Shown here: piece after piece, positions 1 to 50,468 of the stretch | Layout of the letters: the number at the start of each line of letters is the position of its first letter | Numbering within the stretch: position 1 is the first letter of the stretch | NCBI RefSeq assembly: GCF_014490485.1 | Contig: NZ_JACTVA010000041.1 | Coordinates: forward strand, 1 to 50,468 | Direction: 5' to 3' | From: Teichococcus aerophilus | GTDB lineage: Bacteria > Pseudomonadota > Alphaproteobacteria > Acetobacterales > Acetobacteraceae | DNA length: 50,468 bases | The notes under the pieces: generated by a model | Database searches by the model: none | Seen by the model: only the letters and a program-made list of their open reading frames with translations | Told to the model about the DNA's origin: nothing | Program-made: the position numbers and the translations under genes

Positions 1-51
1 CCGCGCCTGGCCGCGCCGGCCGGCACGGCCGTCGCCTCCGGTACGCCGGCC
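1..51. repeat. terminal direct repeat, left copy (circular junction)
   Basis: Bases 1-51 are identical to bases 50418-50468, and the tape-measure reading frame continues in register across the join. This is what a circular contig looks like when an assembler leaves a fixed overlap at its ends. A true short terminal redundancy is possible but less likely, because 51 bp is a k-mer-like length and it lies inside a gene far from the terminase. Confidence 0.9.
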
Positions 52-174
52 GCGCCGCCGGCGCAGCGGGTCGACGTGCGGGTGCAGCTGCCGGGCGCAC
101 CGCCCGGCACCGTGGTCACCACCCGGACGGCCGAGGGCGTGCGGGTCGAGCGGCCGATGGCAGGAGCGTTCTGA
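1..174 (+). CDS. tape-measure protein, C-terminal end (continues from 48603-50468)
   Basis: The frame starting at base 1 is open to a TGA at 172-174. It continues the tape-measure gene that runs off the right end of the window; the 51-base overlap encodes the same peptide at both ends. The tail end is Ala/Pro/Val-rich with no recognisable domain. Its stop overlaps the start of the next gene (ATGA), as expected in a compact tail operon. The full protein is split only because the circular genome was opened here. Confidence 0.85.
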   Translation, partial: PRLAAPAGTAVASGTPAAPPAQRVDVRVQLPGAPPGTVVTTRTAEGVRVERPMAGAF

Positions 175-935
175 TGGCGTGGCGTGACGATCTGCGGCCC
201 GCCTCCTGGCGCGGCATCGACTTCGGCGTGCTGACGGCCGATGGCCGCTTTGGCCGCCGCACCGTGGTGCACGAATACGCCTATCGCGACGCCGTCTGGG
301 TCGAGGATCTCGGGCGCGGCCCGCGCCGCCTGCAGCTGCTCGGCTTTCTGGTCGGCGATGACGTCGCCGCGCAGCAGGAAGCCATGATCGAGGCGGCCGA
401 GCAGGACGGCGCCGGCGAGCTGGTGCATCCGCAGCTCGGTCTGCTCCGGGTGACCCTGATAGAGTTCGGCACCTCGGCGCGGCACGATCTCGGCCGCGTG
501 GTCGAGCTGCACATGCTGTTCATCGAGGCCGGCGAGCGGCTGTTCCCGGCGGCTGGGCTGGCGACGGGCGACCTGCTGCGGCAGGCGGCCGACGCCGCCG
601 GCGGCGCCTCGGGCGACAGCTTCCTGACCTCGCTGGCCGACACCGCCTCGGGCGGGCTGAACGCGGTGCGGCAGGCACAGAGCACGCTGCGCGGCTGGAC
701 CTCGACCGCCAGCCGCCTGGTCGGCGACGCCACCAATACCCTCAACGCGGTGGGCGCGCTGGTGCCTGGGGTCGGCAATCGCTGGAGCCGGTACCTGACC
801 GGCGCGCGCTCGCCGCTGGCGCGGCTGGGCTCGGCCAACGCCACGGTCGCCAGCCAGCTGTCCCGGCTCAGCCGGGCCCGGGCGTCGGTCACACAGGGAG
901 CACAGGACGTGCAAGATCTGGCGGAACGGCTGTGA
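174..935 (+). CDS. Mu gpN-like DNA circularization/tail protein
   Basis: A 253-residue protein. Its N-terminal ~90 residues (WRDDLRPASWRGIDF, then FGRRTVVHEYAYRD) match the DNA circularisation protein N-terminal family typified by Mu gpN, a tail protein needed for tail assembly and binding to injected DNA ends. The rest is Ala-rich and helical, which is usual for the family. It follows the tape measure with an ATGA overlap and precedes the hub gene by one gene, the same order as in Mu-like tails. The family call is from recognition of the N-terminal pattern; its role here is inferred. Confidence 0.8.
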   Translation: MAWRDDLRPASWRGIDFGVLTADGRFGRRTVVHEYAYRDAVWVEDLGRGPRRLQLLGFLVGDDVAAQQEAMIEAAEQDGAGELVHPQLGLLRVTLIEFGTSARHDLGRVVELHMLFIEAGERLFPAAGLATGDLLRQAADAAGGASGDSFLTSLADTASGGLNAVRQAQSTLRGWTSTASRLVGDATNTLNAVGALVPGVGNRWSRYLTGARSPLARLGSANATVASQLSRLSRARASVTQGAQDVQDLAERL

Positions 936-1492
936 GTGCCGGAAGCGACTTCGTCGCCGCCGTGCAGGCCCTGGCGGCCGCCGTGGCGGCCACGGCCGAT
1001 GATCCGGCGGATCGCATCCGCCTGCTGGCCGCGCTGGCCCGGTACCGCCCGGACGAGACCACCGGCGAGGGCACGATCGGCGATGCCATGGCGACGATGC
1101 AGCACGCCGTGGCGGCGCTGTGCCGGCGCGCGGCACTCGTAGAAATGGCCCGCGCCGTCGCCGCCAGCACGCCGCCCTCCTATGACGAGGCCGTGGCACT
1201 GCGGGATCTGGTCTGCGGGCTGCTCGATGCGGAGATCCTCGACGCCGGCGGCCGCGACGATGCGGCGGTGATGGCGTTGCGGGCGCTGAAGACGGCCGTG
1301 GCGGCCGACCTGACCGCCCGGGCGGCGGATCTGGCGGCGCTGCGGGACGTGGTCACCGGCGCGCCGCTGCCGGCCCTGGTGCACGTCTATCGGCTGTACC
1401 GGGATCTCGGACGTGGCGACGAGCTGGCCGCCTACGCCGGGACGGATGATCCGATCTTCCTGCCGCCCACCTTCCGCGCCCTGGGGCGCTGA
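932..1492 (+). CDS. hypothetical tail protein downstream of gpN
   Basis: A 186-residue, strongly alpha-helical, Ala-rich protein. It starts with GTG in a GTGA overlap with the stop of the gpN-like gene, so the two are probably translationally coupled. The sequence resembles the C-terminal half of longer gpN-type proteins, so this may be the second part of that protein encoded separately; this is an inference from position and composition only. No catalytic motif or membrane segment is seen. Confidence 0.65.
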   Translation: MSAGSDFVAAVQALAAAVAATADDPADRIRLLAALARYRPDETTGEGTIGDAMATMQHAVAALCRRAALVEMARAVAASTPPSYDEAVALRDLVCGLLDAEILDAGGRDDAAVMALRALKTAVAADLTARAADLAALRDVVTGAPLPALVHVYRLYRDLGRGDELAAYAGTDDPIFLPPTFRALGR

Positions 1493-1521
1493 TCCTTTCG
1501 GCATCGCCTTGGAGCGACCTT

Positions 1522-1596
1522 ATGCACGATGACGGCGAGTTGGTGCCGCTGGTCGATGGGCAGCGCCTGTCCGGCTGGCAGGAGATCCGTTCCTAG
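1522..1596 (+). pseudogene. truncated duplicate of baseplate hub gene 5' end
   Basis: Starting at ATG 1522, 23 codons match the start of the intact hub gene at 2179 with only three base differences in 69. The frame then runs into TCC TAG and stops. It keeps a good ribosome-binding site (GGAG upstream), so it was probably the original start of the hub gene before the 1.6-2.1 kb insertion separated it from the rest. One of the three differences changes an amino acid (Pro here, Leu in the intact copy). It would encode only 24 residues. Confidence 0.85.
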
Positions 1597-2078
1597 CGGA
1601 TTGCGGCAGCCATCTTTTTCTCGATCGACGCCCATTCTTCTAAGGCGAGGCTCTGCAGAGCCTCAAATTTCTCCCGGTAGAGATGCTGAGAAACACTATA
1701 AGATTTCGCAAGATCGTTGGACGTATCTCGCTTATCGGCAAACAATGTCTCTATCAGCGCAACATCGTATCCAGACATCTGCATGGGTTGCTCTCCCACA
1801 TCGATCTGGAAATATGCCAATGATTTTGCAGCAAAATTCAGAGCTATGACGATGTCGGAAGGTGGTTTCCGCTCGATCATGAACAGAATTGCATCCAGGA
1901 TTGCCTGCTTGGAGTATGGAAGCAGGCTGCAATCATAGATCGCAGTCGGATTTGCAGGATAAGTCGCTAAAGCTTCGCTGTATTTGTCCAGGACCTTCTG
2001 ATGCTGAATCCAGATCAGATGAGAATTATCTTTCCCGCCCCCGTGTCTGTATTGGCCGATAAATTGCAGTAAATCCAT
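1593..2078 (-). CDS. antisense orphan (moron) gene inserted at the hub gene
   Basis: A 161-residue protein starting MDLLQFIGQYRHGGGKDN, not recognised. It appears helical and soluble, without signal peptide or membrane segment. It runs opposite to the tail operon, is clearly richer in A+T than the genes around it, and lies between a truncated and an intact copy of the hub gene start. Those are classic signs of a horizontally acquired cargo gene with its own promoter, presumably in the roughly 90 AT-richer bases before 2079. Lysogen-expressed exclusion or immunity functions are common for such genes, but nothing in the sequence proves one here. Confidence 0.75.
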   Translation of the reverse strand: MDLLQFIGQYRHGGGKDNSHLIWIQHQKVLDKYSEALATYPANPTAIYDCSLLPYSKQAILDAILFMIERKPPSDIVIALNFAAKSLAYFQIDVGEQPMQMSGYDVALIETLFADKRDTSNDLAKSYSVSQHLYREKFEALQSLALEEWASIEKKMAAAIR

Positions 2079-2178
2079 ATTGCTGCACCCAAAACGCTGC
2101 TTCCGCAGAAATACGCTGAATGCGAAGCAAATAGCTATGAAACACCTTTGTTTCAGCCGCGCTTAGGACATGTATTCC

Positions 2179-3330
2179 ATGCACGATGACGGCGAGCTGG
2201 TGCTGCTGGTCGATGGACAGCGCCTGTCCGGCTGGCAGGAGATCCGTGTCAGCCGCGGCATCGAACGCATCCCCTCGGATTTCGACATCAGCCTGACCGA
2301 GCGCTTCCCGGGTGAGATGGAGGCCGCGATCATCCGCGCCGGCACGCCGTGTCAGGTGATGATCGGCGGCGACCTGGTGGTCACCGGCTATATCGACCGC
2401 TACGCGCCCGAGATCAGCCCCACCGCGCACAGCATCCGCGTCGTCGGCCGCGGCAAGTGCCAGGACCTGGTCGACTGTTCCGCCTATCTGCGCGGCGTCA
2501 ACAACCAGGTCATGCAGGCCACCACGCGCGAGCTGGCCGAAAAGCTGGCGGCGCTGTTCGGCATCAGCGTCACTGCCCGCGATGGGGATGGCGCCGTGGT
2601 GCCACAGTTCAACGTCATCCTGACCGAGACCAGCTGGGACATCATCGAGCGCGCTGCCCGCCACTCGGCCATGCTGGCCTATGAGGGCGCGGACGGGAAC
2701 CTGATCCTGTCGCGCGCCGGTACCGATCGCATGGCCTCCGGCTTCCAGCAGGGTGGCAATGTCGAGCGCGCCCAGGCCACCTTCAGCGTCGACCAGCGCT
2801 TCAGCCTGTACGAGGTGGTCTGGCAGCCGCTGGAGGTGCTGGGCGATGTCAGCCGCGCCGCCGGCGCTGGCGACGCCGCCAATATCCGCGCCCAGGTGGC
2901 CGATATCACGGTCGGCGCCGACAAGCCCGGCACCGGCCGGCGCTTCCGGCCCAAGGTGCTGGTGTCCGACCAGGATCAGTTCGGCCAGGATATCGCCGAG
3001 CGCCGCGCGCTCTGGGAGCGCAACCGCCGCAACGGCCGCGGTCGCCAGGTCTTTGTGGTGGTGGACAGCTGGCGTGACGCCGCCGGCCGCCTCTGGGAGC
3101 CGAACGCCCGGGCGCCGGTGGATCTCCCGGCGCTCAAGGTCAGCGACGTCGAGTGGGTCATCGCCGATGTGACCTATCTGCGCGGCGAGAACGGCACCCG
3201 GGCAGAGCTGCTGCTGATGCCGGCCGAGGCCTTCGACCCCGAGCCCATCGTCCTGCAGCCGTTCGACGCGCAGGTGCTGAACAGCCTGACGCCGGCGGCG
3301 CCGGCCAACCCGACAGGAGCCCCGCCATGA
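2179..3330 (+). CDS. baseplate hub protein (Mu gpP/gp44-like)
   Basis: About 383 residues, resembling the Mu gp44/P2 gpD type hub that forms the trimeric centre of contractile-tail baseplates and carries the spike. The order after the gpN-like protein and immediately before the spike gene supports this. ATG 2179 is chosen over ATG 2170: AGGA at 2165-2168 is only one base from the earlier ATG but ten from this one, and the truncated copy at 1522 begins at the same codon. The stop overlaps the next start (ATGA). The first 23 codons are the copy restored by the upstream insertion. Confidence 0.85.
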   Translation: MHDDGELVLLVDGQRLSGWQEIRVSRGIERIPSDFDISLTERFPGEMEAAIIRAGTPCQVMIGGDLVVTGYIDRYAPEISPTAHSIRVVGRGKCQDLVDCSAYLRGVNNQVMQATTRELAEKLAALFGISVTARDGDGAVVPQFNVILTETSWDIIERAARHSAMLAYEGADGNLILSRAGTDRMASGFQQGGNVERAQATFSVDQRFSLYEVVWQPLEVLGDVSRAAGAGDAANIRAQVADITVGADKPGTGRRFRPKVLVSDQDQFGQDIAERRALWERNRRNGRGRQVFVVVDSWRDAAGRLWEPNARAPVDLPALKVSDVEWVIADVTYLRGENGTRAELLLMPAEAFDPEPIVLQPFDAQVLNSLTPAAPANPTGAPP

Positions 3331-3836
3331 GCGGCACGATCGACCGGCTGGCAGGCCGCCTGCTGTCGCTGATCGGCTTTGGCCGCATCACCGCGACCAC
3401 GGCGCTGACCGGCAAGGGGCTGCGCCGGGCGCAGATCCGCTTCGACGACGCCGAGACACGCGACGAGACCCCGATGGTGGGCCAGTACGGCTTTTCGTCC
3501 CGGCCGCTGCCGGGCGCCGACGCCATCACCGTCTTCGTCAGCGGCAACCGCGCCAAGGGCATCGTCATCGCGACGAATGACGCCCGGTACCAGATCGACC
3601 TCGCGCCCGGCGAGCTGGCCGTGCACACGGATGAGGGCGACATGATCCACTTCCGGCGCGGCGGCATCATCGCCGTGAAGGCGGCCACCCGGCTGGCGAT
3701 CGACACGCCGCTGGTGACCACCACCGGCCGCATCGAGGCCGCCGGCGACGTCAAGGCCGGCAGCATCAGCCTGCAGGGCCACAAGCACGGCCAGGTGCGC
3801 TCGGGCAGCGAGATCTCGGGCCAGCCGCAGCCGTGA
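3327..3836 (+). CDS. baseplate spike protein (Mu gp45/P2 gpV-like)
   Basis: A 169-residue protein of the gp45/gpV baseplate-assembly family, the membrane-piercing spike at the tail tip. The N-terminal part fits the OB-fold (residues 25-80) and the C-terminal part is beta-rich, fitting a triple beta-helix. Near the end is an HKHG stretch: an H-x-H pair at the tip of such spikes binds iron in characterised relatives. It overlaps the hub gene by ATGA and the next gene by GTGA. Confidence 0.85.
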   Translation: MSGTIDRLAGRLLSLIGFGRITATTALTGKGLRRAQIRFDDAETRDETPMVGQYGFSSRPLPGADAITVFVSGNRAKGIVIATNDARYQIDLAPGELAVHTDEGDMIHFRRGGIIAVKAATRLAIDTPLVTTTGRIEAAGDVKAGSISLQGHKHGQVRSGSEISGQPQP

Positions 3837-4282
3837 CCGGCGATATTGGGCTTGTCTGGAACAGCGACCTCTCCGGCGCTGACTGGACCCTGCTGCCCGG
3901 CGGCGACCTGCAGACCGCACCGCCGCTGGTGACCGCCGTCTACGTCTCCCTGTTCACCGACGCCCGGGCCCGCGACGACGACAAGCTGCCGGCCGACCAG
4001 AGTGACCGCCGCGGCTGGTGGGGCGACCTGCTGGATGACCAGCCGATCGGCTCCCGCCTCTGGCTGCTGCGCCGCTCTAAGCACCAGCGCGAGACGCTGC
4101 GGCTGGCGCAGGACTACATCCGCGAGGCGCTGCACTGGCTGGAGACGGACGGCATCGCCGCCCGCCTCGACATCGCCGCCGTCTGGCAGACCGCCTCGCG
4201 CATCGCCGCCACCATCGTCATCCACCGCGTCCAGGGCGGGCGGGACACCGTCACCGCCAGCTGGGCGTGGCAGGGAGCATAG
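3833..4282 (+). CDS. baseplate protein (Mu gp46/gpW-gp25-like)
   Basis: A 149-residue protein starting with GTG, which overlaps the preceding stop. Its place between spike and baseplate J protein is that of Mu gp46, a gp25-type baseplate wedge component. The sequence (SKHQRETLRLAQDYIREALHW and later IAATIVIHRVQGG) is consistent with this family. The assignment rests mainly on gene order plus weak sequence resemblance. Confidence 0.75.
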   Translation: MTGDIGLVWNSDLSGADWTLLPGGDLQTAPPLVTAVYVSLFTDARARDDDKLPADQSDRRGWWGDLLDDQPIGSRLWLLRRSKHQRETLRLAQDYIREALHWLETDGIAARLDIAAVWQTASRIAATIVIHRVQGGRDTVTASWAWQGA

Positions 4283-4285
4283 CGC

Positions 4286-5398
4286 ATGGCCTATCAGCGC
4301 CCGACACTGCGGACCCTGTTCGCGCAGGCCTCGGCCGACATGGCGGAAGCCACCGGAAATTTCGTCCTGCTGCGCACCTCGCCGCTGCGCATCGTCGCCA
4401 AGGTCCTCGCCGGGCTGGTCGACGGCGTCTACGGCTATCTCGACTGGATCGCCCGCATGGCGGTGCCGGTCACCGCCCGCGGCGAGTTCCTGCGCGCCTG
4501 GGCGGCGCTGGTCGGCCTGTTCGAGAAGGATGCGACGGCAGCCAGCGGCTGGGTCGCCTTCTCCGGCACGCCCGGCGCCATCCTGCCTGAAGGCACGCAG
4601 CTGGTGCGCGCCGCCGATGGCCTGCGCCTGGTCACCACCGCCCTGGCCACCGTGGCGGCCGATGGCAACCTGGTGGTGCCGGTGCGGGCGGTCGAGGCCG
4701 GCGCTGCTGGCAACACCGTGCTGGGCGCCGCCGTGGTCATCGCCTCGGCCGCCGCCGGCATCAACGCCGCCGGCAGCGTCGCCACTGCGATCGCCGGCGG
4801 CGCCGATGCCGAGGGCGAGGACGCGCTGCGCGACCGCATGCTCGATCGCTACCGCAACCAGCCGCAGGGCGGCGCCGCGGCGGACTACATCACCTGGGCC
4901 CGTGCCGTCGCCGGCGTCACCCGCGCCTGGTCGGCGCCCAATGCCGGCGGCGCCGGCACGGTGGTGGTCTACGTCATGCTCGACGCGGCGCAGGCGGAGC
5001 ATGACGGCTTTCCGCAGGGCAGCAACGGCGTCGCCACGGCCGAGACGCGCGACTTCCCCGCCACGGGCGACCAGCTGCGGGTGGCCGACGCGCTCTATCC
5101 GCTGCGGCCGGCCACGGCGCTGGTCTACGTGGCCGGCCCGAACCCCGCGCCGATCAACCTGCTGCTCTCGGATCTCGACGAGGACAGCGTCGCCAACCGC
5201 GCCGCCATCAAGGCCGCCCTGCGCGGCATGCTGGTGCGGCTGGGCCAGCCCGGCGGCACGATCTACCCGAGCGACATCACCACGGCGATCGGCACCGTCG
5301 CCGGCGTCACCCGCTTCACGCTGACCGCACCCGCCGCGCCAGTGGTCCTGCCGATGGGCGCCCTGCCGGTGCTCGGCAGCATCAACGACTGGGACTGA
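4286..5398 (+). CDS. baseplate assembly protein J (Mu gp47-like)
   Basis: A 370-residue protein of the baseplate J-like family, the wedge component that links the baseplate centre to the fibres. The long region of short beta strands rich in Gly/Ala/Val (residues 90-170) and the following EGEDALRDRMLDRYRNQPQG segment, which resembles the family's conserved region, are visible. It lies directly between gp46- and gp48-like genes, as in Mu. Confidence 0.88.
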   Translation: MAYQRPTLRTLFAQASADMAEATGNFVLLRTSPLRIVAKVLAGLVDGVYGYLDWIARMAVPVTARGEFLRAWAALVGLFEKDATAASGWVAFSGTPGAILPEGTQLVRAADGLRLVTTALATVAADGNLVVPVRAVEAGAAGNTVLGAAVVIASAAAGINAAGSVATAIAGGADAEGEDALRDRMLDRYRNQPQGGAAADYITWARAVAGVTRAWSAPNAGGAGTVVVYVMLDAAQAEHDGFPQGSNGVATAETRDFPATGDQLRVADALYPLRPATALVYVAGPNPAPINLLLSDLDEDSVANRAAIKAALRGMLVRLGQPGGTIYPSDITTAIGTVAGVTRFTLTAPAAPVVLPMGALPVLGSINDWD

Positions 5399-5401
5399 TC
5401 C

Positions 5402-6004
5402 ATGCCGTCTCCGCTGTCCCGCACCGCCGCCGACTACCTGGCGGCGCTGAAGGCGCTGATGCCCTCCGGCATCGTCTGGCGCCGCGATACCGGCAGCACG
5501 CAGGTGCGGGTCCTCAAGGGCGTGGCCACCACCGTGGCCCGGCTGCGCGGCCGCGCCGACTACCTGCTGACCGACGCCTTTCCCGCCACGGCCGGCGAGT
5601 TGCTGCCGGAATGGGAGGACACGCTCGGCCTGCCGGATGGCTGCATCGGCGACGAGCCCACCCTGCAGCAGCGCCAAGCCCGCGTCACCGCCCGGCTGGC
5701 GGCCACCGGCGGCCAGTCGGTGCCCTACTTCATCGCCTTCGCGGCCGACCTTGGCTACGCGATCACGGTGGAGGAGTTCGCCCCGGCGCGAGCCGACGCG
5801 CTCTGCGCCGACGACCCGGTCTACGACGAGGCCTGGGCCCACACCTGGCGCGTGCATGCGCCCGAAACCACGCTGTTCGAGTTCGGCGCTGACATCTCCT
5901 GTGCCGACGAACCGCTCGCGACCTGGGGCAATGCCGCGCTGCAATGCGCGCTGTCCCGCATCCGCCCCGCCCATACCGTCATCCAGTTCGCCTACGGGAG
6001 CTGA
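5402..6004 (+). CDS. Mu gp48-like tail protein (DUF2313/YmfQ family)
   Basis: A 200-residue protein. LLPEWEDTLGLPDGC followed by QQRQARVTARLAATGGQS is the hallmark of the YmfQ/DUF2313 family (Mu gp48), which joins the baseplate wedge to the tail fibres. It starts three bases after the J protein stop and is followed four bases later by the fibre gene. The length is normal for the family. Confidence 0.88.
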   Translation: MPSPLSRTAADYLAALKALMPSGIVWRRDTGSTQVRVLKGVATTVARLRGRADYLLTDAFPATAGELLPEWEDTLGLPDGCIGDEPTLQQRQARVTARLAATGGQSVPYFIAFAADLGYAITVEEFAPARADALCADDPVYDEAWAHTWRVHAPETTLFEFGADISCADEPLATWGNAALQCALSRIRPAHTVIQFAYGS

Positions 6005-6007
6005 ACC

Positions 6008-6667
6008 ATGCAGCGCATCCAGGACCCCACCGCGGTCACCGCCCTTCCCGCCGTGCCGACCCTCTCGGGCCCGGCCGGCTACTTCTCCGGCGGCAATCCC
6101 ACCGGCGGCATCCCGGCCACCCGCGTGCGCGCCTGGTGGCTCAACATGATCCAGGAAGAGATCCTCAACGTGGTGCAGGCCGCCGGCCTGGCGCCGGACG
6201 CCAGCCCGACGCAGCTGCGTCAGGCCCTGCGCGCCCTCTATGGCGGCCCCAACGAGTGGCTGCGGCGGCTTCTGGACGAGGTCGGCGTCACGCCGGACAT
6301 CAACAACCAGCATCTGGTGCTGAACGCGCTGAACACCCTGTTCATCCGCCGCCACGAATTCACCAACGTGCTGGGCAACAACGGCTACATGCGCACCCCC
6401 GGCGCCATCTTTCAGTGGGGCGCTTCAATCAGCACCTCCGGTACCACGCCGGTGGTGTTTCCGATCGCCTTCCCCACGGCGCCGCTCTCCGTGATCATCA
6501 CCGAGCAGAATGCGCAGGGCTGGGGCTTCCCGCCGGCACCGACGATCTATGGCGTCAGCGATTCCACGGTTCTTGGTTTCAACGCCTATGCGGCCCGCAT
6601 CCAGACCAACGGCATTCCCGGCTACGCGGCGGGATTGGGCTTCAGCTGGATCGCGGTGGGATACTGA
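6008..6667 (+). CDS. tail fibre protein
   Basis: A 219-residue protein. The N-terminal part (GYFSGGNPTGGIPATRVRAWWLN, shortened view) with LNMIQEEILNVVQAAG is a common virion-attachment segment of short tail-fibre or phage-collar proteins. The C-terminal 80 residues look like a small beta-rich receptor-binding head. It is the first gene after the gp48-like protein, the normal place for a fibre. Confidence 0.75.
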   Translation: MQRIQDPTAVTALPAVPTLSGPAGYFSGGNPTGGIPATRVRAWWLNMIQEEILNVVQAAGLAPDASPTQLRQALRALYGGPNEWLRRLLDEVGVTPDINNQHLVLNALNTLFIRRHEFTNVLGNNGYMRTPGAIFQWGASISTSGTTPVVFPIAFPTAPLSVIITEQNAQGWGFPPAPTIYGVSDSTVLGFNAYAARIQTNGIPGYAAGLGFSWIAVGY

Positions 6668-6669
6668 GC

Positions 6670-7113
6670 ATGACGCAGAAATTCGCCCTGCTGCACGCGG
6701 ACGGCAGCGCGCGCGGCTTCCTCTCCGATGACCTGCATGACGAGATCCCGGCCGAGGCTGTGCCGATCTCCGACGAGATCTGGGCCGAGTGGATCGACCA
6801 CACCGCCACGCGCCGCTGGGTCGACGGCCAGCTGCTGGTCATCGAGGTGGAGGAGCCGGCCACGCCGGTGCCGCAGATGATCACGCCGCGCGAGTTCCGC
6901 CTGCGCTTCACCCTGGCCGAGCGCGCCGCGCTGACCCTGGCGGCCTCGCAGACGCTCCTGCAGGGCGATCCCAGCCTGCAGGTCTTCCTCGACGATCTCA
7001 GCGCCGCCCAGACCGTGGATCTCGCCCATCCCGAGATCCTCGCCGGCATGGACGCCATCGTGGCCGCCAATCTGATCAGCCGCGCCCGCGCCGACGAGAT
7101 CCTGGCGGCCTAA
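6670..7113 (+). CDS. fibre-associated/tail-fibre-assembly-like protein
   Basis: A 147-residue protein beginning at ATG 6670, three bases after the fibre stop. Its N-terminal half has the Phe-Ala-Leu-Leu...Trp pattern seen in small phage fibre accessory proteins. The C-terminal half (TPREFRLRFTLAERAAL and on) is a helical segment widely found at the end of phage proteins next to fibres. A chaperone or connector role is inferred from position. Confidence 0.6.
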   Translation: MTQKFALLHADGSARGFLSDDLHDEIPAEAVPISDEIWAEWIDHTATRRWVDGQLLVIEVEEPATPVPQMITPREFRLRFTLAERAALTLAASQTLLQGDPSLQVFLDDLSAAQTVDLAHPEILAGMDAIVAANLISRARADEILAA

Positions 7114-7188
7114 CAGCCTTCCCTCACCGCTGAGCCCAGGACCACCGGACGCCGCCAGGCGCCCGGCGATCCCTGCTGGAGATCCCGC

Positions 7189-7533
7189 ATGAGCGTGACC
7201 CTGCCGCCCGCCGTGCGGGCGTCGCTGGCCATCCAGGGGCGCGAGGACATCGTCTATCCGCGCTTCTGGCTGCGCCATGGCATCCGCGTGGTGCTGACCC
7301 TGACCGACGCCGCCACGGGCGCGCCGGTCACCGGCGCCGCCGGCGTGACCCTGCTGGTCGACCGGCCCACCGACGCGGACGACAGCTTCATCCCCCTGGC
7401 GGCGGCCGAGATCCGCCCCGGCGTCTTCGCCTGGGATCTCTATCTCGACCAGCCCGGCGCCTGGCGCCTCGCCGCTGAGTCCGTCGCCCCCCGCTTTTCC
7501 GCCGATCGCCTCGCCATCGACGTCATCGGCTGA
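7189..7533 (+). CDS. hypothetical Ig-like structural protein
   Basis: A 114-residue protein with alternating hydrophobic strands and a pattern close to an immunoglobulin-like beta sandwich (VVLTLTDAATGAPVTGA, later PGVFAWDLYLDQPGAWRLAA). It lies between fibre genes and is read in the same direction, so it is probably a virion component such as a fibre connector or decoration. No family was recognised with confidence. Confidence 0.6.
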   Translation: MSVTLPPAVRASLAIQGREDIVYPRFWLRHGIRVVLTLTDAATGAPVTGAAGVTLLVDRPTDADDSFIPLAAAEIRPGVFAWDLYLDQPGAWRLAAESVAPRFSADRLAIDVIG

Positions 7534-7545
7534 CGGAGACCCCCC

Positions 7546-9699
7546 ATGTCCGAGACCTTGCCGCTGGCGGCGGAAGATGGAGCGATCCTCTATCTGCCGC
7601 AGGGCGCCGTCGCGCGCGCGCAGTACATCGACAAGCTGGCGCAGACCGACCCGACCGACGACGCCAAGCTGACCGTGGTGGTGGGCGGCGTCGCCTACAA
7701 CACCACCTGGGGCGCCCTGAAGGCGGCCAATCTGGAGGCCGTGCCGGAGCTGGCCATCGAGGCCATCGCCGGCGACGTGCAGGCCGTCGAGACCGCCCGC
7801 CAGCAGGTCGAAGGCAATGCCGGCGCCGCCGCCAGTGCGGAGGTGGCCGCCCGAAACGCCGCCGATCTCGCCCTCAACGCGGCCAACGCCGTCACCGAGG
7901 CGACGGCCGGCGCGACCTTCGAGGATCTGGGCGACCTGGATAACGCCGAGTTCGCCGAGGCGCCGGATGGCCAGCGCACCCTGGTGCGCGGCGATCGCGA
8001 TGGCTACCGCCAGCACCTGACGCTGCAGTTCCTGTTCGAGCAGCTGCTCAATGGCGGCCGCCTGCGCGACCCGCAGCAGACCGCCTATCTCGATCTGTCC
8101 GAAGGCCTGGCGCGCATCAATGACGGCCTGGTCGTCGGCGTGGATGAACAGGGCCCCTACTTCTCCGGCAACGAGACCGGCCCGCGTCTGCGCCTGCTGG
8201 ATGGTCGCCTGACCTATCCCGATGGCAGCTACGACGAGTGGATCGATATCGGCGACGGCTGGGTCTGGGTCGAGACCGATCAGGTCACCGGCAACATCAT
8301 CGCCGGCCTGCGGACGGACGGCACCGAGGTCGGCGGCGGCGGCGGCTCCACCGTCGTCACGGCGCCGGATCTGGTCAGCCGCGTTGTCGGCTACGGCGAC
8401 AGCATGACCGCCTTCAATTCGTTCGGCGCCGAGGGCAGCAGCACCGCCTTCTACCGCACGGATGGGCCGATTGCGTGGCTGGCCTTCCTCAGCTTCCAGC
8501 AGCTTCGCTTTCATCCGCGCGACAATTTCGGCGTGCCGGGCGACACCACCGAGCAGATGCTGGCGCGCATTCCGCAGGTCCGGGCCAGCAAGGGCGACCT
8601 GGCTATCCTCCGCCCGGGCATGAACGACGCCGGCGGCGTGCCGCCGGAACAGTCGGCCGCCAACATCGCCGCCATGACCGAGGCCTGCCTGCAGTCGGGC
8701 AAGCGCGTCGCCTATCTGCTCATCGGCCCGCAGGGCGAAAGCGCCTGGTCGGGCGGGCCCGCGCAGATCTCCCGCCGCCTCCGCATCCAGGCCATCAACA
8801 AGGCGATGATCGAGGCGGCGCGGCACGATGACCGCCTGATCGTGCTCGACGCCTGCGCCGAGGCGACCGACCCCAGCACCGGCTTCTACCGCGCCGGCTA
8901 TTCGCTGGACGGCACGCACGAATACCCGGCCGCAGCCTATGCCCGCGCCAAGGTTATGTACGCCGGCCTGAAGCACATCATCCGGCCGTCGCAGCAGGAA
9001 TGGCGCGACCGCTTCGACGTCTACGACCCGCCCACCGCTGGCAAGACCACGGTGCTGAACCCGCTGGGCAACAAGCTGGCGAACGCGACCTTCGAGGGCG
9101 TGCCAACCACTATCACCAGCGGCATCTTCGCCGGATCGCAGATCCCGCCCGGGTGGACCGCCGCCCACACCAACGGAACCCCGACCAGCGGCACCGTCCG
9201 CTGGAGCATCGAGCCCTATACCGATGGCCGGCCGGGCAACCGGGTGGTGTTCACGGCCGAGAACGTGTCCGGGATCTCGAACGCCGCGATCTACTACCTG
9301 TACCAGGACCTGGCCATCATCGACCCGGCCCAGCTGCCCTATCCCACCGGGGTCTACGCTCCAGGCGAGACGCTGTGGCTGACCGAGCATATCTGGGTCG
9401 GGCCCGGCGCCAGGGGCCTGCAGCATTTCGGCGCGCGCGTGATCCAGACCACGGGCGAGCTGAGCAACAACGTCTACGCGCTGAGCAACCGCGACGCGGA
9501 CTATCTGCTGCCCACGCTGGCTGAACCCATCGAGGGCCTGGACGCCACCTCGGAGCTGCTGGTGCTGCCACGGGCGGCGACCGGCGCGCCCAGCATCCGC
9601 GTCATGCTCCGCGTCGGCATGGCCCTCACCACCCCCGGCGGCGCCAGCGGCATCGTCAAGCGCGGCCTCCCGGCCCTGCGCCCCGTCACCCCCATTTAG
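7546..9699 (+). CDS. tailspike/fibre with SGNH-hydrolase (GDSL esterase) domain
   Basis: A 717-residue protein. Residues 1-130 form an N-terminal helical attachment part; roughly residues 275-490 are an SGNH-type esterase domain, and a beta-rich tail follows. Three catalytic blocks are visible: GDS with nucleophile Ser286, the G-x-N-D block (GMND, about residue 360), and DGTH near residue 456 with the catalytic Asp/His pair. Such spikes deacetylate or de-esterify surface polysaccharide during adsorption. Substrate cannot be told from sequence. It is among the longest genes of the tail cluster. Confidence 0.85.
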   Translation: MSETLPLAAEDGAILYLPQGAVARAQYIDKLAQTDPTDDAKLTVVVGGVAYNTTWGALKAANLEAVPELAIEAIAGDVQAVETARQQVEGNAGAAASAEVAARNAADLALNAANAVTEATAGATFEDLGDLDNAEFAEAPDGQRTLVRGDRDGYRQHLTLQFLFEQLLNGGRLRDPQQTAYLDLSEGLARINDGLVVGVDEQGPYFSGNETGPRLRLLDGRLTYPDGSYDEWIDIGDGWVWVETDQVTGNIIAGLRTDGTEVGGGGGSTVVTAPDLVSRVVGYGDSMTAFNSFGAEGSSTAFYRTDGPIAWLAFLSFQQLRFHPRDNFGVPGDTTEQMLARIPQVRASKGDLAILRPGMNDAGGVPPEQSAANIAAMTEACLQSGKRVAYLLIGPQGESAWSGGPAQISRRLRIQAINKAMIEAARHDDRLIVLDACAEATDPSTGFYRAGYSLDGTHEYPAAAYARAKVMYAGLKHIIRPSQQEWRDRFDVYDPPTAGKTTVLNPLGNKLANATFEGVPTTITSGIFAGSQIPPGWTAAHTNGTPTSGTVRWSIEPYTDGRPGNRVVFTAENVSGISNAAIYYLYQDLAIIDPAQLPYPTGVYAPGETLWLTEHIWVGPGARGLQHFGARVIQTTGELSNNVYALSNRDADYLLPTLAEPIEGLDATSELLVLPRAATGAPSIRVMLRVGMALTTPGGASGIVKRGLPALRPVTPI

Positions 9700-9710
9700 G
9701 AGCCGCGTTG

Positions 9711-11069
9711 ATGGCCACTCTCACGCGCGTCACCCGTCTGCCGGGCATCGTCGCCAAGCCGCAATACGGCACCATCCCGCTGGCGCCGCCCTCGGCGCCG
9801 GGCGCGGTGCGCAACCTGGCGGTCACCAGCATCACGCATAACGGTGCCACGGTGCTGTTCGATGCGCCGGCGACCGGCGGTGCGCCCACCGGCTGGCGCG
9901 CCCGGGTGGCCACCAGCCTGTCCGGCCCGTGGTCGGACGCCATCATCATCACCGCCTCCCCGGCCGTGGTGCCGCTGACGGCGCCGGAGACGACTTATCT
10001 GATCGAAATCGCGGCGATCAACGTCACCGGCCAGGGCCCCTGGTCGGCGCCGGTCAGCGCCACCACGGCGCAGGCGCCGCAGCCGCCGGGCGCAGCCACC
10101 ACGCTGGTGGCCAGCGCCATCCGCCGCACCGCCTTCGTCGCCAGCTGGAGCGACCCCGTGGGCGGCAGCGCGCCGACCTCGGCCGCCCTGCGCTACCGGC
10201 CGCAGGGCGCGACCGCGTGGACCACGATGCCGGGCTTTGCCAAGGGCGCCACGCTGACCGCCCTGACCGCCGGCACGGCCTACGAGTGGCAGGTGCAGCT
10301 GGCGAACGACGCCGGCCCGGGCGCCTGGTCTGCGCTGGCCGCGACCACCACCACGGCCGAGTTCGCCGTGCCGGCCGTCGCCAACCTCGCCGACTGGCGC
10401 AACATGATGGAGACCCCCGAGGCCGGCCGGAAGAATTGGGTCACGGGTGTCGCCGGCGAGATGGTGGGCAGCCCGGTGATGGAGGCCGGCGGCACCAAGG
10501 TCACCAGCTGGTCGGCCTACTACAAGGGCGTGCCGGAGCAGGCGACGCAGACCTTCTACGTGGTCACCAGGTTCCTCGCGCCCATCACCGGCAGTGGCGA
10601 TCGCCCGGTGGTGATCGGCTCCCGCGTGTCCAATGCGGAGATCGGCCTGACGATCTACACCGCAGGCACCTCCCCCGGCCCATCCTCGGTGCCGCTGCGG
10701 CTGTATGCCGGCTTTACCGACGGCACCTCCGTTGCCGCTGGCCCCCCTGGCGGGGTGTCGGTGGATCTGAGCCAGCCGACCATCCTGCGCACGCAGTGCC
10801 GCTCCGGCACGGACGTGTCCTTCAGCGACATCAGCCACAACCTGATCGGCGCCCCGGTCAGCATCTCCACCAAGACGCGGCTGCTCTCCTCGGTGCAGCC
10901 GCTGTTCTACGGCTCGAACAGCGTCTCTGCGTATTCGGGCAGCTGCGTCCTCTACACGGTGGTGGTGGTCAACGGCGTGCCGACCAGCGCCGAAGACGCG
11001 GCCATCGTCGCCGCCATCCGCGCCGAGATGGCCTACTGGAGCGTGGCGGAAGCTGCCGCCGCGGCCTGA
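9711..11069 (+). CDS. fibronectin type III-containing tail protein
   Basis: A 453-residue protein with two fibronectin III repeats (about residues 24-115 and 120-215), seen from Pro-Gly-Ala starts, conserved Trp, and the closing Tyr/Glu-Thr-Thr-Ala motifs. They are followed by a beta-rich C-terminal domain of about 230 residues resembling a lectin-like jelly-roll. FnIII modules on virions often promote weak binding to cell-surface carbohydrate. ATG 9711 is used; a TTG just upstream is less likely, since GGAG at 9698-9701 spaces correctly to the ATG. Confidence 0.8.
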   Translation: MATLTRVTRLPGIVAKPQYGTIPLAPPSAPGAVRNLAVTSITHNGATVLFDAPATGGAPTGWRARVATSLSGPWSDAIIITASPAVVPLTAPETTYLIEIAAINVTGQGPWSAPVSATTAQAPQPPGAATTLVASAIRRTAFVASWSDPVGGSAPTSAALRYRPQGATAWTTMPGFAKGATLTALTAGTAYEWQVQLANDAGPGAWSALAATTTTAEFAVPAVANLADWRNMMETPEAGRKNWVTGVAGEMVGSPVMEAGGTKVTSWSAYYKGVPEQATQTFYVVTRFLAPITGSGDRPVVIGSRVSNAEIGLTIYTAGTSPGPSSVPLRLYAGFTDGTSVAAGPPGGVSVDLSQPTILRTQCRSGTDVSFSDISHNLIGAPVSISTKTRLLSSVQPLFYGSNSVSAYSGSCVLYTVVVVNGVPTSAEDAAIVAAIRAEMAYWSVAEAAAAA

Positions 11070-11138
11070 CCGGCTCCCATCACCCCGCCACCTCACGGCC
11101 ATAACCTCTGACGTGGCTCCGGCCGCGAGGGACACGCC

Positions 11139-11450
11139 ATGCCGATCTTTGATCCGCCGCCGAACCTCTCCGATCTGGCGTGGTCCCTCGCGGCCACGGC
11201 TGCCGGCCGGGTGACGCTGATGCTGCGCGCCGCGCGCGAGGCGACCACCTGGCGCAGCGCACTGCGCACCCTGCTCTGGGAGCTGCCCATCACTGTCTCG
11301 CTCGGAATGATCTCCTGGGCGCTGACCGACTGGCTCAGCCTGCAGGGCGGCGCTGCCTTCGTGCTGGCGGCGATGCTGGGGCGCTTTGGTCCCGACCGGC
11401 TGGAGCCGTTCTTTGACAGCTTCCTGGCTCAGCTGGTGCGCAAGCCCTGA
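11139..11450 (+). CDS. holin (LydA/phage_holin_3-like)
   Basis: A 103-residue protein with two hydrophobic segments (about residues 45-65 and 70-87) separated by WLSLQGG. The ending FGPDRLEPFFDSFL is typical of the LydA-type holin family. Holins form the inner-membrane lesion that releases or activates the endolysin. The gene heads the lysis cluster after the last tail gene; the endolysin and Rz/Rz1 genes follow, separated from it by an inserted antisense locus. Confidence 0.8.
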   Translation: MPIFDPPPNLSDLAWSLAATAAGRVTLMLRAAREATTWRSALRTLLWELPITVSLGMISWALTDWLSLQGGAAFVLAAMLGRFGPDRLEPFFDSFLAQLVRKP

Positions 11451-11482
11451 GCCCCGGCTTGCGCAATTCCGCAAGTTGACCC

Positions 11483-11500
11483 GTTCGCATTCATGCGAAC
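11483..11500. repeat. GTTCGCAT-NN-ATGCGAAC palindrome, copy 1
   Basis: A perfect 8-bp inverted repeat with a TC spacer just after the holin gene. The same 18-bp palindrome recurs at 32113, 32231 (one mismatch) and 41487. The 30-odd bases on either side are unremarkable, and the stretch 11451-11618 holds no gene that I can support. Confidence 0.8.
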
Positions 11501-11618
11501 AGCAGGCGGGCCATCCACGGCGTGGAAGCGTGAACCCACCGCCCTGGATGGCCCTGCCGCACCCTCGCCTGGGACTCTTCAAGGGCGCGACGCGGCGCTC
11601 TTAGCGGCGGCCACCCAT

Positions 11619-11831
11619 CTAGCCAATTCCAAGATCTCTCCAGGTGTCAATCGTGGCGAGCCAGTAGCCGACGGAGGTGGCGAGAGTGCCGTCCAACGGA
11701 TGCCCTTTTAAGAACAATGCGTGACGACCCTTTTTAGATTTGATGAGGGCACCCCGGTAACTCTGTACCAACCAGCCGTCTAGATCCACGCAGATGACTG
11801 TGAAAGTCTTATCAGTGAATCTGCCTATCAT
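11619..11831 (-). CDS. small antisense orphan gene in the lysis cluster
   Basis: A 70-residue protein beginning MIGRFTDKTFTVICVDLDGW, read against the lysis operon and clearly AT-richer than it. The sequence looks like a compact alpha/beta fold with no membrane segment. ATG 11831 is preferred, because the frame upstream of it enters high-GC sequence that looks like shadow of the endolysin. Function unknown. Position and composition mark it as a second cargo insertion, comparable with the one at 1593-2078. Confidence 0.6.
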   Translation of the reverse strand: MIGRFTDKTFTVICVDLDGWLVQSYRGALIKSKKGRHALFLKGHPLDGTLATSVGYWLATIDTWRDLGIG

Positions 11832-11832
11832 A

Positions 11833-11901
11833 TCACCACAACGTTTCGAATACTGTCGCCTTAATCTCGAATTCGTAACGTTTTGTAGATAGTTCTGCCA
11901 T
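11833..11901 (-). CDS. 22-residue leader ORF before the antisense orphan
   Basis: ATG 11901 opens a 22-residue frame (MAELSTKRYEFEIKATVFET and two more residues) whose TGA stop is one base before the ATG of the 70-residue gene. The stop-restart arrangement suggests coupled translation, or that a frameshift has split one 95-residue gene into two. The low-GC composition continues through it, so it belongs to the inserted segment. Confidence 0.4.
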   Translation of the reverse strand: MAELSTKRYEFEIKATVFETLW

Positions 11902-11961
11902 GCGGCTGATAGCCCGCCAGTAGCACGTGATCTTCGCCTGGCGGCGGCGCGTATGACGATT

Positions 11962-11974
11962 CCCCCCCCCCCCC
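11962..11974. repeat. 13-base poly-C tract upstream of endolysin
   Basis: Thirteen consecutive C residues lie at the boundary between the inserted AT-rich segment and the endolysin leader. An ATG at 11953 is in frame with the endolysin through the tract. The better-spaced start (GGAG, then ATG 11995) lies downstream, so length variation here would most likely alter the leader rather than the protein. Homopolymers of this size are also prone to sequencing error. Confidence 0.75.
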
Positions 11975-11994
11975 ACATTCTGGAGATCCACCGG

Positions 11995-12648
11995 ATGGCC
12001 AAGGCCAGCACCGATCCCACGCGCTCGCGCGGGTTCCGCAACCGCAATCCCGGCAACATCGACTGGAGCGCCACAAACAAGTGGCAGGGCCAGCTCGGCA
12101 AGGAATCCGGCCCAGGCGCCCGCTTCGCCGTGTTCAGCAGCCACGAATACGGCATCCGCGCCCTGGCGCTGCTGCTGACCACCTATCAGGACCGATATGG
12201 CCTGCGCAGCATCAAGCAGCTGATCAACCGCTGGGCGCCGCCGGTCGAGAACGTCACCTCCGCCTATGTCAGCCACGTCGCCGCGCTGACCGGGCGTGAC
12301 CAGGATGTGAATCTGGATCTGCACCGCTACGCGGATCTCCGCCCGCTGGTCGAGGCCATCATCACCCACGAGCTGGGCGGCCAGCCCTACAGCGCCGCCG
12401 TCATTGATGAGGGCCTGCGCCTGGCCGGCGTGAAAAAGCCCGCCGCCACCCTGGCCGCCGCTGCCGGCACCACGGAAGGCAAGGCAGCGCTGAGCTGGGC
12501 CGGCCTGGTCACCGCCGCCGGTGCCGCCGTGCCGGCCGTGGAGGCCGTCTCCGGCCTGCCGCAGTGGGTCGGTGTGGCGCTGGTGGTCTCGGTCGCCGCC
12601 GTGGTCCTGGCGGTGGTGCTGACCCGCCGGCAGGACCTGCCGGCGTGA
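11995..12648 (+). CDS. endolysin, PRD1 P5/structural muramidase-like with C-terminal membrane segment
   Basis: A 217-residue protein. RGFRNRNPGNIDW, FAVFSSHEYGIRALALLLTT and RWAPPVENVTSAYVSHVAA are the conserved blocks of the P5-like structural protein/peptidoglycan hydrolase family that serves as endolysin in many alphaproteobacterial phages. The last 60 residues hold a hydrophobic helix (VGVALVVSVAAVVLAVVL) followed by Arg-Arg, so the enzyme may be membrane-tethered. It overlaps the Rz-like gene by four bases (GTGA). Confidence 0.85.
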   Translation: MAKASTDPTRSRGFRNRNPGNIDWSATNKWQGQLGKESGPGARFAVFSSHEYGIRALALLLTTYQDRYGLRSIKQLINRWAPPVENVTSAYVSHVAALTGRDQDVNLDLHRYADLRPLVEAIITHELGGQPYSAAVIDEGLRLAGVKKPAATLAAAAGTTEGKAALSWAGLVTAAGAAVPAVEAVSGLPQWVGVALVVSVAAVVLAVVLTRRQDLPA

Positions 12649-12878
12649 TCGCCGCCCTCTGGGCGCGCGCCTCGGGCTGGCTGGCGGCCGTAGGCGCTGT
12701 GCTGGCGGCCCTGGCCGCCGCCTGGTGGGCCGGGCGGCGCGCCGGCACCACCAGCGCCCGCACCCGCGCGCTGGAAGCCGAGATTCGAACCAGGGAGACC
12801 CGCGATGCGGTGGAGCGTGATGTGGCTCGCGTGCCTGACGCTGCTGGCCAGCTGCGCGAGCGGTGGAGCCGGGATTGA
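12645..12878 (+). CDS. Rz-like inner-membrane spanin
   Basis: A 77-residue protein with a GTG start overlapping the endolysin stop. An N-terminal membrane anchor (residues 10-30, Ala-rich with WWAGRRAG at its end) is followed by a charged, coiled-coil-like periplasmic stretch, the layout of an i-spanin. It overlaps the lipoprotein gene at 12805 in another frame, the classic Rz/Rz1 arrangement. Spanins fuse inner and outer membranes in the last step of Gram-negative lysis. Confidence 0.8.
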   Translation: MIAALWARASGWLAAVGAVLAALAAAWWAGRRAGTTSARTRALEAEIRTRETRDAVERDVARVPDAAGQLRERWSRD

Positions 12879-12993
12879 TGCCTGCGGCGCCTGGCGGCCG
12901 ATCCTGATCAGCCGCGCCGACACCCTGACGGACGGCACGGCGCGGCAGATCCTAGCGCATAATGGGACCGGCGCCCGCCTCTGCGGCTGGTAG
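12805..12993 (+). CDS. Rz1-like outer-membrane lipoprotein spanin
   Basis: A 62-residue protein with a signal peptide (MRWSVMWLACLTLLASC) ending in a lipobox, LLAS-C, with the lipidated Cys at position 17. It begins inside the Rz-like gene in the +1 frame and extends beyond it, so the pair is overlapping rather than fully nested. An additional two Cys in the mature part is slightly unusual. Together with the i-spanin it points to a Gram-negative host. Confidence 0.75.
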   Translation: MRWSVMWLACLTLLASCASGGAGIDACGAWRPILISRADTLTDGTARQILAHNGTGARLCGW

Positions 12994-13013
12994 GTAGCTG
13001 GGCAGCTTGGCCT

Positions 13014-13223
13014 TTAGCGACGACTGGCTTGCAGGCTGGCCCGCAGCTCCTGCGCCCGTATCCGCTCCGCCTGTGCCTCTGAGCGGATGTGGCGTGAGCG
13101 TGCAACCGCTTCGGAGGCCATGAAGCGAAGCTCTCGGGATTGCCTCAGGCGAGTGCGCAGCTGCTCTTCGATCAACTGCATCTGCTCACTGATCTCGCGC
13201 CACGTTGAATCTATGATCGGCAT
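13014..13223 (-). CDS. small coiled-coil hypothetical protein
   Basis: A 69-residue, highly charged helical protein (IIDSTWREISEQMQLIEEQL, then an Arg/Glu-rich helix) likely to form a coiled coil. It is the last gene of the leftward SOS-type operon and starts 20 bases after the preceding 43-residue gene. Convergent with Rz1. No family recognised. Confidence 0.55.
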   Translation of the reverse strand: MPIIDSTWREISEQMQLIEEQLRTRLRQSRELRFMASEAVARSRHIRSEAQAERIRAQELRASLQASRR

Positions 13224-13243
13224 GGATGACGCCGCCCTGTTCG

Positions 13244-13375
13244 CTAGTCGTCTACGGCCCTGTCCCGGATCGCCTGCGCAATCTCGGTCAGAAGCGCCGC
13301 CACCTCGTCCGATTGACCGGCCACGTAGGCTTCGACGATGCGCGCGGCTTCTTCGAAGCCGTCAACCTCTGCCAT
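13244..13375 (-). CDS. 43-residue hypothetical protein
   Basis: ATG 13375 opens a 43-codon frame (MAEVDGFEEAARIVEAYVAG, then a second helix, ending AVDD). The predicted two-helix acidic protein reads like real coding sequence and lies on the same strand as umuC and the following small gene. Function unknown. Confidence 0.5.
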   Translation of the reverse strand: MAEVDGFEEAARIVEAYVAGQSDEVAALLTEIAQAIRDRAVDD

Positions 13376-13409
13376 GGCCGTCCCCCCTTATGCTCCCGGG
13401 GACGTAACG

Positions 13410-13433
13410 CCGCAGCCTCCCTATCGGCTGCGG
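13410..13433. terminator. hairpin after umuC-like gene
   Basis: CCGCAGCC and GGCTGCGG form an eight-pair stem with an eight-base loop just past the umuC stop. There is no T run, so termination may be partial or Rho-assisted, or the hairpin may stabilise the mRNA end. Confidence 0.45.
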
Positions 13434-13437
13434 AACA

Positions 13438-14697
13438 TCAGTAGGTATCCACCTGCAGGATATCCTCCCACCGGGTGGTGTAGCGCGGTGAGAGGCGCTG
13501 CGCCTTCGTCGCCCAGCTTCGGGCAATGCCGGTGCTGGCAATCCGCAACGCGCCGCGCCCGTGCTGCGCGTTGATGGTATCCATCACCGCCATGGTCTTG
13601 GCCGAGGCCTGCGGGTTCCTTGTGGCGAACAGCCGGGCCTGCTCGCCGGCCGGCACCAGGTCGTTCAGCATAATGCCGGCCTTGGCGTAGCGGTAGCCTG
13701 GGCGCCACGCCGGCTCCAGCAACCGCACCGCCTCGACGATCAGCGTCCGCGTGTCACTGGTCGGCTCGATGCGGGCGCTGCGGTTGGCGGAGTGCCAGGG
13801 GTCACCGTTGTGCGGATTGGTATGGGCGAACACCGCGAGCTGGCAGGCTTCCAGGCCTTCTTCCCGCAGCTTCTCCCCTGCCCTGGCGGCATAGGCTGCC
13901 ACGGCCTCGCGCATCTCCTCCCAGGTGGTCACCGGCCGGGAGAAGGCGCGGGTGCAGGCCAGCCCCTGGCGGGTCGCCGCCATCAGCTGCAACGGCAGGC
14001 AGGACACGCCCTTCAGCTCCATCTGCACCCGGGCGCCGACCACGGTCAGGCTGTCGCGCACGGCGCGCAGATCCAGCGCGACGAAATCGGCGATGGTCTC
14101 GACGCCGCCGGCCTTCAGCTTTTCGGTGGTGCGGCGGCCGATGCCCCAGACTTCGTCGACCGGCAGCCGGCGGAACCAATCCGCTCGCACCTCTGGGTCG
14201 CGCAGGTCACACAGCCCGCCCAGCTCGGCGTGGTCTTTCGCAATGCCATTGGCCAGTTTTGCGAGCGTCTTGGTCGGACCCCAGCCGACGCAGGTCGGGA
14301 TCTTGGCCACCTGCCGCACCTCGCGCCGCAGCTCGGCGCAGAACACGGCCAGATCCACGGGGATATCGAGATCCAGGAACATCTCGTCGATGCTGTAGGG
14401 CTCGACCCGGGGCACGCGGTCGGCCAGCACCTGATACACGCGCCGGCTCATGTCACCATACAGGCTGTAATTGCTGCTCAGCCACTGCACGCCGCGCAGC
14501 TCGCGCCGGCCGCGCACCAGGTGGAAGGGGTCGCCCATCTTCACGCCAAGGGCCTTGGCCTCGGGCGTGCGGGCAATGGCGCAACCATCGTTGTTGCTCA
14601 GCACCACCACCGGCTGGCTGCGCAGCGCCGGGGCGAAGGCCCGCTCGGCCGAGCAGTAGAAGGAATTGCCGTCGATCAGGCCATAGACGGCGGGCAT
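13438..14697 (-). CDS. umuC: Y-family DNA polymerase, UmuC-like
   Basis: A 419-residue protein of normal UmuC length. The N-terminal catalytic block [13 protein letters not shown] (Asp9), the palm motif YSIDEMF (Asp104, Glu105) and [15 protein letters not shown] are intact. The helix-hairpin-helix region [20 protein letters not shown] and the C-terminal little-finger and DUF4113-type end are present. It is the error-prone polymerase subunit of Pol V-type systems, giving the phage or lysogen translesion synthesis. It starts two bases after the UmuD-like gene and belongs to an operon preceded by an SOS box at 15769. Confidence 0.92.
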
Positions 14698-14698
14698 C

Positions 14699-15106
14699 TC
14701 ATACCCGCTCGCGCACCAGGCTCATCACCACGGCCCAGACCTCGGCATCCTCGGTCAGCGCCAACGGCAGGCGGTCCGGCCGGCCGGAGCGGAGGAACCA
14801 CCGCCCGCCCCGCCAGATCAGCTGGCCCAGCAGCACGTCGCCGCCGATCATGACGATGGCCACCACGCCGGCATGCGGCTCAGCGGCGGCATCCACCACC
14901 AGCACATCCCCCGGCAGGATGCCGCGATGCGTCAGCCCCTCCCCCAGCACCTTCACCGGGTAGCGGCCGGGCCGGCGCAGATCCAACACATCGGTCAGAT
15001 CGATCGGACCCTCGATGTGGTCGCTGGCGGGCGAGACAAATCCGGTGGTCTCGGCACCGCGATAGGCTCCGTCCCCCGTAAGATCGGGATGGCGGGGCGG
15101 GGTCAT
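14699..15106 (-). CDS. umuD: UmuD-like protein lacking the Ser-Lys catalytic dyad
   Basis: A 135-residue S24-family protein aligning along its whole length with Umu[17 protein letters not shown] matches the region around the UmuD cleavage site, and [11 protein letters not shown] is the core strand. The position of the catalytic Ser (GDSM in UmuD) is GEGL here, so Ser is replaced by Gly57. The Lys position (TVKKL in UmuD) reads LLGQL, so Lys is Gly94 or a neighbour. The protein should therefore be unable to cleave itself. It may act as a fixed partner or inhibitor of UmuC. Confidence 0.85.
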
Positions 15107-15108
15107 GG

Positions 15109-15366
15109 TTAGGCCGCCTCAGACAAGGCCGTCTGGTTGCGCCGCTCGACAGACGCGCTGGGCAGCGCCGGCGGCGGATTGCGCAGCCGCGCGGCTTCCA
15201 GATCATCCGCCAGGGCGCGGCTCCACTTCGCCAGCTTCTCGGGGATCGGCAGGCGGCCTGCGACCATCCTCCTGATCCGCGCAGGATCTTCGCCCAGCTC
15301 GGCGGCAATCAGCGCCTGGCTCCAGCGGATGCGCTCCAGCACCTCGCGGAATTGCCCGCCGGTCAT
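15109..15366 (-). CDS. small HTH-type regulator
   Basis: An 85-residue protein whose first 60 residues (FREVLERIRWSQALIAAELG, then RIRRMVAGRLPIPEKLAKW) match the helix-turn-helix of XRE-type repressors. The C-terminal tail is Pro/Ala-rich and disordered-looking. It sits between the 121-residue leader gene, which it overlaps by four bases, and the UmuD-like gene, in the same transcription unit. Autoregulation is plausible but not shown. Confidence 0.65.
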   Translation of the reverse strand: MTGGQFREVLERIRWSQALIAAELGEDPARIRRMVAGRLPIPEKLAKWSRALADDLEAARLRNPPPALPSASVERRNQTALSEAA

Positions 15367-15728
15367 GCCGCAACACTCTGGGCCGCACGCGCAAAGGCCT
15401 CATGCGTGGCCTTCAGCGCCGCCAGCGTGCCGTCATAGACCGACTTGGCGCTCTTGCTGCTGGAATCAATTTCGCAGGCTTGCTCTTCGGTGGCTTCGAC
15501 GCCGGCGGCCAGGTGCTCGCTGATCTCTTCCAGCCGGTCGCGCACCGCGTCCGGGTCCATCGACGTCTTCAGCTCCTGAATGAGCGATGCGGCTTCCCGT
15601 CGCATCCGCTCAGCGCCAAAGCCGCGGCCGATCTGCTCGGCCAGCCGCATCAGCAGCGGGTCATGCCCCGGCTTGGTCGTGGCTGGCTTGGGCTTGGGTT
15701 CTGAGGTCGCCTTGGGTTTGCGGGCCAT
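15363..15728 (-). CDS. hypothetical first gene of the SOS-type operon
   Basis: A 121-residue protein with a Lys/Pro-rich, probably disordered N-terminus (residues 1-20) and a long helical region (residues 25-121). It is the promoter-proximal gene of the leftward umu operon, starting 41 bases after the SOS box. No recognised family. Its overlap with the following HTH gene supports coding. Confidence 0.6.
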   Translation of the reverse strand: MARKPKATSEPKPKPATTKPGHDPLLMRLAEQIGRGFGAERMRREAASLIQELKTSMDPDAVRDRLEEISEHLAAGVEATEEQACEIDSSSKSAKSVYDGTLAALKATHEAFARAAQSVAA

Positions 15729-15768
15729 GGGGGGGCACTCCGTGAGGGGTTTTCCTCCCTACCACCGT

Positions 15769-15783
15769 GAACGGAACAAGAAC
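15769..15783 (-). promoter_or_regulatory. SOS (LexA) box upstream of the umu operon
   Basis: GAAC-N7-GAAC on the plus strand, read GTTC-N7-GTTC on the minus strand, is the direct-repeat LexA box of Alphaproteobacteria. It lies about 40 bases before the first gene of an operon that contains umuD- and umuC-like genes, exactly where a LexA operator would be expected. Recognition is by consensus; binding is inferred. Confidence 0.7.
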
Positions 15784-15812
15784 AAGGCCCGATATGCCGC
15801 ATATCGGGCCTT
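15784..15812. promoter_or_regulatory. perfect 13-bp inverted repeat upstream of dam/umu divergent region
   Basis: AAGGCCCGATATG, three bases, then its exact reverse complement. It follows directly after the SOS box, within the 250-base divergent region between the leftward umu operon and the rightward methylase gene. It could be an operator of the HTH protein at 15109 or a hairpin. The rest of 15813-15978 shows no further structure that I can name. Confidence 0.6.
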
Positions 15813-15978
15813 GGAACCATTCGCGCCTTCGGGCACGATCCGCCGCAGTTCCCTCACCAGGGGAGCGCGGGGGCCAGGGTGCTACCAACACCCCAGCCGT
15901 GCAGTGTCGAGCTGCACACGGATAAACCGCCCCGCTCGCTTCCGGCCAGAAGCGGGGTCACTGTGAAGTCCCCCACAC

Positions 15979-16785
15979 ATGATGTCCACTACCCTCCTGC
16001 CGGCGTCGCCGGCCGCGACGCCGGCCCCTTACCTGGGCGGCAAGCGCAATCTCGCGCGTCGCGTCGTCGCCCGCCTGGGCGCCATTCCGCACATCACTTA
16101 CGTCGAGCCCTTCGTTGGCATGGGTGGCATTTTCCTGCGCCGGTCGTTCAAGGCGCGCGCGGAAGTCATCAACGACATTTCTGGCGACGTGACGACGCTG
16201 TTCCGAATCTTGCAGCGCCACTATGTGCCCTTGATGGACATGCTGCGCTGGCAGCTGACCAGCCGCGCTGATTTCGAGCGCCTGCTGGCGACCAATGCGG
16301 AGACGCTGACCGATCTGGAGCGCGCGGCGCGCTTCCTCTACCTCCAGCGCACCGCCTTTGGCGGCAAGGTCTCCGGCCGCAATTTCGGCGTGTCGGTCGG
16401 AGGCCCTGCCCGCTTCGACGTGACCAAGCTCGGCGCCACGCTGGAGGAGATCCATGAGCGACTGGCGGGCGTCGTCATCGAGCGCCTGCCCTATGCGCAG
16501 CTGATCGCCCGCTACGACCGGCCGGAGACGCTGTTCTATCTCGATCCGCCCTATTGGGGCTGCGAGAAGGATTACGGCCCGGGCGTGTTTGACCGCGGCG
16601 ATTTCGAGCGCCTGGCCGAGCAGCTGGCCGGCATCAAGGGCCGCTTCCTGCTCAGCCTGAACGATACGCCGGGCGTGCGCGAAGTGTTCGGCCGCTTCAC
16701 CATCGAAGCCGTCGAGACCACCTACACGGTCGGGGCCGGCGCCAGCGCGCAGAAGGCGGGCGAGGTGCTGATCAGCAATGGGTAG
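15979..16785 (+). CDS. dam: DNA adenine methyltransferase, Dam/D12 class
   Basis: A 268-residue N6-adenine methylase. YLGGKRNLARRVVARL is the D12-class N-terminal motif, VEPFVGMGGIFLRR is the SAM-binding FxGxG motif, and LFYLDPPYWG is the catalytic DPPY. LQRTAFGGKVSGRNFGV is also typical of the class. No partner endonuclease is adjacent, so it is probably an orphan methylase that protects phage DNA or regulates genes. Recognition sequence cannot be deduced reliably. ATG ATG at 15979 gives the start; the second ATG is equally possible. Confidence 0.9.
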   Translation: MMSTTLLPASPAATPAPYLGGKRNLARRVVARLGAIPHITYVEPFVGMGGIFLRRSFKARAEVINDISGDVTTLFRILQRHYVPLMDMLRWQLTSRADFERLLATNAETLTDLERAARFLYLQRTAFGGKVSGRNFGVSVGGPARFDVTKLGATLEEIHERLAGVVIERLPYAQLIARYDRPETLFYLDPPYWGCEKDYGPGVFDRGDFERLAEQLAGIKGRFLLSLNDTPGVREVFGRFTIEAVETTYTVGAGASAQKAGEVLISNG

Positions 16786-16815
16786 GCATGGCTGACTCGA
16801 CCGGGCTTAGGCCAG

Positions 16816-17445
16816 CTATGATGCGCCCTCGATCAGCGTCCTAATTTGAGCGGCAGACATTGAGCGACCGATGTCCTCGAACGTACTCCTGTTGCCATTC
16901 CACCAACTCGACTGCGAGACGATGAGGACTTTGCCGCCGAGAATCCTGGTGATGCGCTGAATCTTACTGGCTCCATTCTTCTGTGGCCCATCACCCTCCC
17001 AATGGTATCCACGGCTGATAGAACTAGCGTTTCTGTATTCGCCAGATGGTAGCAGCACGACCTCTTCGCGGACGTGTGGAGCGGCAGCCCCATGTCCCAT
17101 AGGCTTGAGAGGCGCAGTATCCAGAATGAAGAAGGAATCCTTTGGAGAGCGCGGCAGAAACTCTAGCGTCAGCGATGCGGCCCTCAACCGAAGAGCTGAC
17201 CCTTGATCCATCGCGAATTGGAGACAGTCATCTTCGTCTGCGAGGGCCACGCTCCATAATTCATGGCCGCGACCGTCCAGGTGGTGAGCGCAATTCAGAT
17301 CGCGCCCCATGAAAGGCTGAAGGGCGTCAAGGATCTCGCAGGTTCCGTGCCATCTGAGGCGCGTTGCTTGCGCTGAGCCTCCGACAGCGGAGATTGCCGC
17401 CAGCCATTGCGTCTCCGCCTGGAGCTTATCTTTGCCTGGGTGCAC
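16816..17445 (-). CDS. orphan gene next to the Dam-like methylase
   Basis: A 209-residue protein with a GTG start, convergent with the methylase and visibly less GC-rich than it. It is soluble-looking with alternating beta and alpha segments; no catalytic motif or family was recognised. Features such as HHLDGRGHELWSVALADEDD and a Trp/Arg-rich C-terminal half resemble proteins found as single-gene cargo in prophages. Function unknown; a defence or exclusion role would be speculation. Confidence 0.6.
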   Translation of the reverse strand: MHPGKDKLQAETQWLAAISAVGGSAQATRLRWHGTCEILDALQPFMGRDLNCAHHLDGRGHELWSVALADEDDCLQFAMDQGSALRLRAASLTLEFLPRSPKDSFFILDTAPLKPMGHGAAAPHVREEVVLLPSGEYRNASSISRGYHWEGDGPQKNGASKIQRITRILGGKVLIVSQSSWWNGNRSTFEDIGRSMSAAQIRTLIEGAS

Positions 17446-17523
17446 GTGATTTCTCCCATGTGCTCAGGGCCGAACGAATAGGCGAGGTGGTGTTTTCAGA
17501 AGAGAATATGGTATCCGTCCGAA

Positions 17524-17730
17524 ATGGAAATGCGCTTTCCGTTGCCGCTTTGGCTGCTGCGCAGACTGGTCCGACGCAACCCGTGGCTGCTGTCGGATAG
17601 CGGCCAGGTGACGCGCGGCCGCAAGCTGGACCTTGGATTCATGGAAGTGGACATCGACACGACCCTTTCGCTCAATCCCAGGCGGAAGGCGCAGCTGCTG
17701 GCCCGTCAGAAAGGGCCGCCGGCGCCGTGA
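17524..17730 (+). CDS. small basic hypothetical protein
   Basis: A 68-residue, Arg/Leu-rich protein (LPLWLLRRLVRRNPWLLSD). A terminator-type hairpin begins before its stop, which supports it being a transcribed gene. The amphipathic N-terminal helix might associate with membrane. No family recognised. Confidence 0.45.
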   Translation: MEMRFPLPLWLLRRLVRRNPWLLSDSGQVTRGRKLDLGFMEVDIDTTLSLNPRRKAQLLARQKGPPAP

Positions 17731-17740
17731 CGCCGGCGGC
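17715..17740. terminator. bidirectional hairpin between convergent genes
   Basis: A perfect ten-pair stem (GCCGCCGGCG and CGCCGGCGGC) with a six-base loop. It lies between the convergent genes ending at 17730 and 17745 and overlaps the first gene's end, as shared terminators often do. T runs are short on both sides. Confidence 0.6.
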
Positions 17741-17744
17741 TATC

Positions 17745-18224
17745 TCAGTGCTCTTCTGACGGCTCGCGCCGCGCTTCATCCAGCATCGAGACCGCGACGG
17801 CCTTGGCCTTGTCCAGCGTATCCGTCGACGGCCTGTGGACCACCTCGCCACCCGAGGAATGCATCACGCGCGAACTCCAACGGCCACCGCTGTGCGGCTT
17901 CACTAGCACGCTGAAGCCGTCATGCGTGGTCGCGGCGAAGGAACCATCCTCCCTCTCCTGCCAACCCAGCTTCTCGGCTGCCTGGACCGCTCGCTGCCGG
18001 CGCTTCCGCAGAATGCCGAGGATGGCGCGCATCTCACCCGACACCCGCGCGTCGCCCGCCGTCATGCGGCGGATGCTGCGCTCGATGTTAGTGATCTCGC
18101 GATCATCCCCGTTGCGCTTCAGGAACCGCGCCAGCCCGGCCTGGGTCTCGCCCAACTCGGCAAGCTGCGCGCGCATCCACTCCGCGCTGCTGTCGTTCCG
18201 CAGTTCGTTCCCAACTCCACTCAT
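17745..18224 (-). CDS. XRE-like regulator with C-terminal domain
   Basis: A 159-residue protein. The N-terminal part (AQLAELGETQAGLARFLKRN, then ITNIERSIRRMTAGDARVSG) is a divergent helix-turn-helix. After about residue 85 there is a second beta-rich domain of unknown type. ATG 18224 has AGGAGG just upstream. The promoter-side region carries a perfect inverted repeat at 18415, a likely operator. It lies beside the Rep-like gene and may control plasmid-state copy number; this is inference. Confidence 0.6.
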   Translation of the reverse strand: MSGVGNELRNDSSAEWMRAQLAELGETQAGLARFLKRNGDDREITNIERSIRRMTAGDARVSGEMRAILGILRKRRQRAVQAAEKLGWQEREDGSFAATTHDGFSVLVKPHSGGRWSSRVMHSSGGEVVHRPSTDTLDKAKAVAVSMLDEARREPSEEH

Positions 18225-18414
18225 CAGGACCTCCTCTGCTGCTTCCGACCCTGGCACGGGGGGGCATTGCGACCCCCCCGGCCCGAGTTTGGAAGCTTAG
18301 GACCGGATCAATTCGAACCGGAATTTCCACTTCCAAATCCGGATGTGGATCACGATCTTCATCGTGGTTCACTCCAGATACCGGCTTGCACCATCGCCCG
18401 CCGGCAGGATTTTT

Positions 18415-18452
18415 ATAGGTCATTCTGACCTATCCGAACAGGTCAAAATGAC
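18415..18452. promoter_or_regulatory. paired inverted-repeat operator upstream of the HTH gene
   Basis: ATAGGTCA-TTC-TGACCTAT is a perfect 8-bp inverted repeat at 18415-18433, followed at 18440 by a shorter copy (AGGTCA-AAA-TGAC). Two sites with the same TGACC core in the 255-base gap between the Rep-like gene and the HTH gene look like a repressor operator pair. The remainder of the gap shows no gene. Confidence 0.65.
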
Positions 18453-18479
18453 GGGGGTTCCGTGGAAAGTTGCGGCTTT

Positions 18480-19052
18480 CTATGCCGCTCCCTCCGGCGC
18501 CGGGGCCACCAACCCCCATTTCTGCGCCAATGCAGCCATCTTGGCTTCCTCGATAGGGCGGCTTCCCCCTCCCCTTCCCTTATCCACAAGCTTGTTCTTT
18601 TCATCAGAGACTTCGGCTGACCGACTATCGGTATCGCTTGTCCAAAGGCTCGGCGTGGCGAACAGGTAGGCCGAGGTCCACTGGCACCAGCGGGCCACGC
18701 CACGTACTGCGACGACCAGGCCGCGCCGGACGTGGCCCATGATGCCGGCGGCTTCCAGGCGGCAGATGGCGAGCTGCACCGTCGAGCGGGCGCAGCCGGA
18801 CCACGCCGCCAGCTGGCCCAGCGACGGGTCGCAGACGCCATGCTTCGACGGGCCGCGATAGAGCAGCGTCCACAGCACCAGGATGCCGCTACGGCGCAGG
18901 GCGCCGCCATGCATTCCCGGCTGATGGGTCTGCCGCTCCAGGCGGCGGGCGGCTTCCATGATGCGCCTGCGGTCAGCGTCACCGAGGCGTTGGCGCTGCC
19001 ATGGGGCAACGCGCACAGACCCGGCACGGGCCGGGCGTGTTGAGGTAGGCAT
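18480..19052 (-). CDS. plasmid-type replication initiator (winged-helix Rep-like)
   Basis: A 190-residue protein with a central winged-helix region (DPSLGQLAAWSGCARSTVQ, then AICRLEAAGIMGHVRRGL), similar to small helix-turn-helix Rep proteins of alphaproteobacterial plasmids and phages. AAGGAG sits seven bases before ATG 19052. It is transcribed away from parA, with the repeat-rich region between them, and a perfect DnaA box lies in its coding sequence. The Rep assignment rests on the fold-like pattern plus context; a regulatory function is the alternative. Confidence 0.6.
   Translation of the reverse strand: MPTSTRPARAGSVRVAPWQRQRLGDADRRRIMEAARRLERQTHQPGMHGGALRRSGILVLWTLLYRGPSKHGVCDPSLGQLAAWSGCARSTVQLAICRLEAAGIMGHVRRGLVVAVRGVARWCQWTSAYLFATPSLWTSDTDSRSAEVSDEKNKLVDKGRGGGSRPIEEAKMAALAQKWGLVAPAPEGAA
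18580..18588 (+). other. perfect DnaA box inside the Rep-like gene
   Basis: TTATCCACA, the strong consensus DnaA box, is followed by an AT-richer stretch (18589-18610). It is unusual sequence for this GC-rich genome and lies in the 3' part of the Rep-like gene, so the plasmid origin may be inside or beside this gene. Confidence 0.6.
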
Positions 19053-19326
19053 AGGGCTCTCCTTCAGCGGAAAGCCCCCTCGCAGTTGTCATCAAGACAT
19101 AGCCCACCGTTCGCAAAACAGGCTTGCGTTCGGAAGCGCGGCGCCAGATGATGTGGTTCTCACACCTGATCATCCAGCCTTCGGGCTGTTTGGGCCCCTG
19201 TCGCTTCTGCGGCGGGGGCTTTTCAGTTCTAGGTCACGGATTCTGTCCTCATCGACGGTTCGACCGTAGTGTTACCCCTGCTAGGGCGCAACTAAGTCTT
19301 TACAAAATCACGATAAACGCCCGGAC
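19053..19326. other. intergenic region between rep-like gene and parA array (candidate origin/promoters)
   Basis: No gene can be supported here. It holds small hairpins (for example CAGCC-TTCG-GGCTG followed by TTT near 19171), an AT-rich stretch at 19291-19313, and presumably the divergent promoters for rep and parA. The array of octamers begins at its right edge. An origin of replication is plausible but not demonstrable from the sequence alone. Confidence 0.4.
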
Positions 19327-19398
19327 CGGAATATCGGAGTTCCGAATATCCGACATACCGGTTGACCGGAATACCGATTAGTCGAATAGTCGGGATAT
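19327..19398. repeat. octamer array 1 (9 units), candidate centromere/operator
   Basis: The dinucleotide CG recurs at exactly 8-base steps nine times (19327, 19335 ... 19391). In every unit the base after CG is a purine and the base before the next CG is a pyrimidine. The array abuts the parA start codon at 19397, so it probably serves as both partition site and parA operator. It resembles in principle the heptad arrays bound by RHH partition proteins such as omega, but with an 8-base period. Confidence 0.85.
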
Positions 19399-20095
19399 GC
19401 AACCACCCATCTTGGCCTTGGCCAGCACAAAAGGCGGGGTCGGCAAGACCACCTTGGCCTTTTGCCTCGCAACTGAACTAGCGCGCCGACTGTCCGATAT
19501 GTCGGATAGTCGGGATACCGACAGTCCGGATAACCGGGTTGTCGAATGTATTGACGCTGACCCCAACCAGACGCTCTACCAAGCGATTCGGCGGGGCAGG
19601 CCGCCTGGTGTTCGAGCTGAGGTGGCGAACGGAGAGACATTGCTGACGGCCGTCAGCGAAGCTAGCCGTCGCGCCAAGTTGGTGGTGATCGACCTGGAGG
19701 GTAGTGCCAACCAAGCGATGCTGTACGCCTGTGGCAAAGCCAACCTCGTGCTTATCCCGGCGCAGCCCTCGCTGTTCGACGTGGTAGAGGCGCTAAAGAC
19801 GCACAATGTGGTCGAGCAAGCGGCGGATCTAACGCAGCGGGAGATCACCGCCAGGGTAGTGCTATCCCGCACGCCCGTACTGAAGCAGCGGGTGGTGGAG
19901 CACAGCCGGAAACAGTTTGCTGAGCGGGGACTACCCATGCTCTCGGCCGAGCTGATGGAACGGACGGCCTTCCGTCTTATGACCTACACTGGAACACCGC
20001 CCTGGGAGGACGATCCAGAAGGTGGAGCAGCTGCTAATGTTACCGCCCTTGGCGATGAGGTCGCTGCTCTGCTCGGATGGCCTGACAATGGCTAA
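19397..20095 (+). CDS. parA: ParA-family partition ATPase (type Ib-like)
   Basis: A 232-residue P-loop ATPase with deviant Walker A KGGVGKTT (residues 12-19), Walker A'-type DADPNQ (residues 53-58) and Walker B LVVIDLEGSA. It lacks an N-terminal HTH, as in small type Ib ParA proteins. Between the first helix and DADP it carries a short Asp/Ser-rich stretch (residues 33-50) encoded by an octamer array, where relatives have only a few residues. It overlaps the RHH gene by eight bases. Expected to segregate the circular prophage as a low-copy plasmid. Confidence 0.93.
   Translation: MQPPILALASTKGGVGKTTLAFCLATELARRLSDMSDSRDTDSPDNRVVECIDADPNQTLYQAIRRGRPPGVRAEVANGETLLTAVSEASRRAKLVVIDLEGSANQAMLYACGKANLVLIPAQPSLFDVVEALKTHNVVEQAADLTQREITARVVLSRTPVLKQRVVEHSRKQFAERGLPMLSAELMERTAFRLMTYTGTPPWEDDPEGGAAANVTALGDEVAALLGWPDNG
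19497..19560. repeat. octamer array 2 (8 units) inside parA
   Basis: CG recurs at exact 8-base steps from 19497 to 19553, with the same YCGR core as the flanking arrays. Because 8 is not a multiple of 3, the repeat is read in all three frames, giving the Ser/Asp/Arg-rich peptide at residues 34-55 of ParA. The array is therefore both protein-coding and, presumably, a binding site. Confidence 0.85.
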
Positions 20096-20396
20096 ACGCC
20101 CCGCCGAGATTCCAAGCCTGAGCGACGAGGATCTGCGAGAGCGCCTTCAACCTCTCGCTGACAAGGTCCTGCCTCATAAGACCCCGGCGCCACCCCAGGC
20201 CGCGCCGCAGAAGTCGCGACGCAAAGGCATCGAGTTCATGTTGCCAGAGGCGGTCATCTTGGAGATCAAGATGAGGGCAGCTCGCCGCGGCATTTCCGCG
20301 ACGAGCCTCATGCTTGAGGTCTTACGAGATGCCGGCTTCCCTGTCGTGCCCATGGATTTTGTCGACATGAGGAAAGCACCCCGGAAATCCGGATAG
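20088..20396 (+). CDS. parB: ribbon-helix-helix partition protein (ParB/omega-like role)
   Basis: A 102-residue protein with a basic, disordered-looking N-terminus (residues 1-45) and a C-terminal RHH fold: strand GIEFMLPEAV, helix ILEIKMRAARRG, helix SATSLMLEVLRDAG. ATG 20088 overlaps the parA stop by eight bases, indicating coupled expression. In type Ib systems such small RHH proteins bind repeat arrays and stimulate ParA. The octamer arrays at 19327, 19497 and 20382 are the natural candidates for its targets. The parB symbol is by role, not homology to HTH-type ParB. Confidence 0.8.
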   Translation: MAKRPAEIPSLSDEDLRERLQPLADKVLPHKTPAPPQAAPQKSRRKGIEFMLPEAVILEIKMRAARRGISATSLMLEVLRDAGFPVVPMDFVDMRKAPRKSG

Positions 20397-20501
20397 TCGG
20401 TTTACCGGTATGCCGACCAACCGGGCAGCCGACTTGTCGGTCCCCCGACAAGTCGGATATCCGGATTTCCGAGTATCCGATATGCCGACAAGTCGGATAT
20501 C
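20382..20501. repeat. octamer array 3 (15 units), candidate main centromere
   Basis: Fifteen consecutive CG dinucleotides at exact 8-base spacing (20382 to 20494), beginning inside the last codons of the RHH gene. All units have a purine after CG, and all have a pyrimidine as the last base. Some octamers recur identically (CGGATATC and CGACAAGT twice each). The longest of the three arrays, it is the best candidate for the partition site. Confidence 0.88.
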
Positions 20502-20688
20502 TTAGTGTTGGCTTTAGCTGAGTGGCACTGCCGCCTAAGGCGCCTACGCGGGGGTAGGCATCTTGACATGCGCAAGGCGTTGCGTGGTCCTTGCGGCAGC
20601 AAGCGCAAGCAGTTGAGGGATAATCTGAAAGCTACGCCGCGCCTGTCTTTCTGATCTAGTTCAATATCTAAATCATGCCCGGCCGGAG

Positions 20689-20750
20689 CATTCCGTCCGG
20701 GCAATTTCAACCCTCTCATTCCGTCCGATAATCAGACTTTTCGGACGGAA
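20689..20750. repeat. dispersed palindrome pair (CATTCCGTCCG element), copy 1
   Basis: CATTCCGTCCGA at 20717 pairs with TCGGACGGAA at 20741, with a short AT-rich loop. A half copy (CATTCCGTCCGG) stands at 20689 within a second stem. Similar palindromes occur at 22253 and 23415. This one lies in the 480-base gap between the partition array and the PIN gene; the rest of that gap (20502-20688, 20751-20981) shows no gene that I can support. Confidence 0.7.
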
Positions 20751-20981
20751 CATGGAGAAACGCCGGGAACTGGCCGAGAGCGGACAGCCCGAATACAGCT
20801 GGAGCGGGTCGTGCCGCGACATACTTGTCGATTCTGTTAGTATTGGCGGCCAGCGCCAAACGGCCTTCTGATATCCTGCAGGGGGTGGCTGCCGCACGCA
20901 CCGAGGGATCGACAGCCTGCGGGTGGTGACCATGCGCTTGGACGCCGCTAGCCTCCGCGCTCACTCTTCAGCGGGGCCAGG

Positions 20982-22016
20982 ATGAAGCTCAAACTAGTGA
21001 TCGACACGTCGGTGTGGCTAGATCTCACGAAAGACCCGCGCCATCTGCCGCTGCTAGATGCCCTATTCGCCATGACGGAGGCGGGCGAAGTTGAACTGAT
21101 CCTGCCGCAGATCATCCTCGATGAATTCGCCCGCAACCGGGACCGAGTAATGGCGTCTAGCCGCGCCAGCCTGTCGAGCCACTTCAAGCGGGTGAAGGAC
21201 GCAATCGTGCAGTTCGCACCGGAGGTCGGCCGGCTCGAGCTCCTTAAGCAGCTGAACGAGATTGACCATCGCATCGCCACTGGCGGCGAGGCTGTGAATG
21301 AGGCGGTTGGCCTTATTGAGAAGCTGTTCACCACAACCGAACCGATCCCCGTCAGCGAAAGCGTAAAGGCCCGTGCAGCGGACCGCGCTATCGCCAAGGT
21401 TGCCCCGTTCCACCGGCAGATAAACGGTATCGGAGACGCGATAATTATTGAAACATACATAGACGCACTCGCGGAGCGGGAGGGCGAAGACATGCTCGCG
21501 TTCGTCACGCACAACATCCACGATTTCAGTCAGAAGGGCGCCGACACGCGCTTACCGCACCCTGACCTCGCGGCCATCTTCGATGGGGTGCACTCGCGCT
21601 ACTCAACCAACCTTGGCGCGCTCCTGAACGAGTACGCCAGCGACCTAATCGAGGAGATCACCTTCGACCGGGAATACAGCCAAGAGCCTCGGGCGCTATC
21701 TGAATTGCTCGAAGCCGAGGACAAGCTGACGACGCAAATTTGGTACGGCCGCAAGTGGGGCATCATTGACGCAGTCGAGAGCGGAAAACAAAAGCGGGTT
21801 CCAAGGGAGGTCTGGGAGGCTGCCACGCTCGAAGATCGGCGGGGAATGATTGTGGATAAGATATGGGAGGGCATGATCGCCGCCATGAAGTCCACCGAAG
21901 AGCAGTACCCCGACGAACTAGGCCCGTGGACCGATTTCGAGTGGGGAATGCTCAGCGGCAAGCTGTCCGCTATTCGCTGGATGTTCGGCGACGAGTGGGA
22001 CATGCTGGACACTTAG
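20982..22016 (+). CDS. PIN-domain nuclease (DUF4935-like)
   Basis: A 344-residue protein. Residues 1-185 form a PIN domain with all acidic positions present: Asp8 in VIDTSVWLDL, Glu48 in ILDEFARNRD, Asp152 in NGIGDAIIIE and Asp181 in THNIHDFS. About 160 further residues form a helical, acidic domain of unknown type. Such stand-alone PIN proteins are RNA-cleaving toxins or defence effectors; no antitoxin gene of usual size is adjacent. Its moderate GC and position between two palindrome copies suggest an acquired cassette. Confidence 0.85.
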   Translation: MKLKLVIDTSVWLDLTKDPRHLPLLDALFAMTEAGEVELILPQIILDEFARNRDRVMASSRASLSSHFKRVKDAIVQFAPEVGRLELLKQLNEIDHRIATGGEAVNEAVGLIEKLFTTTEPIPVSESVKARAADRAIAKVAPFHRQINGIGDAIIIETYIDALAEREGEDMLAFVTHNIHDFSQKGADTRLPHPDLAAIFDGVHSRYSTNLGALLNEYASDLIEEITFDREYSQEPRALSELLEAEDKLTTQIWYGRKWGIIDAVESGKQKRVPREVWEAATLEDRRGMIVDKIWEGMIAAMKSTEEQYPDELGPWTDFEWGMLSGKLSAIRWMFGDEWDMLDT

Positions 22017-22252
22017 CTATCGGTTACCGAGAATTCCGACCCTCCCGGGACGCGGGCTAGCTGATGTCAGAACTGAGCGGCTTTGACATGCAGCGAACGG
22101 GGGCTTTCGACCCTATGATCCTCAAAGCTACCCAGCCGCTCACCACTCAACCTGGGCATCGCCATCCGCGGCCAGGACGGCCGGTTTCGGGCGGCGGCGC
22201 GCTTAACGTCGGCGTCCGAAATGAGCGCAAAGCGGCCAACCGTCCATCCTGT

Positions 22253-22288
22253 CATTCCGTCCGATGCCGACCATTTTCGGAGGGAATG
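22253..22288. repeat. dispersed palindrome (CATTCCGTCCGA element), copy 2
   Basis: CATTCCGTCCGA and TCGGAGGGAATG form a 12-base stem with one mismatch and a 12-base loop containing ATTT before the right arm. It lies in the 320-base gap between the convergent PIN and response-regulator genes, where it could also act as a transcription terminator. The remainder of the gap shows nothing further. Confidence 0.7.
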
Positions 22289-22338
22289 AGAGCTTGGCTC
22301 TGGCGCGTGGCAGCAGGTTCTCTCCGAAGTCCCGCTTC

Positions 22339-22707
22339 TCAGCTGCGCTTGATCAGGGACTTCGCGAGAGCAGACAGCTGGTCGAGCTTGTAGGGTTTAC
22401 CCAGCATGAAGACGATCAGGCAAAGCTGGTCTAGCCGATCCTCGACGCCCTCCGCGTACCCGGAAGTCATGATCACCGGGATCTCGGGAAACTTGGCTCG
22501 GGCACGAACAGCCACATCTACGCCATCGCCCTGCCCAGGCATCCGCACATCGGTGACGACGATATCGATGTGAGCCTGGCTGTCCAAGACCTGGATAGCT
22601 TCACTCGCGCTCTTGGCCTCGAGAACCTCGAAGCCGTCTCCCTCCAGCGCCTCCTTGGCCACGAGCCGCACCAGGAACTCGTCCTCAACCAGCAGCAAGC
22701 AGGGCAC
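22339..22707 (-). CDS. single-domain response regulator (CheY-like receiver)
   Basis: A 122-residue receiver domain with no output domain. The acidic pocket (Glu8, Asp9), phospho-acceptor Asp53 in VVTDVRMPG, the conserved Thr in IMTSGY and the Lys in LGKPYKL are all present. It resembles stand-alone receivers common in Alphaproteobacteria and is probably acquired from a host chromosome. In a phage it could tap into or sequester a host phosphorelay. No histidine kinase is nearby. Confidence 0.9.
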   Translation of the reverse strand: MPCLLLVEDEFLVRLVAKEALEGDGFEVLEAKSASEAIQVLDSQAHIDIVVTDVRMPGQGDGVDVAVRARAKFPEIPVIMTSGYAEGVEDRLDQLCLIVFMLGKPYKLDQLSALAKSLIKRS

Positions 22708-22859
22708 GATGTTCGGCTTTCATGCGGCCTGGCCAGGGGCGAGGGCGCCATAAGGGTTGTCGTCGAGCATTGGCGTCGTGCGCGAGGCTAAGCGATGTGG
22801 CGGCCGGCAGGAAGGTCTGCACGTTGCTCGGCTCAGGCTCGCAGGCTAAAATGGCGCCG

Positions 22860-23066
22860 ATGAACACCGAGTGGTCCGACGCCGAACTGGATGCGTTCTG
22901 GGCGGCCCATCTCGAGGGTCGGCCGCTGCCGCCGCGCATGACGGCCCAGACCTCCAGCGATGGCAATCAACTGGTGATCAGCGACCCGCCGGCTCGCGCC
23001 ATTTGGACCCGGCGCACGCCGCCGCTTGGCAGACGCGCCTGGGGCAAGATCATCGTATTGGGTTGA
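22860..23066 (+). CDS. 68-residue hypothetical protein
   Basis: Starts MNTEWSDAELDAFWAAHLEG; an in-frame ATG nine bases earlier is an alternative. The pattern (acidic helix, then a beta-rich basic end) is like a small soluble or DNA-binding protein. Divergent from the response regulator. No family recognised. Confidence 0.5.
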   Translation: MNTEWSDAELDAFWAAHLEGRPLPPRMTAQTSSDGNQLVISDPPARAIWTRRTPPLGRRAWGKIIVLG

Positions 23067-23152
23067 CCCAGCCGCCGGTGCGGTGGCCCTATTCGCAACC
23101 GCATCTTGACCGGCCGGTTCTCTTCTGATGGCCCACAGCACGACAGACTGGC

Positions 23153-23398
23153 ATGCTGTTTATTGGAAGTGATGGACACCCCGTAGACATCCCGGATGAC
23201 CATCAATCGGTTGAAGGCACCGATGGCCGACTGGTAGCCATTCCGCCAGGGCACCTTGCGTGGCAGGGGCGGGACGGCCGCATGGTGGCAGTCCCGCTAG
23301 GTCATCTGGCGCAGGAAGGTCCCGATGGCCGCATCGTCGCGGTAGCTCCAGGGGAATTCGGCATGCCTGACGCTAAAGGCCGCATTCGCCTGCTGTAG
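23153..23398 (+). CDS. mini-protein made of 17-residue tandem repeats
   Basis: An 81-residue protein that is almost entirely a repeat of the pattern G-x-D-G-R-x-V-A-V-P-x-G-H-L-A-x-x. Four full units (residues 5-21, 22-38, 39-55, 56-72) are followed by a partial one. Each unit would form a beta turn and strand, so the whole may be a small beta-solenoid or roll. No signal peptide. Function unknown; repeats of this type are also seen in surface or adhesion-type proteins. Confidence 0.6.
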   Translation: MLFIGSDGHPVDIPDDHQSVEGTDGRLVAIPPGHLAWQGRDGRMVAVPLGHLAQEGPDGRIVAVAPGEFGMPDAKGRIRLL

Positions 23399-23414
23399 GC
23401 AACGCCTGCGCCCG

Positions 23415-23441
23415 TTCGTCCATTCCTATTTTCGGACGGAG
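23415..23441. repeat. dispersed palindrome, degenerate copy 3
   Basis: TTTTCGGACGGA at 23429-23440 repeats the right arm of the copies at 20717 and 22253, and CATTCC and CGTCC elements lie to its left. The stem is shortened (CGTCC with GGACG). It follows the repeat mini-protein gene. From here to 23814 I see no supportable gene, only the AT-rich candidate site at 23674. Confidence 0.5.
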
Positions 23442-23673
23442 TGAAGGGCACCTGTCTTGATCGGAGGAGTACGCGTTTGCTCTGTCCGAGCCGAACTGTT
23501 CCAGTTGGCAGGCGCAGGCGGCTGGCTGGACAGACCCCGGCCGGCGAGGGGCCAGTGACCCGTGGAGAGTCCGGGAGAGCTGAGGTCAGCCAACCCACGC
23601 GTGATGGACCCTTCGGGGCCTACACTGTCGAGGCTGGATTCGAGCGGCGGTACAACGTCCATCCGCGCAACTT

Positions 23674-23712
23674 GCACAAAACGGCAATTATTTTCATTAG
23701 GTAATATTGTGC
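23674..23712. other. AT-rich inverted repeat, candidate recombinase crossover site
   Basis: GCACAA and TTGTGC arms flank a strikingly AT-rich 27-base core in an otherwise GC-rich genome, about 370 bases before the tyrosine recombinase gene. That geometry is compatible with an attP core or a resolution site. This is a suggestion from composition and position only. Confidence 0.3.
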
Positions 23713-23814
23713 GTAGCAGCATTTTAATGCTTGCCAGGTTGTGGAACTGCGCCTTAATCGCTTCAGGCACTCAACCTTTGGTTGAGCTTCCTGCTCCCGT
23801 CACCTCTAACCGCG

Positions 23815-24024
23815 ATGCGCTCCCTCATGCCCCAGCATGCTACGGATCTCCAACTCGACAGGCTTTGGAACAGGCATCAGCAGGGCATGGCCTTGCCCGC
23901 CTCTATCACTGCTCTGCAGACGGATATTGGCCCGGAGATTCGGGTGTGGCTGGTGGGAGAACTGGAGCGCTGGCTCAGGCAACCGCTCCCGACCAATGAT
24001 CGCCTTTGGCTGCGCCAGACGTGA
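23815..24024 (+). CDS. 69-residue hypothetical protein
   Basis: ATG 23815 opens a helical protein (MRSLMPQHATDLQLDRLWNR, later VWLVGELERWLRQPLP). It lies 60 bases before the recombinase gene in the same direction and could be a small accessory or excisionase-like factor, though it lacks an obvious HTH. No family recognised. Confidence 0.4.
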   Translation: MRSLMPQHATDLQLDRLWNRHQQGMALPASITALQTDIGPEIRVWLVGELERWLRQPLPTNDRLWLRQT

Positions 24025-24084
24025 TGTCTACGCGTTAAAGCCTTCGCTTGCGGGAGCGGCGTCGTGCTGGTCTAGGCTGATGGC

Positions 24085-25140
24085 ATGACCAGCCGCATCC
24101 TCTCCACTTCCCTACTGGGCGATCTGAACCTGCCGGCGGATACGGGCCCAGCGGCGGCGCTGCACGCCCTGTCCGGCCGGGCGGCTGTCTATGCCACCCG
24201 GGCGAGGGGGGAGGGCACCCGCCGCGCCTACCGGAGCGCCTGGGGTGCCTATGCCGCCTGGTGCGCTGGCCTGGGCCGCGAACCGCTTGGCGCCAATCCC
24301 GACACGGTTGCCATGTACGCTGTGCGCCTGGCCGATGACGGCCGCTCGGTCGCCACCCTGCGCGTGCACCTGGCCGCCATCCAGGCCGCCCACCGCTTAG
24401 CCGGCCTGGCGCTGGATCTCGGCGATGCCCGCCTGCGCATGGTGCTGGAAGGCATCATCCGCAGCACCGGCACAAGACCGCGTCGCCAGGCCGCCGCCGC
24501 CACCCCGGATCTGCTGCGCCAGATGCTGACGACGCGGCCGGCGGCCGACACGCCACTCGGCGCCCGCGACCGCGCCCTGCTGCTGATCGGCTTCGGGGCG
24601 GCGCTGCGCCGTGCCGAGCTGGTCGGCCTCGCGCTGGGCGACGTGGTGGCCGTGGCGGGGAAGGGGCTGCAGGTGAGCATTCGCCGCTCCAAGACCGACC
24701 CGCACGGCGCCGGCGCCCTGGTCGCCATCTGGGCCAACCCGGCTGAGCCCGCCTGCTGCCCGCTGGCGGCGTGGCAGGCCTGGATGGGCTTCCGGCGGGA
24801 CGCCGCAGATCTCTGCGGCGGCGCCTCGGATGCGGAGCTGCCGTTGTTCGTCGGGCTAAGCAAGGCAGGCCGCCCCAGCGCCGCCCAGCTCTCCGACAAG
24901 GCGGTCTGGCGTCTGGTGCGCGTGGCGGCCCAGGACGCCGGCCTGGACGGCTGGGAGCGCTTCTCCGGGCATTCCCTGCGGGCAGGGCTGGCGACGGCCG
25001 CTGGGGAGGCGGGGGCGGATCTGGCGCAGGTGATGCGGCAGACCCGGCACCGCTCGGCTGAGGTGGCCATGGGCTACCTGCGGCCAGCGGAGATCTGGCG
25101 GCAGAACCCTACGGCAAAAATCTGGGGCAACGGAACATGA
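24085..25140 (+). CDS. tyrosine recombinase/phage integrase
   Basis: A 351-residue protein with an N-terminal SAM-like core-binding domain (TRRAYRSAWGAYAAWCAGLG, about residues 40-130) and a C-terminal catalytic domain. Visible active-site parts are the first Arg in GAALRRAELVGL, Lys in RRSKTD, the block HSLRAGLATAAGEAG, His in QTRHRS, and the nucleophile Tyr in MGYLR near residue 335. It could integrate the phage or resolve multimers of the plasmid form. The start is ATG; an earlier start is unlikely. Confidence 0.9.
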   Translation: MTSRILSTSLLGDLNLPADTGPAAALHALSGRAAVYATRARGEGTRRAYRSAWGAYAAWCAGLGREPLGANPDTVAMYAVRLADDGRSVATLRVHLAAIQAAHRLAGLALDLGDARLRMVLEGIIRSTGTRPRRQAAAATPDLLRQMLTTRPAADTPLGARDRALLLIGFGAALRRAELVGLALGDVVAVAGKGLQVSIRRSKTDPHGAGALVAIWANPAEPACCPLAAWQAWMGFRRDAADLCGGASDAELPLFVGLSKAGRPSAAQLSDKAVWRLVRVAAQDAGLDGWERFSGHSLRAGLATAAGEAGADLAQVMRQTRHRSAEVAMGYLRPAEIWRQNPTAKIWGNGT

Positions 25141-25156
25141 AGGCTTATATGTAAAT

Positions 25157-25174
25157 GATTGAATTGATTGAATT
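25157..25174. repeat. tandem 9-mer GATTGAATT x2
   Basis: Two exact tandem copies of GATTGAATT lie in an AT-rich 140-base gap directly after the recombinase gene. Such a spot could hold arm-type binding sites or part of attP, but a promoter-proximal AT-rich leader for the following gene is equally possible. Confidence 0.4.
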
Positions 25175-25280
25175 ATAGAACGGAGAAACATAGACGATTA
25201 CCTCTTCCGTAACGCAACGTTGTGGTAGAAGGGCGCTGGCAGGCGACCGCCGTGAACACTGCAAACGCTAGGAGTGGAAG

Positions 25281-26063
25281 ATGGCCGAGACCCAGATTGA
25301 GTGGACTGATTCCACGTGGAATCCCGTCGCAGGGTGCTCGATCGTTTCTGCCGGCTGCACGCACTGCTACGCGATGGAGATGGCCAAGCGGCTAGAAGCC
25401 ATGGGCGTTCCGAAGTATGCCGGCCTCACGCGGAAGACCGGCCGGAGAACGGTTTGGAACGGCGTAGTGCGCGAGGACCGTGATGCGCTGTCCATACCCC
25501 TACGCTGGCGGAAGCCCCGCAAGATATTCGTGAACTCGATGAGCGACCTGTTCCACGAGCGGGTCAGTGACGCCTTCATCCTCGATGTTTGGAAGGTGAT
25601 GCTCAGGACGCCACACCATAACTATCAGATTCTGACCAAGCGTCCGGAACGTATGGCGCATCTCGTTACGCAAAAAATTGGCGACATCCTGCCGAATGTC
25701 TGGCTTGGCACAAGCATAGAAGGTGCAGATGTGGTCGACCGGCTTTCTCATCTGCGCAAAGCGCCTGCGGCGATCCGCTTCATCTCATTCGAGCCTCTTA
25801 TCAGCTCGGTTGGTGCTGTCGATTTGCGCGGCATCCATTGGGCGATCGTAGGTGGTGAAAGCGGCAAATCCGCTCGTCCTATCCGCGAAGAGTGGATAGA
25901 CGAGATCTATGCTCAATGCATCTCGGCCAATACGGCTTTCTTCTTCAAGCAATGGGGAACCTGGGGGAAGGATAACAAAAAGCGGTCGAAAAAGGCTAAT
26001 GGGCGTGAGTATCGTGGACAAACCTGGGACGAGATGCCTGTTGCTCCTGGCATGACGGCTTAA
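25281..26063 (+). CDS. three-Cys-motif protein, phage Gp37/Gp68 family (DUF5131), radical-SAM-like
   Basis: A 260-residue protein. WNPVAGCSIVSAGCTHCYA contains Cys19-x6-Cys26-x2-Cys29, the signature of the Gp37/Gp68 (DUF5131) family, which looks like a divergent radical-SAM iron-sulphur site. SFEPLISSVG and IHWAIVGGESG are further family blocks, and the C-terminal FFFKQWGTWG is conserved. A GGAG ribosome site precedes the ATG. It is followed by tcmP after 29 bases, its regular partner. Reaction unknown; nucleic-acid or nucleotide modification is a reasonable guess. Confidence 0.92.
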   Translation: MAETQIEWTDSTWNPVAGCSIVSAGCTHCYAMEMAKRLEAMGVPKYAGLTRKTGRRTVWNGVVREDRDALSIPLRWRKPRKIFVNSMSDLFHERVSDAFILDVWKVMLRTPHHNYQILTKRPERMAHLVTQKIGDILPNVWLGTSIEGADVVDRLSHLRKAPAAIRFISFEPLISSVGAVDLRGIHWAIVGGESGKSARPIREEWIDEIYAQCISANTAFFFKQWGTWGKDNKKRSKKANGREYRGQTWDEMPVAPGMTA

Positions 26064-26092
26064 CGGTCAAAGAAAGAGAGCGAAGAGGGCAG

Positions 26093-27346
26093 ATGGTCGA
26101 GAAGCCGTACCCATGGGCTGTCGGTGCACCGCTTGAAGATCACTCGAAAAGCAAGCACAGTATCCTGCGAAAGTATGTGAGCGACTACCTCACTGTTCGA
26201 TGCAAGCTACCTCAGCAGGAGAAATTTCGCCTTGCTATTGTCGATGGGTTTGCAGGCGGAGGCCGTTATAAACATGGAGCGCCTGGATCACCGCTGATCT
26301 TCATTGAGGAGCTAAAGAGCGCCGTCGAAGCGGTGAACTCGCATCGCGTGGCGCAGGGCCTCGGTACAGTCGAGGTGGAATGCTTGCTGATCTTCAACGA
26401 CGCCGGCCCCGGTGTTATTGAGCTTCTGAAATCTCATGTAGCGCCGCTAAGAGCTGAGGTGATGGAGACCTGCCCAAGGCTTCACCTGCGGTTTGAGTAC
26501 ATGACGGAGTTTTTTGAAAAGGCCTATCCAAAGATCAAGCTTCTCCTTGAGGCAGGACGGTATCGAAATGTTCTTTTCAACCTCGATCAGTGCGGCCATA
26601 GCCACGTCAAAAGAAGCACCATACTAGATATTATGCGTTCGTATCCGTCCGCAGAAATTTTCTACACCTTCATGATTGGTTCGCTCATAGCCTTTTTGCG
26701 TAAGAACCAACCCGAGCGTTTGAGTGCACAACTTGGATACCTTGGGCTTTCCATTCAGGATGTTCAGCGTCTCGACTCATTGATGGGACACCAACAGTGG
26801 CTTGGCGCAGCAGAAAGAATTGTCTTCGATGCCTTTCATGTTTGCGCACCCTACGTAAGCCCATTCTCCATTAATAATCCGAACGGCTGGCGGTATTGGT
26901 TCATTCACTTCGCTAATGCTTACCGGGCGCGTCAAGTCTACAACAACGTGTTGCATGATAATGCGCATCTGCAGGCACACTTTGGCCGGTCAGGCCTCAA
27001 CATGCTTTCCTATGACCCCCGCCACGATGAGGGAGCGCTTTACCTCTTCGACCAAAGTGGCCGTAACTCCGCTAGAAGCCAGCTTTCAGATGATATTCCT
27101 CGGCTTATAAGCGAGTCTGGAGACGCCGTTTTGGTAAGCGACTTCTACGGGGATATTTACAACGTAACCCCTGCGCACACCGACGATATTCACACCGCCA
27201 TCATTGAAAACCCAGACCTTGAAGTCATTACTCCTTCAGGAGGAGAGCGACGAAAGGCTAATACCATCGGCATCAGCGACGTGATCAAGCTCAAAAGGCA
27301 ACGGAGCTTTTTTCCGATGTTTTTCGACGCTTCGAAGAAAGGTTGA
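26093..27346 (+). CDS. tcmP: three-Cys-motif partner protein TcmP
   Basis: A 417-residue protein. PWAVGAPLEDHSKSKHSIL and LAIVDGFAGGGRYKHGAPGS are the TcmP hallmarks; the second resembles motif I of class I SAM-dependent methyltransferases (D-x-F-A-G-x-G). FNLDQCGHSHV follows in the place of a catalytic or partner motif. Family length is normal. It is markedly AT-richer than the phage core, as is its partner, so the pair was probably acquired together. Known only as a conserved partner of Gp37/Gp68 proteins; function not established. Confidence 0.92.
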   Translation: MVEKPYPWAVGAPLEDHSKSKHSILRKYVSDYLTVRCKLPQQEKFRLAIVDGFAGGGRYKHGAPGSPLIFIEELKSAVEAVNSHRVAQGLGTVEVECLLIFNDAGPGVIELLKSHVAPLRAEVMETCPRLHLRFEYMTEFFEKAYPKIKLLLEAGRYRNVLFNLDQCGHSHVKRSTILDIMRSYPSAEIFYTFMIGSLIAFLRKNQPERLSAQLGYLGLSIQDVQRLDSLMGHQQWLGAAERIVFDAFHVCAPYVSPFSINNPNGWRYWFIHFANAYRARQVYNNVLHDNAHLQAHFGRSGLNMLSYDPRHDEGALYLFDQSGRNSARSQLSDDIPRLISESGDAVLVSDFYGDIYNVTPAHTDDIHTAIIENPDLEVITPSGGERRKANTIGISDVIKLKRQRSFFPMFFDASKKG

Positions 27347-27505
27347 ACCGCGCAGCAGCGCTCTGACAGCTTTAACCATCGCGCTGAACCATGCTGCAGC
27401 TGCAGTCCGCCTGGTCACTGGTCGTGCTCTCGCCCCGCGTGACGGTCGCTTGTGGAGCGTCCAGATTTTCGGAGGCGAAACCCCGAAGATTGCCATTCCC
27501 CGCGC

Positions 27506-27706
27506 TCAAGGCTGCCGCACCCGGTTGTCATTCTCGGGCGGCTGCTCCGGCCCGAAATCATCATGGAAGGCCTGGCGGTGCAGGGCGCGCGCGATCTCGG
27601 GCGCGGAGCGGCCTTGACGCACCATCATCCCCGCCGAGTAGGCTGCCGACAGGATGCCCTCCCGGTAGATGTGCAGCAGATGAAACTCGACTCGACTGCT
27701 CGACAT
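27506..27706 (-). CDS. small hypothetical protein, last gene of the left early operon
   Basis: A 66-residue protein from ATG 27706, two bases after the upstream gene's stop. Amphipathic helices (LHIYREGILSAAYSAGMMV, then SAPEIARALHRQAF) with a disordered end. Unrecognised. Between it and tcmP (27347-27505) I see no gene. Confidence 0.55.
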   Translation of the reverse strand: MSSSRVEFHLLHIYREGILSAAYSAGMMVRQGRSAPEIARALHRQAFHDDFGPEQPPENDNRVRQP

Positions 27707-27708
27707 CG

Positions 27709-27888
27709 TCAACTCCAAAGAATGCGCAGGCGGTTAACTGCGGCCCTGGGCGACAGCCCTTCGTGCCAGCGGTTCCGCCAGAAGTCGGTTTGCATGTCCG
27801 CAATCGTGCGAACGGCTTCGCTGCGCGATCGGCGCGCCAGCCGTAGCGCCTGGCTTAGCCAGACGTCGAAGGGATGCACCTTCGTCAT
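27709..27888 (-). CDS. 59-residue hypothetical protein of the left early operon
   Basis: Starts MTKVHPFDVWLSQALRLARR. ATG 27888 overlaps the previous stop (ATGA), and the next gene starts two bases past its own stop, which strongly suggests a real, coupled gene. Basic and helical, possibly nucleic-acid binding. No family recognised. Confidence 0.6.
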   Translation of the reverse strand: MTKVHPFDVWLSQALRLARRSRSEAVRTIADMQTDFWRNRWHEGLSPRAAVNRLRILWS

Positions 27889-28319
27889 GCTGCCCCCCGC
27901 TCGCGGGCGGACCGCCAGAGGTACGTGATCCGCTCGAAGCCCATGGCAGCGGCGACCGCTGGCGACATGGGGCGGGTGCAGCTCTCGACGTCGCCGACCT
28001 GACCGCAGGACAGGTCGTTCTCCCGGGCCCAGCTGCGCAGGCCACCGATGGTGCGTATCCGTTGACGAAGGTTGTGCAGCAGATCGTCCGAGGTGGGCAC
28101 GCGCACCAGCCGCATCGTCTGCGAGCTGCCGATGCCCGGCAGGCCGTCGCCGCCGACTTCCAGCCGGAAGGTGCTGCCCTGCAGGCTGCGCACCAGCACA
28201 TCAGGCACCGCGACGGCTTCGGCGCCGATGGTCCAGCCGATGCCGTGGCATTTCACCAGCGCTTCGCCGGCGAGCAGGCGCTCCAGCAGATCTCCGACGC
28301 GGGTGACCGGCCTAGACAT
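27885..28319 (-). CDS. Cro/HTH-like protein of the left early operon
   Basis: A 144-residue protein. The C-terminal 50 residues (GGLRSWARENDLSCGQVGDV, then SPAVAAAMGFERITYLWR) form a helix-turn-helix of the type seen in small phage regulators. The N-terminal 90 residues are alpha/beta and unassigned. It overlaps its upstream neighbour by eight bases and its downstream neighbour by four. Confidence 0.55.
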   Translation of the reverse strand: MSRPVTRVGDLLERLLAGEALVKCHGIGWTIGAEAVAVPDVLVRSLQGSTFRLEVGGDGLPGIGSSQTMRLVRVPTSDDLLHNLRQRIRTIGGLRSWARENDLSCGQVGDVESCTRPMSPAVAAAMGFERITYLWRSARERGAA

Positions 28320-28923
28320 GAGGCTCTTTCCGCGCGATCGCCGCCTGCCGATGGTTGAACAGCGTGCGCTCCGCATGCCCGGCCCAGCGCTTCAGGGCGG
28401 CGGCGTCCTGCGGATCGCTGACCACCACCTGGCCGGCCTGCACCGCCGCCAGCATCTGCGTCAGCAGCTGGTAGACCTCCAACCCACAATTCACCGGCGG
28501 GTGGACGTCCAGCACGAAGCGGGAGGCCGGCCCGGGTTCGGCCGCCGGGCGCAGCCAGCCATCCGCTTCCAGCGAAGCGATGGCCCACAGCAGGGCGCGC
28601 GCGAAGGTCATGCCGCTGTACGCCTTGCCCGGCGGCGTCAGCTGCCAGCCCTGGAAGGCGTAGGCCAGCGACAGCGTGGCGCCGTCCGTGACGTTCTCGA
28701 TGTCGGCGCAGCCCTGCAGGGAGCGCTCAGCCATCGGCCGGCGCGGCTGCTTCCACGGCGGCAGATCCTCACCCAACGGGCCGACCGAAACGGGCAGGGC
28801 CACCACGGGCGGCGGCGGAGGGGGCGGCGCCGGCACAGCGCGCACGGGCGGCGGTGCTTCCTGGACCGGCGGAGGCGCCTGGCGGGCGGGGCGGGAAGGG
28901 GCCTCGAAGCCGAAGAGGTCCAT
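28312..28923 (-). CDS. proline-rich hypothetical protein of the left early operon
   Basis: A 203-residue protein. MDLFGFEAP is followed by a long Pro/Val/Ala-rich linker (residues 10-60) and then a helical domain (residues 75-203). MDLFGF-type short hydrophobic N-termini followed by a disordered linker can be docking peptides, for instance for a sliding clamp; that is speculation. Start chosen at ATG 28923, which overlaps the previous stop (TAATG). Confidence 0.6.
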   Translation of the reverse strand: MDLFGFEAPSRPARQAPPPVQEAPPPVRAVPAPPPPPPPVVALPVSVGPLGEDLPPWKQPRRPMAERSLQGCADIENVTDGATLSLAYAFQGWQLTPPGKAYSGMTFARALLWAIASLEADGWLRPAAEPGPASRFVLDVHPPVNCGLEVYQLLTQMLAAVQAGQVVVSDPQDAAALKRWAGHAERTLFNHRQAAIARKEPHV

Positions 28924-29300
28924 TACAGTACCTCCCCCGGCTCCGGCATCGGCAGGCAGGCCTGGCCGCACAGCAGCTCGGCGGCGACCTGCCATGCGTC
29001 GCTGTCACGGCCGAGGCGGATGAAGCCGCGGCGAACCCACGGCAGGGCGCCGAGCAGCCGCACCAGCTGCAGATGCTCGTCGAGGTCTGGCGGGTCGATG
29101 CGGCTGCCGGGCGGCAGCTCGTCGACGGCAGCGCGGATCAGGATCTGCACAGCAGCGCTGTTCGGCTCGTTGAGCAGGCACCAGCGAAGCGCTTGGCGCA
29201 GCCGCAGGTTCTCGTCCGGCATGACGTCGAGCGGAGGCGCCTGCAGGGCGAGAACGGTGCGGCAAGCTTCCATGGCGGAGAGGGGCGGCGGCATGTGCAT
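28923..29300 (-). CDS. hypothetical protein of the left early operon
   Basis: A 125-residue, Leu-rich, largely helical protein. ATG 29300 overlaps the stop of the upstream gene (TGATG), so translation is coupled. The run ILIRAAVDELPPGSRIDPPD and others show no catalytic pattern. Function unknown. Confidence 0.6.
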   Translation of the reverse strand: MHMPPPLSAMEACRTVLALQAPPLDVMPDENLRLRQALRWCLLNEPNSAAVQILIRAAVDELPPGSRIDPPDLDEHLQLVRLLGALPWVRRGFIRLGRDSDAWQVAAELLCGQACLPMPEPGEVL

Positions 29301-29686
29301 CACAGCTGCTCCCACAGGACCTGCGCCTTCGCCTTCGCGGCAAACCAGTCGGCCTCGGCGGCGTGTGCTTCGGCCATGACGGCATCGCCTTCGGCCTCGG
29401 CCGCCAGCGCAAGAGCGCGGTTCTCCAGCGACAGCATTTCGTAATGGGCTTGGCTACGGCTGCGGCTCGCGGGCGGCAGCTGATTGCGCTTTGCGCGCTT
29501 GGCCTCGGCCAGCTTCTGGGCGCGCTTCGAGCGCACCAGTTGGACGGTCTGCCGGGTCTGCTGGCGCCAGCGCTGACTCATGCCGGCGGCGATCAGGATC
29601 AGGCCGGCGAGCGGCGCAGGGACATCGATCGACAGCGCAGATGGCGGCGCGGGATCGGTGGAAACGAAGGCGGTAGAGATTGCCAC
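29300..29686 (-). CDS. first gene of the left early operon, hypothetical
   Basis: A 128-residue protein with an N-terminal hydrophobic stretch (residues 21-36, APLAGLILIAAGM), then a very basic segment and a long Ala/Glu helix. It could be membrane-associated or a coiled-coil DNA-binding protein. It lies directly behind the OL-type operators, the position of lambda N, but it does not look like N beyond its basic character. Confidence 0.6.
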   Translation of the reverse strand: MAISTAFVSTDPAPPSALSIDVPAPLAGLILIAAGMSQRWRQQTRQTVQLVRSKRAQKLAEAKRAKRNQLPPASRSRSQAHYEMLSLENRALALAAEAEGDAVMAEAHAAEADWFAAKAKAQVLWEQL

Positions 29687-29698
29687 TTGGGGGCCTCC

Positions 29699-29771
29699 TC
29701 ACACTGGGTGTGGGGAGGATTTACGCGCAGAGTGGAAAATCTCGCAAGGAGAAATTACACTCTGTGTGGAA
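29699..29771. promoter_or_regulatory. OL-like operator cluster (three sites)
   Basis: Three related ~18-bp sites lie between the repressor gene's end and the left operon: 29754-29771 (ATTACACTCTGTGTGGAA), 29720-29737 (TTTACGCGCAGAGTGGAA) and a weaker one at 29699-29716. They share the TTACAC...GTGGAA pattern with the two sites at 30184-30219. By analogy with lambda they would control the leftward early promoter PL. Confidence 0.75.
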
Positions 29772-29772
29772 A

Positions 29773-30090
29773 TTATTCTTCCTTCGTCCCGGGTGTCGCG
29801 AATCGGCCCATCGTCAACCAGGAGGCCGCCACATCTTCGGGCATGCTCTGCGCGATAGACGCAGCCTGCTGCATGACCGGAATCTTAGATGCCGCCTCGC
29901 TCGGCGTCATCAGCAGGGCGGCTGGGTGGACTTCGTAGAAGTCAGCCAACTTTCTGAGGTCGTCCAAATCCATGGCACGGACTCCGTTCTCCCAACTTGA
30001 CAGTGTAGATATCTTGTTCCCTGTATGTTCTGCAAGAGCGCGTAACGTATGTCCCTTCGCTTTCCGCCAAAGCTTGAGGTTGTTCTGCAT
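29773..30090 (-). CDS. CI-like repressor (XRE family)
   Basis: A 105-residue protein with an XRE-type HTH: NNLKLWRKAKGHTLRALAEH, then KISTLSSWENGVRAM. The remaining 45 residues (EVHPAALLMTPSEAASKIP and on) form a short C-terminal part with no S24 peptidase domain, so it would not be self-cleaved in the SOS response. An in-frame ATG at 30132 could add 14 residues. It is flanked by operator sites on both sides, the layout of a lambda-type immunity region. Confidence 0.8.
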   Translation of the reverse strand: MQNNLKLWRKAKGHTLRALAEHTGNKISTLSSWENGVRAMDLDDLRKLADFYEVHPAALLMTPSEAASKIPVMQQAASIAQSMPEDVAASWLTMGRFATPGTKEE

Positions 30091-30183
30091 GGATTTGGCC
30101 TGGTCTGAGAGACCATTTGGCTGGGATTTCATACCCTTATCATCCGGGGAACGGGCTTCGCGCCGAAGACCCGAGGGGTAGAA

Positions 30184-30219
30184 TTCCACCTTGTGTGTAA
30201 ATCCACTCTGTGTGTAATT
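30184..30219. promoter_or_regulatory. OR-like operator (two adjacent 18-bp sites)
   Basis: TTCCACCTTGTGTGTAAA (30184-30201) and TCCACTCTGTGTGTAATT (30202-30219) stand directly side by side before the Cro-like gene. They match, in reverse orientation, the sites at 29720 and 29754. They would control the rightward early promoter and repressor transcription. Only seven bases separate the last site from the cro start codon, so the rightward transcript may be almost leaderless. The 30091-30183 stretch holds no gene. Confidence 0.78.
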
Positions 30220-30226
30220 TGGCCGC

Positions 30227-30433
30227 ATGACCCTCGCCGAATTCCGGGCCGAACGCGGCCTAACCGTGACAGAGCTAGCTGCGCTGCTGGGGAAGCCCGT
30301 CAGCACGGTGCACTCGTGGGTAACTGGCGCCCGCCGTCCCGACTGGAGTTCCGTCGCGAGGATCGAAGAAGTCACGGGGGGCGCTGTCACAGCCAGCGAG
30401 TTTGTTCCACGGAAGAAGCCGGAGTTGGCCTAA
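30227..30433 (+). CDS. Cro-like HTH protein
   Basis: A 68-residue protein (MTLAEFRAERGLTVTELAAL, then HSWVTGARRPDW) of the YdaS/Cro-type HTH class, divergent from the CI-like repressor and adjacent to OR-like sites. It would antagonise the repressor and favour the lytic early program. Its length and position match Cro. Confidence 0.8.
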   Translation: MTLAEFRAERGLTVTELAALLGKPVSTVHSWVTGARRPDWSSVARIEEVTGGAVTASEFVPRKKPELA

Positions 30434-30495
30434 TGCGCGGATCTCGTACTGACACCGAAGATGCGCTGGAGCCCGTGGGCCCAGCAGCGGCGCGC

Positions 30496-30930
30496 TCAGG
30501 CGCTGATACGCGGCTGAAGCCAGTCGGCAAGACCGTTCGGCAGCACCAGTACCTCGCCCGTTTCGGCATCGGCCGCCTGCAGAATCCGCTCCGGCTTGAA
30601 GGTCCGCGCCCGCTTCCTGGAATGGCAGTAGGCTTCGATGTGGCTGATCTGCAGCTGGCCGCTGCTCACCATACCCCGCACCTTTTTGGGCGTGATCCGG
30701 CGTTCGGACTCTTGGTTGGAGCTGTCCCGGTAGCGGATGAGCAGGGCCGAGGTTCCCAGAACGGGCAGATCGGCCGCTTCCTCCGTCGAGGCGCCCAGCG
30801 CGCCGGCTGGGGCTTCGGCAGGTCCGACATCCGCTTTCTTTCTTTCCGCCCGGATCATGAGACGGAGGCCGCCAACTACGGCGGTCAAGATCAGACATCC
30901 GAGCAGGAAATCGAGCACCAGGTTCTCCAT
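30496..30930 (-). CDS. membrane-anchored WYL-like domain protein
   Basis: A 144-residue protein with an N-terminal membrane segment (residues 3-25, LVLDFLLGCLILTAVVGGL) and a cytosolic C-terminal domain that resembles WYL. The pattern ALLIRYRDSS...ERRITP, ISHIEAYCHSRKRARTF and ERILQAADAETGE fits WYL's R-x-F / A-Y-C-x-x-R core. Start ATG 30930 is preferred; ATG 30951 adds seven residues. Its opposite orientation inside the immunity region suggests lysogenic expression. Role unknown: sensing of nucleic acid or superinfection exclusion are possibilities. Confidence 0.65.
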   Translation of the reverse strand: MENLVLDFLLGCLILTAVVGGLRLMIRAERKKADVGPAEAPAGALGASTEEAADLPVLGTSALLIRYRDSSNQESERRITPKKVRGMVSSGQLQISHIEAYCHSRKRARTFKPERILQAADAETGEVLVLPNGLADWLQPRISA

Positions 30931-31080
30931 GGGGTGTGTTGCAGCTCCCATGGTGACGGTGGTGGTCCGGTTCGGCAACGAGCCGGCCACCGCTTCGCTC
31001 GGGCGGCGGGCTGAAACCATGCCGCCCGCCCATCTTTCCCCTCTGGACGATGCACGGCCGCTGATTCACGCGGAGCGCAA

Positions 31081-31102
31081 TTACCTGTTTCGCCGCAGGT
31101 AA
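31081..31102. promoter_or_regulatory. inverted repeat upstream of the CII-like gene
   Basis: TTACCTG and CAGGTAA arms with an 8-base spacer, in the 447-base gap between the WYL-like and CII-like genes. A plausible operator or PRE-type control site. No gene is supported in the rest of the gap (30931-31377). Confidence 0.45.
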
Positions 31103-31377
31103 ACGGCCGCGCGCTCCGCTCACCCCGAGCCTGACCAGGCCGGCCAGCCGCTTCGCGCGCGGATTGCCGAACCCTTTTGTTGTGCCTGATGGACTCGTTG
31201 TTCCGCTGCGGCGTGAATAGCGAACCGTGGGGCTTGCCCAAATCGCAGCAGCGCCGCCGGTTCGAGCCAGGCGGCCAGGGGACAGCTTATGCCTGCCGCC
31301 GGACCAAGATCTTCCACCCATCGTCATGGGGATTCACTGCCGGCGCGCTGCGGCGCGGTAAACTGGAGCTAGTCCGT

Positions 31378-31953
31378 ATGGCCGGCAATTCACGATCCCT
31401 GGCGGATAACGCCCTGAAGACGATGACCCGTCTGCAGGTTGAGCGCCTTGGCGGGCTGGACGCTACCGTGGCTGCATTGAGCACAGACGGCCGCCGGGTT
31501 CGCCGGTCGATCGTCTCAGCTTACCAATCGCTGAATTCAGACCGCTGGATACCGGCGGATCTGGTCGCACGGTTGGACAAGATTGCAGAAGAACCGCTGA
31601 TCACGGCAGAGCTTGCACGCAGCTTAGGATACATGCTGGTCCGCGTAGATGGCGTGGCCGGCGAGTGCGTGCTGCGGAAGCTGGCCAACTTGGCCGCCGA
31701 GAATGCGGATCTGCAACGCGCCGCGGCTGAAAGCCTGGCCGATGGCTACCTGTGTGAGGAGGACCTGGCGCGGATCGAGCGCGAGGCCATCGAATTGCAC
31801 CGGGCCATCGGCAACCTGCTGGCGACGATCCAGGTCCGCCGTGCAAAGCCGAACATGACCGTCATCGTCGAGGGCGGCACCCGCCGTGGCATGGCCGGCA
31901 TCTTGGCCGCCATGCGCTCGGTCTGGACCCGGCACACGGCACCGCAGCCATGA
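31378..31953 (+). CDS. CII-like phage regulatory protein (Phage_CP76 type)
   Basis: A 191-residue protein. The N-terminal NALKTMTRLQVERLGGLDA and the sequence YQSLNSDRWIPADLVARLDK, then ITAELARSLGY, resemble 186/P2-type CII regulatory proteins, which act on lysogeny establishment. The C-terminal 100 residues are helical. ATG 31378 is chosen because upstream in-frame sequence is not coding-like. It lies rightward of cro, where lambda cII lies. Confidence 0.7.
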   Translation: MAGNSRSLADNALKTMTRLQVERLGGLDATVAALSTDGRRVRRSIVSAYQSLNSDRWIPADLVARLDKIAEEPLITAELARSLGYMLVRVDGVAGECVLRKLANLAAENADLQRAAAESLADGYLCEEDLARIEREAIELHRAIGNLLATIQVRRAKPNMTVIVEGGTRRGMAGILAAMRSVWTRHTAPQP

Positions 31954-32107
31954 CGGGCATGTCGGAATCCAAGGCGCCGATGACGCGCGGCCGCCGCGCT
32001 CTCTTTCAGTTCTCGCCCCCGGACCCCCTCCGTGCGGGCGAGGGGCGACCCGCCGCCACGACAATGCCCGCTCAGGAGCTGGGCGGCGGCGGGCGCCTAA
32101 ACCTCCA

Positions 32108-32135
32108 GGGGCGTTCGCATCAATGCGAACGCCCC
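32108..32135. repeat. GTTCGCAT-NN-ATGCGAAC palindrome, copy 2 (extended)
   Basis: A perfect 13-bp inverted repeat with a CA spacer, containing the 18-bp palindrome shared with 11483, 32231 and 41487. It lies in the 320-base gap between the CII-like and O-like genes, which otherwise holds no gene. There is no T run, so it looks more like a protein-binding site than a terminator. Confidence 0.75.
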
Positions 32136-32230
32136 CCCTGTGGCCTGCGCGGTGACCAGCGCGCAGCTCACCGCCATGCCAATCCGGGGATCAGCGCCGG
32201 CCGGTGCCGGATGCCTGACCAATTCTACCC

Positions 32231-32248
32231 GTTCGCATCAACGCGAAC
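32231..32248. repeat. GTTCGCAT palindrome, copy 3 (one mismatch)
   Basis: GTTCGCAT-CA-ACGCGAAC, one base off a perfect palindrome, 26 bases before the start codon of the O-like gene. With the copy 120 bases upstream it brackets the presumed promoter or leader region of the replication gene. Confidence 0.7.
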
Positions 32249-32273
32249 GCCTTCCTAGGCTGGGATACCGCAC

Positions 32274-33293
32274 ATGAGCATTCCCTGCATGAACTGGGTG
32301 AAGGGCATGCACCGCACCCGGATCAAGCCCTCTCCGCGCACGGTCCTGCGCGAGCTGGCGGATTTTGCCGACGAGCGTGATGGGTGCTGGCCTTCGGTCC
32401 AGCTCATCTGTGACTGCACAAGCTTGTCGAAGCGGGCCGTCCTGGACGCTCTGGCGGTGCTGGAGGAGATGGGCCTGATCACGGTGCAACGGCGCCATCG
32501 CACCTCGTCTCGCTACCGGCTGAACCGACACCTGGACCTGACGCAACCGGCTTTGGGTGCGCCATCTGCACCCAAGAAGCCAAAGGCCCAGAAGCCTTCA
32601 AAAGAGTCTAGTCAGGATAACGATCTTTCGGATTCCTCTGCCCCGAATTCTGGCTTGGGTGCAAATGGCGCACCCAAGGCCGACGCCCAGGATCTGGCGT
32701 CGTGCGGTGCAGATTCTGTCGCCCATGCGGTGCAAATTTCGTCATTCTTGGGTGCAGCAGCTGCACCCCAACCACCAAAGAACCACCAAGGAACCACCAG
32801 GGGGAGGGGCGCGAGCGCGCGCCCGACCCCCCTCCCGCCGGATTGGCAACCAGGGGAGGCAGGGGAGGCTTACGCCCGCCGCCTCGGCCTGGACCCTGCG
32901 CCGCTGACGGTGCGCTTCCGCAAGACGTTCCTCGCCAGCGGCAAGCGCCTGGCCGACTGGTCCCAGCGCTGGGAGCTGTGGTGCGACGAGGACGCGGCCG
33001 AGAAGGGTTCCGCCGCGCCAACTGCTGCGCCGACTTCGGCTGGGCCCAGCATCGAGCGGGATGAACGGGGACTGACGAGTTCCGACCGGGGGTGGCTGGC
33101 GAAGTGGCAGGCGAAGATCGACGCCGAGGAGCATCCCGGCCAGCTGGAGGACATGCTGGGGCGGATGCTGAGCCAGGAGGGGAAGGCTGAGTTGGTTCGC
33201 TTGAAGGCCGCCCTGTCTCAAACCCCGGCGAAAGGCGCAGAATTCTTCCGCCCGTCTCAACCGCAGCGCGGAATTATCTTCACACGCCCGTGA
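32274..33293 (+). CDS. phage replication protein, lambda O-like (winged helix)
   Basis: A 339-residue protein. Residues 20-85 form a winged-helix origin-binding-type domain (KPSPRTVLRELADFADERDG, then SLSKRAVLDALAVLEEMGLI). A long Ser/Pro/Ala linker (residues 85-185) is encoded by the stretch that contains three palindromic iterons. The C-terminal part (residues 190-300) resembles the helicase-loader-contacting end of O-type proteins. No helicase gene follows, so host helicase would be recruited. Confidence 0.75.
   Translation: MSIPCMNWVKGMHRTRIKPSPRTVLRELADFADERDGCWPSVQLICDCTSLSKRAVLDALAVLEEMGLITVQRRHRTSSRYRLNRHLDLTQPALGAPSAPKKPKAQKPSKESSQDNDLSDSSAPNSGLGANGAPKADAQDLASCGADSVAHAVQISSFLGAAAAPQPPKNHQGTTRGRGASARPTPLPPDWQPGEAGEAYARRLGLDPAPLTVRFRKTFLASGKRLADWSQRWELWCDEDAAEKGSAAPTAAPTSAGPSIERDERGLTSSDRGWLAKWQAKIDAEEHPGQLEDMLGRMLSQEGKAELVRLKAALSQTPAKGAEFFRPSQPQRGIIFTRP
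32553..32771. other. iterons inside the O-like gene, candidate lytic origin
   Basis: Three palindromes of the form TTGGGTGC-N7-GCACCCAA lie at 32553-32575, 32654-32678 (nine-base arms) and 32748-32771 (right arm with one inserted C), all with a seven-base spacer. Half sites (GCGGTGCA) at about 32704 and 32727 and AT-richer spans lie between them. The lambda origin is likewise a set of iterons inside gene O. Binding by the O-like protein is inferred. Confidence 0.75.
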
Positions 33294-33591
33294 GCAATCT
33301 GTAATGTTTTCCGACGCCGAAGGGGGCTCCGGCGTTCGAGGATTTCGTGTCGGCATGGCTGTTTTTGTCGCATCGTCACCATTCTGCTGGCCCAAATGCC
33401 CCAGAATATGGCACTGAATTTTCTACGCTAAGGCGTAGTGCGCTCGGACGGCATCAGGCCGCCGGGCGCTTTGCCGTTCAGCGGCGCCATTCCCAATTTG
33501 CCGCCCCGTCCTGCGGGGCATCGAGCCAGCACCGTTGCGCCCAGCCGGACGCTGCCGCTCTCACTATGTCGCTCGGGCGAGGGGCTACTCT

Positions 33592-34122
33592 ATGAACATG
33601 ATGTCGAAGCCGCTCCCGCCCGCTGGGCAGCAGTGGGCGAAGCCGATCTATGACCACGAGACCGTGGTCTATCGGATGGAGGAGGCCGGCCGCACGCTGC
33701 TCTCCTTGCCGAACGCGGGCTGTCTGCCGTCCGGCTACCGCGCCTTTTGGCCGCAGGGTGCCGAAGTCGCCGCGGAGGTCTGGGGCTATGGCTCCGATGA
33801 GATGATCCGGCCGCCGGCTCCCTCCTCGCGCGCCATCGGCCGCATGGATGAGGCTATGCGCTGGGTCGCTTTGATCAGCCCGGACAAGCGCGTCATCCGC
33901 CGCATTGTGCTGATGCGGGCGCTGGTGAATCCGCGCAACGAGCGGCACATCTGGAGCCTGCGCAAGATCGGCAAGGCCCTGGGGTGCGACCACAAGGCGG
34001 TGCAGCGCTGGCATGACCAGGGCATCGATTGGATCTGCCAGGCGCTTTACGGCCAGCAGCTCGCCGGCGCCGACTGGGCGGTCAACTGGCGGTTCGATCG
34101 GGACCTTCCGGGCGAGCTGTAA
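33592..34122 (+). CDS. DUF6362-like HTH protein, possible late regulator
   Basis: A 176-residue protein. The pattern CLPSGYRAFWP, then RPPAPSSRAIGRMDEAMRW and the C-terminal helix-turn-helix RKIGKALGCDHKAVQRWHDQ, is typical of DUF6362 proteins found late in the rightward early operon of alphaproteobacterial phages. It may activate late genes. Start ATG 33592. The 298-base gap before it contains a small ACGCCG/CGGCGT hairpin (33312-33335) and no gene. Confidence 0.7.
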   Translation: MNMMSKPLPPAGQQWAKPIYDHETVVYRMEEAGRTLLSLPNAGCLPSGYRAFWPQGAEVAAEVWGYGSDEMIRPPAPSSRAIGRMDEAMRWVALISPDKRVIRRIVLMRALVNPRNERHIWSLRKIGKALGCDHKAVQRWHDQGIDWICQALYGQQLAGADWAVNWRFDRDLPGEL

Positions 34123-34183
34123 AATACCGCTTGCCCATTCGCCCCAGTTTTGGGCATAGAAACCACTATTCTGACCCGATCAG

Positions 34184-34215
34184 CGCCCGAGGCCCTTCCA
34201 GGCCCCGGGCGTTTT
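34184..34215 (+). terminator. intrinsic terminator after the DUF6362-like gene
   Basis: CGCCCGAGGCC, loop CTTCCA, GGCCCCGGGCG: an 11-base stem with one mismatch, followed directly by TTTT and further T-rich sequence. A well-formed Rho-independent terminator between the regulator gene and the next gene at 34258. It may be a control point for late antitermination. Confidence 0.8.
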
Positions 34216-34257
34216 CCGTTTCTGGGCCCTCGGGCGGCCCCCCATCGGACAATCCGC

Positions 34258-34695
34258 ATGACCCTTTCCACAGACGCACCGGCTGGTGCGTCCGAGGGCG
34301 CGCGACCCTTCGCCTCCGCTGATGATGCGTGGATCTGGACCATGGGCGTGCTGATGGCACGCCGCGATGGCGCCGGTCCCGTCACCAGCCTCGATGCGGT
34401 CGCGCGCCCCTGCGAGCCGGACGATGTGGTTCGCTGTCTCGATCGCCTGTACCGCCAGCGGCGCATCGATCTCGCCCATGCCCGCGTGCTGCGGACCTGG
34501 GGGGAGCGACAGATGGTGCCGCCGGAGCGCGAGCATGGTGACCGCCGCTTGTGGCGCGAAGCCATGGAGCGCCTGGCCTGGCCATTGCAGCAGATCGGCA
34601 TCGTCGCCACGCCGACATTCGGCCTGTTCATCGACGGGAAATTCGCCGGCCATGTGATCGGTCCGGTCACATACAGCTGGGCGCCGGCGCCGTAG
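34258..34695 (+). CDS. hypothetical protein
   Basis: A 145-residue protein from ATG 34258. Two features are visible: an N-terminal region with WIWTMGVLMARRDGAG and a helical C-terminal region with EAMERLAWPLQQIGI and a final GPVTYSWAPAP. It follows a terminator hairpin, so it has its own promoter or depends on antitermination. No family recognised. Confidence 0.6.
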   Translation: MTLSTDAPAGASEGARPFASADDAWIWTMGVLMARRDGAGPVTSLDAVARPCEPDDVVRCLDRLYRQRRIDLAHARVLRTWGERQMVPPEREHGDRRLWREAMERLAWPLQQIGIVATPTFGLFIDGKFAGHVIGPVTYSWAPAP

Positions 34696-34714
34696 CATCG
34701 GCTGAAAGGCACGC

Positions 34715-34927
34715 TTACTGCGGCTCGGTGTCGCCCCACTGGGTAAGCCCGCGGAGCAGAGCGGCCGGCACATCCTCATGCGCCAATCCGAGTTCCCGGC
34801 ACACCGCCAGAACCATGAGGGTGGCCACAGTCTCGGGGCTATCATTCGGTCCGCGCACGCTGGACCGGCGGATAATCGCCCGGATCTGGTCGTTGATGTC
34901 GCGCTTTTCCTCATCCGAGAGAGCCAT
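34715..34927 (-). CDS. small antisense hypothetical protein
   Basis: A 70-residue protein from ATG 34927 (MALSDEEKRDINDQIRAIIR), helical and charged, read against its neighbours. An in-frame extension to 35044 is possible but would overlap the recombinase start. The position between two rightward transcription units suggests an independently expressed gene. Confidence 0.5.
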   Translation of the reverse strand: MALSDEEKRDINDQIRAIIRRSSVRGPNDSPETVATLMVLAVCRELGLAHEDVPAALLRGLTQWGDTEPQ

Positions 34928-35033
34928 GTTCGACGCCTTTCTGATCCGAAGGAAGGCAAGCAGCAGACCGCACATTTCGTCAAACGTCCGTTTCGAAATG
35001 TGCGCCCTCTTCGACCCATAACCGGGAACCAGA

Positions 35034-35750
35034 ATGGCCCGCAAAACCCCGCTGAAGAGGCTGGGGGGCGGGGACGGCGTTCCAGGGTTCGTCGCTTACT
35101 ACCGCGTGTCGACCGACAAGCAGGGCGCCAGCGGCCTCGGATTAGAGGCCCAGCAAGAGGCGGTTGAGCGCCATGTGCGCGCCGCCGGCGGCCGCATCCT
35201 GGATGTGTTCCGGGAGGTCGAAAGTGGGAAGAAGAACGATCGCCCGCAGATCCTTGCGGCCATCGCCGCCTGCCGATCACGCCGCGCCACGCTGGTCATC
35301 GCCAAGCTGGACCGCCTGGCGCGCAACGTCGCCTTCGTCTCCAACCTGATGGAAGCCGGCATCGAGTTTGTCGCCTGCGACAACCCGCATGCTAGTCGCC
35401 TGACCATCCACATCCTGGCCGCCGTGGCCGAGCATGAGCGCGAGATGATCTCCGCGCGCACCAAGGCCGCCCTGCAGGCGGCGAAAGCGCGCGGCGTCCG
35501 GCTCGGCAACCCGCGCATCAAGGCGGGCGACATAGGCGCGGTCGGACAGGCCACCGAGATCCGCATCGCCAAGGCGGCGCAGCACGCCCGCGATGTGATG
35601 CCCGCCATCCTGGCGGCACAGAGAGCCGGCTGCACCAACAACACGCAGATCGCCGAAGCGCTGACCGCGCGCGGCATCCGCACGCCTGCCGGCGGTGACG
35701 TTTGGCACCGCGAACAGGTCGCCCGCATCCTCAAAAGGACACCAGCCTGA
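35034..35750 (+). CDS. serine recombinase/resolvase
   Basis: A 238-residue protein with the resolvase catalytic domain: VAYYRVSTDKQGASGLGLEA carries the catalytic Ser (S26), followed by RPQILAAIAACR, VIAKLDRLARN, and EHEREMISARTKAALQAAK. The C-terminal 80 residues form a recombinase-type HTH (TNNTQIAEALTARGIRTPAG). It is a small resolvase/invertase-type enzyme, suited to plasmid-multimer resolution or to an inversion. It overlaps the next gene by TGATG. Confidence 0.9.
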   Translation: MARKTPLKRLGGGDGVPGFVAYYRVSTDKQGASGLGLEAQQEAVERHVRAAGGRILDVFREVESGKKNDRPQILAAIAACRSRRATLVIAKLDRLARNVAFVSNLMEAGIEFVACDNPHASRLTIHILAAVAEHEREMISARTKAALQAAKARGVRLGNPRIKAGDIGAVGQATEIRIAKAAQHARDVMPAILAAQRAGCTNNTQIAEALTARGIRTPAGGDVWHREQVARILKRTPA

Positions 35751-36100
35751 TGGCTACAGCCCCGAAGACCCGTACCCAGAAGGCCGAGGCAACTGCCGCC
35801 CCGCCCAGCACCAACCATCCCGTCATCACCGACCCGGCGCTGATCGCGATGGCCGGTGAGTACGCCAAGGGCGCGCCGGAGAAGAACCGGCTGGAGAAGC
35901 GGCTGAAGGAGCTGAAGCCGGTGCTGCTGCAAGCGATGGGCGACGCTCCGATGGCCTACGCCGGCAAGCATGTGCTGACCCGGGCCGAGGTGATCGGCAC
36001 GCCCGATACGGTGGGGGAGAAGATCACCCGCTCGATGGTCGGGCAGCACATGCCGGGCAAGAAGGGCCGGCCGGGCTACACCACGCTCGAGGTGCGCTGA
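35750..36100 (+). CDS. hypothetical protein after the recombinase
   Basis: A 116-residue protein whose ATG overlaps the recombinase stop. Lys/Ala-rich N-terminus (residues 1-20), then EYAKGAPEKNRLEKRLKELK and a C-terminal basic region. It looks like a small nucleic-acid-associated or virion assembly protein. No family recognised. Confidence 0.6.
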   Translation: MATAPKTRTQKAEATAAPPSTNHPVITDPALIAMAGEYAKGAPEKNRLEKRLKELKPVLLQAMGDAPMAYAGKHVLTRAEVIGTPDTVGEKITRSMVGQHMPGKKGRPGYTTLEVR

Positions 36101-36106
36101 TCCAGC

Positions 36107-36700
36107 ATGCGCCCAGACTTCCGGGCCGACTTCAGGCCGATGACGCGGGCGCTGGATGACCTGGCCAAGAAGCAGATCCCGTTCGCAGCCGCCGGCGCCC
36201 TGAACGATACGGCGCAGGCGGCGCAGATCCGCGTGAAGCGCGAGCTGCCCAGCATCTTCGACCGGCCGACGCCCTTCACCCTGAATGCCATCGGCGTCGA
36301 GCGCGCCAGCAAGGGCAAGCTCGAAGCCCGGGTGTTCGTGAAGGACCGGCAGGCGGAATACCTCGAGGTGCAGGAGACCGGCGGCACGAAGACGCCGAAG
36401 AAGCGGGCTTTCCTGCTGCCGCGCGGCATCCGGCGGAACCAGTACGGCAACATGCCGAAGGGTGCCGTCGCCGCGGCGCGGGCGAAGCCCAGCACCTTCA
36501 GCGGCAAGATCGACGGTGTGCCGGGCCTGTACCAGCGCATGAAGCGCGGCGCCGCGAAGCTGCTGGCCTTCTATGCGGACAAGGCGACATACAAGCCGCG
36601 CTTCGGCTTCAAGCAGCGGACCCTGAAGACGGCGAAGGCCGTCTGGCCCTCTGCCTTCCGCCAGAGACTGGCGAAGGCGCTCTCCACAGCCAGGAAGTGA
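36107..36700 (+). CDS. minor tail protein Z-like protein
   Basis: A 197-residue basic protein. FRPMTRALDDLAKKQIPFAA, ALNDTAQAAQIRVKRELP and the following beta-rich region fit the GpZ (prophage minor tail protein Z)/HK97 gp10-type family. Its place before the terminase instead of between head and tail genes is unusual. A head-to-tail connection role is inferred only from the family. Confidence 0.65.
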   Translation: MRPDFRADFRPMTRALDDLAKKQIPFAAAGALNDTAQAAQIRVKRELPSIFDRPTPFTLNAIGVERASKGKLEARVFVKDRQAEYLEVQETGGTKTPKKRAFLLPRGIRRNQYGNMPKGAVAAARAKPSTFSGKIDGVPGLYQRMKRGAAKLLAFYADKATYKPRFGFKQRTLKTAKAVWPSAFRQRLAKALSTARK

Positions 36701-36702
36701 CC

Positions 36703-36933
36703 ATGGAAATCGACAAGTCGGTGCGGGCGGCCTTCACGCCGGCTGAGGTGGTGGAGGCGCTGCGGACGCACTACGCCTCCGCGCTCCGCACCATGCCAGA
36801 GCCCGCGAAGGTGGGGCTGCTGGGCGGCTCCTACGGCGTGACCCTCACATGGGACCTGCCACGCGAGAAGGCCGCCCCAGCGCCCGCCTACCGGGGCCCT
36901 GAGCCCGTCCCCGAGCCCGAGCCCGAGGCCTAG
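36703..36933 (+). CDS. small hypothetical protein before terminase
   Basis: A 76-residue protein (MEIDKSVRAAFTPAEVVEAL) starting at ATG 36703; a GTG six bases earlier is an alternative. It has a helical N-terminus and a Pro/Glu-rich tail. Directly upstream of the packaging region. No family recognised. Confidence 0.55.
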   Translation: MEIDKSVRAAFTPAEVVEALRTHYASALRTMPEPAKVGLLGGSYGVTLTWDLPREKAAPAPAYRGPEPVPEPEPEA

Positions 36934-37052
36934 GCCCGAGGGGGAGGGGAGCCCACCCACCCCCACCCCCCTTCTTGGGTCCTTCCCCAGGGGGGGTAGG
37001 GGCACGGGACAATTCGCCCCGCGGGTCAGCCCCAGCTAAGGGATATGAAATC
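36934..37052. other. purine/pyrimidine-biased gap upstream of terS, candidate packaging site
   Basis: A 119-base stretch without a gene, containing runs of C and of G (CCCACCCACCCCCACCCCCC, later GGGGGGG) unlike the rest of the genome. The equivalent place in lambda-type genomes holds cos. The terS ribosome site AAGGGA is at its right end. No cohesive-end sequence can be named from sequence alone. Confidence 0.4.
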
Positions 37053-37802
37053 GTGTCCGCAGTGTCCGCAGTGTCCGCACCGGCTGCGGAAGGGATCTCG
37101 ATCCGCGAGTTCGCGCGGCGCGAAGGGATCAGTGATAAGATCATCCGCCGCGCCATAAGCGCCGGATATCTCACACCTTTGCCCGACGGGAAGTTGTCGC
37201 CGGCCTGGGTCGGCAGCGGCTGGCGCAAGGCCAACCGGCATGCGGACACGGGTGCGGACACCCCTGCGGACAGTGCGGACATGTCCGCACCTGGTGTCCG
37301 CACTGTCCGCAGCGCGGCGGCGCCGGTGTCCGCACCCGCCGCGGCGGTCGCCGAGGACCTGGAGCCGCAGCCGCGGGGCGGCGCCCTGAAGCGCCGGCGG
37401 GCCGCCGCCAGCGACGAGGGCGAGGACGGCGAGAGCATCGACTTCGATGAGTTTGCCCGCCGGGTGCTGGGCGGTGACTTCCCGGCGCTCGCCACCTCCG
37501 AGCGCGTGAAGGCGGCCGCCCTGGCGCTGAAGCAGGCGCTCGATGCGCAGAAGAAAGCCGGCGCCCTGATCGAGCTGGCCCTGGCGGAAGGCGTGCTGTT
37601 CGAGGTGGCGCGCCAGGCGCGCGATGCCTGGATCAACTGGCCGGCGAAGATCGGCCCGCTCTTGGCGGCCGACCTGGGCCTGGAGGCGGCCACAGTCGTC
37701 GAGGCCCTGACAAAGTATGTCCAGCAGCAGCTCGAAGATCTCGGAGAGCCCCAGCCCGGCGCTTTCGAGGAAGATAAACCGGCTCAGGACGTCAGCGCGT
37801 AA
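37053..37802 (+). CDS. terminase small subunit (Nu1-like)
   Basis: A 249-residue protein from GTG 37053, preceded by AAGGGA at nine bases; a TTG at 36975 is less likely. The N-terminal HTH (SIREFARREGISDKIIRRAI, then LPDGKLSPAW) is the Nu1-type winged helix that binds packaging sites. The linker is Ala/Ser/Asp-rich and is encoded by repeats of TGTCCGCA. The C-terminal half (residues 130-249) is the oligomerisation and large-subunit-binding region. It overlaps the large subunit gene by 86 bases. Confidence 0.85.
   Translation: MSAVSAVSAPAAEGISIREFARREGISDKIIRRAISAGYLTPLPDGKLSPAWVGSGWRKANRHADTGADTPADSADMSAPGVRTVRSAAAPVSAPAAAVAEDLEPQPRGGALKRRRAAASDEGEDGESIDFDEFARRVLGGDFPALATSERVKAAALALKQALDAQKKAGALIELALAEGVLFEVARQARDAWINWPAKIGPLLAADLGLEAATVVEALTKYVQQQLEDLGEPQPGAFEEDKPAQDVSA
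37054..37334. repeat. eleven TGTCCGCA boxes within terS
   Basis: The octamer TGTCCGCA occurs on the plus strand at 37054, 37063, 37072, 37282, 37295, 37304 and 37327. Its reverse complement TGCGGACA occurs at 37241, 37253, 37265 and 37274. The last inverted copy and the next direct one abut in a 16-base perfect palindrome (37274-37289). Clustered inside the gene of the DNA-recognising terminase subunit, they are good candidates for its binding sites. Confidence 0.8.
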
Positions 37803-39849
37803 AGGCTGGACGCCGCCGCCGCGCATCAGCGTCCCGCAATGGGCCGACGACAACCGCTATCTGGCCAAGGAAGCCGGCAGCACCTCTGGCAAATGGCGCA
37901 CCGGCACCGTCGAGGTGGCGCGCGGGCCGATGATGGCCGTGACCGAGCCCGGCGTGCACATCATCACCGCGATGGTCTCCACGCAGCTGCTGAAGACGGC
38001 GCTGCTGGAGAACGTGTTCGGCTACTTCGCCCATCTCGATCCCTGCCCGATGCTGCTGCTGCAGCCGAAGGAGGCCGCGGCCGAGCAGTTCTCGAAGGAG
38101 CGCATCACGCCGATGGTGCGGGCCACGCCCAAACTGAAGGGCCTGATCGGCACGGCGAAGACCCGCAAAGCCGACGAGACGCTGCTGTTCAAGAGCTTCC
38201 CGGGCGGCTTCCTGGCACTGGCCGGCGCCGGCAGCCCGGACAACCTGGCGCGCCGGCCGATCCGGGTGCTGCTCTGCGACGAGGTCGACAAGTACCCGGT
38301 CACCCGCGAGGGCGACCCGATCACGCTGGCCGAGGAGCGCACGGCGACCTTCGGCGTCAACTGGCTATCGCTGCGGGTGTGCTCGCCGACCGTCGAGGAC
38401 GAAAGCCGCATCGCGGCCAGCTATGCCGACAGCGACCAGCGGCGCGCCTCGGTGGAATGCCCGCACTGCCAGCACCGGCAGTTCCTGGATTTCTTCAAGC
38501 ACGTCGAGTGGGACAAAGCGGACGGCGCCCATAAGCCGGAGACGGCGAAGATTTACTGCGAGGCCTGCGGCTGTGGCTGGTCGGAGGGCGAGCGCCTGCG
38601 GGCGCTGGCCACCACCCGGCATCATCAGACGCGGCCGTTCAAATGCTGCGGCGAGCTACAGATGCCGCTGGAGGCGTATGACCGCACCTGGCGCAGCTGC
38701 GAGGCCGTCGAGCCTGGCGCCGAGCAGCCTGACCCGGTCGCCGCGGTGTGGGACTGGTGGTTCGGGCCTCGCCACGCGGTCTATCGCGCCCGATGCCGAC
38801 ACTGCGGTGCCTGGGCGGTATCGAACAAGCATGCCGGCTTCCAGGCCGGCAAGCTGTTCTCACCCTGGCAGAAGGACAAGCCCGCCGACATCGCGGCCAA
38901 GTGGCTGGCGGCGCAGGGCAACGAAGATCTGCTCATGTCCTGGTGGAATACCCAGGCGGGCCTGCCTTACCGCGCCAATGGCGGCAAGGCGCTGGTGTTG
39001 GAGAAGCTGGCGGAGCGCGGCGAGATCTGGGCCGGGCAGGTGCCGCACGGCGTCGCCATCATCACGGTGGGCATCGACGTCCAGCCCGACCGCGTCGAGC
39101 TGGAGGCGGTCGGCTGGGGCCGCAACGAGGAAAGCTGGTCGATCGACTACGAGGTGATCGAGGGCGACGCCAACACCGGCGCGGTGTGGGACAAGGTCGA
39201 CGCCTATCTGAAGCGGACCTTCTACCGCGACGATGGCCGGCCTTTCGTGATCTCGGCCACCTGCATCGATACCGGCGGCCAGAACACGCAGAAGGTCTAC
39301 GAGTTCTGCAAGGCGCGGCTGTCGCGCAAGATCTGGGGCATCAAGGGCGAGAGCGCGCAGAACGGCGTGCGTAACCCGGTATGGCCGACCAAGCGGCCGA
39401 TGTCGCGCACCAAGGCCAGCTACCGGCCGGTGGTGATCGGCGTGAATGCGGCGAAGGACGTGGTGCGGGCGCGGCTGGCGATCGAGGGCCCCGGCGCCGG
39501 CTACATGCATGTGCCGCATGATCGCGACATCAACTGGTACGCCCAGCTGCTGGCGGAGCGCCTCGACCTGCGCGAGGCCAGCGGCCGCAAGTACCGGGTC
39601 TGGGTGCAGTTGCCGGGCCGGCGCAACGAGGCGCTCGACTGCCGGGTCTACGCCTATGCCGCGCTGTGCGGCCTGCTGCATTTCGGCCTCGGCCTGAACC
39701 GCAGGGCCGACGATGCCGCGCAACCCTATCAGGCGGCGCCGGATGCGCGCCGCCTCCCTGAAGACCAGGTCGCCGAGAGCGGGCCGCCGCCGGCGGCACC
39801 GCCTCCGCCGGCCGCTCGCCCGCCGCGCACGTCGCGCTGGGCCTCATGA
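37717..39849 (+). CDS. terminase large subunit (lambda gpA-like)
   Basis: A 710-residue packaging motor and nuclease. The start region WTPPPRISVPQWADDNRYL, the non-canonical Walker A STQLLKTALLEN and Walker B VLLCDEVDKYP are those of the GpA family. IITVGIDVQPDRVELEAVGW marks the C-terminal nuclease domain. A Cys-rich part (for example CPHCQHRQF and CEACGCGW, about residues 245-300) probably binds zinc. The Pro-rich tail is disordered-looking. It is a little longer than lambda gpA. Confidence 0.93.
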   Translation: MSSSSSKISESPSPALSRKINRLRTSARKGWTPPPRISVPQWADDNRYLAKEAGSTSGKWRTGTVEVARGPMMAVTEPGVHIITAMVSTQLLKTALLENVFGYFAHLDPCPMLLLQPKEAAAEQFSKERITPMVRATPKLKGLIGTAKTRKADETLLFKSFPGGFLALAGAGSPDNLARRPIRVLLCDEVDKYPVTREGDPITLAEERTATFGVNWLSLRVCSPTVEDESRIAASYADSDQRRASVECPHCQHRQFLDFFKHVEWDKADGAHKPETAKIYCEACGCGWSEGERLRALATTRHHQTRPFKCCGELQMPLEAYDRTWRSCEAVEPGAEQPDPVAAVWDWWFGPRHAVYRARCRHCGAWAVSNKHAGFQAGKLFSPWQKDKPADIAAKWLAAQGNEDLLMSWWNTQAGLPYRANGGKALVLEKLAERGEIWAGQVPHGVAIITVGIDVQPDRVELEAVGWGRNEESWSIDYEVIEGDANTGAVWDKVDAYLKRTFYRDDGRPFVISATCIDTGGQNTQKVYEFCKARLSRKIWGIKGESAQNGVRNPVWPTKRPMSRTKASYRPVVIGVNAAKDVVRARLAIEGPGAGYMHVPHDRDINWYAQLLAERLDLREASGRKYRVWVQLPGRRNEALDCRVYAYAALCGLLHFGLGLNRRADDAAQPYQAAPDARRLPEDQVAESGPPPAAPPPPAARPPRTSRWAS

Positions 39850-39856
39850 GGATGCC

Positions 39857-40114
39857 ATGTCGGGAACCATACAGAGCGGCACCTTCGCCGGCATGTCGCG
39901 CGACCAGCTGACGGCTTGGCGCGGTCGCCTGCAGGAAGCACTGCTGGGGCTGGCGGCCGGTGAGAAGGTGGTGAATGTGGCCTATGCCCAGGGCACCGGC
40001 TCGCGGTCGGTCACCTACACGCCGGCGGATGAAAACCGCCTGCGTGGCCTGATCCGCCAGCTGAACAACCTGCTCGGCCAGCGCCAGACCGCCATCGGCG
40101 TCTCCTTTCGGTGA
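39857..40114 (+). CDS. gpW-like head-tail joining protein
   Basis: An 85-residue protein (SRDQLTAWRGRLQEALLGLA, then NRLRGLIRQLNNLLG). Size, helix-beta hairpin-helix pattern and location between terminase and portal match lambda gpW, which seals the packaged head. ATG 39857 is chosen. It overlaps the portal start by four bases. Confidence 0.8.
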   Translation: MSGTIQSGTFAGMSRDQLTAWRGRLQEALLGLAAGEKVVNVAYAQGTGSRSVTYTPADENRLRGLIRQLNNLLGQRQTAIGVSFR

Positions 40115-41790
40115 GCAAGAAGGAGCGCCGCGCAGAGCGGAAGGCCGCGGCCAGCGTCAGTGCGGCGCCGGCGGGCGGCAAGGCGATGATCCCGGCGACA
40201 CGGGCCGGGCCGGGCGGCATGGCCGGCGCCTTCGCCTACGATGCCGCCAATATGTTCGGGTCGGAGATGGGGGAGTGGAACCCCTGGCTCCGCTCAGCCG
40301 ATGGCGAGATCAACAACGACCGTGACCGCATGGTCGCGCGCTCGCGCGATGTGGTGCGCAACGATGGCTGGGCCGCTGGCGGCATCACCCGCATCGTCGA
40401 CAGCGCGGTCGGCAGCCAGTTCCGGCTGGTGGCCAAGCCCGACTACCGGGCCCTGGCCCTGGCCAGCGGCGGCGCCTTTGACAGCAGCTGGGCCGACGAG
40501 TTCGGCCGGGCCGCCGAGGCCGAGTGGCGCATGTGGGCGAATGACGCCGGCAAGCACTGCGACGCCGCCCGGCAGTTGAACATGACGCAGATGTTCTGGC
40601 TGGCCCTGCGCCACAAGGTGGTGGACGGCGACGCGCTGGCACCGCTGCTGTGGCTGCCGGAGCGGATCGGCGAAGGCAGCGCCCGCTATGCCACCACGGT
40701 GCAGCTGATCGACCCCGACCGGCTGTCAAACCCGTATCAGCAGCAGGACACCAAGGATCTGCGCGGTGGCTGCCAGCTGGACAGTCTCGGCGTCACGGTG
40801 GGCTACCATATCCGCGAGGCGCACCAGGGCGATCTCTATCTCGCCCAGGAAAGCATGCGCTGGGACTATTTCGAGCGGGAGACCCCCTGGGGCCGCCCGG
40901 TGGTGGTGCATGACTACGAGCCGGATCGGCGCGGCCAGCATCGCGGCACCAGCGTGGTGACGCCGGTGCTGGGCGCCATGCGCATGCTGTCGCGCTACGA
41001 CCAGGCGGAGCTGCAGCAGGCGCTGCTGCAGACGATCTTTGCGACCTTCATCCAGTCGCCCTTCGATCCCTCTGACGTGCAGAGCGTGCTGAACGAAGAC
41101 GGCGGATTGAGCGAGTACCAGAAGCTGCGCAGCGAGTTCCACGAGGGCAATCCGCTGAGCCTGAACGGGGCGCGGATTCCGGTGCTAGCGCCTGGCGATG
41201 AGGTCAAGTCGGTGACGGCCACCCGGCCGAACAGCGGCTTTGAGGCCTTCCAGGGCGCGGTGCTACGGCGTTTTGCCGCGGCGACCGGCCAGTCGGCCGA
41301 GCAGCTCTCCTGGGACTACAGCAAGACCAACTACAGCAGCGCCCGCGCGGCGATGCTGGAAGCCTGGAAGACGCTGAAGCGGCGGCGCGACAACTTCGCG
41401 GTGGGCTTCGCCAACCCCATCTATGGCGCCTGGCTGGAAGAGGCGATCGCGCTGAAGCGCGTCCCGCTGCCCCGCAAGGCGCCCCCGTTCGCATCCATGC
41501 GAACAGCCTACATGACCTGCCGGTGGATCGGGCCGGCGCGCGGCTGGGTCGACCCGGTGGCCGAGCGGCAGGGCGCGGTGCTGGGCATGGAGGCTGGCTT
41601 TGGCACGCTGGAAGACGAGTGCGCCGAGCAGGGCCGCGACTACGAGGAGGTCCTCGACCAGCGTCAGCTGGAGGTGAGGATGATGCTGGATCGCGGCCTT
41701 CCCCTGCCGACCTGGGCCATGGGCTCGCCACTCTACCAGAACCAGCAGGCCCCGCAGAACCAGCCGAAGCCCGATCGCGACGGCATCTGA
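40111..41790 (+). CDS. portal protein, lambda gpB family
   Basis: A 559-residue protein with a GTG start overlapping the gpW-like stop. RDVVRNDGWAAGGITRIVDS, WLALRHKVVDGDALAPLLWL and DYSKTNYSSARAAMLEAWKT are the lambda-type portal blocks. It forms the dodecameric DNA gate. The C-terminal end is a Gln/Asn/Pro-rich disordered tail. A 18-bp palindrome lies in the coding region at 41487, encoding FASMRT. Confidence 0.92.
   Translation: MSKKERRAERKAAASVSAAPAGGKAMIPATRAGPGGMAGAFAYDAANMFGSEMGEWNPWLRSADGEINNDRDRMVARSRDVVRNDGWAAGGITRIVDSAVGSQFRLVAKPDYRALALASGGAFDSSWADEFGRAAEAEWRMWANDAGKHCDAARQLNMTQMFWLALRHKVVDGDALAPLLWLPERIGEGSARYATTVQLIDPDRLSNPYQQQDTKDLRGGCQLDSLGVTVGYHIREAHQGDLYLAQESMRWDYFERETPWGRPVVVHDYEPDRRGQHRGTSVVTPVLGAMRMLSRYDQAELQQALLQTIFATFIQSPFDPSDVQSVLNEDGGLSEYQKLRSEFHEGNPLSLNGARIPVLAPGDEVKSVTATRPNSGFEAFQGAVLRRFAAATGQSAEQLSWDYSKTNYSSARAAMLEAWKTLKRRRDNFAVGFANPIYGAWLEEAIALKRVPLPRKAPPFASMRTAYMTCRWIGPARGWVDPVAERQGAVLGMEAGFGTLEDECAEQGRDYEEVLDQRQLEVRMMLDRGLPLPTWAMGSPLYQNQQAPQNQPKPDRDGI
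41487..41504. repeat. GTTCGCAT-NN-ATGCGAAC palindrome, copy 4 (in portal gene)
   Basis: A perfect palindrome with a CC spacer, identical in both arms to the copies at 11483 and 32113, lying within the portal coding sequence. Its survival inside an essential gene argues for a selected function of the motif or for a recent insertion with no fitness cost. Confidence 0.7.
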
Positions 41791-41801
41791 AAGACCGACA
41801 C

Positions 41802-42011
41802 ATGAAGACTGCTCTGGTCGCCCTGCTGACGGGCCTCTGCAAGCTGCTGCGCGCCCTGGTGGTGATTCCCCTCCTGGTGGTGGCCATCGCCTTCTTCCTG
41901 GTGCTGGGCCTGCTGGTGGGCGCCGGCGTCGCCGCGCTGATCGGCTTCCTGATCGCCCTCAGCATCACCATCGGCGGCACGGTCCTGGTGGTGGAGGGGC
42001 TGAAGCGATGA
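41802..42011 (+). CDS. small hydrophobic membrane protein between portal and protease
   Basis: A 69-residue, almost wholly hydrophobic protein with two membrane segments (about residues 15-33 and 35-60). The ATG is 11 bases after the portal stop and its end overlaps the protease start (ATGA), so it is co-translated with head genes. Membrane proteins are not expected there; it could be a second holin, an antiholin, or a lysogenic conversion factor. Function not determined. Confidence 0.6.
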   Translation: MKTALVALLTGLCKLLRALVVIPLLVVAIAFFLVLGLLVGAGVAALIGFLIALSITIGGTVLVVEGLKR

Positions 42012-42895
42012 CCAACTTCCCCCACCTCGCCCAGCGGCTGTTCAACACCCCGGTCGCCATCCACCCGCACAAGGCCGAGGTGGTGATGGCCGCGCTGGCC
42101 GATCGCCTCGGCATCAGCCACATGTTCCGGGGTGGCGAGCTGCTGGCCCTGTCGCCGATGGCGATGGAGGATGACGAGATCGGCGGTGTCTTCAGCCGGC
42201 CCGGCCGCTCGGAGCGAGATCCCGGCTTCGACCTGGTGGAAGGGATGGCCGTCATCCCGGTCACCGGCACGCTGGTGCAGAAGCTGGGCACCCTGCGCCC
42301 GTATAGCGGCATGACCGGCTATGACGGCATCCGCACGGCGCTGCTGGCGGCGCTGGAAGATCCCGGCGTGAAGGCCATCGCCCTGGATATCGACAGCCCG
42401 GGCGGCGAGGTCGCCGGCTGCTTCGACCTGGTCGACATGATCTACCGTATGCGCGGCGAGAAGCCGCTGCACGCCATCCTGGACGAGAGCGCCTATTCGG
42501 CCGCCTACGCGATCGCCAGCGCCTGCGACCGCATCACGGTGCCGCGCACCGGCGGTACCGGCAGCGTCGGCGTCATCGGCATGCATGTCGACATGTCGGC
42601 GGCCCTCGGCAAAGGCGGCATCACGGTGACGATGATCCGCTACGGCGAGCACAAGGCCGAGGGCAACGAGTTCGAGCCCCTGACCGAAGGCGCGCATGCA
42701 CGCATGCAGGCCGACATCGACACGATGGGCGAGCTGTTCATCGAGACCGTGGCGCGCAACCGCAACCTGAAAGCGTCGGTCGTGCGCGGCACGAAGGCCG
42801 AGACCTTCCTCGGCGCCGCCGGCGTCACCATCGGCTTCGCGGACGCCGTGCGCGCACCCGATGCCGCCATGGGCGAGCTGTACCGCTCGCTCTGA
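42008..42895 (+). CDS. S49/ClpP-fold prohead protease
   Basis: A 295-residue serine protease (lambda gpC type). VIPVTGTLVQKLG, ALDIDSPGGEVAGCFDLVD and the nucleophile block ESAYSAAYAIASACDRI (Ser in YSAAY) are conserved, followed by TGSVGVIGMHVDMS, and the general-base region GEHKAEGNEFEPLT. The C-terminal scaffold domain usual in this family is absent; the next gene may supply it. Matures the capsid after assembly. Confidence 0.92.
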   Translation: MTNFPHLAQRLFNTPVAIHPHKAEVVMAALADRLGISHMFRGGELLALSPMAMEDDEIGGVFSRPGRSERDPGFDLVEGMAVIPVTGTLVQKLGTLRPYSGMTGYDGIRTALLAALEDPGVKAIALDIDSPGGEVAGCFDLVDMIYRMRGEKPLHAILDESAYSAAYAIASACDRITVPRTGGTGSVGVIGMHVDMSAALGKGGITVTMIRYGEHKAEGNEFEPLTEGAHARMQADIDTMGELFIETVARNRNLKASVVRGTKAETFLGAAGVTIGFADAVRAPDAAMGELYRSL

Positions 42896-42941
42896 GGCGC
42901 CCTGCCGGCGCCACCCCCCAGATCCACGAGGTTAACCCACC

Positions 42942-43676
42942 ATGCGTCGAAACAGCACGCGGGCGCTGAAGCTCGCCCACCTGGTCGGCCCCGCCATCCG
43001 CGCCTCGGAAGAGGATGAGCAGGACGACAAGGCCAAGGGCCGCGCCGAGAACGAAGACGACAACAACGACGACCGCGACGACAAGCCCGGCAGCCGCCGC
43101 GCCCGCCGCGCCGACGACGACAAGGACAAGGACGAGGAGAAGCCGCAGGGCCGCACCAAGTCCCGCCGCGCCAAGTCCCGCGCCGCCGATGATGACGAGC
43201 GCGACGACAAGCCTTCCAGCCGGCGCGCGCGCCAGGAGGAGGATGACGACGACGACGAGCGTGATCCGAAGGGCGGCCGCACCGCCGCCGAGGAGGATGA
43301 CGACGACGACGAGGAGCGCAGCGAGGACGACGAGCGGAAGGACGACGAGGACGACGCCAACCCGAAAACCCGGGCCGCGCGTCGCCGCGAGCGTGAGCGC
43401 TGCCAGGCCATCGTCGGCTCCAAGCACGCCAAGGGCCGCGCGGCCGCCGCTGCGCACCTCGCCTTCGGCACCAGCATGTCGGCCGGCGCCGCCATCGGCC
43501 TGCTGAAGACCCTGCCGGGCGGCGAGAGCGCCGAGGGCGGGGATCTGGGCGCCCGGATGCAGGGCTATGGCGGGCACCGCCCCGCCGCCTCCGCTCCGCC
43601 GCAGCCGAGTGGCCGCCAGGCGGTCACCAATTCCTGGGATGCGGCCGCCGCGCGCGCCGGCATCCGTAAGCGCTAA
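42942..43676 (+). CDS. highly charged scaffold-like protein
   Basis: A 244-residue protein. Residues 18-145 are nearly all Asp, Glu, Lys and Arg in alternating acidic and basic clusters, and residues 148-190 contain AHLAFGTSMSAGAAIGLL. That pattern resembles the C-terminal tail of S49 proteases of related phages, where a helical scaffold segment is fused. Here it is a separate gene, starting 46 bases after the protease. It is likely a capsid scaffold. Confidence 0.65.
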   Translation: MRRNSTRALKLAHLVGPAIRASEEDEQDDKAKGRAENEDDNNDDRDDKPGSRRARRADDDKDKDEEKPQGRTKSRRAKSRAADDDERDDKPSSRRARQEEDDDDDERDPKGGRTAAEEDDDDDEERSEDDERKDDEDDANPKTRAARRRERERCQAIVGSKHAKGRAAAAAHLAFGTSMSAGAAIGLLKTLPGGESAEGGDLGARMQGYGGHRPAASAPPQPSGRQAVTNSWDAAAARAGIRKR

Positions 43677-43688
43677 AGGACCGCCCTG

Positions 43689-44075
43689 ATGGCCACTCCC
43701 GTTCTCAACGAACGCTTCTACAACGGCGCCTTCCTGGTCTCCGAGGCCAACGGCACTCGCTCCCGCGACACCGTGGTGATGAAGAACGCCGGCGGCACCG
43801 ACCTGGTGCTGGATGGCGGCCTGGTGCTCGCCACGCTGACCGCCGATGGCAGCGTGGTGCCCTACGACAACGCGGGCACCGATGGCAGCGAGGTCGCCTC
43901 CTGCATCCTCTACGGGCAGGTGATCGTGCCGGCCGGCGGGCAGAAGCGCGTCACCATCGTCAGCCGCGACGCCGAGGTGAATGCCTCCGAGCTGATCTGG
44001 GCCGCAGGCGTCGACGCCGCCGGCAAGGCCGCCGGACTGGCCGACCTGCTGACCAAGGGCATCGTCGCCCGCTGA
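43689..44075 (+). CDS. head decoration protein (lambda gpD-like)
   Basis: A 128-residue protein. Position between scaffold and major capsid, length, and beta-rich sequence with VLATLTADGSVVPYD and GQVIVPAGGQKRVTIVSRD fit the lambda gpD family of trimeric capsid-stabilising proteins. It starts 12 bases after the charged protein. Confidence 0.85.
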   Translation: MATPVLNERFYNGAFLVSEANGTRSRDTVVMKNAGGTDLVLDGGLVLATLTADGSVVPYDNAGTDGSEVASCILYGQVIVPAGGQKRVTIVSRDAEVNASELIWAAGVDAAGKAAGLADLLTKGIVAR

Positions 44076-44172
44076 TCCCGCGCCCGCCGGCGCGGGCGCT
44101 CCCCTTCCCACCCGCCTGTGTCGCGCCAGCTGGCGCCCGACCGGTCGATGGAGATCCGCCTCCTTGTCCATC

Positions 44173-45198
44173 ATGAACATCTTCCGTCAGGACGCCTTCT
44201 CGGCGATCGAGCTGACGTCCTTCGTGGAACGCACGCCCTTCCTGCCGACCGGCCTGGGCGAGCTGAACATCTTCAACCCCAAGCCGATCCGCACCACGGC
44301 GCTGGCCGTCGAGGAGCGGGCCGGCAAGCTGGTCATCATCCCGACCAGCGATCGCGGCGCGCCGCTGAAGCAGCGCACCACCGAGAAGCGCACGATGCGC
44401 TACTTCGAGGTGCCGCGCCTGGCGCATGAGGACACCATCATGGCGTCCGAGCTGCAGGGCGTGCGCGAGTTCGGTCAGGAGACCGTGCTGATGCAGCTGC
44501 AGACCGAGGTGGCCCGCCGCCTGGCCGGCCCCACGGGGCTGATGAGCAACCTCGAATACACGCTGGAGCTGCACCGGCTCGGCGCCGTGCAGGGCGTCCT
44601 GCTCGATGCCGATGGCTCGGTGCTGTACAACTGGTTCGACGCCTTTGGTATCGCCCAGCCGACCGAGATCGCCTTCAACCTGAACGCGGTCTCGCCGAAG
44701 GATGGCGACCTGCGTAAGAAGTGCATGGAGGTCGTGCGCAAGATGAAGCGCGCCGCCCAGGGCGCCTGGACCCCCAATACGCGCATCCAGGCGATCTGCG
44801 GCGACGAGTTCTGGGATGCGCTGATCAGCCACCCGGACGTGCTGAAGACCTACTTCAACTGGGAGGCGGCCAAGGAGCTGCGCCAGGATGGCGCGTTCTC
44901 CTCGATGACCTTCGGCGGCATCGACTGGAGCAACTACCAGGGCAGCAACGACAACACCGAGATCGCGGTGCCGACCTCCAAGGTGAAGTTCTTCCCGGTG
45001 GGCGCGCCGGGTGTGTTCGAGCGGGCGCAGGCGCCGGGCGAGTCCTTCGAGTGGGTGAACACCCCCGGCAAGGATGCCTACGTGGTGCCGATCATCGATC
45101 GCGACCGCAACGCCTTCTGGAAGCAGGAGCTGTACTCCTACCCGCTGCACATCTGCACGCGGCCGGAGATGCTCCAGAGCGGCCGCGCCGGCAGCTGA
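44173..45198 (+). CDS. major capsid protein (lambda gpE family)
   Basis: A 341-residue protein. MNIFRQDAFSAIELTSFVER, NPKPIRTTALAVEERAGKL and RTTEKRTMRYFEVPRLAHED are the HK97-fold gpE-type N-terminal blocks; FNWEAAKELRQDGAF and PVGAPGVFERAQAPGESFEW mark its end. ATG 44173 is preferred over the TTG at 44164. It is preceded by a 97-base leader without hairpin and followed by connector genes. Confidence 0.93.
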   Translation: MNIFRQDAFSAIELTSFVERTPFLPTGLGELNIFNPKPIRTTALAVEERAGKLVIIPTSDRGAPLKQRTTEKRTMRYFEVPRLAHEDTIMASELQGVREFGQETVLMQLQTEVARRLAGPTGLMSNLEYTLELHRLGAVQGVLLDADGSVLYNWFDAFGIAQPTEIAFNLNAVSPKDGDLRKKCMEVVRKMKRAAQGAWTPNTRIQAICGDEFWDALISHPDVLKTYFNWEAAKELRQDGAFSSMTFGGIDWSNYQGSNDNTEIAVPTSKVKFFPVGAPGVFERAQAPGESFEWVNTPGKDAYVVPIIDRDRNAFWKQELYSYPLHICTRPEMLQSGRAGS

Positions 45199-45208
45199 GC
45201 CGACGAGC

Positions 45209-45547
45209 ATGGCCGTCGATTTCGACGCGATGACGAGCGCCGCCGTTCTGGCGGCGTTCGCCGTTCCAGGCCGGGTGCGGTTCAAGCGCAATGGCGAGCC
45301 GATCGCCGAGATCGACGGCGTGTTCGACCGCTTCCAGATCGAGGCGATGGGAGAGGACGGGGCACCGTTCTCGATCAAGCGAACGGTGCTCGGCGTGCGC
45401 GAGGCCGACCTGCCGCCGGGCTTCGTCCTGAAGTCCGGCGACCGGGTGCAGATCCTCAACAAGACCTTCGACATCACCGATGTGCAGCCGGACGGGCTGG
45501 GCTGGGTGTCGCTGCCGCTGGGCCTGGTGGGGAGCGCCGGACCATGA
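45209..45547 (+). CDS. head-tail connector (gpFII-like)
   Basis: A 112-residue beta-rich protein (VRFKRNGEPIAEIDGVFDRF, then GDRVQILNKTFDITDVQPD). Length and location between capsid and tail terminator match lambda gpFII, which joins head and tail. It starts 10 bases after the capsid gene and overlaps the next gene by ATGA. Confidence 0.75.
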   Translation: MAVDFDAMTSAAVLAAFAVPGRVRFKRNGEPIAEIDGVFDRFQIEAMGEDGAPFSIKRTVLGVREADLPPGFVLKSGDRVQILNKTFDITDVQPDGLGWVSLPLGLVGSAGP

Positions 45548-46059
45548 CCGAGTTCCGCCTCGGCGTGCGCGACATCGTCGCCCGCGTGCTGGAGCAGCGC
45601 CTGCCGGAATTGCAAGGTCGGGTCTACCGGGCGCGCGAGTGGCCGCTGCATGAGCATCAGGTGCCCGCGCTGCTGGTCTACGGCTACCAGGAGACCAAGA
45701 CCGGCCCCGAGGTGCATGGCGGCGACGTGGTCTACGCCGTCTCCTGCATCATGTCCGTGCAGGCCGTGACCCAGCGAGCGGCGCGCCACACCGAAGCCGT
45801 CGAGCGCGAGCTGGAGCAACTGTGCCAGGCCATCTGTCTGGCCGTCATCACCGCGCCCGAGCTGCTCGGCAAGGCTGGCGCCATCGAGCGCATCGACAGC
45901 GTGAAAACCACGCTGAACATCGATGCCAAGAGCGGCGAGAAGGCCCTGGGCCAGGCCGTGGTGGCCTTCGATCTGTGCTGGTCCGAGACCTACCAGCTGC
46001 CAGACGAGATCCCCTGCGCCGAAACGACCTTCCATTTCCGGGTCATCCCGCCGGCCTGA
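45544..46059 (+). CDS. tail terminator (gpU-like)
   Basis: A 171-residue protein. The sequence LGVRDIVARVLEQRLPELQG and the following helix-strand pattern fit small tail-terminator or minor tail proteins of the gpU type, which stop tail-tube growth and bind the connector. The place between the connector and the sheath supports this. The exact family is not certain. Confidence 0.7.
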   Translation: MTEFRLGVRDIVARVLEQRLPELQGRVYRAREWPLHEHQVPALLVYGYQETKTGPEVHGGDVVYAVSCIMSVQAVTQRAARHTEAVERELEQLCQAICLAVITAPELLGKAGAIERIDSVKTTLNIDAKSGEKALGQAVVAFDLCWSETYQLPDEIPCAETTFHFRVIPPA

Positions 46060-46089
46060 CGGCCCGGGCCCCGTAGGAGCCCCCCACAC

Positions 46090-46320
46090 ATGATGTCCGT
46101 AAAGCCCGCGCCGGGCCTGTCCGTGCGCGACCCGGTGCTGCGCGACCTGTTGCCGGCCGAGGGCCGGCCGGTCGAGCGCTCCGAATACTGGCTCCGCCGC
46201 CTCGCCGATGGCGACGTGGTCGAGATGTCCGCTCCGCCAGCCGTAGCGCCGCAGGACGGCGCCGTGGCCGAGCCTGATGCCACGCCGGCCGACGCGCCGC
46301 AGCCGGAGGCCGAAGCCTGA
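46090..46320 (+). CDS. DUF2635 protein (Mu gp38-like)
   Basis: A 76-residue protein. SVKPAPGLSVRDPVLRDLLP followed by RSEYWLRRLADGDVVEM is the DUF2635 signature, a small protein located directly before the sheath gene in Mu-like phages. The C-terminal half is Pro/Ala-rich and disordered-looking. The ATG ATG start leaves either residue possible. Confidence 0.85.
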   Translation: MMSVKPAPGLSVRDPVLRDLLPAEGRPVERSEYWLRRLADGDVVEMSAPPAVAPQDGAVAEPDATPADAPQPEAEA

Positions 46321-47795
46321 TGGTCGATTTCGCCCAGATCCCCCAGAACCTGCGCCTGCCGCTGTTCTACGCCGAGCTGGACAACAGCCGCGCCAATAGC
46401 GGCCAGCAGAACCAGCGCACGCTGATCATCGGCCAGCAGGCCGCCGGCGGCGCGCTGGTGGCCGGCAAGGCCGTGCTGCTGCAGGGCATCGCCTGGGTGC
46501 AGGCCCAGGCCGGCCTCGGCTCGCAGCTGGCGCTGATGGCGGAGTGGTACCGCAAGCGCGATTCCTTCGGCGAGGTGTACCTGCTGCCGCTGGCCGATGC
46601 CGCCGCCGCCGTCGCCGCCACGGCCACCATCGCCGTCACCACGGCCGCCACGGCGCCCGGCACGCTGAACCTCTATATCGGCGGGCAGCGGGTGCAGGTC
46701 CTGGTCTCCGCCGCGCAGACCACGGCGCAGACGGCAACGGCGATCGCCGCGGCGATCAACGCCATGGCCAGCCTGCCGGTGACGGCCACCGTCACCACCA
46801 GCACGGTCACCCTGACCGCCAAGAACAAGGGCGCCTGCGGCAACGATATCGACCTGCAGCTGAATTTCCTCGGCGCCGCCGGCGGCGAGGCAACCCCTTC
46901 CGGGCTGGTGCTGGCGATCTCGGCGATGACCGGCGGCACGGCGAACCCCACGCTCGACACCGCCCTGGCGGCGCTGGGCGACAAGGAGTTCGACTTCATC
47001 GTGCTGCCCTACACCGACACGGCCAGCCTGGACGCGATGAAGGCGTTCCTGGCCGCGCGCTGGAGCTGGGAGCGCATGCTGTATGGCGGCGCCTTCGCGG
47101 CGCTGCGCGGCACGCTGGGCGCGGCCACGACTTTCGGCCTGGCCCGCAACGATGCGCATGTCAGCGTCATGCCGTTCAACGGCAGCCCGACGCCGGCCGT
47201 GCTCTGGGCCGCGAACACCGCCGGCGCCTACGCCCAGAGCCTGCGCGCCGATCCCGGCCTGCCGCTGCACGGCCTGCCGCTCGATGTGCTGGCGCCGCCG
47301 ATCGAGAGCCGGTTCGCGGCGGCCGAGCGCAACGTGCTGCTCTGGGACGGGCTCAGCACCTTCGCGGTCGCCGATGATGGCACGGTCACCACCGAGACCA
47401 TCGTCACCACCTACCAGAAGAACGCGCTGGGGCAGCCCGACGACAGCTACCTGTATGTCGAGCGGCTCTACACGATCGCCTATGTGATCCGCGATCTGAA
47501 GCAGTTCATCACCAGCCGCTTTGGCCGGGTGAAGCTGGCCAGCGACGGCACCACACCGCGCGCCGGCAGCCGCACGGTGACGCCGGGCGTGATCCGCGAC
47601 GCCATCCTGGGCCGCTACCGGTTCCTGGAACGCAATGGCTACGTCCAGGAATACGAGCAGTTCGCCGCCAGCCTGGTGGTCGAGCGCAATGGCACCAACC
47701 GCTGCCGCGTCGACGCGCATCTGCCCATCATCCCCATCGACCAGCTGCGGCAGCTCGCCGCGGTGGTCCAGCCCCGCAACGCGGGTGAGGAGTAA
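46320..47795 (+). CDS. contractile tail sheath protein (Mu gpL-like)
   Basis: A 491-residue protein whose ATG overlaps the DUF2635 stop. IPQNLRLPLFYAELDNSRAN, QRTLIIGQQAAGG and the C-terminal RCRVDAHLPIIPIDQLRQLA are Mu/FluMu sheath features; the inserted Ala/Thr-rich domain (about residues 95-225) is surface-exposed. It shows that the phage is a myovirus despite its lambda-type head. Confidence 0.93.
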   Translation: MVDFAQIPQNLRLPLFYAELDNSRANSGQQNQRTLIIGQQAAGGALVAGKAVLLQGIAWVQAQAGLGSQLALMAEWYRKRDSFGEVYLLPLADAAAAVAATATIAVTTAATAPGTLNLYIGGQRVQVLVSAAQTTAQTATAIAAAINAMASLPVTATVTTSTVTLTAKNKGACGNDIDLQLNFLGAAGGEATPSGLVLAISAMTGGTANPTLDTALAALGDKEFDFIVLPYTDTASLDAMKAFLAARWSWERMLYGGAFAALRGTLGAATTFGLARNDAHVSVMPFNGSPTPAVLWAANTAGAYAQSLRADPGLPLHGLPLDVLAPPIESRFAAAERNVLLWDGLSTFAVADDGTVTTETIVTTYQKNALGQPDDSYLYVERLYTIAYVIRDLKQFITSRFGRVKLASDGTTPRAGSRTVTPGVIRDAILGRYRFLERNGYVQEYEQFAASLVVERNGTNRCRVDAHLPIIPIDQLRQLAAVVQPRNAGEE

Positions 47796-47798
47796 GCC

Positions 47799-48167
47799 AT
47801 GTCGGGCAGCATGGGCCGCGTTGGCGGCCGCGCCTGGATCTGGATCGACGGCATCCAGTTCGATCTTGTCTCGCAGCCGACCTGGGGCGTGGCGACGACG
47901 AAAAAGACCACGCTGAAGGGCATGGATGGCATCCACGGATACAGCGAGGAGCCCATCCCGGGCTTCGTCGCCGCCACCCTGCGCGACAGTGCCGGGATCT
48001 CGATCTCCGAGTTCGACGCCATGACCGACGTTTCCGTCAGCCTGCAGCTGGCCAACGGCAAGCGGGTGTCCGGCAGCAACATGGTCTGCGTCGACACGGT
48101 CGAGGTGGATTCCACCGAAGGCACCTTCTCGGTGCGCTTCGAGGGTGAGGACGTGACCGACCGATGA
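47799..48167 (+). CDS. tail tube protein (Mu gpM-like)
   Basis: A 122-residue protein in the normal tail-tube size range. RVGGRAWIWIDGIQFDLVSQ and NMVCVDTVEVDSTEGTFSV fit the Mu-type tube family. It directly follows the sheath by three bases and overlaps the chaperone gene by ATGA. Confidence 0.85.
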   Translation: MSGSMGRVGGRAWIWIDGIQFDLVSQPTWGVATTKKTTLKGMDGIHGYSEEPIPGFVAATLRDSAGISISEFDAMTDVSVSLQLANGKRVSGSNMVCVDTVEVDSTEGTFSVRFEGEDVTDR

Positions 48168-48481
48168 GCGATCTGAACGACGACTCCTCGATCGCCGAGG
48201 AGGTGATCTCCGACATCGCGCCGCTGCGGCTGCGCTTTAAGGCGATCCCCTACAACGGCACCGACTACGACACCCTGGTGCTGCGTGAACCGACCGCCGA
48301 GGATCTGATCAAGGCGGGCGAGAAGAAGCAGCCGCTGGAGCAGGCGGTGACGCTGATCCAGCACGTTACCGGCCTGCCGGTGATCGTGGTGCGCAAGCTG
48401 CCGCAGCGGGTGCTGGAACGCGCGGCGGAATACTTCTCGCCTTTTACGCCGCCCTCCCCGGAGAGCGCTGGCGCGGCCTGA
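48164..48481 (+). CDS. tail assembly chaperone (Mu gp41-like)
   Basis: A 105-residue protein in the place of Mu gp41. IAPLRLRFKAIPYNGTDYDT, then LREPTAEDLIKAGEKKQPLE, fit the tail-assembly chaperone family (PF10109-type). The last codons run over a slippery-like run (CCTTTTA, 48440-48446) from which a -1 shift gives a longer product, as is usual for tail chaperones. Confidence 0.85.
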   Translation: MSDLNDDSSIAEEVISDIAPLRLRFKAIPYNGTDYDTLVLREPTAEDLIKAGEKKQPLEQAVTLIQHVTGLPVIVVRKLPQRVLERAAEYFSPFTPPSPESAGAA

Positions 48482-48603
48482 TCGCCGAGGTCACGCGCTT
48501 CTTTGGGTGGGGGCCGCGCGACGCGGAAAGCCTGCCGATCAGCAAGCTGCTGTGGTGGGCGGATGAAATGCGGCGACTGTCCCGGCCGCGAGGAGACGCC
48601 TGA
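48445..48603 (+). CDS. -1 frameshift extension of the tail chaperone (gpE+E'-like)
   Basis: In the -1 frame the sequence from 48445 reads YAALPGERWRGLIAEVTRFF and on to a TGA at 48601-48603. The part FGWGPRDAESLPISKLLWWA resembles the gpE' end of P2-type chaperone pairs. There is no usable start codon, so a slip at TTT (48443-48445) is the likely route, giving a product of about 146 residues. The stop overlaps the tape-measure ATG. Confidence 0.75.
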   Translation, partial: YAALPGERWRGLIAEVTRFFGWGPRDAESLPISKLLWWADEMRRLSRPRGDA

Positions 48604-50468
48604 TGTCAGCATCGGTGAAGGGCGGCGCGCTCAGCCTGACGCTGAGCGCCGTCGATGGCATCACCAAGCCCTTGGAGCGGATCAATCAGAACGTCCTGCG
48701 CGTGCAGAACAGTTTTGGTCGGCTGGGGCAGAATGTCGGCCGGGTCAGTGGCATGAATGCGTTGGCCGCCGGCGCGCGCAATGTGGCGCGCTCGATGGCG
48801 CAGATCATTCCGCCGCTGGGCGCGCTGACGGCGGCCGGCTCGGTCGCCGGCGTCGTGCATCTGGCCGCGCGCTGGGCCAGTTTCGGCGTGCAGCTGGGGC
48901 ACACCGCCTACCGGGTGCAGACCAGCGTCGCCAGCCTGCTCACCCTGCAGGGCGCGGCGCGGCTGGCCGGCGTGTCGGCCGAGGATCTCTCCGCCGGCAT
49001 GGAGGGGCTGGGCGATGCCCTGTCCGACGCCGTGGGCGGCCGCGACAGCACCGCCCTGCAGTACTTCACCATGCTTGGCGTCGCCATGCGCGATGCAAGG
49101 GGCAATGCCCGCACGGCGGCCGAGGCGCTGCCGCAGGTGGCCGATGGCATCGCCCGCATCGCCGATCCCCGCCTGCAGGCGCGGGTCATGTCGGCGCTGC
49201 GGCTGCCGGCCTCGATGCTGCCCTTCCTGAAGAAAGGCTCCGCCGGCCTGCGCGAGTGGGAGGCCGATGCCCGCCGCTTTGGCCTGATCACCGAGGAAGG
49301 CGCCGAGGCGGCGCAGAAATTCAACCTGGCACAGACCCGGCTGCAGATGGCCGGCGAAGGGCTGGTCAACACCATCGCCCAGCGCCTGGCCCCGGTGATG
49401 ACGCCGCTGCTGAACCGGCTGACCAACTGGATCGCCGCCAACCGCGAGCTGATCGGCCAGCGGGTGGAAGAGATCGTCACGCGCCTGGCCGGCGCCGTGG
49501 AACGCTTCATCCAGAATGGCGGCCTGCAGGAAATCGGCAGCCGGATCGAAGCCATGGTGAGCGGCATCCAAGCCGTGATCCGCTGGATGGGCGGCTGGGA
49601 GAATGCGGCGATCGCGCTGGGCGGCGTGCTGGCCCTGCAACTGCTGGCGCCGCTGACCGGCATTGTCGGCGCCTTGACCACCATCGCACTCTTCCGGCCG
49701 GCAGCCTGGATGCTGCGGCTGCTGGGCGTGACCGGTGCCGGCGTGGGCGCGGCCGCCGTCGCAGGATTCCTGGGCGTCCAGCGCCTCGGCGAGATGCGGG
49801 CCGAGAGCGGCGCCAATACCCCCGAGGGTCAGGCGGAGCGCCGCCGGCGGATGGGCCAGCGTGGTCAGGCCGAGGGCTACTACGACCCGGCGGCCGATCG
49901 CAGCGTTGATCCTGGCCGCCAGTGGGCCGGCCTGGGCGCCTATCTGCGCAGTCAGATGACCCCGGGCGGCGGCCGGCAGGGGCAGCCCCGCTCCTATACG
50001 GGCGAGGAAGCCACCGCACGGCAGCGCCAGGCCTTCGACTACTTCCGCTCGCAGGGTTGGAGCGCGGCGCAGGCCAGCGGTCTGGTGGCCAACCTGCGGC
50101 ACGAGAGCGGCGCCGGCCTGGACCACCAGGCGCGCGGCGACGGCGGCAAGGCCTACGGCATCGCGCAGTGGCACCCTGACCGGCAGCGCAATTTCCGCCT
50201 CTGGGCCGGCAAGCCGATCCAGGAGAGCACTCTGGAAGAGCAGCTGGCCTTTGTGCAGTTCGAGCTGACCCAGGGGCAGGAGCGCGCCGCCGGCGCCGCC
50301 CTGCGCAATGCGCGGACCCCGGCCGAGGCCGCCGGCGTGGTGTCGCGCCAGTACGAGCGGCCGGCGAACCGGGAGGGCGAAGCCGCCGCCCGGGCGCAGA
50401 CCGCGACATCGATGCTGCCGCGCCTGGCCGCGCCGGCCGGCACGGCCGTCGCCTCCGGTACGCCGGCC
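48603..50468 (+). CDS. tape-measure protein with C-terminal lysozyme domain (continues at 1-174)
   Basis: At least 620 residues here, plus about 40 across the junction. The N-terminal half is helical with hydrophobic segments, for example NAAIALGGVLALQLLAPLTG. The region encoded near 50020-50380 (AFDYFRSQGWSAAQASGLVA, NLRHESGAGLDHQARGDGG, AYGIAQWHPDRQ) fits the phage tail lysozyme family; Glu in RHESG is the presumed catalytic acid. It sets tail length and would locally digest peptidoglycan on DNA entry. Short for a tape measure, implying a short tail. Confidence 0.85.
   Translation, partial: MSASVKGGALSLTLSAVDGITKPLERINQNVLRVQNSFGRLGQNVGRVSGMNALAAGARNVARSMAQIIPPLGALTAAGSVAGVVHLAARWASFGVQLGHTAYRVQTSVASLLTLQGAARLAGVSAEDLSAGMEGLGDALSDAVGGRDSTALQYFTMLGVAMRDARGNARTAAEALPQVADGIARIADPRLQARVMSALRLPASMLPFLKKGSAGLREWEADARRFGLITEEGAEAAQKFNLAQTRLQMAGEGLVNTIAQRLAPVMTPLLNRLTNWIAANRELIGQRVEEIVTRLAGAVERFIQNGGLQEIGSRIEAMVSGIQAVIRWMGGWENAAIALGGVLALQLLAPLTGIVGALTTIALFRPAAWMLRLLGVTGAGVGAAAVAGFLGVQRLGEMRAESGANTPEGQAERRRRMGQRGQAEGYYDPAADRSVDPGRQWAGLGAYLRSQMTPGGGRQGQPRSYTGEEATARQRQAFDYFRSQGWSAAQASGLVANLRHESGAGLDHQARGDGGKAYGIAQWHPDRQRNFRLWAGKPIQESTLEEQLAFVQFELTQGQERAAGAALRNARTPAEAAGVVSRQYERPANREGEAAARAQTATSMLPRLAAPAGTAVASGTPA
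50418..50468. repeat. terminal direct repeat, right copy (circular junction)
   Basis: Identical to bases 1-51. See the left copy: joining the two gives a circular genome with the tape-measure gene intact. Confidence 0.9.

Follow-up and report, generated by a model that had tools for sequence, protein, structure and literature searches.

Three period-8 arrays at a parA locus

The locus described here raises the question why a short repeat unit should be written at exact 8-base steps not only around a putative partition gene pair, but also within the reading frame of its ATPase. The window, by which we mean the whole stretch of DNA analyzed, is a 50,468-bp contig of a 5.66 Mb genome. Because of a 51-base terminal direct overlap (positions 1-51 and 50418-50468), the contig is probably circular. 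A scan of 19 window proteins identified a terminase, portal, head protease, tail sheath, baseplate, replication initiator, and integrase-like proteins. Since phage structural genes are among them, we regard the window as a phage, and plausibly as a phage-plasmid. A gene for a D12-class adenine methyltransferase is located at 15979-16785.

Array 1 (19326..19397) consists of nine YCGRNNNN units 5' of parA, and the A of the parA start codon is the last base of its ninth unit. Array 2 (19486..19549) comprises eight such units within parA, in and around a 14-residue insertion that was placed between helix 1 of ParA and the next strand. Array 3 (20381..20500) contains fifteen units, the first two of which overlap the final codons and the stop codon of the RHH-like gene downstream of parA. 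The exact period-8 CG runs number 9 (19327-19392), 8 (19487-19544), and 15 (20382-20495), as reported by a first-pass annotation made from the sequence alone, and its claim that a purine follows all 32 CGs also stands, with 32/32 of them conforming to YCGR. Its coordinates agree with ours for arrays 1 and 3, whereas array 2, given as 19497-19560, had been placed about 10-16 bases too far to the right. Read as CGRNNNNY, 31 of the 32 units end in a pyrimidine, again as proposed, the exception being the last unit of array 2. The other four positions had been thought to vary widely, but they are not free: among 219 matching units from the window and six close relatives (60 upstream, 53 inside, and 106 downstream; non-matching units within the spans excluded), spacer position 6 is A/T in 88-92% and position 7 in 70-82%. 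The cores of these units are CCGA, TCGG, or CCGG, with TCGA in 10/219. YCGR is a two-fold symmetric tetramer class and as such would suit recognition by a homodimer.

Such runs are not expected by chance. Third-order Markov simulations of the window (100) reached a YCGR run of at most 4 at period 8 (3/100) and a CG run of at most 7 (likewise 3/100). The first-pass annotation had named frequent period-8 CG elsewhere in the genome as a finding that would speak against it. In a host genome sample of 535,279 bases (40 stretches with 2,517 N, ∼9% of the genome), YCGR runs did not exceed 3, a length seen nine times, and CG runs did not exceed 6; within this sample, period-8 CG is therefore not common. 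Within the window, no other YCGR period-8 run of at least 3 was found outside 19000-20800. At period 7, no YCGR run of at least 3 occurs anywhere in the window; the long runs are those of period 8. Promoter and terminator scans gave results at chance level, with a single promoter site, located within array 1, against 0.7 expected.

The putative partition gene pair

The parA gene (19397..20095, + strand) encodes a 232-aa ParA ATPase with the Walker box KGGVGKTT at residues 12-19. This deviant Walker box is present without a long N-terminal DNA-binding domain. The protein matched phrog_164 (E 1.2e-24), and its best PDB profile matches were ParA (5u1g) and ParF (4dzz), both with E about 2e-22. 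The AlphaFold model had a mean pLDDT of 84.6, and residues 39-43, which lie within the array 2 loop, were the only stretch of at least three residues with pLDDT below 50.

The second gene (20088..20396, + strand) encodes 102 aa when read from the ATG used in relatives. Its start codon overlaps the parA stop codon, and the two genes share 8 bases. We call its product, a putative centromere-binding protein, RHH-like on the basis of weak matches and of the gene position. All Pfam matches of the RHH type were below the cut-off (best E 0.0007), no PHROGs match was obtained, and a PDB profile search with its alignment returned nothing useful; queries with this protein began at residue 2 (20091). The monomer model was poor (mean pLDDT 68.4, pTM 0.35), with helices at 53-66 and 70-80 and no strand assigned, and Foldseek matches obtained with it included CopG, Arc, and ParG, every one with E above 1. 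As in type I partition modules, an array of short, regularly spaced repeats adjoins the parA and RHH-like genes. The gene at 20982-22016, just 3' of array 3, codes for a protein with a PIN domain (PIN_12, E 8e-25).

Recurrence of the arrays in relatives

The first-pass annotation had suggested searching related phage-plasmids for period-8 CG next to parA. The six distinct close relatives found, with 88-90% identical ParA proteins, carry arrays at all three places (L002, L003, L004, L007, L026, which is the same as L008, and L027, which is the same as L009). They comprise three IMG/VR contigs, R. marmotae p1318-6, R. haemaphysalidis p546-4, and one more genome of the genus; the closest par relatives fall in the same genus (Roseomonas-type). 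Matching units number 7-10 upstream, 6-8 inside parA, and 5-14 per downstream block. Four of the six have two downstream blocks, and some units are broken.

This distribution bears on the idea that a Rep protein binds the arrays as replication iterons. They are direct repeats on a probably circular replicon, and a replication initiation protein is indeed encoded at 32274-33290. But the arrays surround parA and the RHH gene, ∼12 kb away from that gene, and two plasmid records as well as three IMG/VR contigs have them next to this par pair. Iterons are therefore a highly improbable explanation. For the partition module, co-occurrence with the gene pair is one of two grounds to regard the arrays as putative partition sites with the RHH protein, which the first-pass annotation had also named, as their likely reader; the other is the flanking layout of the RedRock system described below.

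More distant modules retain parts of this arrangement. In L010 (ParA 71% identical), the repeats are weaker and CCGG-rich, and our script detected only the run inside parA (5/6 units). In L011 (ParA 66%), 5/6 units stand upstream and five inside parA at another loop, and a further period-8 YCGR array with 7/8 units lies inside the RHH gene, in a stretch coding for a linker (L011:1746-1805). At the usual parA site of L011, two matching units flank a broken one, which could be due to chance alone. In L322 (ParA 58-62%), where the insertion is longer, the usual parA site holds nine CG steps that are mostly CCGG, and no other period-8 run of at least 7 occurs between -500 and +1700 of parA. In 200 simulations of the 20 kb around it, CG runs reached 7 at most and CGG runs 5, compared to 9 observed for both. 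Among 40 viral ParA relatives (three close ones excluded), L322 was the sole one with a period-8 run of at least 7. Overall, the intragenic array is documented for the seven close modules, L010, and L322. L011 has no more than a remnant, and the array looks confined to this one clade.

The phage contig of L322, G640 (L386, L388), contains further short CCGGnnnn clusters at 6884, 10657, and 45059. Compared to its own null, the 5-unit clusters at 6884 and 45059 are near the range, and the 4-unit cluster at 10657 is within it. One cluster precedes parA by 1.1 kb, and another follows it by 2 kb. The idea that the array in the L322 parA is probably the only centromere of G640 was dropped, given these similar clusters elsewhere on the contig.

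Array 2 is conserved at the DNA level

The seven parA genes align over 232 codons free of gaps, and 53/56 array 2 units are intact. An 8-base step passes through all three codon phases, and a short protein repeat therefore cannot produce array 2. Its CG columns are identical in 100/94/94% at codon positions 1/2/3, compared to 57/67/57% for the spacer columns and 93/97/52% for the columns of the rest of parA. Within the core, the Y and R letters are not fixed at third positions, where core columns are identical in 76%. The five CG columns at third positions differ from the rest (resampling p 0.0002, a value that is indicative only, since the seven genes are not independent draws). Of the other six genes, 94% keep a given array 2 YCGR, compared to 43% for the 104 YCGRs elsewhere in parA. 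CGs on codon positions 1-2 (arginine codons) are also kept outside the array (88%); the contrast comes from the other two CG phases, with 100% and 95% inside the array versus 48% and 45% outside.

At the protein level, residues 35-49 of the ParA loop are 58% identical, compared to 94% elsewhere, and the array 2 segment forms a 14-residue insertion relative to three outgroup ParAs. Judged from these alignments, array 2 is kept as DNA while the loop that it encodes drifts.

Array 2 could still be a by-product, that is, units that spread to a loop tolerant of change, where they have weak or no binding and no centromere function. The tolerance of the loop, the units at other coding sites of L011, and the three CCGGnnnn clusters of G640, though these are near or within the null, would fit such an origin. 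The DNA-level conservation over seven genes, together with the 8-base units at the same parA site in L010 and L322, argues for selection instead, and we regard a mere by-product as unlikely. A further centromere block is the reading that we carry forward for array 2.

Comparison with known partition systems

The first-pass annotation had proposed that an 8-base, CG-phased array would be a distinct centromere type. We rejected this proposal, since the ParB of mycobacteriophage RedRock is reported to recognize two parS loci of 8-bp repeats (PMC7157519), and degenerate tetramer boxes with AT-rich spacers are also reported for parH of TP228 (PMC7308502). In the RedRock sequence (GU339467), parS-L and parS-R consist mostly of TCGAnnnn units at 8-base steps, with TCGAGTAG-type units at this spacing upstream of parA and again starting at the parB end. 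The arrays of Maminiaina resemble those of RedRock. In Gordonia phage Anon, period-8 repeats of a different unit extend from the end of parB, but not above the null margin.

The RedRock module, a cluster A parABS system, shares with the window a phage-borne ParA with a small ParB of weak RHH match, two arrays of 8-bp units flanking the partition genes, and a downstream array that overlaps the end of parB. Its TCGA core is one form of the YCGR of the window. Differences are that the RedRock core is mostly TCGA, that its ParA lacks the loop insertion, with the same 14-residue gap as the outgroups, and that no period-8 run of at least 6 occurs inside its parA. The two ParA proteins are 28% identical over 156 columns, and BLASTP did not align the window RHH protein with the one RedRock-type ParB compared, even at an E limit of 100. 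We propose that the module would work like the RedRock system, but, because these two proteins do not align, do not assign it as a member. A centromere with CG at 8-base steps is thus no new kind, and what stands out is the array inside parA. This unusual feature had been listed in the first-pass annotation, but without emphasis. Among the matches listed in a search of the open-access literature, we found no report of a parS inside parA.

The parH site of TP228 has a 4+4 base step and an ACTC box, the sequence of which differs from that of the window. We know of no array inside the TP228 ATPase gene, and as far as we know, the arrays of pSM19035 do not lie inside the ATPase gene either. TP228 resembles the window in its ATPase ParF, one of the two best PDB profile matches, and in its degenerate boxes with AT-rich spacers; its RHH partner would correspond to the RHH-like protein of the window. 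In the delta-omega-parS system of pSM19035, a ParA and an RHH protein act on contiguous short repeats, which measure 7 bases as opposed to 8 in the window, and full ATPase activation is reported to need at least four contiguous repeats (PMC9499535).

If the arrays were operators only, the RHH protein would regulate parA and its own gene from them, and the centromere would be located elsewhere. Such a role would agree with the position of array 1 directly before parA and with ParG, which is described to bind both parH and an operator upstream of parFG (PMC7308502). But the longest array of the window, array 3, is found 3' of the two genes, comparable runs are confined to this locus within the window, and the two flanking arrays of RedRock are both described as parS (PMC7157519). 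A purely regulatory role is therefore clearly improbable.

A model for the ParA/RHH module

We propose that the locus is a ParA/RHH partition module in which RHH-coated arrays, including the block in the ParA loop, serve as parS and operator sites, a reading based on sequence comparison to which we assign a probability of roughly 0.8. The RHH protein would most likely line up on the arrays as adjacent dimers, each on one 8-base unit, with its paired strands reading the YCGR core in the major groove and the 4-base, A/T-leaning spacer setting the step. Once coated with RHH protein, the arrays would serve as parS centromeres and engage ParA. With its end on the parA start codon, array 1 would probably also be a site of repression for the operon. 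Array 2 may add another centromere block, lodged in a surface loop that ParA tolerates. The parA gene would then encode the motor and at the same time form part of the handle on the cargo, and RHH protein bound there could also hinder transcription through parA.

A wider interpretation is more tentative, and we hold it to be somewhat more likely wrong than right. Here, the array in the coding sequence of its own motor would be a DNA code selected over the loop, the bound RHH protein would tether the replicon and at the same time throttle parA, and the repeats would move or expand within coding sequences of this clade. In L011, the coding loops that hold units are a second parA loop and the RHH linker. 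If true, the array in the motor gene would be a clear case of a coding sequence selected as a DNA-binding array, and array 2 would suggest a direct coupling of centromere occupancy to motor expression. The module would provide an alphaproteobacterial phage/plasmid counterpart of the 8-bp centromeres of mycobacteriophages, and its degenerate core makes the RHH code testable.

Period-8 repeats beyond the clade

A viral scan for eight YCGR units returned 108 stretches, 10 of which contain a KGG-type Walker motif. L172, L218, and L234 resemble the close relatives, another five (L155, L161, L171, L182, L236) were taken for cluster A mycobacteriophages by their likeness to RedRock, and the remaining two are L240 and L244. 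The same scan of the genome collection yielded at least 120 stretches. Among the 120 listed, 16 had runs with at least 70% distinct units, and none contained a KGG-type Walker motif within the stretch fetched.

Period 8 was not seen to accompany this ParA family in general, as it exceeded the null in 9/53 loci of other ParA or RHH relatives. Three of these nine hold the window, L011, or a second L021 copy, and the other six only tie with period 6. The one clear case is L021, with a period-8 array of a CGAAA-like unit and 13 exact TT steps (L021:2444-2606). This array adjoins another parA of the same genus. Near a ParA relative in L022, we observed a near-perfect 7-base satellite with 49 steps (L022:2417-2758).
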